A stretch of DNA of 64,000 bases from Clostridiales bacterium (GTDB lineage Bacteria; Bacillota; Clostridia; Christensenellales; Borkfalkiaceae): positions 1 to 64,000 of the forward strand of contig SVIW01000008.1 of NCBI GenBank assembly GCA_015069295.1, in the 5' to 3' direction. Shown piece by piece: positions 1 to 64,000 of the stretch. Under the pieces are notes generated by a model. It did no database searches and had not been told where the DNA came from. It saw only the letters and a list, made by a program, of their open reading frames with translations. The stretch's first letter is position 1, and every line of letters starts with the position of its first letter. The position numbers and the translations under genes are program-made.

Positions 1-10
1 AAAACGCTCG

Positions 11-39
11 AAAAAAATCTGGCGTTAATTAACGCCAGA
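11..39 (-). terminator. Rho-independent-like terminator for the minus-strand AraC gene
   Basis: 22-bp perfect palindrome tctggcgttaattaacgccaga (18-39), followed on the minus strand by a 7-T run; lies downstream of the AraC ORF end at 138. Confidence 0.6.
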
Positions 40-137
40 CCGAAAAAGATATTAAATTTCCAAAAACCACAAGATTTATTTGAACTTTTTCTTAAAAAGT
101 GTTGCACTTAGTTTGACAAATCACCCTCGTTTGCAAA

Positions 138-1016
138 TTAGGACAAAGTTTCCTTTAACGAGCGTACGTATTCGGTCGGGGTCATATGCGTAATTTTTTT
201 AAACAACGCCGTTAGATAATGCACCGAGGACATTTGCATTAAATCCGCGATTTGCGTCAAAGTATGATTGCCCTCGCGCAGTAGGAGTTTGGTACGAGCG
301 ATACGCAGGTCGTTTAAATACTCGACAATCGTTTTTTGAAAGGCGTGTTTAAAGCCAACCGAAAGGGACGTTTTGTTGGTGTTAAACAAAAAGCAAAGCT
401 CTTCCAAATGGATTTTTTGACAAAAATTTTCGTCCAAATACCGTTTGACCTCGTAAATTTGCGAGCTTTCCGCAAGGGGCTGGGGAAGGGAAACGGCGGA
501 AGGGGCAGAATGGAGTAGGCGCAGGCACTTGATTAAAAAGATTTGCAGATAATTTTTAATCAGTTGATCCGCGCCAAAGGTAAAATTCTTTTGTTTTTTC
601 ATATTTTTAAGGTTGGGCACGTTGTAGGGCGGAAGATAGACTGCGCGCGCTTCCTTGATGATCTCGGACAGCATTTTCTTCAGCTCGTCCGTCAAGGTCA
701 AGGGGGAATGGGTCAACTCGTCTAACTCCGCAGTATAACATTCGAACCCGATAATGATAATGTTCGGGGCTTCCTGTTCGTCGCAGTCCAGCGAATGGTT
801 TTGATTTGCGCCGTGCACAATCATCTGCCCTTGCGACAGCCTTCCCGTATAATGGTCGGAAGAAATGTTAATATTCCCTTTGTCCACGTAAACAAGCTCG
901 CAAAACTCGTGCGAGTCGTTGCTCGTATGGTAATTGGGGGTAAATTCGAAATAGTGGATATTGGCAAGTTTCGTGATTTTTAAATCGATTTTAAAGGATT
1001 TTAAAACGAAATCCAT
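138..1016 (-). CDS. AraC-family transcriptional regulator (N-terminal sensor domain plus C-terminal HTH)
   Basis: C-terminus ...LHLEELCFLFNTNKTSLSVGFKHAFQKTIVEYLNDLRIARTKLLLREGNHTLTQIADLMQMSSVHYLTALFKKITHMTPTEYVRSL is typical AraC HTH. Start moved to the internal Met (MDFVLKS), which has ggag upstream; the track ORF starts at 1127. Confidence 0.9.
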   Translation of the reverse strand: MDFVLKSFKIDLKITKLANIHYFEFTPNYHTSNDSHEFCELVYVDKGNINISSDHYTGRLSQGQMIVHGANQNHSLDCDEQEAPNIIIIGFECYTAELDELTHSPLTLTDELKKMLSEIIKEARAVYLPPYNVPNLKNMKKQKNFTFGADQLIKNYLQIFLIKCLRLLHSAPSAVSLPQPLAESSQIYEVKRYLDENFCQKIHLEELCFLFNTNKTSLSVGFKHAFQKTIVEYLNDLRIARTKLLLREGNHTLTQIADLMQMSSVHYLTALFKKITHMTPTEYVRSLKETLS

Positions 1017-1048
1017 TTTTGGTACTCCAAAATAAAAATATTTACGAT

Positions 1049-1077
1049 AGTATACCAAAAAAATACGATTTTGTAAA
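1049..1077 (-). promoter_or_regulatory. Sigma-A-like promoter for the AraC gene
   Basis: Minus strand TTTACA - 17 nt - TATACT. Confidence 0.5.
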
Positions 1078-1140
1078 GACAAAAAAGGGGGGCTGTGATA
1101 CAATAAAAGAAAAAATATAAAACGCAAGGAGAAAATAGGT

Positions 1141-2313
1141 ATGGCAAGAGTCTGTATTCCCGATTACGAATATCAGGAAAGAGTGCAAAGAGCGGCGAAA
1201 ATGCTGCAAGAAAGAGGCTTGGACGTAATGGTTGTGGCTTCGACGGAAAGCGATTACGCAAACGCGCGGTATTTTTCGGGCTTTTGGCCCGTATTTGAAA
1301 GAGCGGGCGTAGCGATTTCGGCAAAGGGGGACGCGGCACTTCTGGTAGGTCCCGAATCGGAAGTGTTCGGCGCGGATTTTGGGAAGCTCGAAAAGGTGTT
1401 CGTGCTTAGAGAATTTAGAGAATCGGCAGACCCTTCCTATCCCGAATTGACCCCCTCGACCTTCAACGACGTATTCAAGGCAATCGGCGTTACGGGCGAA
1501 AATATCAAGATTGGTTTGGGTAGCTACGTAGAATGTACCCTTCCCATTTACGAGGGCTTGAAAAACAGCTATCCCAAGGCAGAAATCGTAAAATGCAACG
1601 ATATTATGGTCGATCTTCGTAAGATTAAGAGCGAAAACGAAATCGCTTGTCTTAGAGAAGGTTTCCGTATCATTGAAATTGCAACGGACGAAGTGATTAA
1701 AGCGTTGAAACCGGGCGTAACCGAATTGCAAATGGTCGGTATCGCGCAAAAGGTTATCTACGAACACGGGGCAGAATACGAAGGACTTCCTATGTACGTA
1801 TTCTCCGAGGCAAGTACCCGCCACGCAATCTCCCGTTCGAGATACAGAGAAATCGGTAAAAACGATATCGTGCAGCTCAATTTGTCGGCAAAAATTGACG
1901 GGTATTCGCCCTCTATCGGTTTGCCCGTATGTATGGGGAAATTGGAAGGGGAAAGAAGAGACCTTATCGAGTTCTGCAAAAAGATGCACGAATGGACGGA
2001 AAAGCAGCTGAAAGCGGGCGTTTATGCGGACGACGTTGCAAAACGTTTCTTGCAGATGTACAAAGATGCGGGCTATGAAAAGAACTACGTGTACGGACCT
2101 TGCCACGGTACGGGTATGATTGAGGTAGAAGCGCCCTGGATGGAAACCTCCACCCACTATCCTTTGGAAAAGAATATGACCTTCCAAATCGATACCTTCA
2201 TCTCCGGCCCCACCTTTGGCTGCCGTTGGGAAAAGGGTATTGCAATCCGCGAGGACGGCTGCGAAAGCTATACCGATTATTTGAAGAAAGGCATTATCGA
2301 GTTGGGGTTCTAA
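1141..2313 (+). CDS. M24-family metallopeptidase (Xaa-Pro peptidase/creatinase-like)
   Basis: 390 aa; creatinase-like N-domain, then pita-bread fold motifs (GVTELQMVGIAQKVIYEHGAEYEG, GPCHGTGMIEVEAPW). Confidence 0.8.
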   Translation: MARVCIPDYEYQERVQRAAKMLQERGLDVMVVASTESDYANARYFSGFWPVFERAGVAISAKGDAALLVGPESEVFGADFGKLEKVFVLREFRESADPSYPELTPSTFNDVFKAIGVTGENIKIGLGSYVECTLPIYEGLKNSYPKAEIVKCNDIMVDLRKIKSENEIACLREGFRIIEIATDEVIKALKPGVTELQMVGIAQKVIYEHGAEYEGLPMYVFSEASTRHAISRSRYREIGKNDIVQLNLSAKIDGYSPSIGLPVCMGKLEGERRDLIEFCKKMHEWTEKQLKAGVYADDVAKRFLQMYKDAGYEKNYVYGPCHGTGMIEVEAPWMETSTHYPLEKNMTFQIDTFISGPTFGCRWEKGIAIREDGCESYTDYLKKGIIELGF

Positions 2314-2314
2314 T

Positions 2315-2677
2315 ATGAGCGTAGTAGGAAAGAAAAATTGGATTATTCCCGATTGCGAGCTCCCTCCCGAAGGGGAGGGGGTGCTTAAAGGGCACGAAAG
2401 CGTGATTATCGTCAACGATACCAAGAAAAAGGCGGTAATCAAGGTAAAATTGTACTTTGCGGACAAGGAAGCCTACGAGGGGATCGTTTGGACGGTTGAC
2501 CCCCAAAAGGTGCGTTGTTTTAGAATGAACAATTTGGACGATATGTGCGGGTTTAAAGTGCCTTTGGAAACGCAATACGCGATGAAGATTGAAAGCTCGC
2601 AGCCTGTCGTTATTCAGTACGGGCGTTTGGATAATAGACAAACGAACTTGGCGTACTATACGACGATGGCGTATTAA
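2315..2677 (+). CDS. Anabaena sensory rhodopsin transducer (ASRT)-like domain protein
   Basis: 120 aa; WIIPDCELPP...HESVIIVNDTKKKAVIKVKLYFADKE...RCFRMNNLDD...PVVIQYGRLDNRQTNLAYYTTMAY follows the ASRT pattern, including the closing QxxRLDxRQ...AY motif. Confidence 0.8.
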   Translation: MSVVGKKNWIIPDCELPPEGEGVLKGHESVIIVNDTKKKAVIKVKLYFADKEAYEGIVWTVDPQKVRCFRMNNLDDMCGFKVPLETQYAMKIESSQPVVIQYGRLDNRQTNLAYYTTMAY

Positions 2678-2755
2678 AACCGCGTATAAGGCTCCCTCTC
2701 AGAGGGAACTGTCAGCACGGTTTTGTGCCGTTAGTTTTAAAAATAGAGGTAAAAT

Positions 2756-3490
2756 ATGATTTTAGACCATTCCTTTCCGCGTGAAACGGATTACGTAAAA
2801 GAAAAGAATATCCCTCTCGTTATCGTCGGGGGGACGGTGGAATACCACGGCCCGCACTGTTCGTACGGCTGCGATACCCTGATTGCAGAGGGCTTGGTAA
2901 AAAAATTGGCGGAAGAAAAAGAAATGATGCTCGCCCCGACCATTTCGTACAGCCCCGCAAGCTATGCGGTGGGCGGTAGAAAAAGCGGCACGGTGCACGT
3001 TCCCGAACGCGCTTTTGAAGACTACGTGTATTACGTATTTAAGAGTATGCTTTATTCGGGGTTTAGAAATATTTACGTCGTTATCCATCACCAGTTCGAA
3101 CAGGAAAGCGAAATGCCTATGACCCTTTGTTATCGTACGGCGGCAAAGCGTGCGACGATGGAGTATTTGGAAGAGACCTTGGGCGAAGGTTGGTGGGGGA
3201 GCGAAAACTATGCAAACTATTACGAGGAATTAGAGGGGGCAAACAACCCGTTCTCTTGGATCAAGGTAATCCCGACGATGAGCACGGCGGTACAAAACGC
3301 GACGGGCTACGATCATGCGGGCAAATACGAAAGTTCGATTTTGATGGCGTTGTACCCCGACTGTATTCAGCTCGATCGTATCGACGATATTAAGCATTGG
3401 TTTACCGACAGCGCGCGGGAAGCGAATAAAGAGCTCGGCGATAAAATGGTGGAAAAATCCTTGGAATATTTAAAAGAAGCGATTAAATAA
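2756..3490 (+). CDS. Creatininase-family protein
   Basis: 244 aa; VIVGGTVEYHGPHCSYGCDTLIAE, SGTVHVPERAFEDYV, NIYVVIHHQFEQ. Confidence 0.75.
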   Translation: MILDHSFPRETDYVKEKNIPLVIVGGTVEYHGPHCSYGCDTLIAEGLVKKLAEEKEMMLAPTISYSPASYAVGGRKSGTVHVPERAFEDYVYYVFKSMLYSGFRNIYVVIHHQFEQESEMPMTLCYRTAAKRATMEYLEETLGEGWWGSENYANYYEELEGANNPFSWIKVIPTMSTAVQNATGYDHAGKYESSILMALYPDCIQLDRIDDIKHWFTDSAREANKELGDKMVEKSLEYLKEAIK

Positions 3491-3500
3491 GGAAATAAAA

Positions 3501-5909
3501 ATGAAGCGTTTACATTTGATATGCAACGCGCACATCGATCCGCTTTGGCAATGGACCTGGGACGAGGGGATTGCGGCGGCGATTGCAACCTTTAAAAGCG
3601 CGGCGGATCTCGCGGAAGAATTCGACTATATTTTCTGCCACGGAGAAAGTCTTTTGTACGAGGCGATAGAAGAGCACGCCCCCGATTTATTTGCGCGCAT
3701 TGTCCGCCTAGTCAAAGAGGGGAAATGGAAAATTACGGGCGGTTGGTATTTACAGCCCGACTGTTTAATGCCCTGCGGCGAAGCGCTCGTCCGCCAAATT
3801 TCCGTTGGGAAAAAGTATTTTCAGGAAAAGTTCGGCGTAGAGCCTACCGTGGCGACCAATTACGACTCGTTCGGGCATAGCGTCGGCTTGGTGCAAATTC
3901 TCGTCAAAAACGGGTACGAGGGGTATATGGTTTGCCGTCCCAATCAATGGCAATTTTCCTACCCGTCCAAATTCTTCTATTGGAAATCTCCCGACGGCAG
4001 CAAGATTGCCACTACGCAAAGCTTGTCGTATAGCTGCGCGCTTGGCAAGGCGGTCGAAAAGATTGAAAGCGAGGTCTACGGCGGCGCGGTGGGTATGCTC
4101 GGCTCGGCAAAAGAGGATACGAAAATCGCGCTGGAAGACGTCGACTACGTTCTTTGGGGCGTGGGCAATCACGGCGGCGGTCCGTCGAGAAAGGATTTAA
4201 GGGATATTAAGAATTTGCAAATTGCGGGCGTGGAGCATTTCCACAGCACGCACGAAAAATTGTTTGCGGACGGGATAAAGATTTGCGGGGAGATAGAAAA
4301 ATCCCTCGTTACCTGTATGCCCGGCTGTTATTCGTCGATGGCGCGGGTAAAACAAGCCTACCGTACGACGGAAAATCTCTTTTTCGGGACGGAAAAAATG
4401 CTAGCGCTTTCCAGTCTTTCGGGGATGCCGATAAAGACGGAGGAATGGGAAAAGGCGGAAAAACGCATTTTGTTGGCGCAGTTCCACGATATCTTGCCCG
4501 GCAGCGGGATAGAGGAATGTGAACAAGAGGGCATCGAATTGTTGGCGGCAAGCGCAAAAGAGCTAAAAGACTACCGTACGCGCGCCTTTTTGCGGTTCGT
4601 AATGGACGAGCCGAGTGCGGGCGAGGGCGAGTTTCCGATTTTCGTGTTTAACTATATGCCTTACGAGGTGCAAACGCTCGTCGAGGTGGAATTTATCCTG
4701 CCCGACCAAAATTGGAGCAAAGAGGTTTTCAAAAAAGCGCGTATCTACGACGAAACGGGGAAGGAATTGCTTTGTCAGCAAATCAAAGAAAGTTCGACCT
4801 TGGCGCTTGATTGGAGAAAACGGCTTGTGTTCGAGGGCTTATTAAAGCCGATGGGAATTACTCGTTTTACCGTTAAGACGGAGGACGTAAAAACGAAAGC
4901 CAAGGCAAGAAAAGCAGGTGATTTGGAGACTTTGTTACAAGGCACGCCCCTGCAAAAGCCCGTCGGGTTTTTCCTCTACGACGATACTGCCGACCCTTGG
5001 GGTATGAGTCAAGAAGAATTGAAGGGGATGGGGAAAAATCCCGTTGCTTTCCGTGAAATGCAAGAGGAAGAGAGCAAGGCGTTCTGCAAGGTAACAGAGG
5101 GGCTTTCGCCCGTGCATATCATCGAGGACGGCGACGTGGTAACGGTAGCGGAAACGCTGTCTACCGCGGGGCATACGAACGCCGTAGCGCAATATAAGGT
5201 ATATAAAAATCACCCGTTCGTCGATTTGAAGCTGACGGTGGAGTTTGCCGATAAAAACAAAATGGCTCGCGTGCGGATTCCCTTGCCCGACGATATGGCA
5301 GGCGGGAAAGCGGTTGGCGACGGTCCGTTCGTTTACGAGGAAAAGCCTTGCTTTGGTGAGCTGTCCTTTCAAAAATGGCTGGGCGTAGAGAAAAACGGCG
5401 AAGTGTTTGCCGTACTCAACGACGGCGTGTACGCAGGGACGGTGGAAGAGGATTGTTTGTGCTTGACTTTGCTGCGCGGCGCGGGGTATTGTTTCCATCC
5501 CATTACGCCCGATCGGGATTTGTATCCGCAGGATCGGTATTTGCCCCGCATTGAAAACGGCCGCTATACGTACAATTTGCGTATCGTCAGAGGGGACGTT
5601 TGCAGCGTCTACAAGCAAGCGGAGCTGTTCAACCAGTTGCCCTATGCCGTCAACGTATTCCCGACCGGGGGAGCGAAAAAAGAATTGGCTTGCCTGCGTT
5701 TGGACGGCGACGTAGTTTTAACTACAATGAAAGTGGGGGAAAAGGGCGGGTATATTTTCCGCGTCTTTAACCCTGCGAAAGAGGAAAAGCCTTTCGTTCT
5801 CTCCGTAAGCGGCAAACAAGCGGACGGCGTAGCGCGCGCAGGCGAGGTGGTAACCCTTTCGTATAAGGACGGCGTTTGGAAAGTTTTCCACGACGAAATG
5901 CCCGTATAA
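3501..5909 (+). CDS. Alpha-mannosidase-like glycoside hydrolase, GH38
   Basis: 802 aa; HLICNAHIDPLWQWTWDEG, PTVATNYDSFGHSVGLVQIL, AQFHDILPGSGI. Confidence 0.88.
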   Translation: MKRLHLICNAHIDPLWQWTWDEGIAAAIATFKSAADLAEEFDYIFCHGESLLYEAIEEHAPDLFARIVRLVKEGKWKITGGWYLQPDCLMPCGEALVRQISVGKKYFQEKFGVEPTVATNYDSFGHSVGLVQILVKNGYEGYMVCRPNQWQFSYPSKFFYWKSPDGSKIATTQSLSYSCALGKAVEKIESEVYGGAVGMLGSAKEDTKIALEDVDYVLWGVGNHGGGPSRKDLRDIKNLQIAGVEHFHSTHEKLFADGIKICGEIEKSLVTCMPGCYSSMARVKQAYRTTENLFFGTEKMLALSSLSGMPIKTEEWEKAEKRILLAQFHDILPGSGIEECEQEGIELLAASAKELKDYRTRAFLRFVMDEPSAGEGEFPIFVFNYMPYEVQTLVEVEFILPDQNWSKEVFKKARIYDETGKELLCQQIKESSTLALDWRKRLVFEGLLKPMGITRFTVKTEDVKTKAKARKAGDLETLLQGTPLQKPVGFFLYDDTADPWGMSQEELKGMGKNPVAFREMQEEESKAFCKVTEGLSPVHIIEDGDVVTVAETLSTAGHTNAVAQYKVYKNHPFVDLKLTVEFADKNKMARVRIPLPDDMAGGKAVGDGPFVYEEKPCFGELSFQKWLGVEKNGEVFAVLNDGVYAGTVEEDCLCLTLLRGAGYCFHPITPDRDLYPQDRYLPRIENGRYTYNLRIVRGDVCSVYKQAELFNQLPYAVNVFPTGGAKKELACLRLDGDVVLTTMKVGEKGGYIFRVFNPAKEEKPFVLSVSGKQADGVARAGEVVTLSYKDGVWKVFHDEMPV

Positions 5910-5927
5910 AAACGGGAAAGGAGGAGT

Positions 5928-8069
5928 ATGTTACCCGTTATAAAACCCGTATTAAAAAGAAAAGAGGTATTTCCGCGGAGCTGGCAGAGCGTAATTTTTG
6001 AAAATTACGGTCTTGTTTCCGTGGATAAAATTGCCAAAACCTTGCAAACGGACGAAAAAACGATTGCGATGGAAGCGGAAAGATTGGGACTTTCCGCGGT
6101 GAAATACAATCCGCTTTGGGAAGAAAAAGGGTTTATTACGATTATTCGAAACAGTTGGTATCTTTTGCCCTATTCGCAAATCATGACCCTGCTTGGATAT
6201 GAGGAAAAGCGATTAGAATTCGTCTTGCAAAACGAAGACTTTTTGCAGGATAAGCTGGGGCTTTTCAAACCCGAATGCGAAGAAGTTTTGTATTCGCCTT
6301 TAACCGAAGAGGAGCAAAGGCAAACGGAAACATTGGCGAAAAAAATCGCCGAGCTGTTGCCCAAGAACGCCCGTCCGTTCGTGTTCTTTGATAAAACGCA
6401 AGGGGCAGGTACGCGTTCAACGCAAAACGGCGAGGGGCTTCGTATCCTTCACGGGTATTTGACGCCCTGCGGCGACGCCTTTTTAGAGGACGATGAAAAC
6501 TATTTGCCTGACAGTCTTTTACAGCAATATCAGCAAAACGGGGTCAACGGGCTTTGGGTGCACGGACTTTTGTCCGCGCTTTCGCCCTATCCCTTTGACG
6601 AAAACGCAAGTAAGCAGTACCCCGTCCGCAGAAAAAATCTGCAAAAGCTTGTGGATAGAGCGGCAAAGTACGGCATTAAAATTTATTTGTATATCAACGA
6701 ACCGCGCGGAATCGCGGAAGAAAAGCTGGGCAAATACGCGCATTTGAAAGGAACGGTTCGCGGCGGCGTGGCGCACCTTTGTTTTGAACGAAAAGAGGTG
6801 CGCGAATACCTTTACAACGCCTTAAAAGACTTGTTTGAAAACGTGCACGGATTAGGCGGGATCATCACGATTACGATGAGCGAAAATCCCACCCATTGTC
6901 ATTCGCATACTTCGGCAAATTGCAACTGCCCGATTTGCAAGGATATTCCCCCCGAAAAGACGGCTTCGGCGGTAGTAAACGTGATTGCGAAAGCCTTGAA
7001 AGATAGCGGCAGCGGCGCAAAGACGCTCGCGTATCTTTGGGGTTGGTCCGACCATATGGGTTGGACGGAAGAACAGACGTTGCGCGGAATTTCCTATCTG
7101 GATAAAGACGTTATCGCACTTTGTCCAAGCGAGTACGATTTGGAAATAGAAAAGGGCGGCGTGAAAAGCCACGTGGTCGATTATTCGATTTCAAACCCCG
7201 GACCGAGCGAAGTTACGAAAAAAGCCTTTTTGGCGGCGCAGGAAAGGGGCTTGGGCGTATGCGCGAAAATCCAAACGAACGACAGTTGGGAATGTTCCGC
7301 CGTGCCCTATCTCCCCGTATTCGACCTCTTAGTAAAGCATCTTGAAAACTTGCGCGCGGCGGGCGTAAACGATTATATGCTGACCTGGACGTTGGGGGGA
7401 TATCCCTCGCCGATGCTCGACCTTGTAGGCGATTACGCCCGTTGCAAGGAAAACTTTTCCTTGTCGGTGTGGTACGAAAAGGAATTTGGACAAAACGCAA
7501 AAGCGGTGGAAGAGGCTTCGAAAGCCTTTTGTAAAGGGTTTCAAGAGTATCCTTTCAGCGTGCAGGCGTTATACCTTTCCCCCAAAACCTTGGGGGTTGC
7601 CAACCGTTGGGAATGGGAGCGGGAAGAAAAACGCTCCACAATGGTCTGCTTTGCCTTTGACGATTACGAAAGCTGGATTTATCCCTACCCGTACGAAGTG
7701 TATATTTCGCAGTTTGAAAAATTGCTTTTTTCGTGGGAAGAGGGACTTCGGATTTTAGAAAACGCGACGGACGATAACGGACTGCGCTTGTTAAAGGACT
7801 GCGCGGAAGGGGCGTACGTGCATTTTAAATCCGATTATCTGCATACGAAATTCTCCTATTATAAGCGGGATATTGCAAGCTATAAAGACGAATTGCTGTC
7901 GGTGTTTAAAGAGGAAAAGGAAATAGCGAAACGCTTGCTTGACTTGACGGAAAGAGAGCCTACGATTGGGTACGAGGCGGCAAACCATTATTTTTATAAC
8001 GATAGAAATATTATTGAAAAGATATTGCAGGTAGACGAGCTTGAAAAAGAACTGGAAAAAAAGATTTGA
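5928..8069 (+). CDS. Putative TIM-barrel glycosidase-like protein with N-terminal HTH-like repeats
   Basis: 713 aa; long conserved-looking N-terminal region (SWQSVIFENYGLVSVDKIAKTL...AERLGLSAV...WLLPYSQIMTLLGY-like), then a barrel-type core (GITITMSENPTHCHSHTSANCNCPICKD). Family not confidently named. Confidence 0.5.
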   Translation: MLPVIKPVLKRKEVFPRSWQSVIFENYGLVSVDKIAKTLQTDEKTIAMEAERLGLSAVKYNPLWEEKGFITIIRNSWYLLPYSQIMTLLGYEEKRLEFVLQNEDFLQDKLGLFKPECEEVLYSPLTEEEQRQTETLAKKIAELLPKNARPFVFFDKTQGAGTRSTQNGEGLRILHGYLTPCGDAFLEDDENYLPDSLLQQYQQNGVNGLWVHGLLSALSPYPFDENASKQYPVRRKNLQKLVDRAAKYGIKIYLYINEPRGIAEEKLGKYAHLKGTVRGGVAHLCFERKEVREYLYNALKDLFENVHGLGGIITITMSENPTHCHSHTSANCNCPICKDIPPEKTASAVVNVIAKALKDSGSGAKTLAYLWGWSDHMGWTEEQTLRGISYLDKDVIALCPSEYDLEIEKGGVKSHVVDYSISNPGPSEVTKKAFLAAQERGLGVCAKIQTNDSWECSAVPYLPVFDLLVKHLENLRAAGVNDYMLTWTLGGYPSPMLDLVGDYARCKENFSLSVWYEKEFGQNAKAVEEASKAFCKGFQEYPFSVQALYLSPKTLGVANRWEWEREEKRSTMVCFAFDDYESWIYPYPYEVYISQFEKLLFSWEEGLRILENATDDNGLRLLKDCAEGAYVHFKSDYLHTKFSYYKRDIASYKDELLSVFKEEKEIAKRLLDLTEREPTIGYEAANHYFYNDRNIIEKILQVDELEKELEKKI

Positions 8070-8090
8070 CGAAAGTCAAATCTTTTTTTT
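8061..8090 (+). terminator. Rho-independent terminator overlapping the stop codon of the 5928-8069 CDS
   Basis: aagatttgac-gaaa-gtcaaatctt then T6. Confidence 0.8.
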
Positions 8091-8097
8091 ATAAGCC

Positions 8098-8126
8098 TTG
8101 AAAACGCGGAAAAAATGTGCTATAAT
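8098..8126 (+). promoter_or_regulatory. Sigma-A-like promoter for the GH43/GH117-like gene
   Basis: TTGAAA (8098-8103) - 17 nt - TATAAT (8121-8126). Confidence 0.65.
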
Positions 8127-8163
8127 ATCTCTACTAGCGTAAAAATACGCGCAGAGGTGGGGT

Positions 8164-9198
8164 ATGGCAAAGGATTTCGGGTATAAAACGGGCGCGGCGA
8201 GCGTTGCTTTAAAACTGGACGGATATTACGTATGGGATTGTTCGGTGATAAAATTGGGCGGGAAGTACCATATGTTTTCCTCGCGCTGGAAAAAGGAGTA
8301 CGGCTTTGGCTGGAATTGGCTTTTCAACAGCGAAATTATCCATTCCGTTTCCGATACGCCCGAAGGACCGTATCAATTCCAAAACGTCGTGTTGCCCCGT
8401 CGCGGAAGAAAATATTTCGACGGTATGAATACGCACAATACCTGTATTAAAGAGTATAACGGTAAGTTCTATTTGTATTATATGGGTACGACTTACGGCG
8501 GGGATATCCCGACGGGAGAGAAGGAAATTCCCGCAGGCTATGAAATGGAAACCTGGAACAGAAAGCGTATCGGCTTGGCGGTGGCGGAGGATATCGACGG
8601 CGAGTTCGTGCGCAGGGATACGCCGCTGTTAAACCCGCGCGATTGTCGGTTTTGGGATTGTACGATTACCACGAACCCGTCGGTGGCGATTCTGCCGAGC
8701 GGGAAAACGTATATGATTTACAAATCCCGCAGCGGGATAGGGAAACCTTTACAGCTTGGGATTGCCGTTGCGGATAGACCGGACGGGGAATTTCGACGGT
8801 TGTCCGACGCTCCGATTTTGGGGTTTAAGGACGAGGATATGCATGTGGAAGACCCCTTCCTTTGGTACGACGAGAAAAAGAAAAAATTCTGCCTTATCGC
8901 CAAGGACGACGTGAAAAACGGCGGCTACGGCATTACGGGCGAATGGGGCAGCGGGTTTTACGCGGAAAGCGACGATTGCATCGATTTTCGTATTGGAAAA
9001 GACCCGAAAGTCTATTCGAAAACGGTGCGCTGGGCGGACGGAACGGAAAGCGTGCAGGGGAATATGGAACGCCCTTCGCTACTCTTTGACGAAGCGGGAA
9101 ATCCCACGCATATTTTCTGCGCCAGCGGCGCGGGAAAAAATCCGTACGATTTTAAAGAAGAAACCTTTATCGTTTGCGTGAAATTGGAGAAGAAATAA
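8164..9198 (+). CDS. Five-bladed beta-propeller glycoside hydrolase-like protein (GH43/GH117 type)
   Basis: 344 aa; YYVWDCSVIKLGGKYHMFSSRW, YNGKFYLYYMGTTYGG, DCTITTNPSVAILPSGKTYMIYKS, MHVEDPFLWYDEKKKKFCLIAKD. Confidence 0.7.
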   Translation: MAKDFGYKTGAASVALKLDGYYVWDCSVIKLGGKYHMFSSRWKKEYGFGWNWLFNSEIIHSVSDTPEGPYQFQNVVLPRRGRKYFDGMNTHNTCIKEYNGKFYLYYMGTTYGGDIPTGEKEIPAGYEMETWNRKRIGLAVAEDIDGEFVRRDTPLLNPRDCRFWDCTITTNPSVAILPSGKTYMIYKSRSGIGKPLQLGIAVADRPDGEFRRLSDAPILGFKDEDMHVEDPFLWYDEKKKKFCLIAKDDVKNGGYGITGEWGSGFYAESDDCIDFRIGKDPKVYSKTVRWADGTESVQGNMERPSLLFDEAGNPTHIFCASGAGKNPYDFKEETFIVCVKLEKK

Positions 9199-9222
9199 GC
9201 TTTTATCAAGGGCAGGTATGCG

Positions 9223-10227
9223 TTGAATATGAAAATACAGACGGAAAAAAGGAAAAGCCCGCGGCAAAACGCGGCGAATAAAAAGGGCGTTGAAAGGGTG
9301 GAGAGAGTCAACGGCGCGCCCGTATACACCGCCGTTTACAAGGTGAATAGAAGCGACGAGCTGTTAGAATTTTTATTGCGGAAATGCAATACTTCGCGCA
9401 ACAACGTCAAATCGCTGCTCGTGCGAAAGCAAGTGCTCGTTAACGGCAGGGTAGTAACGCAGTATAATTATATTCTTGCCAAGGACGACGAGGTAAAGCT
9501 GGCGAAAAAGCCCGTCAAAGACGGCGTAGTGGCAACGCAGCAAAAAACGGCGGGACAACGGGTACAAAAACCCCGCGTGGCGTTGAAAATTATTTATGAG
9601 GACGAGGATTTTTTGGCGGTGGACAAGCCTGCGGGACTGCTGTCGGTGGAAAGCGACAAGGAAACGGAATGTGCCTATTCGTACGCCGTGGATTATTTGC
9701 AGAGTAAGGATAAAACGGCAAGACCGTTTATTTTGCACCGTATCGACAAAGAAACTTCGGGGGTTTTGATGTTTGCGAAAAACGTAAAAATCCATTCGAT
9801 ACTTCGGCTGCATTGGAACGAGCAGGTACAAACGCGCGAATATTACGCCGTCGTTGAGGGGATATTGACGGAAAAGACGGGAACGCTCGTTTCCTATTTG
9901 AAAGAAAACGTCAACAATCTCGTGTACGCAACGTCCGACCCGTCGGGGCAAAAGGCGATTACCCATTACGAGGTTTTAAAAGAAAACGAAAAATATTCGT
10001 TATTGCGGGTAAAAATCGATACGGGGCGGAAAAACCAAATCCGCGTGCAGATGAAAGAAATCGGACACCCCGTTGTCGGCGACGACAAATACGGCGATGC
10101 GAAAGGCCCGTTGGGGAGGCTTGGACTGCACGCAAGCAAATTGGAGTTTATCCATCCGCAAACGAAAGAGCTGATTGCGATAACTTCGCCCGTGCCCGCC
10201 GCGTTTAGAGCGTTATTTCACGGATAA
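9223..10227 (+). CDS. RluA-family pseudouridine synthase with S4 domain
   Basis: 334 aa; LLVRKQVLVNGRVV (S4), FILHRIDKETSGVLMFAK, GRKNQIRVQMKEIGHPVVGDDKYG. Confidence 0.92.
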   Translation: MNMKIQTEKRKSPRQNAANKKGVERVERVNGAPVYTAVYKVNRSDELLEFLLRKCNTSRNNVKSLLVRKQVLVNGRVVTQYNYILAKDDEVKLAKKPVKDGVVATQQKTAGQRVQKPRVALKIIYEDEDFLAVDKPAGLLSVESDKETECAYSYAVDYLQSKDKTARPFILHRIDKETSGVLMFAKNVKIHSILRLHWNEQVQTREYYAVVEGILTEKTGTLVSYLKENVNNLVYATSDPSGQKAITHYEVLKENEKYSLLRVKIDTGRKNQIRVQMKEIGHPVVGDDKYGDAKGPLGRLGLHASKLEFIHPQTKELIAITSPVPAAFRALFHG

Positions 10228-10236
10228 GGAGCGCGT

Positions 10237-10698
10237 ATGAAAAAAATAGCAAGTTTTACGGTCAATCACGATATATTAGAAAAGGGTATGTATCTTTCCC
10301 GTATCGACGGCGAAGTGGTTACTTACGACGTGCGTATGAAAAAGCCCAACGGCGGCGATTATTTTTCGATGAGCGCGGCGCATACCTTAGAACATCTTTT
10401 CGCGACCTTTGCTCGCAGCAGCGCGGTGGGGGATAAAATCGTGTACGTGGGCCCTATGGGCTGTCGCACGGGCTTTTACCTGCTTACACAAGGCGGGCTT
10501 ACGCACGGTGAAGCCATCAAGCTCGTACAAGAGAGTATGGCGTTTGCCCGCGATTTTGAAGGGGAAATTCCCGGTAATACGAAAAAGGAATGTGGAAACT
10601 ATCTCGACCACGATTTGGCGGGCGCAAAAGCGCTTGCCGAAGATATGTGCGAGGTTTTGAAAAACTGGCAAGAAAGCGATTTACGATATAAAGAATAA
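10237..10698 (+). CDS. luxS: S-ribosylhomocysteine lyase
   Basis: 153 aa; MSAAHTLEHLFATFAR (HxxEH zinc motif), VGPMGCRTGFYLL, KKECGNYLDHDLAGAK. Confidence 0.95.
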   Translation: MKKIASFTVNHDILEKGMYLSRIDGEVVTYDVRMKKPNGGDYFSMSAAHTLEHLFATFARSSAVGDKIVYVGPMGCRTGFYLLTQGGLTHGEAIKLVQESMAFARDFEGEIPGNTKKECGNYLDHDLAGAKALAEDMCEVLKNWQESDLRYKE

Positions 10699-10713
10699 GG
10701 AGAGAGGACGACA

Positions 10714-11232
10714 ATGGAAGTAATGCAAGCGATTTTAACCCGCAAAAGCGTAAAAAAATACAAGGACGCGCCCGTGGAAAAAGAACTCATAGACAAAATT
10801 ATCGAGGCGGGCTTGCACGCGCCGTCGGGGTTAAATAAACAAGCGCCGATTATTTTGGCGGTTACGAATAAAGAGCTTAGAGATAAGCTGTCCTTCCTCA
10901 ACGCGGGGAAAGACCCCTTCCACCGCAACGATCCTTTCTACGGCGCGCCCGTCGTGCTCGTGGTTTTGGCGGACAAGAGCGTGCCGACCTATCTTTACGA
11001 CGGCTCGCTCGTGATGGAGAATATGCTGCTTGCCGCGCACGCGTTGGGGCTGGGCGCTTGTTGGATCCACCGCGCAAGAGAAACGTTTGAGCTCGACGAG
11101 GGCAAGGAAATTTTGCGCTCTTTGGGGATAGAGGGCGAATACGAAGGGATTGGGAATTGCATCGTAGGGTATGCGGATATCGACCCTGAAAAGAAACCCA
11201 GAAAAGAAAACCGAGTCTATTACGCGGAGTAA
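10714..11232 (+). CDS. Nitroreductase-family protein
   Basis: 172 aa; ILTRKSVKKYKDAPVEKELIDKIIEAGLHAPSGLNKQ, GLGACWIHRARE. Confidence 0.9.
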   Translation: MEVMQAILTRKSVKKYKDAPVEKELIDKIIEAGLHAPSGLNKQAPIILAVTNKELRDKLSFLNAGKDPFHRNDPFYGAPVVLVVLADKSVPTYLYDGSLVMENMLLAAHALGLGACWIHRARETFELDEGKEILRSLGIEGEYEGIGNCIVGYADIDPEKKPRKENRVYYAE

Positions 11233-11235
11233 ATA

Positions 11236-12042
11236 ATGCGGACAGGAATATCGACGGCGTCGCTATTTATGCGCAAATACAACGAAGAGGCGTTGCCTTT
11301 TTTGGAAAAAATCGGGGTAAAAGACGCCGAGGTTTTTCTCACCTCGTTTTCCGAATACGAGGAGGATTTCGCACGCCTGCTTGAAAAAAAGAAGGGGAGC
11401 GTTTCCGTCAATTCGGTGCATATTTTAAACGCGCAAATCGAACCGCAGGTGTTCAGCGCCTGCCCGCGTATCCAAAAGGACGTGTACGCATACTTGGAGA
11501 AAATAGCCAAAAGCGCGCAAATTTTGGGTGCGCCCTATTATACCTTTCACGGTACGGCGCGCTATAAAAAAGCCGCCCGCGAGGGGCAGGACGATTTTAA
11601 GCGCGTGGGCAACGCCTTACAAAAAGCCTTTGCGTTTTGCAAGGAAAAAGGAGTAACCTTATGCCTTGAAAACGTCGAATGGTCCACGTATAACCGCGTC
11701 GGCGTATTTTCTGCCTTGAAGGAGTATATCCCGAATTTGAAAGGGGTTTTGGATATCAAACAAGCGCGTATCGCAGGCGAGGGGTACGAGGCGTATTTAC
11801 AGGAAATGGGCAACGATATCGCCTACGTGCATATCTCCGATTTGGACGAAAACGGAAAAATCCGACTCCCCGGACAGGGCGTTTTCGATTTCGATACCTT
11901 AATTAAACGCTTAAAAGACGTCGGTTTTGACGGAAAACTCTTTATCGAGGTGTATAAAGACGATTATCAAAACGAAGACGAATTAAAAACCTCTTGCGAC
12001 TTTATCAACGAGCGCCTTTATAAATACGGCTGCCTGCATTAA
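11236..12042 (+). CDS. Sugar phosphate isomerase/epimerase (AP-endonuclease-2-like TIM barrel)
   Basis: 268 aa; YYTFHGTARYKK, VTLCLENVEWSTYN, LKGVLDIKQARIAG, IAYVHISDLDENGKIRLPGQG. Confidence 0.8.
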   Translation: MRTGISTASLFMRKYNEEALPFLEKIGVKDAEVFLTSFSEYEEDFARLLEKKKGSVSVNSVHILNAQIEPQVFSACPRIQKDVYAYLEKIAKSAQILGAPYYTFHGTARYKKAAREGQDDFKRVGNALQKAFAFCKEKGVTLCLENVEWSTYNRVGVFSALKEYIPNLKGVLDIKQARIAGEGYEAYLQEMGNDIAYVHISDLDENGKIRLPGQGVFDFDTLIKRLKDVGFDGKLFIEVYKDDYQNEDELKTSCDFINERLYKYGCLH

Positions 12043-12082
12043 AAATTTTTTAGGATTTTTTCAATTTTTTTTGGAAAAACTA

Positions 12083-12112
12083 TTGACAAGAGTATTTTTC
12101 TTGTGTTATACT
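12083..12112 (+). promoter_or_regulatory. Promoter of the oxygen-defence pair
   Basis: TTGACA (12083-12088) - 18 nt - TATACT (12107-12112). Confidence 0.6.
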
Positions 12113-12148
12113 CTAAATAAGACTAAATCTCAATAAGGAGTAAAAATT

Positions 12149-12499
12149 ATGAAAATTTATCAATGCGAAAAATGTAAAAAGACGGTAATTAGCAAGGACG
12201 AACTCTTGTTAGAGGGTTGGAAAGAGCTGAAAGGCGGCGAAATCGACGCGGCGCAGGAAAAACACGTGCCCGTGGTTACGAAAAAATGCAAGCAAGTAAA
12301 GGTAGACGTAGGCAGCGTAGCGCACCCGATGACGAGCGAACACCTTATCGAATGGGTAGCGATTGAAACGGCGCAAGGGTATCAGGTAAAATATCTTACT
12401 CCCGACAGCGCGCCCGTATGCACCTTCTCGCTTGCGGACGGCGATTCGCTTGTGGCGGTGTACGCATACTGCAACTTGCACGGACTTTGGAAAGCATAA
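12149..12499 (+). CDS. Desulfoferrodoxin-family / superoxide reductase-like protein
   Basis: 116 aa; EKHVPVV, VGSVAHPMTSEHLIEWV, YAYCNLHGLWKA keep the catalytic His4Cys ligand pattern; N-terminal CEKC only. Confidence 0.88.
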   Translation: MKIYQCEKCKKTVISKDELLLEGWKELKGGEIDAAQEKHVPVVTKKCKQVKVDVGSVAHPMTSEHLIEWVAIETAQGYQVKYLTPDSAPVCTFSLADGDSLVAVYAYCNLHGLWKA

Positions 12500-12519
12500 A
12501 TTAAAACGGAGAAATAAAA

Positions 12520-13140
12520 ATGATTGAAAAAGAGGCGATGTATAAATTGACGTACGGGTTGTTCGTCTTGACGACGACGGACGGGGAAAAGCAAAACGGC
12601 TGTATCGTCAACACGGTTTCGATGATTACCGACAATCCTAAACGCATTACGGTGTTCGTCAACAAAGCGAACTATTCCGAGCAGCTTTTGAAAAAGACGG
12701 GGATTTGTAACGTTTCCGTATTGACGGAAAGCGCACCTTTTTCTATCTATCGTCAGTTCGGGTTCGCATCGGGACGAGATACGGACAAATTTGCAGAGGG
12801 CAGGTACGAGACGAGCGAAAACGGACTGTATTATTTGCCCGAATACACCAACGCCGTGCTTAGTGCAAAGGTGATTGATAGCTACGATTACGGCACGCAT
12901 ACTTTGTTCGTTGCCGAAGTAACCGAGGCGAAAAAGCTTTCGGACGAAAAATCCGTTTCCTACGAATACTATTTAAACAACGTCAAACCCAAACCCGAGG
13001 CGGCGCCAAAAACCGAGGAGAAAAAAGGGCGTTGGGTGTGCAAGATTTGCGGCTACGTCCACGAGGGCGAGGAGATGCCCGACGATTTTATTTGTCCTTG
13101 GTGCAAGCACCCGAAAGAGGATTTTGAAAAAATCGACTAA
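12520..13140 (+). CDS. Flavin reductase-like domain fused to rubredoxin (high-molecular-weight rubredoxin type)
   Basis: 206 aa; N-terminal FMN-binding flavin reductase domain, C-terminal WVCKICGYVHEGEEMPDDFICPWCKHPKEDFEKI rubredoxin. Confidence 0.9.
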   Translation: MIEKEAMYKLTYGLFVLTTTDGEKQNGCIVNTVSMITDNPKRITVFVNKANYSEQLLKKTGICNVSVLTESAPFSIYRQFGFASGRDTDKFAEGRYETSENGLYYLPEYTNAVLSAKVIDSYDYGTHTLFVAEVTEAKKLSDEKSVSYEYYLNNVKPKPEAAPKTEEKKGRWVCKICGYVHEGEEMPDDFICPWCKHPKEDFEKID

Positions 13141-13229
13141 GGTTTTGGTTTTTCGGCAAAACCTGACAAATACCCCTTTTAGATTTTCCAAAAAAGGGTA
13201 AAAAGGTTGGAAAAAGCGTAAAAAAAGAC

Positions 13230-13258
13230 TTGACAACCTCGCGCCGAATTGCTATAAT
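13230..13258 (+). promoter_or_regulatory. rpsU promoter
   Basis: TTGACA - 17 nt - TATAAT. Confidence 0.75.
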
Positions 13259-13303
13259 TACGTAGTAAAAAATAAACGCATCGGCAAAGGAGGGTTGAAA
13301 AGT

Positions 13304-13480
13304 ATGTCTACGGTTAGAGTTGGTGAAAACGAAAACGTTGAAAGCGCATTGCGCCGTTTCAAGAGAAAATGCTCTCGCGACGGTATCATCGGGGACCTCA
13401 GAAAGAAGGAATTCTATGAAAAGCCTTCCGTAAAAAAGAAGAAGAAGTCCGAAGCTGCAAGAAAGAGAAGCAGAAACTAA
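13304..13480 (+). CDS. rpsU: 30S ribosomal protein S21
   Basis: [58 protein letters not shown]; start set at the internal Met. Confidence 0.95.
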
Positions 13481-13487
13481 CGAAAGA

Positions 13488-13516
13488 AAAGCTCACGCGA
13501 TCCGTGAGCTTTTTTC
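13488..13516 (+). terminator. Terminator after rpsU
   Basis: aaaagctcacg-cgatc-cgtgagctttttt. Confidence 0.75.
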
Positions 13517-13547
13517 TTTGTCGAAAAAGGGAAAAAAGGAGAAAATT

Positions 13548-13967
13548 ATGTCGCAGGAATATCGGGGAAACAACGGGCGTACTCTCCGCGAAGAGGCGCG
13601 CCGCGCAAAGAATAGGATTAAAAGCGGGTTTTGGACGGAGTGCCGCGAGGATATGACCCGTCAAAAGGAAAAAGCAAGGGAGCAGGGCCTTAACGAAAGC
13701 AAGGCGGGGCGGTATTTTAAAACGCAGGTCGAGGCGAAAATCGAGGGCAAAAAGGAAGACGATTTTTACCTGCGCGTGAAAGAAATGCTGCTGTCCGAAG
13801 GGGAAGTCAGCGACGCCATTGGAAGACTGACGGACAAGGAATACTACGCCACGCTTACCTACGAGGAAAAGCAACGCTATACCTTATCGCTTAGCGAAAA
13901 ATACCTGCGCGCCTTAGAGCGTTTTCGCGGCGAATGTGAATTCGATTCTCTAAACACCAACGCGTAG
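13548..13967 (+). CDS. Conserved-looking hypothetical protein, charged and helical
   Basis: ORF from MSQEYRGNNGRTLREEARRAK with gagaaaatt upstream; no family recognised. Confidence 0.5.
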   Translation: MSQEYRGNNGRTLREEARRAKNRIKSGFWTECREDMTRQKEKAREQGLNESKAGRYFKTQVEAKIEGKKEDDFYLRVKEMLLSEGEVSDAIGRLTDKEYYATLTYEEKQRYTLSLSEKYLRALERFRGECEFDSLNTNA

Positions 13968-13974
13968 TAAAGCA

Positions 13975-14480
13975 AGCCTGCCTTAGCTTAGGATTGCTTG
14001 GCTAAAAAACCCGCTTTGCGGGTTCTTTTTTTTATCATTGCGCTCAGCTTGCTATGTGGCAAGTCCAAAAAGGCGCCCCTGTGCAAGGGGAGCTGCCCGT
14101 GTAACGGGCTGAGGGGTTGTCTATTTCTTGTAGGGGAGGATAGTATCCTCCCGCAACTTTCCACACTCCGTAAGTAACGCCGTAAGGCGACGGAAAGATA
14201 GATAAGACTGGATGCATCCCGCGTTGCGTCATTGCGAGGCGTTCGCCGCGGCAATCTCTTGCGAATAACTCTCTCCCTCAGTCGCTTTGCGACAGCTCCC
14301 TCGTCAGCGGGAGCCATATAAAGCCTTCCTCTGATGAGGAAGGTGGATTTTTGCGGAGCAAAAAGACGAAAGGAGAGAAAACGTTCCGTTGCTTTGTCTG
14401 TCATTGCGAGGCGTTAGCCGTGGCAATCTCCTGAGATTACTTCGCTTCGCTCGTAATGACGGGCGAGGTGGTAAAATTTT
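13975..14480. repeat. Intergenic mosaic of REP/BIME-like and composite repeat modules
   Basis: Contains tcattgcgaggcgtt[c/a]gccg[c/t]ggcaatctc twice (the second closed by ctcgtaatgacg), gatagataagactggatgcat, ctccctcagtcgctttgcgacagctccctc and cccctgtgcaaggggagctg modules. Confidence 0.7.
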
Positions 14481-14552
14481 ACAGTCGCTATTGACAAAGT
14501 GCCATTCCTATGCTATACTGTGCGTGAAAAAAGGGAAAAGGATAGTAATTTT

Positions 14553-15020
14553 ATGAAACGGATTTTAAGGAATGTAGTATCGGTATTGCTTTTGCTTTGT
14601 CTTGCGTTTTCTATCGTCGGGTGCTTTAGAGAAAAAAGCGAAGAGGAAATTGCGAGAAGACTGATAGCGGCAAATTCAAAGGTGGAAGTGCCTACGAATT
14701 CGGAAATGGTATATTTAATTTCTGAGGAATCAAAAGGATTTGTTCACGGTGGAGATTTTCAATATGCTGTATTTGAATTTGAAAGCGAGCCTACCAATTG
14801 GCTAAATAGAAATTATTTTGAAGAAGATAACTATGGGGGCGAGGACTTTGAACGGTCTTTTTTAAGCGTATTGAGAGATAAACCTGAGGAACTTGAAGAG
14901 ATCCCCCAAGAATTTTTGCCGAATTTTGAAGAAGAGTATTATTATTTAAAAACGGAAGATGTTTATTTTGTATATTTGCCACAAAATCTATTATTGATTA
15001 CTATAATTCCAAGCGACTAA
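14553..15020 (+). CDS. Putative lipoprotein
   Basis: MKRILRNVVSVLLLLCLAFSIVGCFREK signal peptide with lipobox; no known domain. Confidence 0.65.
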   Translation: MKRILRNVVSVLLLLCLAFSIVGCFREKSEEEIARRLIAANSKVEVPTNSEMVYLISEESKGFVHGGDFQYAVFEFESEPTNWLNRNYFEEDNYGGEDFERSFLSVLRDKPEELEEIPQEFLPNFEEEYYYLKTEDVYFVYLPQNLLLITIIPSD

Positions 15021-15047
15021 TTTAACAATGCTAAGAGGTAAAGAAAT

Positions 15048-15575
15048 ATGAGGATACAAAAAAGAATTTTAAAAATGATATTGACGGGGATGTTGCTTTT
15101 CTGCACGGTGTTTTCTATCGCAGGGTGTGGTGAGGAAACGGGGAATAGCTCTACGCCCTATGAAGAGCCTGCCAATCAAATTTCTTATGAGCACGGAAAG
15201 ATAGTAGGCAGAATTGATTGGGAAGAAAGGATTTCTGCAATTATTCGCAGTAAAGAAGAGTTGATAAACATATTTAACGGAATAGAAGTCGTCTGGACGG
15301 ACGAAAAGATTTGGGAAATCTATGATGAAAGCTTTTTTGAAACGAAAGCTCTGGTGCTTGACGTAATGTGGGAGTATGTAGATGGTCGAAAAGAATTGTC
15401 TTACGTTTGTGTGGAAGATGATACGTTAATATTGCATAGAAACACCTATTTTACGGAAAGCACGGTAAGCTGTGTATCGTATTTACTGCCTTATTTAATA
15501 GAAGTGGATAAAACGGACGTTGAACACGTAGAAACGGTCGTAGTATTCGTAAACGGACAGCAAAGAACATGGTAA
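15048..15575 (+). CDS. Putative lipoprotein, signal peptide related to the preceding gene
   Basis: MRIQKRILKMILTGMLLFCTVFSIAGCGEETG lipobox; tandem with 14553-15020. Confidence 0.65.
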   Translation: MRIQKRILKMILTGMLLFCTVFSIAGCGEETGNSSTPYEEPANQISYEHGKIVGRIDWEERISAIIRSKEELINIFNGIEVVWTDEKIWEIYDESFFETKALVLDVMWEYVDGRKELSYVCVEDDTLILHRNTYFTESTVSCVSYLLPYLIEVDKTDVEHVETVVVFVNGQQRTW

Positions 15576-15585
15576 AACAAGTGCG

Positions 15586-15623
15586 AAGCGCCCCGCGGAA
15601 AATTTCGCGGGGCTTCCCATTTT
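15586..15623 (+). terminator. Hairpin terminator upstream of pcrA
   Basis: aagcgccccgcg...cgcggggctt followed by a T-rich tail. Confidence 0.5.
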
Positions 15624-15652
15624 AAAAGGCGAAAATTCGACCTGAAAGGGAC

Positions 15653-15681
15653 TTGCAAAAAATCCGAAGATATGCTATAAT
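15653..15681 (+). promoter_or_regulatory. pcrA promoter
   Basis: TTGCAA - 17 nt - TATAAT, 9 nt before the ATG. Confidence 0.6.
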
Positions 15682-15690
15682 ATTTTCGTT

Positions 15691-18141
15691 ATGATACAGA
15701 CGAATGAAATTTTGGAAAAATTAAACGAAGAACAGATAAAACCCGTCCTGCAAACGGAGGGCGCGGTGCTCGTTTTGGCGGGCGCGGGGAGCGGGAAAAC
15801 TCGTGTTTTGACTTCGCGTATCGCCTATCTTATCGAAGAAAAGGGCGTGCCCGCAAGCGCAATCCTTGCGATTACCTTTACTAACAAAGCCGCCAACGAA
15901 ATGAAGGAGCGGCTTTCTAAAATCGTGGACGTTTCTTCCTCGTGGGTGTGCACGATCCACAGTATGTGCGTGCGCATTTTGCGAATGTACGCGGCAGAGG
16001 TGGGCATACAGCAGAATTTTTCCATTTACAGCGAAACCGAACGCAATAACATCATCAAAAAATCCTTTCAAGAATGCGATTTTGACGATGAAAAGCTGTT
16101 AAAACAGGTAAAATACCATATCGGGAATGCGAAAATGTTAGGCTTTTCGCCCGAGCGTTACGCCGAAGAATACGCCTTTGAAGAGGAGATTGACGAAATC
16201 GTCAAGGTATATACCCGCTATCAAAAGCATTTGCACGAAAACAATGCGCTCGATTTTGACGACTTGTTAAACGAAACGCGCAACCTTTTGCGCACAAGCG
16301 ACGAGGCGAGGGAGTACCTTGGCGGGCGGTTCCGCTATATTCTCGTGGACGAGTTTCAAGACACCAACGCCGTGCAATACGAAATCGTGCGGTATCTTGC
16401 GTCCGTGCACGGGAACTTGTTTGCCGTGGGCGACGACGACCAGTCCATTTACGGCTGGCGGGGTGCGAAGATTGAGAATATTTTGCACTTTGAAAAGGAT
16501 TTTAAAAATGCGAAAGTCTTTAAATTAGAGCGCAACTACCGCTCGACGAAGAATATTTTAAAGCTTGCGAACACCGTTATCAAAAACAACGGCAGGCGCA
16601 AGAAAAAGACTCTTTGGACGGAAAACGAAGAGGGTGCGCCCGCCAAGGTGCACGAGGCGGAAGAGGAAAGCGGCGAGGCGAGATTTATCGCGCACACGAT
16701 TGCGGGGCTGATGCAGCACGGCTACAAATTTTCCGATTTTGCGATTTTGATGCGGCTGAACGCCTTGACCCGTTCTTTCGAACAAGAGTTTACTTCGGAC
16801 GGGATTCCCTACAAAGTGTTCGGGGGCTTTAAGTTCTTCGAACGGAAGGAAATCAAGGACCTGCTTGCCTATTTGCGGCTGATTAACAACCCGTTCGACA
16901 GCGAGGCGGCGCTGAGGATTATCAATTTCCCCAAGCGGGGCATCGGGGCGAAAACGGTGGAAACTCTGCAAAATTACGCCTTTGAAAACGAGGTTTCCGT
17001 GTACGACGCGCTTCTCGATTTGGACGAAATCGGCTTTACGGGCGCAACGAAGGAAAAGCTGAGCAATTTCCGCAATCTTGTGAAAAACTGGATTCTCGAC
17101 AGCCTCGATTTGCCCGTCAACGAGCTGGTGAAAAAGATTGTCGAAGATACCCGTATGCGCCAGGCGTACGCAGACGATTCGGACGAGAGTATCAACAAGC
17201 GCGCGAACATTGAAGAATTTATCAATTCCGTAGAAGAATATTGCCGGTTAAACCCCGGGGTTGGACTTACCGATTATCTCAATCAGGTAACCCTTTCTTC
17301 CGATACCGACGAGATGGACGACAGCAATTACGTTACCCTCGCAACCGTACATTCGGTCAAGGGGCTGGAATTTAAGTGCGTGTTCGTTTGCGGCTTGGAA
17401 GAGAACATTCTTCCCGTTTCCCGCGCCGTCGGCGACGAAGAGGATATGGAAGAGGAAAGAAGATTGATGTACGTAGCCATTACCCGCGCGAAAGAGAGAT
17501 TGTACCTTACCCGCTCGAAGAGCCGTTATTTGTACGGCAAGCGCGAACCGACGATGCGTTCGAGGTTTTTAAAAGAACTCTCTTCCGAACTGGATATGCC
17601 GCAGGAAACCCGCCGTCCCACGTTTTCCTATCGGGACGATTATGACGAGGACGAGGGGGGCAGGTACGAGACGAACGACGATTACGGCGACAGAAGGAAT
17701 AGCTATGGTGGGGGCTCGTATGGCTCGTATGGTTCGTATGGTTCGCACAATTCTTATAATTCGTACGGGGCGCGTTCGTCCTATTCGTCTTATTCTTCGC
17801 AAAGTTCCTATTCCCGTTCTTCGAACAATTCGTACGGGGGAACTGGCGGGTACGGCGGGTATGGGAGTTCGTCCTACGGCTCGTACGGCACGCAGAAGAA
17901 AAACGAGGGGGTTGCGTACGGCGGCGCAAGCAAGCTGAAAAAGACCTTATCGCCGACGGCGGCAAAAGATTTGTCCGCTTTCCAAATCGGCAAAAAAGTG
18001 CGCCATCCGAAGTTCGGCGACGGTATGATTGTCGGCGTGCGCGGCACGGGCAGTAATATGATTCTCGATATCGCCTTCGAGGGGTTGGGGATAAAGCAAT
18101 TATCCGCCTCCCTCGCCCCTTTGACGGTTGGCAACGTATAG
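15691..18141 (+). CDS. pcrA: UvrD/PcrA-type ATP-dependent DNA helicase with Tyr/Ser/Gly-rich low-complexity insert
   Basis: 816 aa; AGAGSGKTRVLTSRIAYLI, ILVDEFQDTNAVQYEI, GDDDQSIYGWRGA, VHSVKGLEFKCVFV, MYVAITRAKERLYL. Confidence 0.95.
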   Translation: MIQTNEILEKLNEEQIKPVLQTEGAVLVLAGAGSGKTRVLTSRIAYLIEEKGVPASAILAITFTNKAANEMKERLSKIVDVSSSWVCTIHSMCVRILRMYAAEVGIQQNFSIYSETERNNIIKKSFQECDFDDEKLLKQVKYHIGNAKMLGFSPERYAEEYAFEEEIDEIVKVYTRYQKHLHENNALDFDDLLNETRNLLRTSDEAREYLGGRFRYILVDEFQDTNAVQYEIVRYLASVHGNLFAVGDDDQSIYGWRGAKIENILHFEKDFKNAKVFKLERNYRSTKNILKLANTVIKNNGRRKKKTLWTENEEGAPAKVHEAEEESGEARFIAHTIAGLMQHGYKFSDFAILMRLNALTRSFEQEFTSDGIPYKVFGGFKFFERKEIKDLLAYLRLINNPFDSEAALRIINFPKRGIGAKTVETLQNYAFENEVSVYDALLDLDEIGFTGATKEKLSNFRNLVKNWILDSLDLPVNELVKKIVEDTRMRQAYADDSDESINKRANIEEFINSVEEYCRLNPGVGLTDYLNQVTLSSDTDEMDDSNYVTLATVHSVKGLEFKCVFVCGLEENILPVSRAVGDEEDMEEERRLMYVAITRAKERLYLTRSKSRYLYGKREPTMRSRFLKELSSELDMPQETRRPTFSYRDDYDEDEGGRYETNDDYGDRRNSYGGGSYGSYGSYGSHNSYNSYGARSSYSSYSSQSSYSRSSNNSYGGTGGYGGYGSSSYGSYGTQKKNEGVAYGGASKLKKTLSPTAAKDLSAFQIGKKVRHPKFGDGMIVGVRGTGSNMILDIAFEGLGIKQLSASLAPLTVGNV

Positions 18142-20460
<2,319 letters not shown>

Positions 20461-20470
20461 ATCCGCAAAA

Positions 20471-20494
20471 GAGCCGAAAAAAATCGGCTCTTTT
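20471..20494 (+). terminator. ligA terminator
   Basis: gagccga-aaaaaa-tcggctc-tttt. Confidence 0.7.
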
Positions 20495-20536
20495 ATAATT
20501 TATTATAAAAAATGGGAAAAAAGTGGCACTGGGGGC

Positions 20537-20565
20537 TTGAAATTTTTCAAAACATCTGCTATAAT
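20537..20565 (+). promoter_or_regulatory. Promoter of the yicC-gmk-rpoZ-priA group
   Basis: TTGAAA - 17 nt - TATAAT. Confidence 0.65.
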
Positions 20566-20611
20566 GATAGAACCCGTAAGACGGGCAATTGGACAAAAAG
20601 AGGAAAAACCT

Positions 20612-21487
20612 ATGTTGAGTATGACGGGTTACGGAAAAGGCGAATACGTAGAGGGCGGGTTAGAGCTGACCTGCGAAATTAAAACGGTGAACAACCGTTA
20701 TTTGGACGTTTCTATCAAAGCGCCGAGGGTTTTTGCGTGCTTGGAAGACGTGATTCGTAACACCGTGAGAAAGAAACTCACGCGCGGTCATGCGGACGTT
20801 TTCATTTCGCTGAAAGATAAACGCGAACGCCCGACGGCGCTTGCGCTGGATATGGCGCTTGCAGGCTCGTACGTGGCGGCGGCAAAAGCAATGAAGGAAG
20901 CCTTTCCCGATTTGACGGACGATATCACCCTTTCTTCCGTTTTGCGGTATCCCGACGTAATGAAACAAGAGGATTCGCAAAGCTTGGACGAGGAAATGAC
21001 CAAGGCACTCGACGTCGCTTTGGAAGCCGCTCTTTGCAAATTAAACGAAATGCGTGCAATCGAAGGGGAAAAGCTTAGAGAGGATATGCTTGCCCGCGTA
21101 GCGACGATTGAAACTTTGGTGGAAGAAATTTCTCTGCGCGCGCCCGAGATTGCAAACGAATACCGCGAAAAACTGACCGCCCGCGTCAAGGAATATTTAA
21201 ACGGGGCGAATATCGACGAGAACCGTATTTTGACCGAGGTTGCCGTCTTTACCGATAAGAGCAACATCGACGAGGAGTTGACCCGTTTGCGCAGCCATAT
21301 CGAGCAGTTCCGCTCTATTTGCCAAGAGGGGATCGTGGGCAGAAAGCTGGATTTCCTCGTGCAGGAATTTAACCGCGAAGCGAACACGACTTGTTCAAAG
21401 AGTAACGACGTGGCAATCACTCGCGCGGGGCTGGTGCTCAAAAACGAAATTGAAAAAATCAGAGAACAGGTACAAAACCTCGAATAA
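20612..21487 (+). CDS. YicC-family endoribonuclease-like protein
   Basis: MLSMTGYGKGEY...; ends in the conserved FLVQEFNREANTTCSKSNDVAITRAGLVLKNEIEKIREQVQNLE; start moved to MLSMTG. Confidence 0.92.
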   Translation: MLSMTGYGKGEYVEGGLELTCEIKTVNNRYLDVSIKAPRVFACLEDVIRNTVRKKLTRGHADVFISLKDKRERPTALALDMALAGSYVAAAKAMKEAFPDLTDDITLSSVLRYPDVMKQEDSQSLDEEMTKALDVALEAALCKLNEMRAIEGEKLREDMLARVATIETLVEEISLRAPEIANEYREKLTARVKEYLNGANIDENRILTEVAVFTDKSNIDEELTRLRSHIEQFRSICQEGIVGRKLDFLVQEFNREANTTCSKSNDVAITRAGLVLKNEIEKIREQVQNLE

Positions 21488-21496
21488 GGGGAATAG

Positions 21497-22054
21497 ATGA
21501 AAAACGTATTGTTGGTAATTTCCGGCCCGTCGGGCGTAGGCAAAGGCACGCTTGTCAAGGCGTTAAAAGCGCGAAGAGAAGACGTCGTGGAGTCGGTGTC
21601 TTGCACCACTCGTTTGCCGCGCGAAGGGGAAACGCACGGAAAAGAGTATTATTTTTTAAGCAAGGAAGAATTTTTGCGCCGCATTGACGAGCAGGATTTT
21701 TTAGAATACGACGAGCATTTTGGGAACTATTACGGTACGCCGAAAAGTTTCGTCAAAGAAAAGCTGCAAACCCATTCGGTTATTTTGGAAATTGACGTCG
21801 TAGGCGGGTTGAACGCGAAAAAAGCCTTTCCCGATTGCTTGTTGATTATGATCGTACCCCCTTCGGTGGAAGAGTTAAAACGCCGCTTAAAGGGCAGGGG
21901 TACGGAAAGCGACGAGGCGATTGCGGGGCGGTTGTCCCGTTTGGAATACGAGCTTTCCAAACAAGACGAATACGATTGCGTTATCGTAAACGACGATTTT
22001 GACAGGGCTTTAAACGAGCTGGAATCCGTTTTGGATACAGCCCGTTGCAAATAA
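21497..22054 (+). CDS. gmk: Guanylate kinase
   Basis: VISGPSGVGKGTLVKAL, SCTTRLPREGETHGKEYYFLS, LEYDEHFGNYYGTPK. Confidence 0.95.
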   Translation: MKNVLLVISGPSGVGKGTLVKALKARREDVVESVSCTTRLPREGETHGKEYYFLSKEEFLRRIDEQDFLEYDEHFGNYYGTPKSFVKEKLQTHSVILEIDVVGGLNAKKAFPDCLLIMIVPPSVEELKRRLKGRGTESDEAIAGRLSRLEYELSKQDEYDCVIVNDDFDRALNELESVLDTARCK

Positions 22055-22084
22055 AGAAAAACACGGTAAAGGAGTGTAAAGAAT

Positions 22085-22306
22085 ATGATTAACGAACCTT
22101 CTGTAGACGTTATGATCAGAAAACTTGGGTCGGAAGAAGACCCTATCAGCCGCTATGCGTTGTGCACGATTGCAGCAAAGCGCGCGCGCCAGATTATCGA
22201 GGCGGAACGCAATCTCGGCGTACACGATTCGACGGGCAAAGACAAAGAGCTGTTGTCTGCTTGCAAGGATATCGCGGACGGGAAAGTTGTGATTGCAAAA
22301 GAATAA
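22085..22306 (+). CDS. rpoZ: DNA-directed RNA polymerase omega subunit
   Basis: 73 aa located after gmk; YALCTIAAKRARQIIEAE. Confidence 0.88.
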   Translation: MINEPSVDVMIRKLGSEEDPISRYALCTIAAKRARQIIEAERNLGVHDSTGKDKELLSACKDIADGKVVIAKE

Positions 22307-22362
22307 CTTTTGAAAATTGCCTCGGTTTTCGAGGCAATTACGCGTTTTGAAAGGGGCGTTCT

Positions 22363-24537
22363 ATGATAGCGGAAGTCATCGTCGATATCGCGACGAGTGA
22401 AACGGACAGAATATTCGATTATCTCTGCGACGATAACGTAATCGTTGGCAGCCGCGTCCGCGCGCCCTTTGGCGGGAAGATTTTGCCCGGGTTTGTAATG
22501 CGCTTAAAAGAAAGCTCGTTTTTCCCTATGGAAAGGTTAAAAAGGGTTTTGCCTTGTGAAGACGAGTTGCCCGCGTTAAACTCCGAATGTTTGGCGCTTG
22601 CCGAAGCTTTGGCGAACCGTTACCGCGTGCCCAAGGCTTTGACGTTGCGGCTGTTTTTGCCGACGGAGATGCGGACGGGCAAGGTGCGCGAACGTACGAG
22701 AAATTATGCCGCGCTTTTGCTGCCGATAGAAGAAATGCAATTTTCAAAAACGGCAAAAAATCAGCGCGGAGTCGCTGAGTATTTGCAAGCGCACGGAAAA
22801 ACCGACTGCGCTTTGTTAAACGCTTCCTTCCCCGGCGGGGTGGCGGCGTTAGAAAAAAAGGGCTACGTTACAATCACGAAAGAACAGGTACTGCGAAACC
22901 CCTATCAAGAGGTGGATTCCGTTTGTCCTACGCGTACGCTGACGGAAGACCAAGCGCGGGCGGTGGAAATTATCAATACGGACAATCGCAGAGTGCAATT
23001 ATTGCACGGGGTAACGGGCAGCGGGAAAACGGAAATTTACTTGACTTTGATTGCGCAAAGTTTAAAAGAGGGCAAGAGCGCGATTTTCCTCGTGCCGGAA
23101 ATTTCGCTGACTCCGCAGATGCTGTCGCAGCTTCGTGCGCGGTTTGGGAAAAACGCGGCGATACTGCACAGCGGACTTTCTGCAGGCGAGCGGTTTGACG
23201 AATGGTGGAGACTTCGTACGGGCGAGGCGAAAATCGCCATCGGCGCAAGAAGCGCGGTGTTTGCGCCCTTGGAAAATATCGGCGTGATTATCTTGGACGA
23301 GGAACACGATTCGAGCTATTCCAGCGAATCCGCGCCCCGTTACAATACTTTTGACGTGGCGGATTTGCGGGCAAAATACAACGGCTGCAAGCTGGTTTTA
23401 GGCAGCGCGACGCCGTCCGTAGAGACCTATAAACAGGCGAAAGAGGGCGCGTTTTCCTTAATCCGTTTGGAAAAGCGCATCAACAAGCGTCCTCTGCCCG
23501 AGGTGATAATTGCCGATATGCGACGGGAAGTGCGAAGAGGGAACAACTCGGCGTTTTCTGCTGCTTTGAAAGAGGAGCTGGACAAGTGTTTGTCCGCAGA
23601 CAAGCAAGCTATTCTCTTTTTAAATCGGCGCGGGTATTCGCAAACGGTGATTTGTAAAGAATGCGGATACGTGGCAAAGTGCGAGGCTTGCGATGTTTCG
23701 TTGACCTATCATAAGGAAGAAAACTGTCTAAAATGCCACTATTGCGGTTTAAAATACAATATGCTGTCCGCTTGTCCCGATTGTGGGGGGAGGAAACTGA
23801 CCTATGCGGGCACGGGCACGCAAAGAATCGTTAGCGAATTGCAAAAACTATATCCCGCGGCGCGGATTTTGCGTATGGACAACGATACGACTAGCGGGAA
23901 AGAGGGGCATTATAAAATTTTAAAGACCTTTGCTGAAAAGCAAGCGGATATTTTAGTCGGTACGCAGATGATTGCAAAAGGCCACGATTTCCCCGCCGTA
24001 ACGCTCGTGGGGATTTTGGACGCGGATATGAGTTTGCATTTTTCCGATTATCGAAGCGGGGAGAGGACTTTTCAGCTTTTGACCCAAGTTGCGGGCAGAA
24101 GCGGCCGCGCAGAGGAAAAGGGTAAGGTGGTTTTACAGACCTTCGACCCTGAAAACGAGGTGCTGGGCTTTGCCGCTTCCTACGATTATGCGGGATTTTA
24201 CAAAAACGAAATTTCCTTGCGCGAGGCGATGGCGTTCCCGCCCTTTTCCAAAATCGTCAGAGTATTGATAAGCGGCGAGGACGATAAAAAGACGTTGGAA
24301 GCGTTGCGAGGGGTGTTTTTCGGTTTGAAAGAGTTGTATGATAAAAACGAGGAAAAGTTCTTGTTTTTCGACAAAATGCGCTCGCCGATAAAGCGAATCC
24401 AAAACAAGTATCGATATCAAGTGTTAATGCGGTTAAACGACTCGTCGTTGCTGCCGCAAATCTATGAAATATGCGCGGCGGAGCGGACGCGGGACGTGTT
24501 GATTTCCGTGGAAGAAAACCCCGCCAATTTAAGTTGA
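22363..24537 (+). CDS. priA: Primosomal protein N' (replication restart helicase)
   Basis: LLHGVTGSGKTEIYL, DEEHDSSYSSESAPRYNTFDVA, zinc motifs CKECGYVAKCEACDVSLTYH...CHYCG. Confidence 0.95.
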   Translation: MIAEVIVDIATSETDRIFDYLCDDNVIVGSRVRAPFGGKILPGFVMRLKESSFFPMERLKRVLPCEDELPALNSECLALAEALANRYRVPKALTLRLFLPTEMRTGKVRERTRNYAALLLPIEEMQFSKTAKNQRGVAEYLQAHGKTDCALLNASFPGGVAALEKKGYVTITKEQVLRNPYQEVDSVCPTRTLTEDQARAVEIINTDNRRVQLLHGVTGSGKTEIYLTLIAQSLKEGKSAIFLVPEISLTPQMLSQLRARFGKNAAILHSGLSAGERFDEWWRLRTGEAKIAIGARSAVFAPLENIGVIILDEEHDSSYSSESAPRYNTFDVADLRAKYNGCKLVLGSATPSVETYKQAKEGAFSLIRLEKRINKRPLPEVIIADMRREVRRGNNSAFSAALKEELDKCLSADKQAILFLNRRGYSQTVICKECGYVAKCEACDVSLTYHKEENCLKCHYCGLKYNMLSACPDCGGRKLTYAGTGTQRIVSELQKLYPAARILRMDNDTTSGKEGHYKILKTFAEKQADILVGTQMIAKGHDFPAVTLVGILDADMSLHFSDYRSGERTFQLLTQVAGRSGRAEEKGKVVLQTFDPENEVLGFAASYDYAGFYKNEISLREAMAFPPFSKIVRVLISGEDDKKTLEALRGVFFGLKELYDKNEEKFLFFDKMRSPIKRIQNKYRYQVLMRLNDSSLLPQIYEICAAERTRDVLISVEENPANLS

Positions 24538-24564
24538 GAGATTGAGAAAAAGGAGAAAGGAAAA

Positions 24565-25017
24565 ATGGCTATCCGTAGTATCGTACAGGTCGGCGACGAC
24601 GTGTTAAGACAAAAATGTTTTCCCGTCGAGGCGTTTGACGAGAAGTTGCACGCTTTGCTGGAAGATATGAAAGAGACGGTAAAAAAAGAAGAAGGCGCAG
24701 GGCTTGCCGCGCCGCAGGTAGGGATTTTACGCCGCGTGGTGGTCGTGGACGTGGATAACGGGTATTTCGAATTTATCAACCCCGTACTCCTCGATTATAA
24801 AGGCGAACAAACGGGCTGGGAAGGCTGCTTGTCCGTTCGTGGGAAAAGCGGGATTGTTTCCCGTCCTATGAAGGTAACTCTGTCCTATCAAGACCGTTTC
24901 GGCGAAAAGCACCTGTTAAAAGCGAAAGGCTTTTTCGCCCGCGCTATCTGCCACGAGCTTGACCATTTAGACGGAGTGTTGTATATAGATAAAGCGACCC
25001 ACATCGAGCGCAATTAA
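24565..25017 (+). CDS. def: Peptide deformylase
   Basis: GAGLAAPQVGI, EGCLSVRG, CHELDHLDGVLYID. Confidence 0.95.
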   Translation: MAIRSIVQVGDDVLRQKCFPVEAFDEKLHALLEDMKETVKKEEGAGLAAPQVGILRRVVVVDVDNGYFEFINPVLLDYKGEQTGWEGCLSVRGKSGIVSRPMKVTLSYQDRFGEKHLLKAKGFFARAICHELDHLDGVLYIDKATHIERN

Positions 25018-25372
25018 AGAAACTGCGTGTAAGGGCGCATCTTGAAACAAAAACGGAACCTGCCCTTGCTCGTTTACGACTTGTAAACTCCCGTCGGGGT
25101 ACTCGTTTCTTCTCGTCTTGCTCGTATCTAATCCGTTTCGTGTAACCGTGTGGTGGTTTAGTTGAAAAACACAACCTGCCAAATAGTCGGTTACATTAAA
25201 ATTTTCGAAAAGATAGAAAAGACTGGATGCAACGGAACGTTGCCTGCAACCCTTCTCCACAGTTTCGTGTAACTATTCGGTAACACCGCAGAACGACGGA
25301 GCGATAGAAAAGACTAGATGCAACGGAACGTTGCCTGCAAGCTCAGCTTGCCGAATTTTATTTAGGTGTTTT
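25018..25372. repeat. Composite intergenic repeat block between def and fmt
   Basis: gatagaaaagact[g/a]gatgcaacggaacgttgcctgcaa occurs twice (25212, 25303); hairpins at 25229-25243, 25320-25334, 25337-25351; apical hairpin gtttacgacttgtaaac. Confidence 0.8.
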
Positions 25373-26323
25373 ATGAAAATAGTATTTGCCGGCACACCCG
25401 ATTTCGCGGTTGCGCCTTTACAAAAAATAATAGACGGCGGTTTTGAAGTGGTAGGGGTTATCACCCAGCCCGACAAACCGCAGGGCAGAAAAGGAATCCT
25501 GACCCCGCCGCCCGTAAAGACGTTGGCGATCTCGCGGGGGATTCCCGTTTTACAGCCCGAAAAAATCCGCGACGAGCTTCCCGCTTTATCGGCGCTTGGC
25601 GGGGATATTATGATAACCTGCGCATACGGGCAAATTTTAACCCAATCCGTTTTAGACCTTTTCCCGCAAGGCGTATGGAATATCCACGCGGGGCTTTTGC
25701 CCGCCTATCGCGGCGCTTCTCCCATTCAAAGCTGTATCTTAGCGGGCGAAGCGAAAACGGGCGTTTCGATAATGAAAACCGAGCTCGGTCTGGATAGCGG
25801 CGACGTTTTATGCGTAGAAGAAACGGAAATCGGCGAAACGGAGACCTGCGGCGAGCTTTCCTCCCGTTTATCCCAAATCGGCGCGGATTTGATTTTGACT
25901 GCCTTGCGCTTATTGGAAAGCGGAGAATTTACCTTAACGCCGCAAGGGGAAACGGGCGTGAACGTCGTTAGAAAAATCAATAAAGAAAACGCAAAACTTG
26001 ACTTTTCCAAGCCCTGTCAAGAACTCGTTAATCTCGTCCGCGCAATGAATCCTGCGCCCGTGGCGTACGCGGTTTTGGACGGGAATAAAATCAACGTTTA
26101 CCGCGCGGAAAGGGCGGTGTTAAACGGGGAAGAACAAGCCTATTTTCCTATCGCAAGCTGTGGCGAGGTGTTGTCCGATTCGCCCAAGCGCGGCTTGCTT
26201 GTCAAATGCGCGGACGGCGCGTTGAAACTGACGGAAGTGCAGGCGGCGGGCGGGAAACGTATGTTAGGTAGCGATTTTATCAACGGTAGAAAAGCGAAAA
26301 AAGGGCAGGTGTTCGAATGTTAA
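25373..26323 (+). CDS. fmt: Methionyl-tRNA formyltransferase
   Basis: MKIVFAGTPDFAV, HAGLLPAYRGASPIQSCILAGE; start moved to this Met. Confidence 0.95.
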   Translation: MKIVFAGTPDFAVAPLQKIIDGGFEVVGVITQPDKPQGRKGILTPPPVKTLAISRGIPVLQPEKIRDELPALSALGGDIMITCAYGQILTQSVLDLFPQGVWNIHAGLLPAYRGASPIQSCILAGEAKTGVSIMKTELGLDSGDVLCVEETEIGETETCGELSSRLSQIGADLILTALRLLESGEFTLTPQGETGVNVVRKINKENAKLDFSKPCQELVNLVRAMNPAPVAYAVLDGNKINVYRAERAVLNGEEQAYFPIASCGEVLSDSPKRGLLVKCADGALKLTEVQAAGGKRMLGSDFINGRKAKKGQVFEC

Positions 26324-27549
26324 GCAATCCCGTGTACGACCCCTTTTTGATTTTGACCAAAGTCTATTCGGACGGGGCGCACGTAAAACAAGCGATTGCG
26401 GATACGTATATCGAGGAACAGTTCCGTGCTCGGACGGTGAAAATCGTATACGGGGTGTTGGAAAACGATTGCTATTTTGATTTTGCAATTCGGCACTATG
26501 CACCCAAAGCCCCCAAACTTGCCGTGCGGACGATTTTAAAAATCTCGCTGTATATGCTTTTGTTTATGGACAAAAAGCGGTATATGGTAACCGATTGCGC
26601 CGTTGACCTTTGCAAAAAATTGGGTAAAAGCGGGGTAAGCGGGTTTGTCAACGCGTTTTTGCGGCGGTTTGACAGGACGGCGGTGGATAAGACTATCCCG
26701 CAAAATGTAGAGGGCGAAGCGATTGCGCTTTCCTATCCCGTTTTTGCCTATGCTATGTTAAAAAAAGAATACGGCGAACGCGCAAAATCGATTGCGCAGG
26801 CAGCATCGGCGGGGGTGTCCGTGCGTTTTGAACGGAACGCGGAAGAGTATTTGGACAAAACGCATTTAAAAACGCCGTTTGAAGACAATTATATCTTTCC
26901 CTCGTTCGTGCGCGACGAGGGGTTTGACGAGGGTAAATACACCTTTCAATCGGTGGGCAGTATCGCCATTTGCGATTGTGTTGCGCCCTGCGAAAGCTTG
27001 CTCGATGCTTGCGCCGCTCCCGGAGGGAAATCGGTGCTTTTGTCGAAAAAATGTGAACGGGTTACCGCTTTCGAGCTGCACGCCCACCGCGTAGAATTGA
27101 TACGTCAATATAAAACCCGTATGGGCGTTCATAACCTTACCGAATACCAAAAAGATAGCGCGCTGTTCGACCCCGAATACGAAGAAAAATTTGACGCCGT
27201 GCTTTGCGACGCGCCCTGTTCGGGCTACGGTACGGTATCGGAAAACCCCGATATCAAGCTTTTTAGAAAGCAAGAGGATTTTGCGGCGCTTGCAAAGGCG
27301 CAAGCCGCTATTTTGTCGAACGTGGCAAGATACGTGAAAAAGGGCGGGGCGTTGTATTATTCGACTTGTTCGTTGTTTGAATGTGAAAACGATAAAACGG
27401 TAGAGGGATTTTTAAAATCTCGCTCCGATTTCGTTTTAGAAGAGTTATCAAGTCCGCTTGCGCACGATAAGAAAAAATACGGATTGCAGTTTTTGCCGGA
27501 TACGGCGTATGGCGCAGGCTTTTACGTTTGTAAATTGAAACGCGTATAG
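26317..27549 (+). CDS. rsmB: 16S rRNA (cytosine(967)-C5)-methyltransferase
   Basis: NusB-like N-domain; CVAPCESLLDACAAPGGKS, DAPCSGYGTVSENPDIKL, YYSTCSLFECEND. Confidence 0.9.
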   Translation: MLSNPVYDPFLILTKVYSDGAHVKQAIADTYIEEQFRARTVKIVYGVLENDCYFDFAIRHYAPKAPKLAVRTILKISLYMLLFMDKKRYMVTDCAVDLCKKLGKSGVSGFVNAFLRRFDRTAVDKTIPQNVEGEAIALSYPVFAYAMLKKEYGERAKSIAQAASAGVSVRFERNAEEYLDKTHLKTPFEDNYIFPSFVRDEGFDEGKYTFQSVGSIAICDCVAPCESLLDACAAPGGKSVLLSKKCERVTAFELHAHRVELIRQYKTRMGVHNLTEYQKDSALFDPEYEEKFDAVLCDAPCSGYGTVSENPDIKLFRKQEDFAALAKAQAAILSNVARYVKKGGALYYSTCSLFECENDKTVEGFLKSRSDFVLEELSSPLAHDKKKYGLQFLPDTAYGAGFYVCKLKRV

Positions 27550-27554
27550 CCCGC

Positions 27555-27655
27555 CGTTTATATAATGAAATTTATGCCAAAGGCCTAAGTGAAATAATAA
27601 GGATTGTGAAATATCCTGCGGATATGAAATATACTTCGTAATGCTGCCAAAGGAG
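27555..27655. repeat. Short intergenic repeat with small hairpins separated by TGAAATA-type spacers
   Basis: gtgaaatATCCTGCGGATatgaaataTACTTCGTAatg: atcc-tgc-ggat and tac-ttc-gta mini-hairpins. Confidence 0.4.
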
Positions 27656-27660
27656 GAGTT

Positions 27661-28716
27661 ATGAAAAAAATTCTACAAGATTTATCGTATGCAGAAATAG
27701 AAGAACTCGTCCTTGCGTTAGGCGAGAAAAAATTCCGCGCCAAGCAGCTGTACGAGGGCTTGACGCAGGGGAAGACGATAGGGGGTATCACTTCGCTGTC
27801 CAAAGCCTTTAAAGAAAAGCTTTTGGAGGAATACGAGGACGAGCCCGTGAAGATTAAGGAAAAATACCTTTCGGCGGACGGAACGGAAAAATTCCTTTTC
27901 GAATACGCGGACGGAAACCTTGTCGAGGGGGTATTGATGAAATACAAATACGGCTATACCCAATGCGTTTCCACGCAAGTAGGGTGTCGTATGGGCTGTA
28001 AGTTTTGCGCCTCTACCCTCGGCGGGTTGATCCGCAATTTAACGGCGGGGGAAATCCTTTGTCAGATTCTTGTCGTCAACGCTTTGCATAAAGAGGATGC
28101 GGCGGGGCAGGGCAAAGAGGCGCGCGCCGTTACCAACGTCGTTTTAATGGGCAGCGGCGAGCCGCTGGACAATTACGACGAGGTATTGAGGTTTTTAAGA
28201 AACGTAACGGCGGAAGAGGGGCTTTGCATCAGTGCGCGGAACATTTCCCTTTCCACCTGCGGAATCGTACCGAAAATGTACCGCTTAGCGGACGAGGGCT
28301 TACCGCTGAATTTGACCGTTTCTCTGCACGCGACCGACGACGAAACGCGCGCGCGGACGATGCCCGTTGCCAAGGCGTACAAAATAGCCGAGATTTTAAA
28401 AGCCTGCGACTATTATTTCCAAAAAACGGGCAGGCGGTATTATTTTGAATATACCCTCATCGAGGGGGAAAACTGCGACGAACAGCACGCTTTGGCGCTG
28501 GTGAAGCTCTTAAAAGGCAAGCCTTGCCACGTGAACTTAATCCGTTTAAACGAAGTCAAAGAACGGGATTTAAAAGCCCTCGACGATAAATCCGCTTACC
28601 GCTTTTTAGGTAAATTGGAAAAGGGCGGGTTGTCGGCTACTTTGCGCCGTCAAATTGGCGTGGATATAGGCGGGGCGTGCGGACAGCTCCGCGCGCAGTA
28701 TATCGAACGCGTATAG
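27661..28716 (+). CDS. rlmN: 23S rRNA (adenine(2503)-C2)-methyltransferase, radical SAM
   Basis: QVGCRMGCKFCASTLGGLIRNLTAGEI, LMGSGEPLDNYDEV, PVAKAYKIAEIL. Confidence 0.95.
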   Translation: MKKILQDLSYAEIEELVLALGEKKFRAKQLYEGLTQGKTIGGITSLSKAFKEKLLEEYEDEPVKIKEKYLSADGTEKFLFEYADGNLVEGVLMKYKYGYTQCVSTQVGCRMGCKFCASTLGGLIRNLTAGEILCQILVVNALHKEDAAGQGKEARAVTNVVLMGSGEPLDNYDEVLRFLRNVTAEEGLCISARNISLSTCGIVPKMYRLADEGLPLNLTVSLHATDDETRARTMPVAKAYKIAEILKACDYYFQKTGRRYYFEYTLIEGENCDEQHALALVKLLKGKPCHVNLIRLNEVKERDLKALDDKSAYRFLGKLEKGGLSATLRRQIGVDIGGACGQLRAQYIERV

Positions 28717-28719
28717 TTG

Positions 28720-29030
28720 GTGGGCAGAAAAAAAGAGATTGCCGCGGCTAACGCCTCGCAATGACGGCTTTGTTGAAATACGAGATTTGATAAATAATTA
28801 GTTGTATTAAAATCTTCGGAAAGATAGACAAGACTGGATGCAACGGCACGTTGCCGTCTTATCCGCAAAAACAGAACCTGCCCTCAGTTGCGTACTACTT
28901 GTACGCGCCTATCGGGCAGAACCGTGTGTTTTGCGGCAATACGACGCACTCTCCGCGTTCGAGTGGAGCAAATTTAAGTCGCGTATAGTCCGATATCTTA
29001 TCCGCAAAAACAGATACGAAAACACGCAAA
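28720..29030. repeat. Composite intergenic repeat block between rlmN and rpe
   Basis: REP-like agattgccgcggctaacgcctcgcaatgacgg, gatagacaagactggatgca (28823), hairpin 28840-28854, nested hairpin 28863-28936. Confidence 0.8.
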
Positions 29031-29047
29031 AATAAGGAGAAAAACTT

Positions 29048-29701
29048 ATGAAAAATATTAAAATTGCGCCGTCTATTTTGTCGGCAAACTTTGCGAAAAT
29101 GGGCGAAGAAGTACAATCGTTAGAGGCGAGCGGCGCAGACGTCGTGCATTGCGACGTGATGGACGGCGTGTTCGTCAATAATATTACCTTTGGGATTAAA
29201 ATGGTAGAGGATATCCGCAAAATGACCACTCTGCCCCTCGATTGCCATTTGATGATCGTGCATCCCGAAAAATACGTCGAACGCTTCGCTAAGGCGGGCG
29301 CGGATATCATTACCGTACACTACGAAGCTTGTCAGGACAACTTGAAAGAGGTGTTAGAGCTTATCAAATCAACGGGCGTAAAATGCGGTGCGGTTATCAA
29401 TCCCGACACTCCCGTAGAAAAAATAAAAGAGATAATTCCCCTTTGTGATATGGTGCTTGTGATGAGCGTATTCCCCGGCTTTGGCGGACAGAAGTTTATT
29501 CCGTCGGCGCTCGATAAACTGAAAGAAATTCGCGCGATTATCAGCGAGCTTGGAAAAGAGATCGATTTGGAAATCGACGGCGGCGTAACGGCGGAAAACG
29601 TCGAGGAAATCAAGGCGGCGGGCGCAAACGTCATCGTCGCCGGCAGCGCGGTGTTTAAGGCACCCGATAGGGCGGCTATGATTGCGGCTTTGAAGGCGTA
29701 A
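29048..29701 (+). CDS. rpe: Ribulose-phosphate 3-epimerase
   Basis: IAPSILSANFAKMGEEV, HCDVMDGVFVNNITFG, MSVFPGFGGQKF, EIDGGVTAEN. Confidence 0.95.
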   Translation: MKNIKIAPSILSANFAKMGEEVQSLEASGADVVHCDVMDGVFVNNITFGIKMVEDIRKMTTLPLDCHLMIVHPEKYVERFAKAGADIITVHYEACQDNLKEVLELIKSTGVKCGAVINPDTPVEKIKEIIPLCDMVLVMSVFPGFGGQKFIPSALDKLKEIRAIISELGKEIDLEIDGGVTAENVEEIKAAGANVIVAGSAVFKAPDRAAMIAALKA

Positions 29702-29928
29702 ACGGTTTATATACGTCGCATTTCGGCGTTGCGGCTTGGTTTTTGGCGGTTTCGTTGTAACACCGCGGGGCGACAGAAGGATAGAAAAGACTGGATGCAA
29801 CGGAGCGTTGCCCGTTTCGTTAAGCTACTCGGTAGTTTAGTTGAAAAATGCAACCTGCCAAACGGTAGGTTGCATTAAAATTTTCGGAAGGATAGAAAAG
29901 ACTAGCTGCAAGATTATCTTGCAACGCA
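29702..29928. repeat. Composite intergenic repeat block after rpe
   Basis: aaacggtttatatacgtcgcatttcggcg at the stop codon; gatagaaaagact twice (29780, 29891); hairpins 29797-29811 and 29908-29922. Confidence 0.8.
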
Positions 29929-29931
29929 AAA

Positions 29932-29966
29932 AGCCGACTGCATTACACAGTCGGCTTTTAAAGCAC
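29932..29966 (-). terminator. rpmB terminator
   Basis: aaaagccgactg-cattacac-agtcggcttttaaa. Confidence 0.7.
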
Positions 29967-29984
29967 GTTGAAAAAAAGCGAAAA

Positions 29985-30176
29985 TTATTCTGCGTCCGCT
30001 TTTTTAAGGGTTCTGATGCATCTTGCGCAAACGTAGCCGTTTACTTCCTTACCGTCTTCTACGTAGGAAATCTTCTGAACGTTTACCTTGAAAGTTCTTC
30101 TCGTCTTACGGTTCGAGTGGCTGACGTTGTTGCCCGATGCCTGACCTTTACCGCAAATATTGCATACTCTCGACAT
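29985..30176 (-). CDS. rpmB: 50S ribosomal protein L28
   Basis: [34 protein letters not shown]...[12 protein letters not shown]. Confidence 0.95.
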
Positions 30177-30362
30177 ATTAAACACCTCCGTTTGGGTTGA
30201 TTTTACCGTTGTTTATCTTATTTTTACTACGTTTTGCGCGCAAAAAAAGTCTGCTTTGCAAAACAAGCATAAATAATATAGCATTTTTGTTTGGAAAAAG
30301 CAATTAAAAATACCCCGAAAAAAGGAAAAAATAAAAAAAATAAGAAAAAATTAAAAAAGTAC

Positions 30363-30391
30363 TTGCCAAAGAGGTGAAAATAGTGTACAAT
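30363..30391 (+). promoter_or_regulatory. Promoter of the gls24/DAK2 group
   Basis: TTGCCA - 17 nt - TACAAT. Confidence 0.45.
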
Positions 30392-30413
30392 AAATAAGAA
30401 CTTGGAGGATGGT

Positions 30414-30764
30414 ATGTCTGTTAATACGAACAATGCTTACGGAAAAATTTCCATCTCCGACCTTGCAATCGCCAAGGTCGCGTCCCATACCGCTATGGAA
30501 TCGTACGGGATCGTCGAGATGGTCTCCCGCCGTTTTACCGACAGTCTTTCTGTTTTGTTTAAGAAAGAAAGCGGTGGCAAAGGGATTAAAATTACTACCT
30601 CCGGAAACCGTATCTACGTGGACGTGTACGTTATTATGAAATACGGCATTTCGATTGGCGCGGTTGCCGAATCCTTGAAGGAATCCATCAAATACAAGGT
30701 GGAGGCCTTTACGGGTATGATCGTCGACACCGTCAACGTCAACGTAATCGGGGTAAAACTCTAA
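30414..30764 (+). CDS. Asp23/Gls24-family envelope stress protein
   Basis: GKISISDLAIAKVASHTAMESYGIVEM, IYVDVYVIMKYGISIGAVAESLKESIKYKVEAFTGMIVDTVNVNVIGVKL. Confidence 0.9.
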   Translation: MSVNTNNAYGKISISDLAIAKVASHTAMESYGIVEMVSRRFTDSLSVLFKKESGGKGIKITTSGNRIYVDVYVIMKYGISIGAVAESLKESIKYKVEAFTGMIVDTVNVNVIGVKL

Positions 30765-30926
30765 ATTTCCTAAAGGCGCAAGCGTGTTTTCCCGCTTGCC
30801 CCTTTTCGTGCGACGGAGTTCCTTCATTTATACTTACGCGCGTACGCGCGTACTCCTTACCCGTCGGGCTTATAAACCGCCTTGAAAAAGCAGGGCGAAT
30901 AAAAAGAAAAACAAGGAGCATTAAAA

Positions 30927-32570
30927 ATGCATAAAACGATAAACAGTACCGAGTTTCGTAAAATGATTCTCGTCGGCGCGAAACAGTTGGAAATCAACCG
31001 CGCAAAGGTAGACGCGTTAAACGTCTTCCCCGTACCTGACGGCGACACCGGTACGAATATGTCTTTGACCATGCAATCTTGCGTGAGAGAGCTTTCGGCT
31101 TGTCAATCCAACGCCTTCGTCGAGGTTTGCGACAGCGTTTCCAAAGGCGCGTTGAAAGGCGCGAGAGGGAATTCCGGCGTTATTTTATCCCAAATTTTAA
31201 AGGGTATCTGCACCGTTATCCGCAAAGAGGAAAAAGAGGTGGATACCAAATTGTTCGCAAAAGCGTTAGAATCGGGCACGAAGGTTGCCTACGGTGCGGT
31301 TTCCGTACCCAAAGAAGGTACGATTTTGACCGTTATCCGTATGATGAGCGAATACGCGGCAAAAATCGCGGCGAAAAAGAAGAATTTTGAAGAGTTCTTC
31401 CAAGACGTTATCAAGGAAGGGGAGCGCGCGCTTGCCTTGACCCCCGAACTGCTTCCCGTATTGAAAAAAGCGGGCGTAGTCGATTCGGGCGGGGTTGGCT
31501 TGATGACGATTATCAAAGGCTTTAATATGGCTTTGACCGGTGAAGAGGTCGGGGAAATTGACGAGGAAGCGGAAGTTCCCGCTTCGGAAGCGGATTTTGA
31601 GGATAATTCGTCGATTATCGGTTTGGATATCGGGGAAATTCAGTACGCATACTGTACCGAATTCTTCATTATCAATTTGAAAAAGAGCACTACGCTTTCT
31701 GCGATTGACAAATTGCGCGAAAAGCTGATGACGCTTGGCGACAGCGTTATTTGTATCGGCGATTTGGAGCTTGTAAAAGTACACGTGCATACCAACCAGC
31801 CCGGCAAAGCGCTTTCGTACGCGCTCGAACTTGGCGAATTGGAAAGACCGAAAATTGAAAATATGTTAGAGCAAAACCGTCAGCTTCGCGCGAAATTAGA
31901 GGCGGAAAAGAAAGAAATGGGTATGCTTTCCATTTGTACGGGCGCGGGGCTTGCGGAAATTTTCAAGGATTTGTACGTAGACCGCATCATCGAAGGCGGA
32001 CAAACGATGAACCCGTCGGCAAGCGATATCGCAAGCGCGGCGCAGAAAATCAACGCGGAGCATATTTTCGTCTTCCCCAACAACAAAAATATTACGCTTG
32101 CGGCAGAACAGGCAAAGAGCCTCGTAGAAAACAAGACGTTGCACGTTATTCCGACGAAAAACGTACCCCAAGGCTTTGCGGCGGCGCTCGAATTTAATCC
32201 CGAAGTCAGTGCGGAAGAAAACAAAATCAATATGATTCACGCGCTTGACAACGTAAAGGTCGGGCAGGTAACGTACGCGGTACGGAATACTTCCTTGAAC
32301 GGGTTCTCGATTAAGGAAGGGGATATTATCGGTATGGACGACAAGAAAATTCTTGCCAAGTCGCATACGACGGAAGAAACGGTATTAAAGCTGATTGCAA
32401 GATTGAAAGAGGATTTCCATCAGGTTATTACCTTGTACTACGGCGAGGACGTGAAAGAATCGGAGGCGGCGGCGCTGTGCGAAACGATTGCGGAAAAATA
32501 TCCCGATTGCGACGTAGATTTCCATAACGGCGGACAATCCGTTTATTATTACATTCTGTCGTTAGAATAA
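30927..32570 (+). CDS. DAK2-domain protein, YloV/FakA-like (copy 1)
   Basis: LNVFPVPDGDTGTNMSLTM, GARGNSGVILSQI, VVDSGGVGLM; follows gls24. Confidence 0.9.
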   Translation: MHKTINSTEFRKMILVGAKQLEINRAKVDALNVFPVPDGDTGTNMSLTMQSCVRELSACQSNAFVEVCDSVSKGALKGARGNSGVILSQILKGICTVIRKEEKEVDTKLFAKALESGTKVAYGAVSVPKEGTILTVIRMMSEYAAKIAAKKKNFEEFFQDVIKEGERALALTPELLPVLKKAGVVDSGGVGLMTIIKGFNMALTGEEVGEIDEEAEVPASEADFEDNSSIIGLDIGEIQYAYCTEFFIINLKKSTTLSAIDKLREKLMTLGDSVICIGDLELVKVHVHTNQPGKALSYALELGELERPKIENMLEQNRQLRAKLEAEKKEMGMLSICTGAGLAEIFKDLYVDRIIEGGQTMNPSASDIASAAQKINAEHIFVFPNNKNITLAAEQAKSLVENKTLHVIPTKNVPQGFAAALEFNPEVSAEENKINMIHALDNVKVGQVTYAVRNTSLNGFSIKEGDIIGMDDKKILAKSHTTEETVLKLIARLKEDFHQVITLYYGEDVKESEAAALCETIAEKYPDCDVDFHNGGQSVYYYILSLE

Positions 32571-32621
32571 GTATAATATACAAAAATCGCGTATATTTAT
32601 ACAAAAATATAGACATAATAG

Positions 32622-32660
32622 ACGGGAAAGGCAACGGCTTTTCCCGTTTTGCGTTTTTTT
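32622..32660 (+). terminator. Terminator upstream of recG
   Basis: cgggaaa...tttcccg followed by a T-rich run. Confidence 0.5.
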
Positions 32661-32677
32661 TAAAAAAGGGGCGTTTT

Positions 32678-34684
32678 ATGAGACTTTCTGCGTTGCGCGC
32701 GATTGGTGAAAAGCGCGAAAAGGATTTTCATAAATTAGGGATTGCGACCGTCGAGGAGCTCGTACGGTTTTATCCGCGCGCCTATTTGGATTTGACCGAG
32801 CGTTCTTCGCTGAAAACCGCCTATCACAACGATATGGTTTTGGTGGCTTGCGAGGTAACGAGGGTTACGCCCGTCAATTACGGCAATAGGCGGAAAATGG
32901 TCAAGGCGTTTTGCTCGCAAGACGGATTTCCCTTTACCGCCGTTTGGTTTAATCAGCCCTACGTTGCGCAGAAATTAAAGGCGGGCGAATATCTTTTCTA
33001 CGGCAGAGTACAAAACAAATTCGGGCAAATTTCCTTGGTAAATCCCACCTTCGAGCCGTTGGATAAAAACTATCGTTTGAAGGGCATCGTGCCCGTCTAT
33101 TCCTTAAAGGGGAGCTTGACTCAAAAAGTGGTGCGCGCCGCGGTATTGGAAGGCTTGCAAAAGGTGGATTTGGAGAGCGTTATTCCTTGGCAGATTGTCA
33201 AAAAATACGATTTGCCCGATTTAAATAGGGCGTATTATGAAATCCACAACCCTACTTCGCAGCAAAATAAGGACGTTGCGGCAGAGCGGATTGCTTTGGA
33301 AGAATATTTTATTTTAATTTCCGCTTTCAAAATTATCAAGGGCGGCAAGGAAGAAGTTCGGTTGCATAATTATACGGTAACGGCAAGCGAAGTGAAGGAG
33401 TTTGCGGGGCGGTTTGGGTTCGAGTTTACCGACGGACAAAAAATAGCGGTCAACGAAACGTTTGAGAACCTGCGCGCGCCGACGCGAATGAACAGATTGC
33501 TGCAAGGGGACGTTGGCAGCGGGAAAACGGCGGTGGCGCTTTGCGGTATCTTTATGGCGGTAAAAAGCGGGTTTAAGGCGGCGTATCTTTCCCCGACCGA
33601 AGTGCTTGCCGCGCAAAATTACGAAATTTTAAAACGGTATTTCCCCGATTATAAGGTAGGGTATCTTGCCGGCGGTATGACGGCGAAGGAGAAACGGGAA
33701 TTAAAGGCTCGGTTAAAAGACGGGGAAATCGATATTCTTTGCGGTACGCACGCGATTTTGCAAGGGGACGTGGAGATTCCGAATTTGTCGTTAATCGTCT
33801 GCGACGAACAACACCGCTTCGGCGTGGCGCAGCGCAACGCTTTGGCGGAAAAGGGCGTGGGGACGGATATGCTGGTTATGAGCGCGACGCCCATTCCGCG
33901 TACGCTGTCTTTAATCTTTTACGGGGATTTGGACGTTACGACGATTGCGGACAAGCCCAAGGCAAGGCAGGAGATTTCGACGAGTATTATTCCCGAATCG
34001 AAATACGACGATATGTTAGAATACATCCGCAAGGAAGCGGCGGCGGGCAAACAAGCCTATTTCGTCTGTGCGAAAATCGAGGACGACGAAGAGGGGACGA
34101 TTATCAGCGTCAACGAATTGTTTGAAGAATTGAAAGGCCGTCTGCCGACCGTGCGGTTTGGACTTTTGCACGGGAAGATGAAGGACAAGGAAAAAACGGA
34201 GATAATGACCGCGTTTAAAAACGGGGAGTTCGATTGTCTCGTTTCCACGACGGTTATCGAGGTCGGCGTGGACGTGCCCAACGCCACGACGATGATTATT
34301 TACAACGCCGAGCGGTTTGGACTTTCGCAGCTGCACCAGCTTCGCGGTCGGGTCGGCAGAGGCGCGGAAAAGAGTTATTGTTTCCTGCTGATGGGCTCGG
34401 AGAGCGATACGGCAAGAGAGCGGTTGCTGACCTTAAAGAACAACGCGGACGGGTTTAAAATTGCCGAAAAGGATTTGGAAATGCGCGGCAGCGGGGATTT
34501 CTTCGGGACTCGCCAATCGGGGAAGATGCTGACGGATATCAAAAATTTACGGTATTCGACGCAGGTGATTTTCGTAGCGAAGAAGCTTTCCGACGACGCG
34601 TTTGCAGGGCGGTATGACGACGAACGGTTGCGGGCGGCGGCGATACAAAAGTACGAAAGTTTAAAAGACGTAGTGTTAAATTAA
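32678..34684 (+). CDS. recG: ATP-dependent DNA helicase RecG
   Basis: RLLQGDVGSGKTAVALCGIFMAV, DEQHRFGVAQRNAL, MSATPIPRTLSLIFYGDLDVTTI, QLRGRVGRG. Confidence 0.95.
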   Translation: MRLSALRAIGEKREKDFHKLGIATVEELVRFYPRAYLDLTERSSLKTAYHNDMVLVACEVTRVTPVNYGNRRKMVKAFCSQDGFPFTAVWFNQPYVAQKLKAGEYLFYGRVQNKFGQISLVNPTFEPLDKNYRLKGIVPVYSLKGSLTQKVVRAAVLEGLQKVDLESVIPWQIVKKYDLPDLNRAYYEIHNPTSQQNKDVAAERIALEEYFILISAFKIIKGGKEEVRLHNYTVTASEVKEFAGRFGFEFTDGQKIAVNETFENLRAPTRMNRLLQGDVGSGKTAVALCGIFMAVKSGFKAAYLSPTEVLAAQNYEILKRYFPDYKVGYLAGGMTAKEKRELKARLKDGEIDILCGTHAILQGDVEIPNLSLIVCDEQHRFGVAQRNALAEKGVGTDMLVMSATPIPRTLSLIFYGDLDVTTIADKPKARQEISTSIIPESKYDDMLEYIRKEAAAGKQAYFVCAKIEDDEEGTIISVNELFEELKGRLPTVRFGLLHGKMKDKEKTEIMTAFKNGEFDCLVSTTVIEVGVDVPNATTMIIYNAERFGLSQLHQLRGRVGRGAEKSYCFLLMGSESDTARERLLTLKNNADGFKIAEKDLEMRGSGDFFGTRQSGKMLTDIKNLRYSTQVIFVAKKLSDDAFAGRYDDERLRAAAIQKYESLKDVVLN

Positions 34685-34830
34685 GGGCAAAAACGAGCGT
34701 TTTTACTTTGATTTTACGGTATTTGTGCAAAAAAGAGGGAAAAAGCGGGAAAAAATTTTCTTTTCGGTATTGACGAGGGGAGATTTTTGTAGTATAATAA
34801 ACTGGAAGGATGCCATAGGGAGGTATAGCC

Positions 34831-35448
34831 ATGGACGTGAAAGACGTATTCGATTACAGCAAAATTCAGTATACAGCGGACGGGACGGTTCCCGTCGTCG
34901 TACAAAATTACGAAAGCGGTGAGGTGCTTGCCTTGGCGGCGATGAACGCAGAAGCGGTAGAAAAAACTTTTTCGACGGGCTATGCGCATTTTTACGAGGG
35001 TGGCGAAGTCGTTCGCAACGCAAACACGCAGAAAGTAAAGACGGCGTATTTGAACAACGACGGTACGCAGCTTTTGATTAAGGTATCGCAAAAGGGGAAA
35101 CTGAACGCGGAGAAAAACGCGTTTAGTAATTTTGCGCGCCAAATCAAAGGGGAATATAACGAAATCGGCGGGGAAATGTTCGGGAGATTGCAGCGTATCG
35201 TTGCCGAATACAGACAAAACCCCGAGGACGGAGCGTACACCAGCTTTTTGTTTGCGCGCGGCGTAGACCGTATCGGCAAAAAAGTGGGCGAAGAAGCGGT
35301 CGAGCTTGTTATCGCAGCGAAGAACGAAGAAAAAATCGGCGTTGTCAACGAGGCGGCGGATTTACTCTATCACGTGATGGTATTGCTGAACGTACGCGAC
35401 GTGAAAATTTCCGAGGTTTGCGCGGAGCTTTGCAAACGCAACAGATAA
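34831..35448 (+). CDS. HisI-like domain (degenerate) fused to phosphoribosyl-ATP pyrophosphatase HisE domain
   Basis: 205 aa; N-domain VLALAAMNAEAVEKTFSTGYAHFYE is HisI-like; C-domain YTSFLFARGVDRIGKKVGEEAVELVIAA...VNEAADLLYHVMVLL is HisE-like. Confidence 0.75.
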   Translation: MDVKDVFDYSKIQYTADGTVPVVVQNYESGEVLALAAMNAEAVEKTFSTGYAHFYEGGEVVRNANTQKVKTAYLNNDGTQLLIKVSQKGKLNAEKNAFSNFARQIKGEYNEIGGEMFGRLQRIVAEYRQNPEDGAYTSFLFARGVDRIGKKVGEEAVELVIAAKNEEKIGVVNEAADLLYHVMVLLNVRDVKISEVCAELCKRNR

Positions 35449-35467
35449 GTACATAACGAAATAAAAT

Positions 35468-35502
35468 AAAAACGCGGAGGGCTTGGCTCTCCGCGTTTTT
35501 GT
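35468..35502 (+). terminator. Terminator after the hisIE-like gene
   Basis: aaaaacgcggag-ggcttggct-ctccgcgttttt. Confidence 0.75.
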
Positions 35503-35617
35503 CTGTGAAAGAAGAAAGCTTTTCTACAAAAATCGACTTTGCCGAAAGGGAAAAGACAAATTTCGTAAAAGCGGTTATGGTATGCTATCCTACGGAAAAA
35601 TCGGCAAGGAGCAGGAT

Positions 35618-36388
35618 ATGGCAAGGAAAATCGTCGTAACAAGCGGAAAAGGGGGCGTGGGAAAGACTACGCTTGCCGTTTGGCTGGGCGCGCAGCTTGC
35701 CCAAAAAGGACAGCGGGTCGTGGTGTTTGACGCCGACTTTGGAATGAACGACGTCGATTTGGCGGCGGGGGTGGAACAGCTCGCTATCTACGATATCGTG
35801 GACGTAATCGAAGGGAAGTGCCGAGCAAAGCAGGCGCTTGTCAAGCACCCGCAGCGAGGGAATTTACATATCCTTACCAGCGCTCGCTCCGCCCCTGAAC
35901 GGTACGTGTCGCCGCAAGCGGTCAAGGTGGTTTTGGACGGGCTTTCGCCCTCCTTTGATTTTATCCTTATCGATTGCCCTGCGGGCTTGGGGGAAGAATT
36001 TCACCGCGCGGTGGCGATTGCGGACGAGGCGATCGTCGTTACTATGCCGACGGTAAGCGCTTTGCGCGCGGCGGACAAGGCGGTTAGTCTATTAAAAAGC
36101 TATCATCTCGTCGAGTTGTACCTCGTCGTAAACCGCGTGCGGGGGGATTTGCTTTTAGAGGGGCAGGGGATTTCCCCGGGGGAGATTGCCGAGCTGTTAA
36201 AATTGCCTCTGCTTGGGATATTGCCCGAAACGGACGATATTGCTTTTGCCGCTTTGGATACGATACACCCCTCTATCCGTATGATTGCCGCCTGTCTTTT
36301 GTCGGGGAAAAGGAAATTATTCGACGTTACCAAGCGGTATGCGGGGCTTTGGGGGAATTTGCGGCGAATAGCCAAAAAACACGTATAA
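35618..36388 (+). CDS. minD: Septum site-determining protein MinD
   Basis: MARKIVVTSGKGGVGKTTLAVWLGAQLAQKGQRVVVFDADFGMNDVDLAAG; deviant Walker A; start moved to MARKIV. Confidence 0.88.
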   Translation: MARKIVVTSGKGGVGKTTLAVWLGAQLAQKGQRVVVFDADFGMNDVDLAAGVEQLAIYDIVDVIEGKCRAKQALVKHPQRGNLHILTSARSAPERYVSPQAVKVVLDGLSPSFDFILIDCPAGLGEEFHRAVAIADEAIVVTMPTVSALRAADKAVSLLKSYHLVELYLVVNRVRGDLLLEGQGISPGEIAELLKLPLLGILPETDDIAFAALDTIHPSIRMIAACLLSGKRKLFDVTKRYAGLWGNLRRIAKKHV

Positions 36389-36400
36389 AAAGGAGAAAAA

Positions 36401-36634
36401 ATGAGAGTATCGTCCGACGAATATACTCGTATCCACAATTTATTGCAGGCAGATAAATCGGTGATGAGCGAGTCTTGCAAGGCTCTGGTTTTGCAGGATT
36501 TTGCGGAAAAACTAAACGAATATTTTGACCTTATCGGGTTGCCGCGTATGGAAATCCTTTGTAAAAACGGGCAGTATACCGTTCATATGTCCTTTCAAGC
36601 GGAACGGATTAAACGCTTTCACGTGCTAAAATAA
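36401..36634 (+). CDS. Small protein downstream of minD, possible divergent MinE-like
   Basis: 77 aa with an aaaaggagaaaaa RBS; position and size fit MinE, similarity only suggestive. Confidence 0.35.
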   Translation: MRVSSDEYTRIHNLLQADKSVMSESCKALVLQDFAEKLNEYFDLIGLPRMEILCKNGQYTVHMSFQAERIKRFHVLK

Positions 36635-36663
36635 AACGCCCCGCAAAGGGGGCGTAAAAGGCG

Positions 36664-37353
36664 TTATGCTTTTTCTAAGGAGTGGACGGTAAGTAGGTCG
36701 TTTTCCACCGTAAATTTGATTTCAAATTCTCCAAAGCGCATACCGTATACCCTTGCGGGGTCTTCTTGATAGGAAGGGCGGGGGTCGTTTTGCAGACATT
36801 CGATAAGTCCCTGCCGTTTTTCCTGCGGGATTTTTTCCAGTAAGGCTTCGGGGCAGTATACTTCAACCCCGTCGTTTACGTGTTCGTCCGCATAGCCGCC
36901 TTTGGCGGTGGGAATACTGTCGGCAAAGGGGAGATAGGGCTTGATATCAAAAATCGGCGTGCCGTCCAAAAGGTCTGCGCCCGAAACGATCAATACCCAG
37001 TCGTTTGCGCTCCCTTTTTCTATCCGTTCGAGTTTTACGCAGGAAAGCCCGATGGGGTTGGGACGGAAAGGGGAACGGCTGGCGAATACTCCCACCCGCG
37101 TGTTGCCGCCCAAACGGGGAGGACGGACGGTTGCCGACCAGCCCTCTTTGTGCGCTTTTGAAAAATTGAATAACAGCCAAAGATGGGAAAATTCCTCGAT
37201 GCCGCGCAGGGCGTCGGGGTTTTTGTATTCGGGCAGAAAAACGATTTTCGAAAGTAGGGAAGGCGCTCTGCCGCTTTGACGGGGGATTCCGAATTTTTCT
37301 TTAAAATCGTTTTTAATAACCGCAATCGGTTTTATCACAAGTTCTTTTTCCAT
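36664..37353 (-). CDS. trmO: TsaA/TrmO-type tRNA (t6A37) methyltransferase
   Basis: 229 aa; IKNDFKEKFGIPRQSGR, GIEEFSHLWLLFNFSK, GVFASRSPFRPNPIGLSCVKL, DGTPIFDIKPYLPFADS. Confidence 0.9.
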   Translation of the reverse strand: MEKELVIKPIAVIKNDFKEKFGIPRQSGRAPSLLSKIVFLPEYKNPDALRGIEEFSHLWLLFNFSKAHKEGWSATVRPPRLGGNTRVGVFASRSPFRPNPIGLSCVKLERIEKGSANDWVLIVSGADLLDGTPIFDIKPYLPFADSIPTAKGGYADEHVNDGVEVYCPEALLEKIPQEKRQGLIECLQNDPRPSYQEDPARVYGMRFGEFEIKFTVENDLLTVHSLEKA

Positions 37354-37359
37354 ACGGAT

Positions 37360-37388
37360 AGTATATCCCTTTTTTCTTCCCTTGTCAA
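37360..37388 (-). promoter_or_regulatory. trmO promoter
   Basis: Minus strand TTGACA - 17 nt - TATACT, 6 nt before the ATG. Confidence 0.7.
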
Positions 37389-37442
37389 GTCGTTAAAATT
37401 ACACAAAAAATCATTTTTTTACGCGCGCGCGTGTGTAAACGC

Positions 37443-37471
37443 TTGAAATCCTTTTAAATTTGTACTATAAT
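37443..37471 (+). promoter_or_regulatory. Possible upstream promoter of the arg operon
   Basis: TTGAAA - 17 nt - TATAAT about 210 nt before argG. Confidence 0.45.
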
Positions 37472-37600
37472 AGACGGGTCGGTTTTTGTTTTTGTTTATG
37501 CAAAAATCGAGAAATATTCACGGTTTTATGCAATTATACTAAATATACAAAAAATATCCAGAAATAGTTGAATTTATTTAAAATTAAGTTATAAAAAGGT

Positions 37601-37629
37601 TTGACAAAGGATATTTTCGGTTGTATAAT
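37601..37629 (+). promoter_or_regulatory. argG proximal promoter
   Basis: Perfect TTGACA - 17 nt - TATAAT. Confidence 0.8.
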
Positions 37630-37640
37630 AAGTGCATAAA

Positions 37641-37656
37641 TTGAATATAAATGCAA
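37641..37656 (+). promoter_or_regulatory. Candidate ArgR-binding ARG box
   Basis: ttgaatataaatgcaa fits the TGAATnnnnATnCA pattern just downstream of the -10; weaker match tgaatttattta near 37569. Confidence 0.6.
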
Positions 37657-37681
37657 CGAACGTTGTATAAGGAGAAAAAAT

Positions 37682-38908
37682 ATGGAAAAGAAAGACATCA
37701 AAAAAGTAGTGCTTGCCTATTCGGGCGGTTTGGATACCTCGATTATTATTCCTTGGTTGAAGGAAAACTATAACGGTTGCGAAGTTATCGCAGTCAGCGC
37801 GAACGTAGGGCAGGCGGACGAATTGGACGGTTTGGAAGAAAAGGCGTTGAAGACGGGCGCGTCCAAACTCTATATTGAGGATTTGACGGATGAATTCGTA
37901 GACGAATACGTTATCCCCACGATGCAAGCGGGCGCAAAATACGAGGAATATCTTTTGGGTACTTCTTTTGCTCGTCCCGTTATCGCAAAGCGTATCGTAG
38001 AAATTGCAAAGAAAGAAGGGGCAGACGCGATTTGCCACGGCTGTACGGGGAAGGGGAACGATCAGGTTCGTTTCGAATTGACGATTAAAGCGTTTGCGCC
38101 CGATATGCCGATTATCGCGCCTTGGAGAGAATGGTCGATTAAATCGCGCGAAGAGGAAATCGAGTATGCAGAGGCGCACAACGTGCCTTTGAAGATTAAC
38201 CGTGAAACCAACTATTCGAAGGATAAAAACCTTTGGCATCTTAGCCACGAGGGGTTGGATTTGGAAGACGCGGGCAACGAGCCGCAGTACGAAAAAGAGG
38301 GCTTTTTGGAAATGGGCGTTTCGCCCTTGCAAGCGCCCGACAAGCCTACCTATATCGAACTTGAATTCGAAAAGGGAAAACCCGTTGCGTATAACGGCAA
38401 GAAAATGAGCGCGAAAGAAATTATTCTCGCCCTCAACGAAGTAGGCGGGGCGAACGGTATCGGGCTGTTGGATATCGTAGAAAACCGACTGGTTGGTATG
38501 AAGTGCCGCGGCGTATACGAAACCCCCGGCGGGGAGATTTTGTACAAGGCGCATAGCTACTTGGAAACCCTTTGCTTGGATAAATACGTAGCGCACAAGA
38601 AACAAGAATTGTCCGTATGCTTTGCAGACCTTGTTTACAACGGACAATGGTTCACCCCTCTTCGCGAAGCGTTGACGGCGTTCGTAGATAAGACGCAGGA
38701 AAACGTAACGGGGAAGGTGCGTTTGAAGCTGTACAAGGGAAATATCATCAAAGCGGGTGCGTGGAGCGATTATTCGTTGTACTCGGAAGAGATTGCAACC
38801 TTTGGGGAAGACCACGTATACAACCAAGCGGATGCAACCGGATTTATCAACCTGTTCGGCTTGCCGATTAAGGTGCAGGCGCAGGTCAACGAGGCGAATA
38901 AAAAATAA
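37682..38908 (+). CDS. argG: Argininosuccinate synthase
   Basis: [37 protein letters not shown]. Confidence 0.95.
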
Positions 38909-38982
38909 CGCCGAAAATTTAACACGGAGAAAAACTTTTTGCCTGCCGCAGCGATGCGGTAGGCAAACTGCGTATTAAAAGT

Positions 38983-40377
38983 ATGGAAAAAATGTGGGCG
39001 GGGCGGTTTGAAAAAGCCCTCGACAAGAAAGCGGACGATTTTAATTCTTCCTTACGCTTCGATTGCAGAATGTACGCGCAGGATATTCGCGGCTCGATTG
39101 CGCACGCCAAAATGCTGGAAAGCGTTGGGGTTTTGTCTAAGGAGGACAAAGACCTGATCATCGACGGGTTGACGGGTATTAAAGCGGATTTGGACAGCGG
39201 CGCGCTTGCCTTTGATACGGGCGCGGAAGATATCCATATGTTCGTGGAAGCGGAGCTGACCAAGCGGATCGGGGACGCGGGGAAGCGTTTACATACCTCC
39301 CGCAGCCGTAACGATCAGGTGGCGGTGGATATCCGTTTGTATTTGCGGGACGAATGTAAAACAATTCGCGCTCTGTTGAAAGAAGCGATCGGCGTTTTGG
39401 TGAAAAAAGCGGAAGAGGGTGTAGACGTCATTGCGCCGGGGTATACCCATTTACAACGCGCACAGCCCATTTCCTTTGGGCATCAGTTGTTGGCGTACGC
39501 GATGATGCTGAAAAGAGATTACGCCCGTCTTTTGGACGCGGTAAAGCGTATGGACGAGGAATGTCCGCTCGGCTCTTGTGCGTTGGCGGGTACGACTTAC
39601 GGAATCGATAGAGAATTTACGGCGCAGGCGCTGGGATTTTCGGGAGTTTCGGAAAACAGTATCGACGGGGTGTCCGACAGGGATTTTTGTTTGGAGATTA
39701 TGTCCGCGCTTTCGATTGTGATGACCCATCTTTCCCGACTTTCGGAAGAGATTATTCTTTGGTCGAGTTGGGAGTTTAAATTTATCGATTTGGACGATTC
39801 GTATACGACGGGCTCGTCGATTATGCCCCAGAAGAAGAATCCCGATATGGCGGAATTGATTCGCGGGAAGACCGGTCGGGTATACGGAAATCTGATGGCG
39901 CTTTTGACGACCTTAAAGGGCTTGCCCTTGGCGTATAACAAGGATATGCAAGAGGACAAAGAGGGGATTTTCGATTCGATTGACACCGTTAAGATTTGTT
40001 TGGAGGTGCTTGCGCCGATGTTGGCGACGGCAAAACTTAACAAAGAAAACACTTACCGCGCGGCGCAAAAGGGCTTTATCAACGCTACCGACCTTGCCGA
40101 TTATTTGGTGAAAAAGGGTATGCCTTTCCGTGCGGCGTATAAAATCGTCGGTACGATCGTAGGGGAGTGTATTCGCAAAGATTGCGTGCTGGATAACTAT
40201 CCTTTGGACGAATATAAAAAACACAGCGAGTTGTTTGCGGAAGATTTGTATAACGAAATTTCGCTGGAAACTTGCGTAGGAAAGCGCAATAGCCGCGGCG
40301 GGGCTTCGCCTACGTCCGTGCGGGCGCAAATTGAAAAACTCCGCGCCTTTTTGTTGGCGGCAGAGCTTGGAGAATAA
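38983..40377 (+). CDS. argH: Argininosuccinate lyase
   Basis: MWAGRFEKALDKKADDFNSSLRFD, TGSSIMPQKKNPDMAELIRGKTGRVYG. Confidence 0.95.
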   Translation: MEKMWAGRFEKALDKKADDFNSSLRFDCRMYAQDIRGSIAHAKMLESVGVLSKEDKDLIIDGLTGIKADLDSGALAFDTGAEDIHMFVEAELTKRIGDAGKRLHTSRSRNDQVAVDIRLYLRDECKTIRALLKEAIGVLVKKAEEGVDVIAPGYTHLQRAQPISFGHQLLAYAMMLKRDYARLLDAVKRMDEECPLGSCALAGTTYGIDREFTAQALGFSGVSENSIDGVSDRDFCLEIMSALSIVMTHLSRLSEEIILWSSWEFKFIDLDDSYTTGSSIMPQKKNPDMAELIRGKTGRVYGNLMALLTTLKGLPLAYNKDMQEDKEGIFDSIDTVKICLEVLAPMLATAKLNKENTYRAAQKGFINATDLADYLVKKGMPFRAAYKIVGTIVGECIRKDCVLDNYPLDEYKKHSELFAEDLYNEISLETCVGKRNSRGGASPTSVRAQIEKLRAFLLAAELGE

Positions 40378-40383
40378 GTGAGA

Positions 40384-41310
40384 ATGAAAAAAGTGTTTAT
40401 AGACGGCAGCGTGGGAACGACGGGGCTTCGGATTTTCGAACGGTTGTCTGCCCGTGAAGATTTGGAGATTTTGACGCTGCCCGAAGAAAAAAGAAAAGAC
40501 CCTGCGGCAAGAAAGGAAATGTTAAACGCCGTAGACGTTGCGTTTTTGTGCTTGCCCGACGATGCGGCGAGAGAGGCGGCGGCGATGATAGAAAATCCGT
40601 CCGTAATCCTTATCGACGCGTCCACCGCACACCGTACTTTGCCTGATTGGGCGTACGGGTTTCCCGAACTTTCGAAAGCGCACGAGGAAAAATTGCTGTC
40701 CTCGAAACGGATTGCGGTGCCTGGTTGCCACGCCAGCGGATTTATCGCGCTTGTGTATCCGTTGATCGAGGCGGGCTTGTTGGAGAAAGACGCGCTTTTG
40801 ACCTGTCATTCGATTACGGGATATTCGGGCGGCGGCAAGAAAATGATTGCCCAATACGAAGCGGAAAACCGCGGAGAGCTGTTGGACGCGCCCCGTCAGT
40901 ACGCTTTAGGACAGACTCATAAGCATTTGAAGGAAATGGGCGCGATTACCGGGCTTTCGAATATGCCGATTTTCTGTCCGATCGTTTCTGATTTTTACAG
41001 CGGAATGCTCGTAACGGTGCCTTTGTTTAAGAGTCAGTTAAAAGGCTCGGTAGAGGATATCAAACGGGTATACGAAAGCAAATACACGGGCGAAATCGTA
41101 CGCTACGTAGACGGAATAGAAGAAGAGGGGTTCCTTTCGGGCGCGGCGCTGTCGAGAAAGGACGGTATGGCTATTACGGTGAAAGGCAACGAGGAGAGAG
41201 TTTTGCTGATGGCGGCATACGATAACCTCGGCAAGGGCGCTAGCGGTGCGGCGATCCAGTGTATGAATATGGTGCTGGGAATCGAAAAGACGAAGGGCTT
41301 GGAATTATAA
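40384..41310 (+). CDS. argC: N-acetyl-gamma-glutamyl-phosphate reductase, short (type 2) form
   Basis: MKKVFIDGSVGTTGLRIFERL, VAFLCLPDDAARE, VPGCHASGFIALVYPLI. Confidence 0.9.
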   Translation: MKKVFIDGSVGTTGLRIFERLSAREDLEILTLPEEKRKDPAARKEMLNAVDVAFLCLPDDAAREAAAMIENPSVILIDASTAHRTLPDWAYGFPELSKAHEEKLLSSKRIAVPGCHASGFIALVYPLIEAGLLEKDALLTCHSITGYSGGGKKMIAQYEAENRGELLDAPRQYALGQTHKHLKEMGAITGLSNMPIFCPIVSDFYSGMLVTVPLFKSQLKGSVEDIKRVYESKYTGEIVRYVDGIEEEGFLSGAALSRKDGMAITVKGNEERVLLMAAYDNLGKGASGAAIQCMNMVLGIEKTKGLEL

Positions 41311-41323
41311 AAAGGAAGAAAAT

Positions 41324-42538
41324 ATGTTAAAACAGATACAAGGCGGCGTATGTGCCGCAAGCGGGTTTACCGCAAACGGGATTCATTGCGGGATCCGTAA
41401 AAATAAAACGAAACGGGATTTGGCGTTGATTTACAGCCAGTTTCCTGCAACGGCGGCGGCGGTGTATACGCAAAACCTCGTCAAGGGCGCGCCGTTGACG
41501 GTAACGAAAAATAATATCGAAGACGGCAAAGCGCAAGCGGTGATTTGCAACAGCGGCAACGCCAATACCTGCAATGCAAACGGGATTGAAATCGCCGAAC
41601 AAACCTGCGCGCTATTGGCGGAAAAATTGGGGATTTCCCCCAAAGACGTCGTAGTGGCATCGACCGGCGTTATCGGTCAGCCTTTGGATATCACGCCGAT
41701 TGCAAACGGGATTCCCGCGCTCGTAGACGGGCTTGGCGCGCATAGCGATTATGCCTGCGAAGGGATTATGACGACGGACACTCGCAGCAAGGAAATTGCT
41801 TTCGAATTTACGGTGGGCGGTAAGGTTTGCCGTATCGGCGGTATCGCAAAGGGCAGCGGTATGATCCATCCGAATATGGCGACGATGCTCGTGTTCGTAA
41901 CAACCGACTGCGCGATTTCGGCGAAAATGCTGCAAAAGGCGCTCTCCGAGGACGTCAAAGATTCGTTTAATATGATTAGCATTGACGGCGACACTTCGAC
42001 CAACGATATGCTTTCCGTGCTTGCCAACGGCGCGGCTGGGAATAGCGAAATCGTGGAAGAAAACGAGGACTATTTTGCGTTTAAAAAGGCGCTTAGCGCG
42101 GTAACGACGGATTTGTGTCGCAAGATAGCGGGCGACGGCGAGGGCGCGACGAAGCTGCTCGAATGTAAAGTAACGGGCGCGAAGACGGAAGCGGCGGCAA
42201 AGACGGTGGCAAAATCGGTAATTTGCTCCTCTCTTTTCAAAGCGGCGATGTTCGGCGCGGACGCAAACTGGGGGCGGGTGCTTTGTGCTATTGGGTACAG
42301 CGGCGCGGACGTGGACGTGCAAAAGGTCGGCGTAGAATTCCGCTCGAACAAAGGAACGATTAGCGTTTGTCAACAGGGCGCGGGCGTGCCTTTCTCGGAG
42401 GAAAAAGCCAAAGAAATCCTGTTGGAAAAGGAAATAGAAGTTTTGATTTCGCTCGGCGACGGCGAGGGAAAAGCGGTTGCTTGGGGCTGCGATTTGACGT
42501 ATGATTATGTGAAGATTAACGGCGATTATCGCACGTAA
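41324..42538 (+). CDS. argJ: Bifunctional glutamate N-acetyltransferase/amino-acid acetyltransferase
   Basis: AVYTQNLVKGAPL, VICNSGNANTCNANG, GGIAKGSGMIHPNMATMLVFVTTD. Confidence 0.95.
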   Translation: MLKQIQGGVCAASGFTANGIHCGIRKNKTKRDLALIYSQFPATAAAVYTQNLVKGAPLTVTKNNIEDGKAQAVICNSGNANTCNANGIEIAEQTCALLAEKLGISPKDVVVASTGVIGQPLDITPIANGIPALVDGLGAHSDYACEGIMTTDTRSKEIAFEFTVGGKVCRIGGIAKGSGMIHPNMATMLVFVTTDCAISAKMLQKALSEDVKDSFNMISIDGDTSTNDMLSVLANGAAGNSEIVEENEDYFAFKKALSAVTTDLCRKIAGDGEGATKLLECKVTGAKTEAAAKTVAKSVICSSLFKAAMFGADANWGRVLCAIGYSGADVDVQKVGVEFRSNKGTISVCQQGAGVPFSEEKAKEILLEKEIEVLISLGDGEGKAVAWGCDLTYDYVKINGDYRT

Positions 42539-42870
42539 GAAACGGCTTATATACGTCGCAATACATTGTCAAACTTTACGTTTTGCCTCGTTACGTACGC
42601 CAATGTACGCGCCTCGGCAAAGCCGCAGTTTTCCTCGTCTTGCTCGTATCTAACCCGTTTCGTGTGGCTGCTCGGTAATTGGTTAAAATACGCAACCTGC
42701 CGAATAGTTGGTTACATTAAAATTTTCGAAAAGATAGATAAGACTAGCCGCAAGATTATCTTGCTGCAACGGCACGTTGCTCGCAGTACGGCGGAAGGAT
42801 AGAAAAGACTAGTTGCAAGATTATCTTGCTGCAACGGCACGTTGCCCGTTTCGTGTAACCGAGAGATTAA
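42539..42870. repeat. Composite intergenic repeat block between argJ and argB
   Basis: aaacggcttatatacgtcgca after the argJ stop; covarying hairpin 42582-42621; gatagataagact (42733) and gatagaaaagact (42798); hairpins 42750-42764, 42766-42780, 42815-42829, 42831-42845. Confidence 0.85.
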
Positions 42871-42893
42871 AAATCAACAAAGGACAATCAATT

Positions 42894-43757
42894 ATGGAAT
42901 ACCAAAAACCTACTATGGAACAGCGCGCGGAGATTATTACCCAAGCGCTTCCGTACATTCAAAAATACTATAATAAAATCGTCGTCGTAAAATACGGCGG
43001 CAACGCGATGATCAACGACGAATTGAAAGAAGCGGTAATGGGCGATATCGTATTGCTGTCCCTGATCGGCGTAAAAGTCGTTCTCGTGCACGGCGGCGGC
43101 CCTGAAATCAACGAAATGCTCGGCAAAATCGGCAAAAAATCCGAATTTATCAGCGGGCTTAGAGTAACCGACAAAGAAACGATGGAAATCGTGCAGATGG
43201 TTCTTGCGGGTAAAGTCAATAAAAACCTCGTCAATCTTTTGCAGGGCAAAGGCGGTAAAGCCGTCGGGCTTTGCGGCGTGGACGGGCATATGATTAAAGC
43301 CAAAGCAGTGGACGAGCGTTTGGGGTATGCGGGCGAAATTACCGACGTCAACGTTGCGCCCATTCACGATTTGTTGGAAAAGGGGTATATCCCCGTTATC
43401 TCCACAATCGGTTGCGACGCGGACGGACATACCTACAACATCAACGCCGACACGGCGGCGTCCCGTATTGCTGGCGAATTAAAAGCGGAAAGCCTCGTTT
43501 CGATGACGGATATCGTCGGACTTTGCCGTGATAAGGACGACCCCTCGACTTTGATTACGAAAGTACACGTTTCCGACGCGCCTAAACTCATTTTGGACGG
43601 CATTATCAGCGGCGGTATGATTCCCAAAGTAAACTGCTGTATCGAGGCAATCCGTCGCGGCGTGCATAAAGTTTTTGTTATCGACGGCAGAATCCCGCAC
43701 GCAATTTTGATAGAGGTATTGACTGATGCGGGGATAGGGACGATGTTCGTCTCTTAA
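42894..43757 (+). CDS. argB: Acetylglutamate kinase
   Basis: VVKYGGNAMINDELK, VLVHGGGPEINEML; start moved to MEYQKPT. Confidence 0.95.
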   Translation: MEYQKPTMEQRAEIITQALPYIQKYYNKIVVVKYGGNAMINDELKEAVMGDIVLLSLIGVKVVLVHGGGPEINEMLGKIGKKSEFISGLRVTDKETMEIVQMVLAGKVNKNLVNLLQGKGGKAVGLCGVDGHMIKAKAVDERLGYAGEITDVNVAPIHDLLEKGYIPVISTIGCDADGHTYNINADTAASRIAGELKAESLVSMTDIVGLCRDKDDPSTLITKVHVSDAPKLILDGIISGGMIPKVNCCIEAIRRGVHKVFVIDGRIPHAILIEVLTDAGIGTMFVS

Positions 43758-44215
43758 AAGAAACGGTTTATATACGTCGCATTTCGGCGAAGAAACGGTG
43801 TATAAGGGCGCACCTTCGGGTAAAAACGGTATTCGCCTCGCTCGTTTACGCGCAGTAAAGTCGCATCGGCGAAGCTTCCGTGTTTTACCCAAATCTGCAA
43901 CCCTTCTCCACAGTTTCGTGTAACCGAGCGGTTACGTACGCCCAGTACGCGCCTGTCGGGCAGAACCGCGTATTTTTTTCCAATTTGCAACCCTTCTCCA
44001 CAGTTTCGTGTAACCGAGCGGTTACGTACGCCCAGTACGCGCCTGTCGGGCAGAACCGCGTATTTTTTTCCAATTTGCAACCCTTCTCCACAGTTTCGTG
44101 TAACCGAGCGGTAGTTTTGTTGAAAAGCGAAACTTGCCAAATGGTTGGTTGTATTAAAATTTTCGGAACGATAGACAAAACTCGATGCAACGGCACGTTG
44201 CAATTCCGAATTAAA
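43758..44215. repeat. Composite repeat block between argB and argD, with a 90-bp tandem repeat
   Basis: taaccgagcggttacgtacgcccagtacgcgcc... recurs at 43921, 44011 and (partial) 44101; nested hairpin 43818-43890; hairpin 44187-44201. Confidence 0.9.
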
Positions 44216-44228
44216 TAAGGTAATTCCT

Positions 44229-45392
44229 ATGAACATTATAGAAAAAGATAAACAATATATTGCCAATACGTACGCTCGTTTCCCGCTGCAACTCGCCAAG
44301 GGCAAAGGCTCGCTCGTATACGACGAGACGGGCAAAGAATATATCGACCTTGGTACGGGCATTGCCGTCAACACCTTCGGGGTGGCGGACGAGGCTTGGA
44401 AAGCGGCGGTTTTGTCGCAGCTGGATAAAATCCAGCACACCTCCAACCTCTATTACAGCGCGCCTTGTGCCGAGCTTGCAGAAGCGCTTTGTAACCGTAC
44501 GGGGATGAAAAAGGTCTTCTTTTCCAACTCCGGCGCAGAGGCAAACGAAACGGCGATCAAGGTGGCGAGAAAGTACGGGGAAAAGACTAAGGGCGCAGAG
44601 TATAACGTCCTCATAACCTTGAAAAACAGCTTTCACGGCAGAACGATAACCACTCTTTCCGCAACCGGGCAAGAGGTTTTCCACGAGCATTTTACGCCGA
44701 TGACCGAAGGGTTCGTACACGCGACGGCGAACGATTTGGACGATTTAAAAACCCTTATCGGCGCGCACAAATGCTGCGGGATTATGCTTGAACTCGTCCA
44801 AGGCGAGGGCGGCGTTACGGCGCTTGATAAAGACTACGTACAAGCGGCGTATCGGCTTGCAAGAGAAAACGACTTGCTGTTTATCGTGGACGAGGTGCAG
44901 ACGGGCAACGGCAGGACGGGCGCGTTGTACGCGTATATGGCGTACGGAATAACCCCCGACGTCGTAACGACGGCAAAGGGCTTGGGCGGCGGTTTGCCTA
45001 TCGGCGCAACCCTGCTTGGCGAGCGGGTGCAGGATATTTTTACTCCCGGTTTGAACGGTTCGACGTTTGGCGGTAACCCCGTAGCTTGCGCGGGCGCGCT
45101 TAGTATTTTGCATCGGCTTGACGAGGATTTGCTTGCTTCCGTGCGGGAAAAGAGCGAGTATATTTTTCAAACCCTTACGGGCGCGAAAGGCGTCAAAGGG
45201 GTAAGCGGTATGGGCTTGATGATTGGTATCGAGTGCGAAAAAGACGCGGGCGAAGTGATTGCAAAATGTATAGAAAAGGGCGTCCTCGTAATTAAAGCGA
45301 AACATAAAATTCGGTTATTGCCCGCTTTAAATATAGGCTGGGACGAGTTGAAAAAAGCAATAGAAATCGTAAAGGAAGTAATAGCACAATGA
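44229..45392 (+). CDS. argD: Acetylornithine aminotransferase
   Basis: FFSNSGAEANETAIKVARKYG, FIVDEVQTGNGRTGALYAY, TTAKGLGGGLPIGA. Confidence 0.92.
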   Translation: MNIIEKDKQYIANTYARFPLQLAKGKGSLVYDETGKEYIDLGTGIAVNTFGVADEAWKAAVLSQLDKIQHTSNLYYSAPCAELAEALCNRTGMKKVFFSNSGAEANETAIKVARKYGEKTKGAEYNVLITLKNSFHGRTITTLSATGQEVFHEHFTPMTEGFVHATANDLDDLKTLIGAHKCCGIMLELVQGEGGVTALDKDYVQAAYRLARENDLLFIVDEVQTGNGRTGALYAYMAYGITPDVVTTAKGLGGGLPIGATLLGERVQDIFTPGLNGSTFGGNPVACAGALSILHRLDEDLLASVREKSEYIFQTLTGAKGVKGVSGMGLMIGIECEKDAGEVIAKCIEKGVLVIKAKHKIRLLPALNIGWDELKKAIEIVKEVIAQ

Positions 45393-46294
45393 AGCATTTG
45401 TTGAAATTGATGGATTTGTCCGCAAAGGAAATCAGCGGAATTTTAAACCTTGCGGACCAGTTGAAATTTGAAAAGAAGAACGGGATTGAACATCATCATT
45501 TAAAGGGCAAAACGCTGGGTATGATTTTTGAAAAATCCTCTACCCGTACCCGCGTATCTTTCGAGGTGGGTATGTACGACCTTGGCGGCAGCGCGCTGTT
45601 TTTAAGCTCTCGCGATTTGCAGATTGGCAGAGGGGAGCCCGTAGAAGACACCGCGCGCGTACTTTCCCGTTATTTGGACGGGATTATGATTCGTACCTTT
45701 GCGCAAAAAGAGGTAGAAGACCTCGCAAAATACGGTTCGATTCCCGTTATCAACGGTTTGACCGATTATTGTCATCCCTGCCAAGTCCTTGCCGACCTTA
45801 TGACCATTCGCGAATATAAGGGGGCTGCGGCAGGCAACAAGCTTTGCTATATCGGCGACGGAAACAATATGACGAACTCGTTGATTGTAGGCGGGATTAA
45901 GCTTGGGATGGAAGTCTCCGTGGCTTGTCCCGAAGGCTATCGTCCCGACGCGGAAATTATGGCTTGGGCGCGTGAAAACGGGAAGTTTACCTGCACGGAC
46001 GACGTGATGAAAGCGGCGGAAGGCGCGGACGTTTTGTATACCGACGTTTGGGCTTCGATGGGGCAGGAAGCGGAAGCGGAAAAACGCAAAAAGATTTTCA
46101 AAAATTATCAGATCAATTCGGAAGTAATGCGTGCGGCGAACGACAAAGCGATGGTAATGCATTGCTTGCCCGCGCATCGTGAAGAAGAGATTACCGCTGA
46201 GGTTTTCGAGGCGCACGCAAACGAAATCTTCGACGAGGCGGAAAACAGACTGCACGCGCAAAAAGCCGTGCTGGTTAAGTGCCTTGGGCAATAA
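45389..46294 (+). CDS. argF: Ornithine carbamoyltransferase
   Basis: FEKSSTRTRVSFEVGMYDLGG, NGLTDYCHPCQVLADLMT, MHCLPAHREEEIT; overlaps the argD stop. Confidence 0.95.
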   Translation: MKHLLKLMDLSAKEISGILNLADQLKFEKKNGIEHHHLKGKTLGMIFEKSSTRTRVSFEVGMYDLGGSALFLSSRDLQIGRGEPVEDTARVLSRYLDGIMIRTFAQKEVEDLAKYGSIPVINGLTDYCHPCQVLADLMTIREYKGAAAGNKLCYIGDGNNMTNSLIVGGIKLGMEVSVACPEGYRPDAEIMAWARENGKFTCTDDVMKAAEGADVLYTDVWASMGQEAEAEKRKKIFKNYQINSEVMRAANDKAMVMHCLPAHREEEITAEVFEAHANEIFDEAENRLHAQKAVLVKCLGQ

Positions 46295-46316
46295 GGAAGA
46301 GAAAAAAAAGTATTCG

Positions 46317-46360
46317 TCAATACCAAAGAAGAACTTCTTCTTTGGTATTGACATTTTTTT
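46317..46360 (+). terminator. arg operon terminator overlapping the next promoter
   Basis: 15-bp perfect stem tcaataccaaagaag/cttctttggtattga, 5-nt loop, then ca and T8. Confidence 0.75.
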
Positions 46361-46376
46361 TGCTCCGTGCTATAAT
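46348..46376 (+). promoter_or_regulatory. Promoter for the DUF1653 gene and GH36
   Basis: TTGACA (inside the terminator stem) - 17 nt - TATAAT. Confidence 0.75.
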
Positions 46377-46382
46377 GTGTGT

Positions 46383-46598
46383 ATGAACGGGATAAAAATA
46401 GGAAAATACCGCCATTTTAAAGGCGGCGAATATGAAGTGTTGGCTTTGGCGAAACATTCGGAAACGGGCGAGGAACTCGTCGTGTACCGCGCGTTATACG
46501 GCGACGGACAAGTGTGGGTACGCCCTGCCGCTATGTGGCGGGAAGAGGTAGAAAGAGAGGGAAAAACCTTTCCTCGTTTTACTTATATAGGAGAGTAG
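46383..46598 (+). CDS. DUF1653 domain protein
   Basis: GKYRHFKGGEYEVLALAKHSETGEELVVYRALYGDGQVWVRPAAMW. Confidence 0.88.
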   Translation: MNGIKIGKYRHFKGGEYEVLALAKHSETGEELVVYRALYGDGQVWVRPAAMWREEVEREGKTFPRFTYIGE

Positions 46599-46599
46599 T

Positions 46600-48627
46600 A
46601 TGGAGATTATTTTTCAGTCGTTGCGCTTTCTCGTTACGGACGGGAGAGTGCTTTTAACCAAATGCGGCGAAGTGGAAAATCCCGCAGGCGGGCGTTTTGT
46701 CGAGGTGCAAATTTTAGGCGAAAATAAAGATACCCATCTGGGGGTAAAAATGTGCCGCTCTTCCGAGGGGGACAGGCTTTCCTATCTTTCGCACGAGCAG
46801 ACGGAAAACACGCTGTCTATTTTGCAGCGCTCGCCTTTGGTAGAGGTGAAGACGGTGTTTACGGCGTATGAGAATACCAACGCCGTGCGTGTGTATACCG
46901 AAGTGAAAAACATAGCGGAAACGGAAATTATTTTAGAGGAAGTTTCTTCGTTTATGCTCTTAGGCTTGGGGCAAAAAGGACTGGACAGCGCGGAGGATTT
47001 GTATTTTACCCGCTTTGTTCAAAGCCACCACGCCGAATGTCAACCCCGCCGCGCTTCCTTTTCGCAGTTGGGGCTTTTCCGCGGGAATTTAGAAAGCCAA
47101 AAGCGTATCGCCTTTGCGAACGTGGGCAGCTGGTCTACCAAAGAGGAACTGCCGCAAGGGATTATCGAGGATAGCGAGATAGGGGCGTTTACGATGTTCC
47201 AAATCGAAAGCAACGCTTCGTGGTATTATGAAATTGCCGACTATATCGAAAAGTATTATCTGTACTTAGGCGGGCCGAACGCAAGCTTTGGAGATTGGAG
47301 TAAAGGGTTAAAAGCAGGGGAGAGCTATCGCAGCGTTTGCGTAGCGCTTGCGTTTGGGAACAGCTTAGAAGAAGCGGTGGGAGAAATGACCAAATACCGC
47401 CGTCATATTGCGGGGAAAAACGAACTCGACAAATACCTGCCTGCCATCTTTAACGAATATATGCACTTGTCGTGGGACAGCCCTACGGAAGAAAATACCC
47501 GCAAATACGCGCCCGTAGTGGCGAAAACGGGGGTCAAATATTACGTCATCGATTGCGGCTGGCACAACGAAGAACCGTTGGTATACCCGTACGTTGGGCA
47601 GTGGAAAGAAAGCAAGATACGATTCCCTAGCGGGGTGCGCGCAACGACCGATTATCTGCGCTCTTTGGGTATGAAAGCGGGGCTTTGGATTGAGCCGGAA
47701 ATCGTCGGGATTCATTGTCAAGAAATGCTGGATTATTACGACGACAGTTGTTTCTTGCAAAGAAAGGGGAAACGGATTGCGGTGATGAACCGTTATTTCC
47801 TCGACTACCGCGCGGAAAAGGTGCGCGCGTATATGAGCGAGACGATTCGCCGTATGGTCGAAGACTACGGCGCGGATTATATCAAATTCGACTATAATCA
47901 AGACTGCGGCGTGGGAAGCGATTATTTATCCCTTTGCGCAGGCGAGGGGTTAGAAGCTTGCGCAAACGCTTTTCTGGACTGGGTGAAAGAGATGATTGCC
48001 CGTTTCCCGCAGGTGATTTTCGAGGGCTGCGCTTCGGGCGGTATGCGTATGGATTACAAGAGCTTGGGGGTATTTTCTCTCGTCTCTACCTCCGATCAGA
48101 CGGAGTATTTGCGCTATCCGTACGTAGCGGGGAATATTCTTGCCGCAGCGATTCCCGAACAAGCGGCGGTATGGAGTTATCCCACGGGCAGCGATATTAC
48201 GCCCGAAGAGGTTTCTCCAGAACGGATTGCCGTCAATATGATCAATAGCTTTTTGGGGCGTATGCATTTGGCGGGGAATATGGTCGGTATGACCAACGAA
48301 CAGCTCGACCTCATCAAAGAGGGGGTGCGCTATTACGAAACTTTGACGGAAGCGAAGAAAAAATCGGTGCCCTATTTCCCGCTTGGGTTCACGGGCTTTG
48401 GCGAGGATTGCGTAGCGGCGGGCTTTAAAACGGAGGATAAAATTTATCTTGCCGTTTGGTGCTTGCAGGGTGCAAAGCGTTTGTCTGTGCCCATTGACGA
48501 GGGAATCCGCGACGTCTGGCTTTCCTATCCAAGCTCGTCCGATACGACGTATACCTGCGATAGAAAGGAGCTTTGTATCGAGTTCGCCAAGGATAAAAAC
48601 GCGGCGTTTTTCGAAATTGATTATTAA
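46600..48627 (+). CDS. Alpha-galactosidase-like glycoside hydrolase, GH36
   Basis: 675 aa; YYVIDCGWHNEEP, LGMKAGLWIEPEIVG, DYIKFDYNQDCGVG, FEGCASGGMRMD. Confidence 0.9.
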   Translation: MEIIFQSLRFLVTDGRVLLTKCGEVENPAGGRFVEVQILGENKDTHLGVKMCRSSEGDRLSYLSHEQTENTLSILQRSPLVEVKTVFTAYENTNAVRVYTEVKNIAETEIILEEVSSFMLLGLGQKGLDSAEDLYFTRFVQSHHAECQPRRASFSQLGLFRGNLESQKRIAFANVGSWSTKEELPQGIIEDSEIGAFTMFQIESNASWYYEIADYIEKYYLYLGGPNASFGDWSKGLKAGESYRSVCVALAFGNSLEEAVGEMTKYRRHIAGKNELDKYLPAIFNEYMHLSWDSPTEENTRKYAPVVAKTGVKYYVIDCGWHNEEPLVYPYVGQWKESKIRFPSGVRATTDYLRSLGMKAGLWIEPEIVGIHCQEMLDYYDDSCFLQRKGKRIAVMNRYFLDYRAEKVRAYMSETIRRMVEDYGADYIKFDYNQDCGVGSDYLSLCAGEGLEACANAFLDWVKEMIARFPQVIFEGCASGGMRMDYKSLGVFSLVSTSDQTEYLRYPYVAGNILAAAIPEQAAVWSYPTGSDITPEEVSPERIAVNMINSFLGRMHLAGNMVGMTNEQLDLIKEGVRYYETLTEAKKKSVPYFPLGFTGFGEDCVAAGFKTEDKIYLAVWCLQGAKRLSVPIDEGIRDVWLSYPSSSDTTYTCDRKELCIEFAKDKNAAFFEIDY

Positions 48628-48655
48628 AAAGAGGCGGGCAGGTACGCGGTGAAAC

Positions 48656-48684
48656 AAAAAACGCATCAATCGATGCGTTTTTTT
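48656..48684. terminator. Bidirectional terminator between convergent genes
   Basis: aaaaaacgcatc-aat-cgatgcgttttttt. Confidence 0.75.
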
Positions 48685-48686
48685 CG

Positions 48687-49355
48687 TTATAGTTTGTTTT
48701 TGGGGCATACGCGGATGCAAATACCGCAAACGCTGCCTCTTCCCACGTCTTGGAAATGTTCTTTCATATACCTCGAACATTTTTCAGGGTCGATATTTCT
48801 TTCGCCCGTGAGGGTCGGTTTTTCCCCGAAAATCGCGCCCGCAGGGCAGGCGTTTTTGCAAAGATTGCAATCCCCGCACCCGTTTTCGACGACGGGCAAT
48901 TCGTTTTGACAAGGCATATCGGTAAGGATCGTGGCAAGGCGCACTTTACTGCCGTATTCGTTAGAGAGAAAGAGCCCGCTTTTGCCGACGAAGCCTAACC
49001 CTGAAAGGGCGGCGGCAGTCTTATGCGGGAAGACGCCGCGATAGGGATTGTTTTTGCCAAGACTTTGGCTGGCGGCGATGGGGAACGCGGAAAAGCCTGC
49101 CTCCTCGATTTTTCTCGCCAAACGGAAAGCAATCGAGTCCAGCAGGGCGTTTGCCGTGCGGTAATGCTGAAAGTACATATACGAGGGACCCGTTTTCACC
49201 GTCTTTAACACGGAATCCGAAAGCTTAACGCCGATGGAGAGGGCGTAAGTAAGCTGCGGGGCAAGCGGGGAAGGGTTCGCAAGCTTGCAAAATCCGATGA
49301 GGTCGGCGCCGAGCGATAAAGCAAATTCTTTTAATTTTGGCTGTATATCCGTCAT
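48687..49355 (-). CDS. 4Fe-4S double-cluster protein, epoxyqueuosine reductase (QueG)-like
   Basis: 222 aa; GFVGKSGLFLSNEYGSKVRLATILTD, CGDCNLCKNACPAGAI, CGICIRVCPKNKL. Confidence 0.75.
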   Translation of the reverse strand: MTDIQPKLKEFALSLGADLIGFCKLANPSPLAPQLTYALSIGVKLSDSVLKTVKTGPSYMYFQHYRTANALLDSIAFRLARKIEEAGFSAFPIAASQSLGKNNPYRGVFPHKTAAALSGLGFVGKSGLFLSNEYGSKVRLATILTDMPCQNELPVVENGCGDCNLCKNACPAGAIFGEKPTLTGERNIDPEKCSRYMKEHFQDVGRGSVCGICIRVCPKNKL

Positions 49356-49482
49356 AGCGATAAATCCTTTCGTTCGTTTAGGTGTATTATCCCAAAAAAG
49401 GGCGGGAATGTCAAGAAAAAAGAGCGCAAAGCGGGAAGATATGATAGAAGGGTGAAAAAATTTTTTTATCTTTGATAAAAAG

Positions 49483-49512
49483 TTGACAAAGCCGTTTGAC
49501 TTGTAATATAAT
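49483..49512 (+). promoter_or_regulatory. Promoter of the fatty-acid kinase cluster
   Basis: TTGACA - 18 nt - TATAAT. Confidence 0.55.
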
Positions 49513-49598
49513 TGTGTTACAATTTATTTTAGTCTATTTTTTAAAGCGTATCTTACGGGTATGCGGTAACGATTACGTACGAAAGGAGAAAACGTACT

Positions 49599-51275
49599 AT
49601 GGAGGCAAAAGGAAAAACTATCAACGGCGAACTGTTTAAAAGATTGCTTTTTAGCGGCGCGTCCAATTTGCAGTCGAATATGAAAGAGGTCAACGACCTC
49701 AACGTATTTCCGATTCCCGACGGGGACACGGGGGAGAATATGTATCTTACCTTGAAAGGCGGCGTAGACGAATTGCGCGGCACGGAAAAGACTTCGATTG
49801 GCGAAGAAGCGCACGCTTTGGCGCAAGGTATGCTGTTAAACGCGAGAGGGAACTCGGGCGTTATTTTATCCCAGCTTTTCTTCGGGCTTGCAGAGGGCTT
49901 AGAGGGTATGGAGACGGCGGAATTGACTGAATTTGCGCACGCGCTCCGCCGCGGGGTAAAATGCGCGTACGGCGCGGTGGCGCAGCCCGTTGAAGGTACG
50001 ATTTTGACCGTCGCAAGAGAAGCGGTGGACAACGCGATTACGACGATTAAGGAAGATATGACGTTGGAAAGATTTTTCAACATCTATCTTGAAGAAATGA
50101 AAAAATCCTTGGAAAGAACCCCCGATTTATTGGAAGCTTTACGCGAGGCGGGGGTTATCGACAGCGGCGGCGCTGGGCTCGTGTATATCATCGAAGGCTT
50201 TTGCAAAGCGATTGCGGGCGAGGACGTCGTTTCCGAGATTGCCGCGGCGGACTCGGCAAAAAAGGCGTTGGACTTTTCTAAATTTAACGAAAACAGCGTA
50301 ATGGAGTTTGGGTATTGTACCGAATTTTTGTTGCAGTTACAGCACAGTAAAACGGATATTTCCAAATTTTCCATTCCCGATTTGATTGCTTTTTTGGAAA
50401 CGGTCGGCGATTCGATCGTAGCTTTCCAAACGGGCACCGTCGTTAAGGTACACGTGCATACGATGACGCCTTGGAAGGTGTTGGCGCATTGTCAAGAATT
50501 TGGGGAATTTTTGACGATAAAAATTGAAAATATGACCTTGCAGCATAACGAAACGGAACGGGCGGAAAAGAAAGACTTGCTGGCGGATATGAAAAAGAAA
50601 ATCAAGCGGGCAAGAAGAAAATACGCCGTCGTTACCGTGGCAGCTGGGCAAGGCTTGATTGATACCTTTAAAGAGCTGGGCGCAGATTACGTCATTTGCG
50701 GCGGTCAGACGAATAATCCCTCGTCCGAAGCGTTCATCGAGGCGTTTGACGAAGTCAACGCAGATCACGTGTTCGTGTTGCCCAACAACGGCAATATTTT
50801 ACTGGCGGCAAAGCAAGCGGCGAGCTTGTATAAAGACTCGGATATCCGCGTGGTTGCCAGCAAGAGTATCGGTGCGGGGTATTCGGCGCTTTCTATGCTT
50901 GATTTCGGGATAGACGACCCCGACGAGATTGAAAAGGTATTGACCGAAGCGATGGCAAACGTCGTAACGGGTATGGTCAGCCGTGCAATCCGTACGGCAA
51001 CGGTCAACGGCGTGCATATCGAAAAGGACGATTATATCGGCGCGGCAGAGCATCAAATGCTCGTTTCTACGCCCGACAAAATAGGTTCGGCGGCGGCGTT
51101 GACGGACAAGATTGTTCCCGGCAAAGAATTCTTAATCGTTGCGTACGGTAAGGATACGACCGAAGAGGAAAGGGCAGCGTACGCGGCGTACGTTGCGGAA
51201 AACCACGCAGGGCTTGAATTTTACGAGATTGCAGGCGAGCAGGAAGTATACGATTTTCTGTTGATTGTGGAGTAA
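49599..51275 (+). CDS. DAK2-domain fatty-acid kinase-like protein FakA/YloV (copy 2)
   Basis: LNVFPIPDGDTGENMYLTLKGG, NARGNSGVILSQLFFG, VIDSGGAGLVYIIEG; followed by plsX and two degV genes. Confidence 0.9.
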   Translation: MEAKGKTINGELFKRLLFSGASNLQSNMKEVNDLNVFPIPDGDTGENMYLTLKGGVDELRGTEKTSIGEEAHALAQGMLLNARGNSGVILSQLFFGLAEGLEGMETAELTEFAHALRRGVKCAYGAVAQPVEGTILTVAREAVDNAITTIKEDMTLERFFNIYLEEMKKSLERTPDLLEALREAGVIDSGGAGLVYIIEGFCKAIAGEDVVSEIAAADSAKKALDFSKFNENSVMEFGYCTEFLLQLQHSKTDISKFSIPDLIAFLETVGDSIVAFQTGTVVKVHVHTMTPWKVLAHCQEFGEFLTIKIENMTLQHNETERAEKKDLLADMKKKIKRARRKYAVVTVAAGQGLIDTFKELGADYVICGGQTNNPSSEAFIEAFDEVNADHVFVLPNNGNILLAAKQAASLYKDSDIRVVASKSIGAGYSALSMLDFGIDDPDEIEKVLTEAMANVVTGMVSRAIRTATVNGVHIEKDDYIGAAEHQMLVSTPDKIGSAAALTDKIVPGKEFLIVAYGKDTTEEERAAYAAYVAENHAGLEFYEIAGEQEVYDFLLIVE

Positions 51276-51278
51276 GCT

Positions 51279-52235
51279 ATGCGGAAAATTATCGTAGATA
51301 CTTGCGGCGGCGATAATCCTGTTGCGGTGATAAAAGGGCTTTCTAAAACCTTGAAAGCGGTGGAAGACGTTATCCTTGTCGCCGTGGGAGACAAGGCGCA
51401 AATCGAAGAGGTTTTGGCGGGGGAAGAATTTGATAGAACCCGTTTGGAAATCGTAGCTTCGACGGAGGTTATAACCAACAACGACCATCCCGCCGACGCG
51501 ATTATGAGAAAACGCGGCTCGTCTATGGTGCGCGGGTATATGCGTTTAAAGACGGACGAGGACTGCGTGGCGATGATTTCCGCCGGCAATACGGGCGCGT
51601 TGATTATCGGCGGCGTCGTGCTTTTGGGTAGACAAGAGGGGATAGAACGCCCTGCCCTTGCGACGGTGTATCCGACGGCAACGCAAAAGTGGACTTGTCT
51701 GCTCGATTGCGGCGCAAACGTCGATTGTAAGGCGCATCATTTGCTCTCTTTTGCCAAGCAGGGCGCGGCGTATATGTCCGCTACGTATAAAATAGAAAAC
51801 CCGAAAATCGGCTTGCTGTCCGTGGGGACGGAGGACGAAAAGGGTACGGCGCTGACCAAGGAAACGTTTGCGTTATTGAAAGAAAGCGGTTTGAATTTCG
51901 TGGGCAATATCGAGGGTAAGACCCTGCTTTCGGGTGAATGCGACGTCATCGTATCGGACGGGTATCCTGGTAACGTGGCGTTAAAATCGATTGAAGGAAT
52001 TTCTCACGCTATCGTAAAGATTTTTTACGGGTTATTAAAAAAGAACGCGGGCGAGACGAGCGATTTTCAGTTTGTAAACCGCGCGCTTGGCGAGTTTATG
52101 TCGACGTACGATCTTAATTCTCTTGGCGGAGCGGTGTTGCTCGGCGTGAAAAAACAGGTGGTAAAGGCGCACGGCTCGGCAAATGAAAACACGGTAGTAA
52201 ACGTCGTAAAACAGATTTTACGTACGTTGTCATAA
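51279..52235 (+). CDS. plsX: Phosphate acyltransferase PlsX
   Basis: VDTCGGDNP, MISAGNTGALIIGGVVLLGR, PALATVYPT, DGYPGNVALKSIEG. Confidence 0.9.
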   Translation: MRKIIVDTCGGDNPVAVIKGLSKTLKAVEDVILVAVGDKAQIEEVLAGEEFDRTRLEIVASTEVITNNDHPADAIMRKRGSSMVRGYMRLKTDEDCVAMISAGNTGALIIGGVVLLGRQEGIERPALATVYPTATQKWTCLLDCGANVDCKAHHLLSFAKQGAAYMSATYKIENPKIGLLSVGTEDEKGTALTKETFALLKESGLNFVGNIEGKTLLSGECDVIVSDGYPGNVALKSIEGISHAIVKIFYGLLKKNAGETSDFQFVNRALGEFMSTYDLNSLGGAVLLGVKKQVVKAHGSANENTVVNVVKQILRTLS

Positions 52236-52254
52236 AAACATAGGAGAAAAATTA

Positions 52255-53151
52255 ATGAAAAAATTTATTATCGTAACCGATTCTAGCTGTAATTTGGAAG
52301 AAAGTTTTAGAAAACAGTTCGATATCGAATACCTTTCCTTGCTGTACGTATTGGACGGCAAAACCTACGAAGCCGATTTGGACTGGAAGACGATTTCGGC
52401 GAAAGAGTATTACGAATTGATTCGGCAGGGCAACGTTATCAAAACGGCGCAGATTACGCAGGTAACGTACAAGCAGGCGTTTGAAAATTGGATAAAACAA
52501 GGCTACGACGTATTGTACGTGGGCTGTTCGTCCTCGATTTCCGCTTCGATTAAATCGAGCTACGTAGTTCGCGACGAATTGAAAAAGGAATATCCCGAAG
52601 CAAAGGTTATCTGCGTGGACAGCTTGCGCGCTTGTTACGCGCTCGGTTTGTTGGTCATTCGCGCGGCGGAATTGCGCGCGGAGGGCAAGACGATTGAAGA
52701 GGTAGCCGCTTGGCTTGAAGAAAACAAACTGACCGCTAATATGGAAGGCTCGGTCGATAAATTGGTGTATCTCAAACGCGCGGGCAGAGTCAGCGCGGCA
52801 AGCGCGTTTTTCGGCGGGCTTTTGAATATCAAACCGATTATTATGGCGGACGCAAGAGGGGCGAACTTTGCGGTGGAAAAGGTGAAGGGCAGAAGGGCTT
52901 CTTTGGAAAGAGTGGCAGAGCGCGTTGCCGCCACGATAGAGGACGTGCCTTATCAAAGAGTGATTATTTCCCACGCTGATTGTTTGGAAGACGCACAGCT
53001 TTTAAAGCAGCTCGTTTGTGAAAAGGCAGGGAAAGAATTAGACGTGCATTTCGGTTGGGTAGAACCCGCGGTCGGCGCGTCCGTAGGCCCCGGTATGTTG
53101 GGTATTTATTATTTTGGGAAAAAGGTTACGGTAAACGCAATCGAAGAATAA
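52255..53151 (+). CDS. DegV/FakB-family fatty-acid-binding protein (copy 1)
   Basis: FIIVTDSSCNLEESFRKQFDIEYLSLLYVLDGK, YVGCSSSISASIKSSYVV, LKRAGRVSAASAFFGGLLNIKPII. Confidence 0.9.
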   Translation: MKKFIIVTDSSCNLEESFRKQFDIEYLSLLYVLDGKTYEADLDWKTISAKEYYELIRQGNVIKTAQITQVTYKQAFENWIKQGYDVLYVGCSSSISASIKSSYVVRDELKKEYPEAKVICVDSLRACYALGLLVIRAAELRAEGKTIEEVAAWLEENKLTANMEGSVDKLVYLKRAGRVSAASAFFGGLLNIKPIIMADARGANFAVEKVKGRRASLERVAERVAATIEDVPYQRVIISHADCLEDAQLLKQLVCEKAGKELDVHFGWVEPAVGASVGPGMLGIYYFGKKVTVNAIEE

Positions 53152-53169
53152 AAAATATTGAGGTGAGCT

Positions 53170-54063
53170 ATGAAAAAATTCGTGATTATTTCCGACTCTT
53201 GTTGCGACCTTAGCAAAGAATTGAGAGAACAATTCGACGTTCAATATCTGCCGATGCATTTTTATTTGGACGGTAAAGAATACGACGCCGACCTTGATTG
53301 GCAGAAAATCAGCGTAAAAGAATTTTACGACGAGCTTCGTAAGGGCGCAAAATATAAGACGGCGCAAATTACCAAACAGCAATACGAGGAAGCGTTTGAA
53401 AAGGCAATCCAAGACGGGTACGACGTACTGTCGATTTCCTGCTCGTCCGCGCTTTCGGCGTCCGTTAAGGTCAGCTATCTCGTGCGCGACGAGTTGCAGG
53501 CAAAATACCCCGACGCGAAAATTTTCTGTATCGACAGCCTGATGGCGTGCTACGGCTTGGGCGCGATTTGTATCGCGGCGTCCAAGATGCGCGCGGAGGG
53601 CAAGACGATTGACGAGGTTGCGGCTTGGGTAGAGGCAAACAAATTAAAAATGAACCAAGAATGTACGGTTGATAAGCTGTCGTGGTTGAAAGCGGCGGGC
53701 AGAGTCAGCGCGGCAAGCGCGTTCTTCGGTGGAATTTTGAGCATTAAGCCGATTATCATTTCCGACGCAAAAGGACAAAACTTTGCGTTGGAAAAGGTCA
53801 AGGGCAGAGAAACTTCGATTAACCGTTTGGTAGAACGTATTGAGGAAGATTACGAGGAGTTCCCTTACCAAGACGTAACCGTGGTGCACGCGGACTGCTT
53901 GGAAGCGGCGGAGCAGTTGAAGGCAAAAATCGAAGAAAGATTAAAGGACAAAAACGTAAAAGTTTCTATGGGGTATTTAGGCCCTATCGTCGGCGGGACT
54001 TGCGGTCCCGGTACGCTTGCGGCGTATTGTTTTGGAAAAGAAGTAACGGTAAATAAGGAATAA
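53170..54063 (+). CDS. DegV/FakB-family fatty-acid-binding protein (copy 2)
   Basis: FVIISDSCCDLSKELREQFDVQYLPMHFYLDGKEYDADLDW; clearly paralogous to the preceding gene. Confidence 0.9.
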   Translation: MKKFVIISDSCCDLSKELREQFDVQYLPMHFYLDGKEYDADLDWQKISVKEFYDELRKGAKYKTAQITKQQYEEAFEKAIQDGYDVLSISCSSALSASVKVSYLVRDELQAKYPDAKIFCIDSLMACYGLGAICIAASKMRAEGKTIDEVAAWVEANKLKMNQECTVDKLSWLKAAGRVSAASAFFGGILSIKPIIISDAKGQNFALEKVKGRETSINRLVERIEEDYEEFPYQDVTVVHADCLEAAEQLKAKIEERLKDKNVKVSMGYLGPIVGGTCGPGTLAAYCFGKEVTVNKE

Positions 54064-54071
54064 TAAAATAT

Positions 54072-54809
54072 ATGGCAAAAAAGAAAGAATTTAAAGCCCC
54101 TTCGCGCAGACAGCCATGTTATAAATTTTTAAAAATTTTTATGCGGATGCTGTTTAAGCGCCCCGAGATTTTAAATCTCAACGACGAGCCGTTGGCTGAA
54201 AAGAGCATCGTTTTGGCAAACCATTCGGCAAAGAGCGGACCTCCCAGTTTGGATTTGTATTATCCTATGCCCTCGGTGAAATGGGGCGCGCATCAAATGG
54301 TCGGGAAGTTTAAAGAACGCAAGGCGTATTTGCGCGACGTGTTGTATATCCAAAAGATGGGTATGAAACCCGGGTTTAGGACTTCGTTTAAAGCGACGAT
54401 GTTGGCGCTGTTGGCCCCCTTTCCCTACAAGGGAATGCACGTTTTGGGGACGTACACGGACGGACGTTTTACCAATACGTTGAGAAAGAGCGTAGTTTGC
54501 TTGGACGCAAACTACTCGGTAATGCTCTATCCTGAAAACTCCAACGAGGGGTATAAGGACGTATTGACCGAGTTTTTCCCCGGTTTCATTATGCTAGCGG
54601 AAAAATATTACCGTTTGCGCGGTGAGGATTTGCCCGTCTATCCCGTGTATCTTTCGATAAAGAAACGGTTTATGGTCATCGGCAAGCCTATGTACGTGCA
54701 AGACTTTGTCAAGCAGGGAAAAAACAGAGAAGAGATTGCCCAAATGTATTGCGATGCGGTAAATCAACTCTATTACGATTACGTGGAAAAACGTCCGGAC
54801 GTAAAGTAA
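54072..54809 (+). CDS. 1-acyl-sn-glycerol-3-phosphate acyltransferase-like protein
   Basis: 245 aa; VLANHSAKSGP (variant HX4D region), MLYPENSNEGYKDV; position after the FakB genes. Confidence 0.65.
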   Translation: MAKKKEFKAPSRRQPCYKFLKIFMRMLFKRPEILNLNDEPLAEKSIVLANHSAKSGPPSLDLYYPMPSVKWGAHQMVGKFKERKAYLRDVLYIQKMGMKPGFRTSFKATMLALLAPFPYKGMHVLGTYTDGRFTNTLRKSVVCLDANYSVMLYPENSNEGYKDVLTEFFPGFIMLAEKYYRLRGEDLPVYPVYLSIKKRFMVIGKPMYVQDFVKQGKNREEIAQMYCDAVNQLYYDYVEKRPDVK

Positions 54810-54837
54810 AGGGGATAAAAACGGAATATATGACACA

Positions 54838-54865
54838 AAATCCACCCTTTTGGGTGGATTTTTTG
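54838..54865 (+). terminator. Terminator of the fatty-acid cluster
   Basis: aaatccaccc-tttt-gggtggatttttt. Confidence 0.8.
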
Positions 54866-54891
54866 CGCCTTTTAAGAGGAAGGCTTCCCGT

Positions 54892-55175
54892 CTGTCATTA
54901 CGAGCGAAGCGAAGTAATCTCTTGAGATTGCCACGCTACGCTCGCAATGACGGTTTCGTTAAAATACGCAACCTGATAAATAGTTGGTTTCATTGAAATT
55001 TTCGGAAAGATAGACAAGGCTGCCTGCAAGCTCAGCTTGCCACGGCTAACGCCTCGCAATGACGGTTTCGTTAAAATACGCAACCTGATAAATAGTTGGT
55101 TTCATTGAAATTTTCGGAAAGATAGACAAGGCTGCCTGCAAGCTCAGCTTGCCACGGCTAACTCCTCGCAATGAC
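54892..55175. repeat. REP-like inverted repeat followed by a 112-bp tandem duplication
   Basis: Near-identical units 54942-55053 and 55054-55165 (single g/t difference near the end), flanked by tcattacgagcgaagcg...cgctcgcaatgacgg. Confidence 0.95.
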
Positions 55176-55357
55176 AGCAAGACAATGGCACGTTGCCTTC
55201 CTTATTATATATATTTATACATATATATTATATAAGGGAAAAAGGAAAAAGAAAGGCGAACAAGCTCTATTTGTATTAAAAAATCAAAAAAGTATAACAT
55301 TTAAGCGGCTAAACAAACCCATAAAACAAGGTTTTTTAGCTTTTTTTCAGAAAGGTA

Positions 55358-55385
55358 TTGACAAAATTATAAACTATGTTATAAT
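55358..55385 (+). promoter_or_regulatory. Upstream promoter in the AT-rich region
   Basis: TTGACA - 16 nt - TATAAT. Confidence 0.55.
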
Positions 55386-55532
55386 ACGTTTGTATTAAAG
55401 CACAAGAAATATAACATTTAACAATACAAATATATCGGACAAATATAGGCGAGAAAGGGGGCGTAGGAAAACCTCGTTTTTTTTCTATAGCTTGCGCAAA
55501 TGGAATATCAATAAAAAGAAAACAAACCGTTT

Positions 55533-55576
55533 TTTTGTCAAAAATTATCTTAAATTTTGTCAAAATTTTGTCAAAA
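55533..55576 (+). promoter_or_regulatory. Three TTTTGTCAAAA operator-like repeats upstream of the surface-module promoter
   Basis: TTTTGTCAAAA at 55533, 55555 and 55566 (spacing 22 and 11 nt). Confidence 0.6.
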
Positions 55577-55579
55577 CTA

Positions 55580-55608
55580 TTGACAAATCCAAATATCTAT
55601 GCTAAAAT
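55580..55608 (+). promoter_or_regulatory. Proximal promoter of the lipoprotein/surface-protein module
   Basis: TTGACA - 17 nt - TAAAAT. Confidence 0.6.
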
Positions 55609-55745
55609 ATAGTCAATAAGTTATGAAACTGAGTTTCAAAACAAAAAGGAAAGGTTAGCACGACAAAGAAGGATAAAAAATCACCCCTAGGGGTTGTTTG
55701 CTGTTTCACAGCAAACAAAAACAATTAGTAGAAAAGGAGGAAAGG

Positions 55746-55964
55746 ATGAAAAAACGAAGAGGTTTGCTATGTGTTCTATGTCTGCTTTTTACAATGTTAC
55801 TGTGTGTTGCTTGTGGCGGGGACGTGCAAGAGACGGACACGGGAACGGGGTCTTCCACGGTGCAGGGGGGCGAATCGAGTAACCCGCCAAAAGAGGAGCC
55901 GTTTGAGGGGGACGAACCTTCTAATAGCGGCGGCGTAGAATTCCCCGAAGTGCCTTTGCCGTAA
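55746..55964 (+). CDS. Small lipoprotein (72 aa)
   Basis: MKKRRGLLCVLCLLFTMLLCVACGGDVQETD: signal peptide plus lipobox, then acidic low-complexity tail; aaaaggagg RBS. Confidence 0.7.
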   Translation: MKKRRGLLCVLCLLFTMLLCVACGGDVQETDTGTGSSTVQGGESSNPPKEEPFEGDEPSNSGGVEFPEVPLP

Positions 55965-56002
55965 TGGGGTTGACAGAAAAAAAGAAGAAAGGAGTCGAAT
56001 TT

Positions 56003-56119
56003 ATGAAAGCTTATAAGGATTGCGAAATAGAAATTTTGTATTTTGAAGAAGAAATCGTGCGGACGAGTCCGATTGGACTTCCCGAGGACGAATTCGGCGA
56101 TGAAATTGGTGGATTTTAA
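56003..56119 (+). CDS. 38-aa acidic microprotein (not in the supplied ORF track)
   Basis: MKAYKDCEIEILYFEEEIVRTSPIGLPEDEFGDEIGGF*, preceded by gaaaggagtcgaattt RBS, between two co-directional genes. Confidence 0.6.
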   Translation: MKAYKDCEIEILYFEEEIVRTSPIGLPEDEFGDEIGGF

Positions 56120-56140
56120 GAGGAAAGGAGGGAAAAAACA

Positions 56141-59100
56141 ATGAAAAAGACTATCAATAAACTATTGACGGCAATTATCGGTTTGGCAATGTCCCTTTGC
56201 GTGGCATTTGGCGTCCTTTGTATGGAAAGCAAAATGCAAACGCCCGCGCTTGCAGAAACGGTTACCAGCTCCACTTGGGGAGATTATTGGGGACAGGGTT
56301 TGACGGCAACGGACGACACGGAAACGAACTATACCTACTTTACCCATAATGCTTATGGTCAGAGAATGTATTATAAAGAAAAGGTCGCTTTGGATGGGTT
56401 GACGGTTACGATTGGTTCTACCGATATGGTGGCGCAATCGCTTTTCGGGTTCGGGCTTGCAGCGGACGCGGGCAACTACACCCCGGAAAGCGGACCGTTT
56501 AACGTAACGGTCGTGCCTTCGCTGTATTCTGGACAGGACTGCGTATTTTTCAATACCACGCACGACTATAACACGAACGGCGGCACGGTCGTGTATGTAA
56601 TAAATTCGGCAGGTGAATTGGAAAAGGGTGTTTGTTTTGTGGACGCCCTGGAAAACCGTTTTATTAGCGCGCCCAGCAGCGAAACGAGATACAGCATTTC
56701 GTTTGCGTACGGCGGGGAACTTTCGGCGGGCGTTGGGTATTGGTCGGCGACCATTACTTTGGATAAGGGCGCGACTTTCCGTTCGCATTTGACGAGCGCA
56801 ACGGTGTACTTTTACGATTCGCAGTTGAACGGCATTTTGGACAGCGACGGGAAATGTTATATTTCCACTTGGGCTATGTCCAATGCAGGCGAATATTATA
56901 TCGGTGTGAAAACTGCGGAAGAAAAGGCGGCGTTGTCGGCGGCAGATACGGCGTTGGCAGCGTATGAAACGGCAAGAAAGGCAGGCGGAACGATTGCGAG
57001 TGAGCGTGCGGCAGCCGTAGAAGCGGTTGCAAACGTACCTGCAAAATACCAAACTTCCTATCAAGCAAAATTGGATGCAATCGATGCAATCGACAGCGAT
57101 TGGGCGGTGGCTTCCGGAAATTGTAGCGCTAGCTATGATACGGAAACAGGCTATACGGTATTAAATCCTAATGAATATGGAGAAAGACTCTATCGCAAGG
57201 AAAAGGTGAAATTAGACGGCTTGACGGTTACGATCGGCGCAAAGAATACCGATATGGCAGCGCAATCAAGATTCGGCTTCGGGTTTGTCAGCACGGATAC
57301 CAGCTACTCGCCTGAGTTTAAAGGGTTTAATCTGCTGCTTGTGCCTGAGTATCGATATAATAAGAATTGCGTATTCTTCAATAATACACACGATGATAAT
57401 GATGCGGATGGCGCTACGGTTGTATATACAGCGGATACCTTTGAGGCAGGCGTTTATAACGTGCCGGGTCTAGGGGTAGAGCCTTGCTTCTATAGCGAAC
57501 CTGCTGATACGGGAAATACCGTGTACAGCATTACCTTTAAATATATGGGGCTCTTTGAACCTGTGCCTTCCTACGGTAATTATTGGTTGGCAACGATTGA
57601 GGTTATAGAAGGCAGTACGTATTTGGCAAATTTTGGATTGTCTCTTCCTTCCAGTGTAACGGTAGCCTTTTTGGAATCGTCCTTAAACGGGGCGCTTGAC
57701 GGCAACGGAGAATGTTACATTTCCACCTTTGGTATGTCGGGTATCGGCGAATTCTATATGGGCGTAGAAGAGGCGGAAGATTCCGTTGCTTTGTCCGCGG
57801 CGGAAAGCGCGATGAAGGCGTACGAAGAAGCCGTTAGATCGGGAGAAGATACCGAGGCGAAAAAGGCAGAGGCGCTTTCGGCGATTGAAAATCTGAACGC
57901 AAACGAATATATAGCGTACGTAAACAAAGTAGAAACTTTGGGAGTATTGGAAGATTCTACTTCCTCGCTTAGCCAAAGCGTAAGCTTGACGGTAACGGAC
58001 GGCTTGGAACTGAATTATAAAATTGCGGTCCCCGAAGCGTTTGGCGAAGCGGAAACGGTTGCGTTGACGATGGTCTATCGCGACGAAGAATTTTCGTATG
58101 GGGATATCCAGTTGGACGATATCGGCAGATACGTCTTCAAAATGAACGAAATTACGCCGCAGTATATGTCCGAGCCGATTTCCTTTACGTTTGAGGCAAA
58201 CGACGCGTCGGGCGACTTGGTTGTTCGCCGCAAAACGGAAAGCTACAGCGTAAAGGCGTATTGCGAAAGCTTGCTTGCCGCAAGCGAAGACGCATATCTT
58301 CGTAAGGCGATTGTGGATATGCTCAATTACGGTGCGGCGGCACAGGCGTACGTAAACAATGCCAACACGCCTGCCAACGCGGGGATTGATTCGTATCAAA
58401 AGTATGCAACTTCCGTAGATCCTGCTACCGCTACCAACGTTTTGGCTGCGAACCAAAGCGACGTCGTTACCTTTACTTCGGCGACTCTCGTATTGGAAGA
58501 TAAAATCAGCGTTGGCGTGCGTTTTAAGACGAAAGAGGCGTACGGGGTTGCAAGAATTACCGCAACGGCGCAAATCGGCGGCAATGCGGCGAAGAGCGTA
58601 GAGGTCTTTGACGGTGGCGACGGAACGTATTACGTTTTGTGCGACGAAATTATACCTACGCAATATGACGAAAATATTATTTTCAGAGTTTCCGTAGACG
58701 GCACGGAATACGGTAGCTGCCGTTACAGCGTAAACAGCTACGTTGCGAGAAATTATAACAACGCGAAGAGTGGCGCGCTTGTAAAAGCTCTGTACGCGTA
58801 CGGCGTGGGTATGGACGCGTACGTTAAAATGACGGAGAACGTGAATACGAGCGAAAGCGGCAATCTGTTGGGGGATACGCTTTTTGGCAACGGCGTTAAG
58901 GTCTTCGGTACCACTTCTGCTAATCAAGCTACCGATTATACGGTATATAATACTCTCATCGAGGGCGCAACACCCAATTGGCAGGTAGCGCAGTGGGATT
59001 CGCGCTACGATTTCCAAGACGTTTCCAACCCCAGTTTCTCCAACGGCGTGTACACCTTTACGGACAACAATGCAAAGACGTTGAAATTGAATGCAAACAC

Positions 59101-59740
59101 GGGCGGGATTTATATGGAAATCTTGGGTGAAAAGGAATACCCTACCCAGGATAGACAGAATTCCACCGACCTTTGGCCGCACCTTTTGATGCAGCAAGAG
59201 TGGTTTGGAAGCGAGTTGGTTCAGCTTTCTTCGCTTTCTTCAATGAAGATGAAGATGACGTATACCGTCAACAGGTTCGAGAACAAGATGCACGGTAGCG
59301 TGAACGAAGGTTTGCACCGCGCGCAGTTCGTATGGTACATTACTTTGCAGAACCGTACCGAGGACAGCGCGGATTACGGCGAATATATGTGGTTCGGGCT
59401 GACCCTTTTCGATAACGCGGACGTTGGGGAGTCGACGACTACCTTCTATAGAGGCGACGACGATACCGAACACAATACGGGTATGTTGATTTGCTTGGCG
59501 GGCGCGCAGAGCTGGTCGCCTACGAGGAAAATTCCCGGCGTAGGGGAAACGGTTTCCGTAAACTACGATATTCTTACGGAGGCGAAAGCGGCGTTTGATT
59601 ACGCGAAGGGTAAGGGCTGGTTCTCTAGCAGCAGTTGGTCGGATATCTATATCGGTTCGACGAACTTCGGGTTCGAGATTCCCGGTACGTATAATATCGG
59701 CGTACAGATCGACGAAGTCGGGCTGTATTACGCGAAATAA
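56141..59740 (+). CDS. Large secreted/surface protein with internally duplicated domains
   Basis: 1199 aa; signal peptide MKKTINKLLTAIIGLAMSLCVAFGVLC; two homologous ~280-aa N-terminal repeats, two related ~120-aa central domains and a C-terminal beta-rich domain; no LPXTG or dockerin motif seen. Confidence 0.8.
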   Translation: MKKTINKLLTAIIGLAMSLCVAFGVLCMESKMQTPALAETVTSSTWGDYWGQGLTATDDTETNYTYFTHNAYGQRMYYKEKVALDGLTVTIGSTDMVAQSLFGFGLAADAGNYTPESGPFNVTVVPSLYSGQDCVFFNTTHDYNTNGGTVVYVINSAGELEKGVCFVDALENRFISAPSSETRYSISFAYGGELSAGVGYWSATITLDKGATFRSHLTSATVYFYDSQLNGILDSDGKCYISTWAMSNAGEYYIGVKTAEEKAALSAADTALAAYETARKAGGTIASERAAAVEAVANVPAKYQTSYQAKLDAIDAIDSDWAVASGNCSASYDTETGYTVLNPNEYGERLYRKEKVKLDGLTVTIGAKNTDMAAQSRFGFGFVSTDTSYSPEFKGFNLLLVPEYRYNKNCVFFNNTHDDNDADGATVVYTADTFEAGVYNVPGLGVEPCFYSEPADTGNTVYSITFKYMGLFEPVPSYGNYWLATIEVIEGSTYLANFGLSLPSSVTVAFLESSLNGALDGNGECYISTFGMSGIGEFYMGVEEAEDSVALSAAESAMKAYEEAVRSGEDTEAKKAEALSAIENLNANEYIAYVNKVETLGVLEDSTSSLSQSVSLTVTDGLELNYKIAVPEAFGEAETVALTMVYRDEEFSYGDIQLDDIGRYVFKMNEITPQYMSEPISFTFEANDASGDLVVRRKTESYSVKAYCESLLAASEDAYLRKAIVDMLNYGAAAQAYVNNANTPANAGIDSYQKYATSVDPATATNVLAANQSDVVTFTSATLVLEDKISVGVRFKTKEAYGVARITATAQIGGNAAKSVEVFDGGDGTYYVLCDEIIPTQYDENIIFRVSVDGTEYGSCRYSVNSYVARNYNNAKSGALVKALYAYGVGMDAYVKMTENVNTSESGNLLGDTLFGNGVKVFGTTSANQATDYTVYNTLIEGATPNWQVAQWDSRYDFQDVSNPSFSNGVYTFTDNNAKTLKLNANTGGIYMEILGEKEYPTQDRQNSTDLWPHLLMQQEWFGSELVQLSSLSSMKMKMTYTVNRFENKMHGSVNEGLHRAQFVWYITLQNRTEDSADYGEYMWFGLTLFDNADVGESTTTFYRGDDDTEHNTGMLICLAGAQSWSPTRKIPGVGETVSVNYDILTEAKAAFDYAKGKGWFSSSSWSDIYIGSTNFGFEIPGTYNIGVQIDEVGLYYAK

Positions 59741-59751
59741 GGCAAAAGATA

Positions 59752-59784
59752 AAAAAATCCACCCTGCGGGGTGGATTTTTTTGC
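59752..59784 (+). terminator. Terminator after the surface protein gene
   Basis: aaaaaatccaccc-tgc-ggggtggattttttt. Confidence 0.8.
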
Positions 59785-59805
59785 GCCTTGTCAGAGGGGG
59801 CTTTT

Positions 59806-59893
59806 CCGTCATTGCGAGGAGCAAGAGGCGATTGAGCAATCTTTGTGATACGTAAAGAGATTGCCGCACCCCTACGGGGTTCGCAATGAGGAA
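59806..59893. repeat. REP/BIME-like inverted repeat
   Basis: cgtcattgcgagg...caatctttgtgatacgtaaagagattg...ttcgcaatgagg, imperfect long inverted repeat. Confidence 0.6.
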
Positions 59894-60028
59894 AAACGGG
59901 TAAAAAAAATTAAAGACGTACTTAAAATGAAAACTATTACCTACGGCGGTGGATTTTTCGTGCGTATTCCTTGCGCTTTTTGCTTTTTTGTGTTACAATA
60001 AAGACAATCTTTCTGCGGAGGGAAGAAT

Positions 60029-60907
60029 ATGAAATTAAGCGAATTGTTAAAAAGTGAAAAACCGAGCCTCTCTTTCGAGGTATTTCCCCCGAAAACGGAC
60101 GGCGTTTTCGAATCGGTAAAAGAGGCGGCGGAAGAAATTGCCGCTTTAAAACCCGCGTTTATGAGCGTTACCTACGGCGCGGGCGGGGGAACGAGTAAGT
60201 ATACGCTGGATATCGCGAAAGGTATCAAGCGGCGTTACGGCGTGCCGACGTTGGCGCACTTGACCTGCGTTTCCTCTTCCAAAGAGACGATACGGGAAAA
60301 AATCGCGCAGATTAAAGACGCGGGGATTGAAAACGTAATGGCGCTTCGAGGGGATATTCCCGCAGATTTGGTGGGCGCAGACAGAAAGAATTGGGCGTAT
60401 CATCACGCGGTCGAGCTCGTGCAGGAATTAAAAGCGGCGGGGGATTTTTGCGTCGGCGGGGCTTGCTATCCCGAGGTGCATCCTGAAAGCGTAAACCAAA
60501 AGGAAGATATCCGCTTTTTAAAAGAAAAGGTGGACGCGGGCTGCGATTTTTTGACTACGCAAATGTTTTTTGACAATAACCTTTTATACAATTTCCTTTA
60601 TAAAATCCGCGAAGCGGGGATTACCGTGCCCGTAATTCCCGGTATTATGCCGATTACGAACGCAAAACAGGTAGAGCGCGCGATTGCGCTGTCGGGCTCC
60701 TTTATGCCCCAGCGGTTTAAGAGCCTCGTAGACAAGTTCGGAGACGACCCTGCGGCGATGAAACAAGCGGGGATTGCGTACGCGACCGACCAAATTATCG
60801 ATTTGTACGCCAACGGTATTACCAACGTGCACGTGTATTCGATGAACAAGCCCGACGTGGCGGAAAAAATCCAAGCCAATTTATCGGCGATTTTGGGATT
60901 GTCGTGA
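60029..60907 (+). CDS. metF: Methylenetetrahydrofolate reductase
   Basis: SLSFEVFPPKTDG, FMSVTYGAGGGTSKYT, LTCVSSSKETIREKI, DFLTTQMFFDNNLLYNF, PGIMPITNAKQ. Confidence 0.95.
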   Translation: MKLSELLKSEKPSLSFEVFPPKTDGVFESVKEAAEEIAALKPAFMSVTYGAGGGTSKYTLDIAKGIKRRYGVPTLAHLTCVSSSKETIREKIAQIKDAGIENVMALRGDIPADLVGADRKNWAYHHAVELVQELKAAGDFCVGGACYPEVHPESVNQKEDIRFLKEKVDAGCDFLTTQMFFDNNLLYNFLYKIREAGITVPVIPGIMPITNAKQVERAIALSGSFMPQRFKSLVDKFGDDPAAMKQAGIAYATDQIIDLYANGITNVHVYSMNKPDVAEKIQANLSAILGLS

Positions 60908-61542
60908 GTGCGGCTGCGTTTGTCAAAACTTACGATTTGCCCCCGTATAACGAAAGGGAGATTTTGCGCTATGCAGGGGTAAAAGGCGCGGGAAAAGAGG
61001 TGGACGGGCTTTTAAAGGAATGTCTGCAAGAGGCGGACGGGCGGTTTGTCGGCAAGGTATGCTATCAAGAATTTTCCTTGCAGGAAAGCCCCTTTTCGTC
61101 GCTGCCAAAGGCGCGTTTAAAAGGCTGCGTTGGATACGTCGTATTTGCGGCGACGGTCGGGCTGGGCATAGATAGGCTAATTGCAAAATACGAGGCGATA
61201 TCGCCCGTAAAAGCCCTCTTAATGCAAGCGATAGGCACGGAGCGGGTAGAGAGCCTTTGCGAGGCGTTTTGCGCGGAATTGGCGGCAAAGAAGGCTTGTG
61301 AGGGCTTGTCCGTGCGAAAGCGTTTCAGCCCCGGGTACGGGGATTTTGCAATCGAGGCGCAAGAAGAGATTTTCCGCGTTTTACAGCCGCAAAAGCATAT
61401 CGGGCTGGCGATCGGAAAAAGTCTTTTGATGTCGCCGTCAAAATCGGTAACGGCAATCGTCGGGATTGGGAAAGAAGGACGGAAAGAAGACTATGGTTGC
61501 GAGGTCTGTACAAAGGCTTGCGCGTATAGGAAAGAGAAATGA
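60904..61542 (+). CDS. Stand-alone methionine synthase activation (reactivation) domain protein
   Basis: 212 aa; YNEREILRYAGVKGAGKEVDGL, LKGCVGYVVFAATVGLGIDRLI, RFSPGYGDFAIEAQEEIFRVLQPQKHIGLAIGKSLLMSPSKSVTAIVGIG; GTG start overlapping the metF stop. Confidence 0.85.
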   Translation: MSAAAFVKTYDLPPYNEREILRYAGVKGAGKEVDGLLKECLQEADGRFVGKVCYQEFSLQESPFSSLPKARLKGCVGYVVFAATVGLGIDRLIAKYEAISPVKALLMQAIGTERVESLCEAFCAELAAKKACEGLSVRKRFSPGYGDFAIEAQEEIFRVLQPQKHIGLAIGKSLLMSPSKSVTAIVGIGKEGRKEDYGCEVCTKACAYRKEK

Positions 61543-63926
61543 AAATAACCGAATATATAAAAGAAAACAGAATTTATCTTGACGGGGGCTTGGGTACGCT
61601 GTTGCAGGCGCAAGGATTGCCCGTCGGCGAATTGCCCGAACGCTGGAATTTGTCGCAGCCTGAAAAAATCGTTGCGGCGGACAAAGCGTATTTTGACGCG
61701 GGCAGCAACGTGGTTTGCGCCAATACGTTCGGGGCAAACCCGTTTAAATTTTCCGACGAAGAGTTGGAGGAAATTATTTGCGCGGCTTTGCAAAACGCAA
61801 AGCAGGCGAGAGCGCAAAGCGAAGGGAAACAAGAAAAATGGATTGCGTTGGATATCGGACCGACGGGGCGGATGCTTGCGCCCTACGGCGATTTGGATTT
61901 TGAAGAGGCGGTTGCGGCGTTTGCGCAAACGATAAAGCTGGGGGTAAAATACGGGGCGGAGCTCATTTTCATCGAGACGATGGGAGATAGCTATGAAACC
62001 AAAGCCGCTTTGCTTGCCGCCAAGGAAAGTTGCGATTTGCCCGTATTCGTGTCCAACGCTTACGGCGAGGACGGAAAATTGATGACGGGCGCAACGCCTG
62101 CGGCGATGGTTGCCTTATTAGAGGGTATGGGCGCGGACGCTATCGGCGTCAACTGCTCGTTCGGGCCGAAAATGCTGGCGGGCGTGGTGGAAGAATACCT
62201 GAAACTTTCGTCTGTGCCCGTGCTTTGTAAACCGAATGCGGGATTGCCGAAAATCGAAAACGGGGCTACCGTGTACGGGTTGAACGCGGAAGAATTTGCC
62301 GAAGAGGTTGCGCCGCTTGCGCAAAAGGGCGTACGGATTTTGGGCGGCTGCTGCGGCACTTCGCCAAGCTATATCAAGGCGCTTGTCAAAGAAACGGAAG
62401 CTTTGCCCGTTTTGCCGATAGAGAAAAAGATAAGAACCTGCGTTTCTTCGTATACGCACGCGGTAGAGTTCGGAAACGCCCCCGTACTGATTGGCGAGAG
62501 AATAAACCCCACGGGCAAAAAAGCCTTTAAAGAGGCGTTGCGCGCGGGGGATATCGAATACATTTTGAAAGAGGGAATTGCGCAACAGGAAAAGGGAGTG
62601 CATATCCTCGACGTCAACGTTGGCTTGCCCGAAATCGACGAAAAGGAAACTTTGGTCAATGCCGTTTGCCGCTTGCAAGAGGTCGTTGATTTGCCCTTAC
62701 AGATAGATACTTCTAATATTGAGGCGATGGAAGCGGCGTTGCGCAGATACAACGGAAAGGCGATGGTCAATTCCGTCAACGGCAAACAAGAGAGTATGGC
62801 TACGGTTTTCCCGCTCGTAAAAAAATACGGCGGCGTGGTCGTAGCGTTGACCTTAGACGAAAACGGGATTCCCGAAAATGCCGAGGGCAGGGTCGAGATT
62901 GCGAAAAAAATTCTTGCCAAGGCGCGAGAATACGGGATAGAAAAAAAGGATATCGTGTTTGACCCGCTCGCTTTGACGGTCAGCGCGGATTCCAGCGCAG
63001 GGAAAGAAACGCTTGCCGCCGTGCGGGAGATAAAATGCGGTTTGGGTTGCCATACTTCGTTGGGCGTATCGAACGTGTCGTTTGGCTTGCCGAAACGGGA
63101 TATCGTCAACGCGGCGTTTTTCACTTTGGCGCTTGGACAAGGCTTGTCGGCGGCGATTATGAACCCGTATTCGGTAGAGATGATGAAAACCTATTACGCC
63201 TACCGCGCGTTGACGGGCTTAGACGAAAATTGCGGCGAGTACGTGGCGTTTGCGCAGAGGGTTGCGCTGGAGACGAATATTGCTCCCGTTCAAACGGCAG
63301 AAAACGACGTAAATACTTTGGGCGGCGCGATTGCGAAAGGCTTGAAAGAAAAAGCGGGCGTTTTGACAAGAGAGCTGATAAAGAATAAAGCGGCTTTGCA
63401 AATCGTGCAGGAAGAAATCGTGCCTGCGTTGGATTTGGTGGGGGCGGGCTTTGAGAGAAAAACGGTGTATTTGCCCCAGCTATTGATGAGCGCGGAGGCG
63501 GCGAAGGCGGCGTTTGAGGTAATCAAAGAAAATACTCCTTGCGGCGGCGCGACGAAATGCGCTTTCGTGTTGGCGACGGTAAAAGGAGATATCCACGACA
63601 TTGGGAAAAACATCGTCAAGCTGTTGCTTGAAAATTACGGGTTTGCGGTATGCGATTTGGGCAAAGACGTACCCAAAGAGCGTATCGTGGAGAAAACGGT
63701 GGAATTACACGCGCCGCTCGTTGGGCTTAGCGCCTTGATGACGACGACGGTGCCGGCGATGGAAGAGACGATTCGGGCTTTGCGTAAACAAGCGCCTTGG
63801 TGCAAGGTAGTCGTGGGCGGCGCGGTATTAACGCAAGAATACGCCGACAAAATCGGCGCGGATAAATACGCGAAAGACGCTATGGAAACGGTGCGCTTTG
63901 CGGAAGAAATTAACGAAAGACTATAA
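61539..63926 (+). CDS. metH: B12-dependent methionine synthase lacking the C-terminal activation domain
   Basis: 795 aa; DGGLGTLLQAQGLP, GGCCGTSPSYIKAL, INPTGKKAFKEAL, VLATVKGDIHDIGKNIVKLLLENYGFAVCDLGKDV. Confidence 0.93.
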   Translation: MKITEYIKENRIYLDGGLGTLLQAQGLPVGELPERWNLSQPEKIVAADKAYFDAGSNVVCANTFGANPFKFSDEELEEIICAALQNAKQARAQSEGKQEKWIALDIGPTGRMLAPYGDLDFEEAVAAFAQTIKLGVKYGAELIFIETMGDSYETKAALLAAKESCDLPVFVSNAYGEDGKLMTGATPAAMVALLEGMGADAIGVNCSFGPKMLAGVVEEYLKLSSVPVLCKPNAGLPKIENGATVYGLNAEEFAEEVAPLAQKGVRILGGCCGTSPSYIKALVKETEALPVLPIEKKIRTCVSSYTHAVEFGNAPVLIGERINPTGKKAFKEALRAGDIEYILKEGIAQQEKGVHILDVNVGLPEIDEKETLVNAVCRLQEVVDLPLQIDTSNIEAMEAALRRYNGKAMVNSVNGKQESMATVFPLVKKYGGVVVALTLDENGIPENAEGRVEIAKKILAKAREYGIEKKDIVFDPLALTVSADSSAGKETLAAVREIKCGLGCHTSLGVSNVSFGLPKRDIVNAAFFTLALGQGLSAAIMNPYSVEMMKTYYAYRALTGLDENCGEYVAFAQRVALETNIAPVQTAENDVNTLGGAIAKGLKEKAGVLTRELIKNKAALQIVQEEIVPALDLVGAGFERKTVYLPQLLMSAEAAKAAFEVIKENTPCGGATKCAFVLATVKGDIHDIGKNIVKLLLENYGFAVCDLGKDVPKERIVEKTVELHAPLVGLSALMTTTVPAMEETIRALRKQAPWCKVVVGGAVLTQEYADKIGADKYAKDAMETVRFAEEINERL

Positions 63927-63930
63927 AAAA

Positions 63931-63962
63931 ACGCGGCGGTTTTTAACCGCCGCGTACCTTTT
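63931..63962 (+). terminator. metH terminator
   Basis: acgcggcggtt-tt-taaccgccgcgt, then a T-rich tail. Confidence 0.65.
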
Positions 63963-64000
63963 AAAAGAGCAACAAATATTCGATTCCCGTTAGTAAAATT

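Follow-up and report, generated by a model that had tools for sequence, protein, structure and literature searches.

The window, a 64,000-nucleotide stretch of a Clostridiales contig, carries a gene for a PcrA helicase whose motor and RNA polymerase-docking modules are separated by an unusually long linker rich in tyrosine, glycine and serine. The features of the gene are as follows.

15691..18141, plus strand: pcrA coding sequence, 816 aa (Pfam, NCBIfam, Foldseek to PcrA 3pjr)
15721..16506, plus strand: UvrD/Rep helicase N-terminal domain, residues 11–272 (PF00580, E=2.5e-90)
16522..17520, plus strand: UvrD-like C-terminal motor domain (UvrD_C), residues 278–610 (PF13361, E=1.9e-78)
17611..17964, plus strand: disordered linker, the whole Tyr/Gly/Ser-rich tether, residues 641–758 (AlphaFold2, genus-wide linker)
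17701..17889, plus strand: SYG-rich core of the linker, residues 671–733 (14 Tyr, 13 in [G/S]Y[G/S] context)
17713..17745, plus strand: tandem DNA array of the 9-bp unit GGCTCGTAT, 3.7 copies, 95% match
17905..17940, plus strand: GVAYGGASKL region, the form taken in this genome by GGFTYGGVGK, a motif conserved at the linker end across the genus (alignment)
17986..18126, plus strand: PcrA/UvrD Tudor domain, residues 766–812, the RNAP-docking module (PF21196, E=2.5e-15)

TIGR01073, the NCBIfam pcrA model, is the best NCBIfam match at 767 bits, below its curated cut-off of 911 bits, and Foldseek aligns the motor with that of Geobacillus PcrA (3pjr) at a TM-score of 0.91 normalised by target, both of which bear out the original assignment to PcrA. 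The SF1 motifs AGAGSGKT and DEFQDT are present and the invariant residues are kept in the alignment, as in an SF1A helicase. Downstream of pcrA lies a ligA-like NAD-dependent DNA ligase gene (18487–20460, named from sequence). A dispersed repeat fills the pcrA–ligA gap (18142–18500); its pieces of about 30–140 bp, at 72–95% identity, occur in many copies in the window, near 14190, 25048–25358, 28817–28955, 29700–29837, 42538–42817 and 43759–44108. A tandem array at 43892–44112 (90-bp unit, 2.5 copies, 99%) overlaps this repeat family, and another lies at 54928–55175 (112-bp unit, 2.2 copies, 97%).

The AlphaFold2 model, built from an alignment of 29 sequences, is confident in the motor and Tudor domains, while linker residues 641–758 have a pLDDT below 50 at every position (block means 27–38) and no secondary structure except a two-residue bridge. 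In characterized PcrA, a disordered linker joins the motor to the RNA polymerase-binding Tudor module (PMC5397179, PMC8318588). Based on the Pfam domain bounds, the predicted disorder and the superposition on 3pjr, the SYG-rich stretch is, as modelled, the expanded centre of this normal linker between the UvrD motor and the Tudor domain. The original prediction had the frame, coordinates, peptide and tyrosine count right, and it correctly placed the stretch where PcrA ordinarily has its linker. It described a segment between the UvrD core and a C-terminal tail; the segment does follow UvrD_C, but its other side is the folded PcrA_UvrD_tudor domain, and the SYG core that it delimited sits within a larger disordered linker. 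The term insert is better replaced by expansion of an existing linker, and neither a domain insertion nor homology to FUS was supported by the Pfam and PDB-chain searches. Domain order, motor fold and the GIK lysine of the Tudor domain (K802, conserved in our alignments) match those of Bacillus and Geobacillus PcrA/UvrD, and the genome's own RpoB has the docking motif. In contrast, the linker is about 118 residues long and Tyr/Gly/Ser-rich here, and short and unremarkable in composition in those proteins; in Geobacillus PcrA, about 15 residues separate the parts that align as motor and as C-terminal region.

Codons 17701–17892 encode 14 tyrosines, of which 13 lie in [G/S]Y[G/S] context, and Tyr, Gly and Ser together make up 53 of the 64 residues. 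Across 1113 open reading frames of at least 100 codons in a 362-kb sample of the same genome (about 22% of it), the next-best 64-residue stretch contains two [G/S]Y[G/S] motifs and the next-highest tyrosine count is 11. With no other reading frame exceeding two motifs in the 362 kb, a proteome-wide SYG habit of the organism is not supported. A whole-genome search with the SYG stretch returned, besides PcrA, a single insignificant match (E=0.29). The SSB of this genome has an ordinary acidic DDDSDIPF tail and no SYG domain, and its Rho-like protein has no long low-complexity insert. That protein (L169, G000:C1:39139-40113), the only Rho-like one found in the genome, scores 198 bits against a curated Rho cut-off of 509; its reading frame runs for 509 codons without a stop, and it may be a divergent Rho or a Rho-like ATPase. 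At the DNA level, tyrosine codons in the linker are mixed (11 TAT and 8 TAC) and five serine codons are in use. The 9-bp array is the sole clear tandem DNA array in the stretch, the remainder being codon-diverse.

Comparison with relatives places the linker in a defined lineage. Absence from sister strains had been named as an observation that would count against the feature; instead, all 36 genomes examined of the genus that includes Candidatus Scatosoma, this window's included, carry the linker, with 111.5 ± 9.7 residues, 13.5 ± 2.4 tyrosines (12.1%), 23% Gly and 16% Ser. The full-length protein occurs in most same-genus genomes among 61 whole genomes, and close named relatives (motor identity at least 71%) also have the linker; the named relatives include deer, sheep and chicken gut metagenome assemblies. 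Linkers in the family's other genera are intermediate (75 aa, 10.4% Tyr; 28 genomes, a nearly complete draw), and those in other families of the order average 52.8 aa and 1.7 tyrosines (22 genomes). Each genus linker averages a net charge of +5.4 and 4.6 [F/Y]GG patches, compared with +3.0 and 0.05 in the other families; this genome's linker has four such patches, repeated within its disordered region. Searching 398 further genomes of the phylum with the linker gave no match at E ≤ 1e-5, by a method that discounts biased composition and can miss shorter Tyr-rich linkers. A feature common to Bacillota is not supported by this search. Some members of family f14 have Gly/Tyr-rich linkers and some of f28 have Asn/Tyr-rich ones, these being mostly top matches rather than frequency estimates. 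In the f28 relatives L123, L126 and L146, the PcrA linkers are rich in Asn, Tyr and Ser, for example NNYNGYNKYNNSNNYNKY. Read as linkers in which tyrosine is kept and the spacer residues differ, the f28 set is an independent comparison.

Tyrosines per linker range from 9 to 19 in the genus, and this genome is its extreme, with 19 (16%), 13 flanked on both sides by Gly or Ser, and the most SYG-rich copy. The genus linker holds several recurring motifs within a broader Y/G/S composition, and the segments DDPESYGNSAY and RSxWxG, kept by most relatives, are lost here. As such, the composition is unusual outside the lineage, as first proposed, but what the genus conserves is a broader Y/G/S linker, and the SYG-pure form occurs in this genome alone. 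The label prion-like does not fit in the Q/N sense, with 1.4% Gln and 5.1% Asn in the pooled genus linkers.

The tyrosines of the linker appear to have evolved differently from the Ser and Gly around them. Codon changes were counted by parsimony on the motor-domain tree, and the ratios given here are raw counts rather than rate estimates. The 13 linker columns dominated by Tyr record 35 nonsynonymous and 86 synonymous changes, a ratio of 0.41, compared with 75 and 147 (0.51) in 28 core Tyr columns, although the linker alignment is uncertain and the placing of Tyr on Tyr by multiple alignment inflates apparent conservation. The corresponding ratios are 1.41 in the linker versus 0.45 in the core for Ser columns, and 0.68 versus 0.33 for Gly columns. 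Twenty-three of the 35 nonsynonymous changes stay within Tyr, Phe and Trp. No change from Tyr to Cys or His, each one transition away, is seen in the eleven most conserved linker columns, and in the pooled linkers Cys is absent and His makes up 0.1%. The aromatic residues of the linker thus appear, from these codon counts, to show a signature of purifying selection and to be held about as tightly as core tyrosines. Tandem DNA arrays occur in 11 of the 36 linkers, with units of 9, 12, 15, 18 or 24 bp depending on the species. Together, the differing units, the drift of Ser and Gly and the constraint on Tyr suggest turnover by slippage with the aromatic residues held. Constrained tyrosines among drifting Ser and Gly are a stickers-and-spacers signature, which makes pure repeat-expansion noise unlikely; as a sole cause, such noise is rejected given the presence of the linker in all 36 same-genus genomes and the seemingly constrained Tyr columns. 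Since natural selection seemingly keeps its tyrosines, the arm probably does something.

Several known systems resemble this linker in part. The tyrosine content of 12–16% matches the 12.6% (27 of 214 residues) of the FUS IDR (PMC5704491), the tyrosines lie in [G/S]Y[G/S] context within predicted disorder as in FUS/EWS-type domains, and replacement of Tyr by Phe is tolerated in evolution here and by experiment in FUS (PMC5704491). The FUS/EWS likeness put forward in the original prediction thus holds for tyrosine density and context, but does not extend to homology with solved FUS/EWS segments: no PDB chain of FUS, EWS or TAF15 was matched, which is weak evidence because phmmer discounts biased composition. 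Unlike FUS/EWS, the segment has few Gln, is shorter and is an internal linker rather than an N-terminal domain. The repeated Tyr/Phe-Gly-Gly patches recall the F/YGG motif of hnRNPA2, another nucleic-acid-binding protein with such patches in predicted or known disorder (PMC9067507), although here the host is a bacterial DNA helicase; both this likeness and that to FUS/EWS are known from sequence alone. Rho of the gut bacterium Bacteroides thetaiotaomicron is also a conserved nucleic-acid motor that gained a lineage-specific IDR (PMC10284900, PMC13269538); its IDR consists of KE-rich and Q/N-rich subdomains and is not Tyr-based, and condensation has been demonstrated for that Rho. Closer in taxonomy, two Lachnospiraceae Rho proteins, also helicase-type motors from Clostridia, have a disordered segment with tandem Tyr-containing repeats (YQSRGD, RNYQD; PMC10284900), but the protein and the unit are different.

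We favour, at roughly even probability, a lineage-expanded flexible tether that binds weakly and multivalently through its aromatic residues, most likely to DNA or RNA at the transcription complex. The tether would consist of aromatic stickers (Tyr, sometimes Phe or Trp) separated by Gly/Ser spacers, and its net charge is slightly positive. The Tudor domain would dock on a TGE-type motif in the RNA polymerase beta subunit. The B. subtilis helicase interaction motif is VDPETGEIL (PMC8318588), and the RpoB of this genome carries VVNPETGEII, with N in place of the published D; a D-x-x-T-G-E pattern therefore misses it, and it was recognized in the RpoB sequence itself. From this anchor, the long tether would extend the motor's reach to nucleic acid around the transcription complex, and the Tyr-Gly patches may add weak, multivalent, non-specific contacts to ssDNA or RNA, possibly also to other PcrA or RNAP tails. 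Through such contacts, and with no need of a fixed fold, avidity for R-loops or exposed template strands would rise locally, with units gained and lost by in-frame slippage and selection holding the number of aromatic residues roughly constant. Precedent exists for the separate steps: suppression of R-loops by PcrA depends on the Tudor domain, itself carried on a disordered linker (PMC8318588, PMC5397179), and RNA and DNA binding is documented for a disordered Tyr/Gly region, in which Y-to-F substitution preserves the binding of RNA and Y-to-A abolishes it (PMC9067507). The latter is a region of a human protein with a weak affinity of 31 uM (PMC9067507). Against the tether model we count UvrB (L171, G000:C11:94363-96294), which reads VEALTGNKL and so is without the interaction-motif Glu needed in B. 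subtilis, whereas RpoB keeps TGE; the partner choice of the Tudor domain may therefore differ in this lineage.

The same tyrosines could instead act as the stickers of a condensate. On this account, which we regard as improbable though still credible, PcrA would form liquid condensates with RNA or RNAP, which the SYG linker would drive or take part in; the helicase would thereby gather at highly transcribed loci or during starvation, much as the IDR of B. thetaiotaomicron Rho acts. In tyrosine density and in its [G/S]Y[G/S] context the linker matches the FUS IDR; there, phase separation is set by the number of tyrosines rather than their position and Phe can replace Tyr (PMC5704491); in keeping with this, tyrosine number is steady across the genus while much else changes, and Rho provides a gut-bacterial case of a conserved nucleic-acid motor that gained a condensing IDR (PMC10284900, PMC13269538). 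Phase separation of FUS through [G/S]Y[G/S] tolerates Tyr-to-Phe exchange (PMC5704491), so that the tolerance observed here suits condensation stickers as well as nucleic-acid contacts and sequence by itself cannot choose between the two. However, each linker has 9–19 tyrosines versus 27 in the FUS IDR, and no partner-type SYG domain was found in SSB, the Rho-like protein or elsewhere in the genome searched. Cells are expected to contain little PcrA, which makes homotypic separation unlikely without co-scaffolds and counts against this account. Net charge, the [F/Y]GG patches on each chain and the expected scarcity of PcrA favour contact with nucleic acid over self-driven droplets; autonomous condensation is possible. 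A bolder form would have one clade of gut Clostridia convert its housekeeping PcrA into a sticker-and-spacer helicase of the FUS type, forming condensates with nascent RNA and RNA polymerase at R-loops by means of a bacterial, independently evolved [G/S]Y[G/S] domain selected for aromatic number, not exact sequence, and we consider it unlikely.

A passive spacer, for which length and solubility suffice and whose SYG composition would be noise left by slippage where the protein tolerates it, seems to us rather unlikely. It would account for the species-to-species differences in tandem units, the fast turnover of Ser and Gly and the disappearance from this genome of segments conserved in most of the genus, and PcrA elsewhere functions with much shorter linkers. 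It sits poorly with Tyr columns that look as constrained as those of the folded core, with aromatic-for-aromatic exchange and the near absence of Cys and His, and with the recurrence of tyrosine richness on other spacers in f28 and f14. A hub of short linear motifs docking specific proteins is very unlikely, since, although DDPESYGNSAYGGGRY is found in 28 and RSxWNG in 26 of the 36 genus members and GGFTYGGVGK also in most, two of the three are lost here while tyrosine content is kept and enlarged, AlphaFold gives no local order in the linker and no candidate partners are known.

The tether with weak aromatic contacts, our preferred reading, bears on a feature for which we found no precedent, as a Tyr-rich low-complexity linker in PcrA/UvrD is not reported in the limited open-access literature consulted. 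Bacteroides Rho already shows that a conserved nucleic-acid motor can gain an IDR; what is new is a lineage-specific, apparently selected FUS-like linker in PcrA. Few proteins underlie research on bacterial condensates, and [G/S]Y[G/S] domains are usually treated as eukaryotic. Dozens of species in this lineage vary in the number and placement of tyrosines in a housekeeping helicase that is widespread in bacteria, and short-linker outgroups are available. They provide a natural experiment for asking if the aromatic stickers of a bacterial IDR adjust how a helicase is recruited to RNA polymerase and how R-loops are removed.
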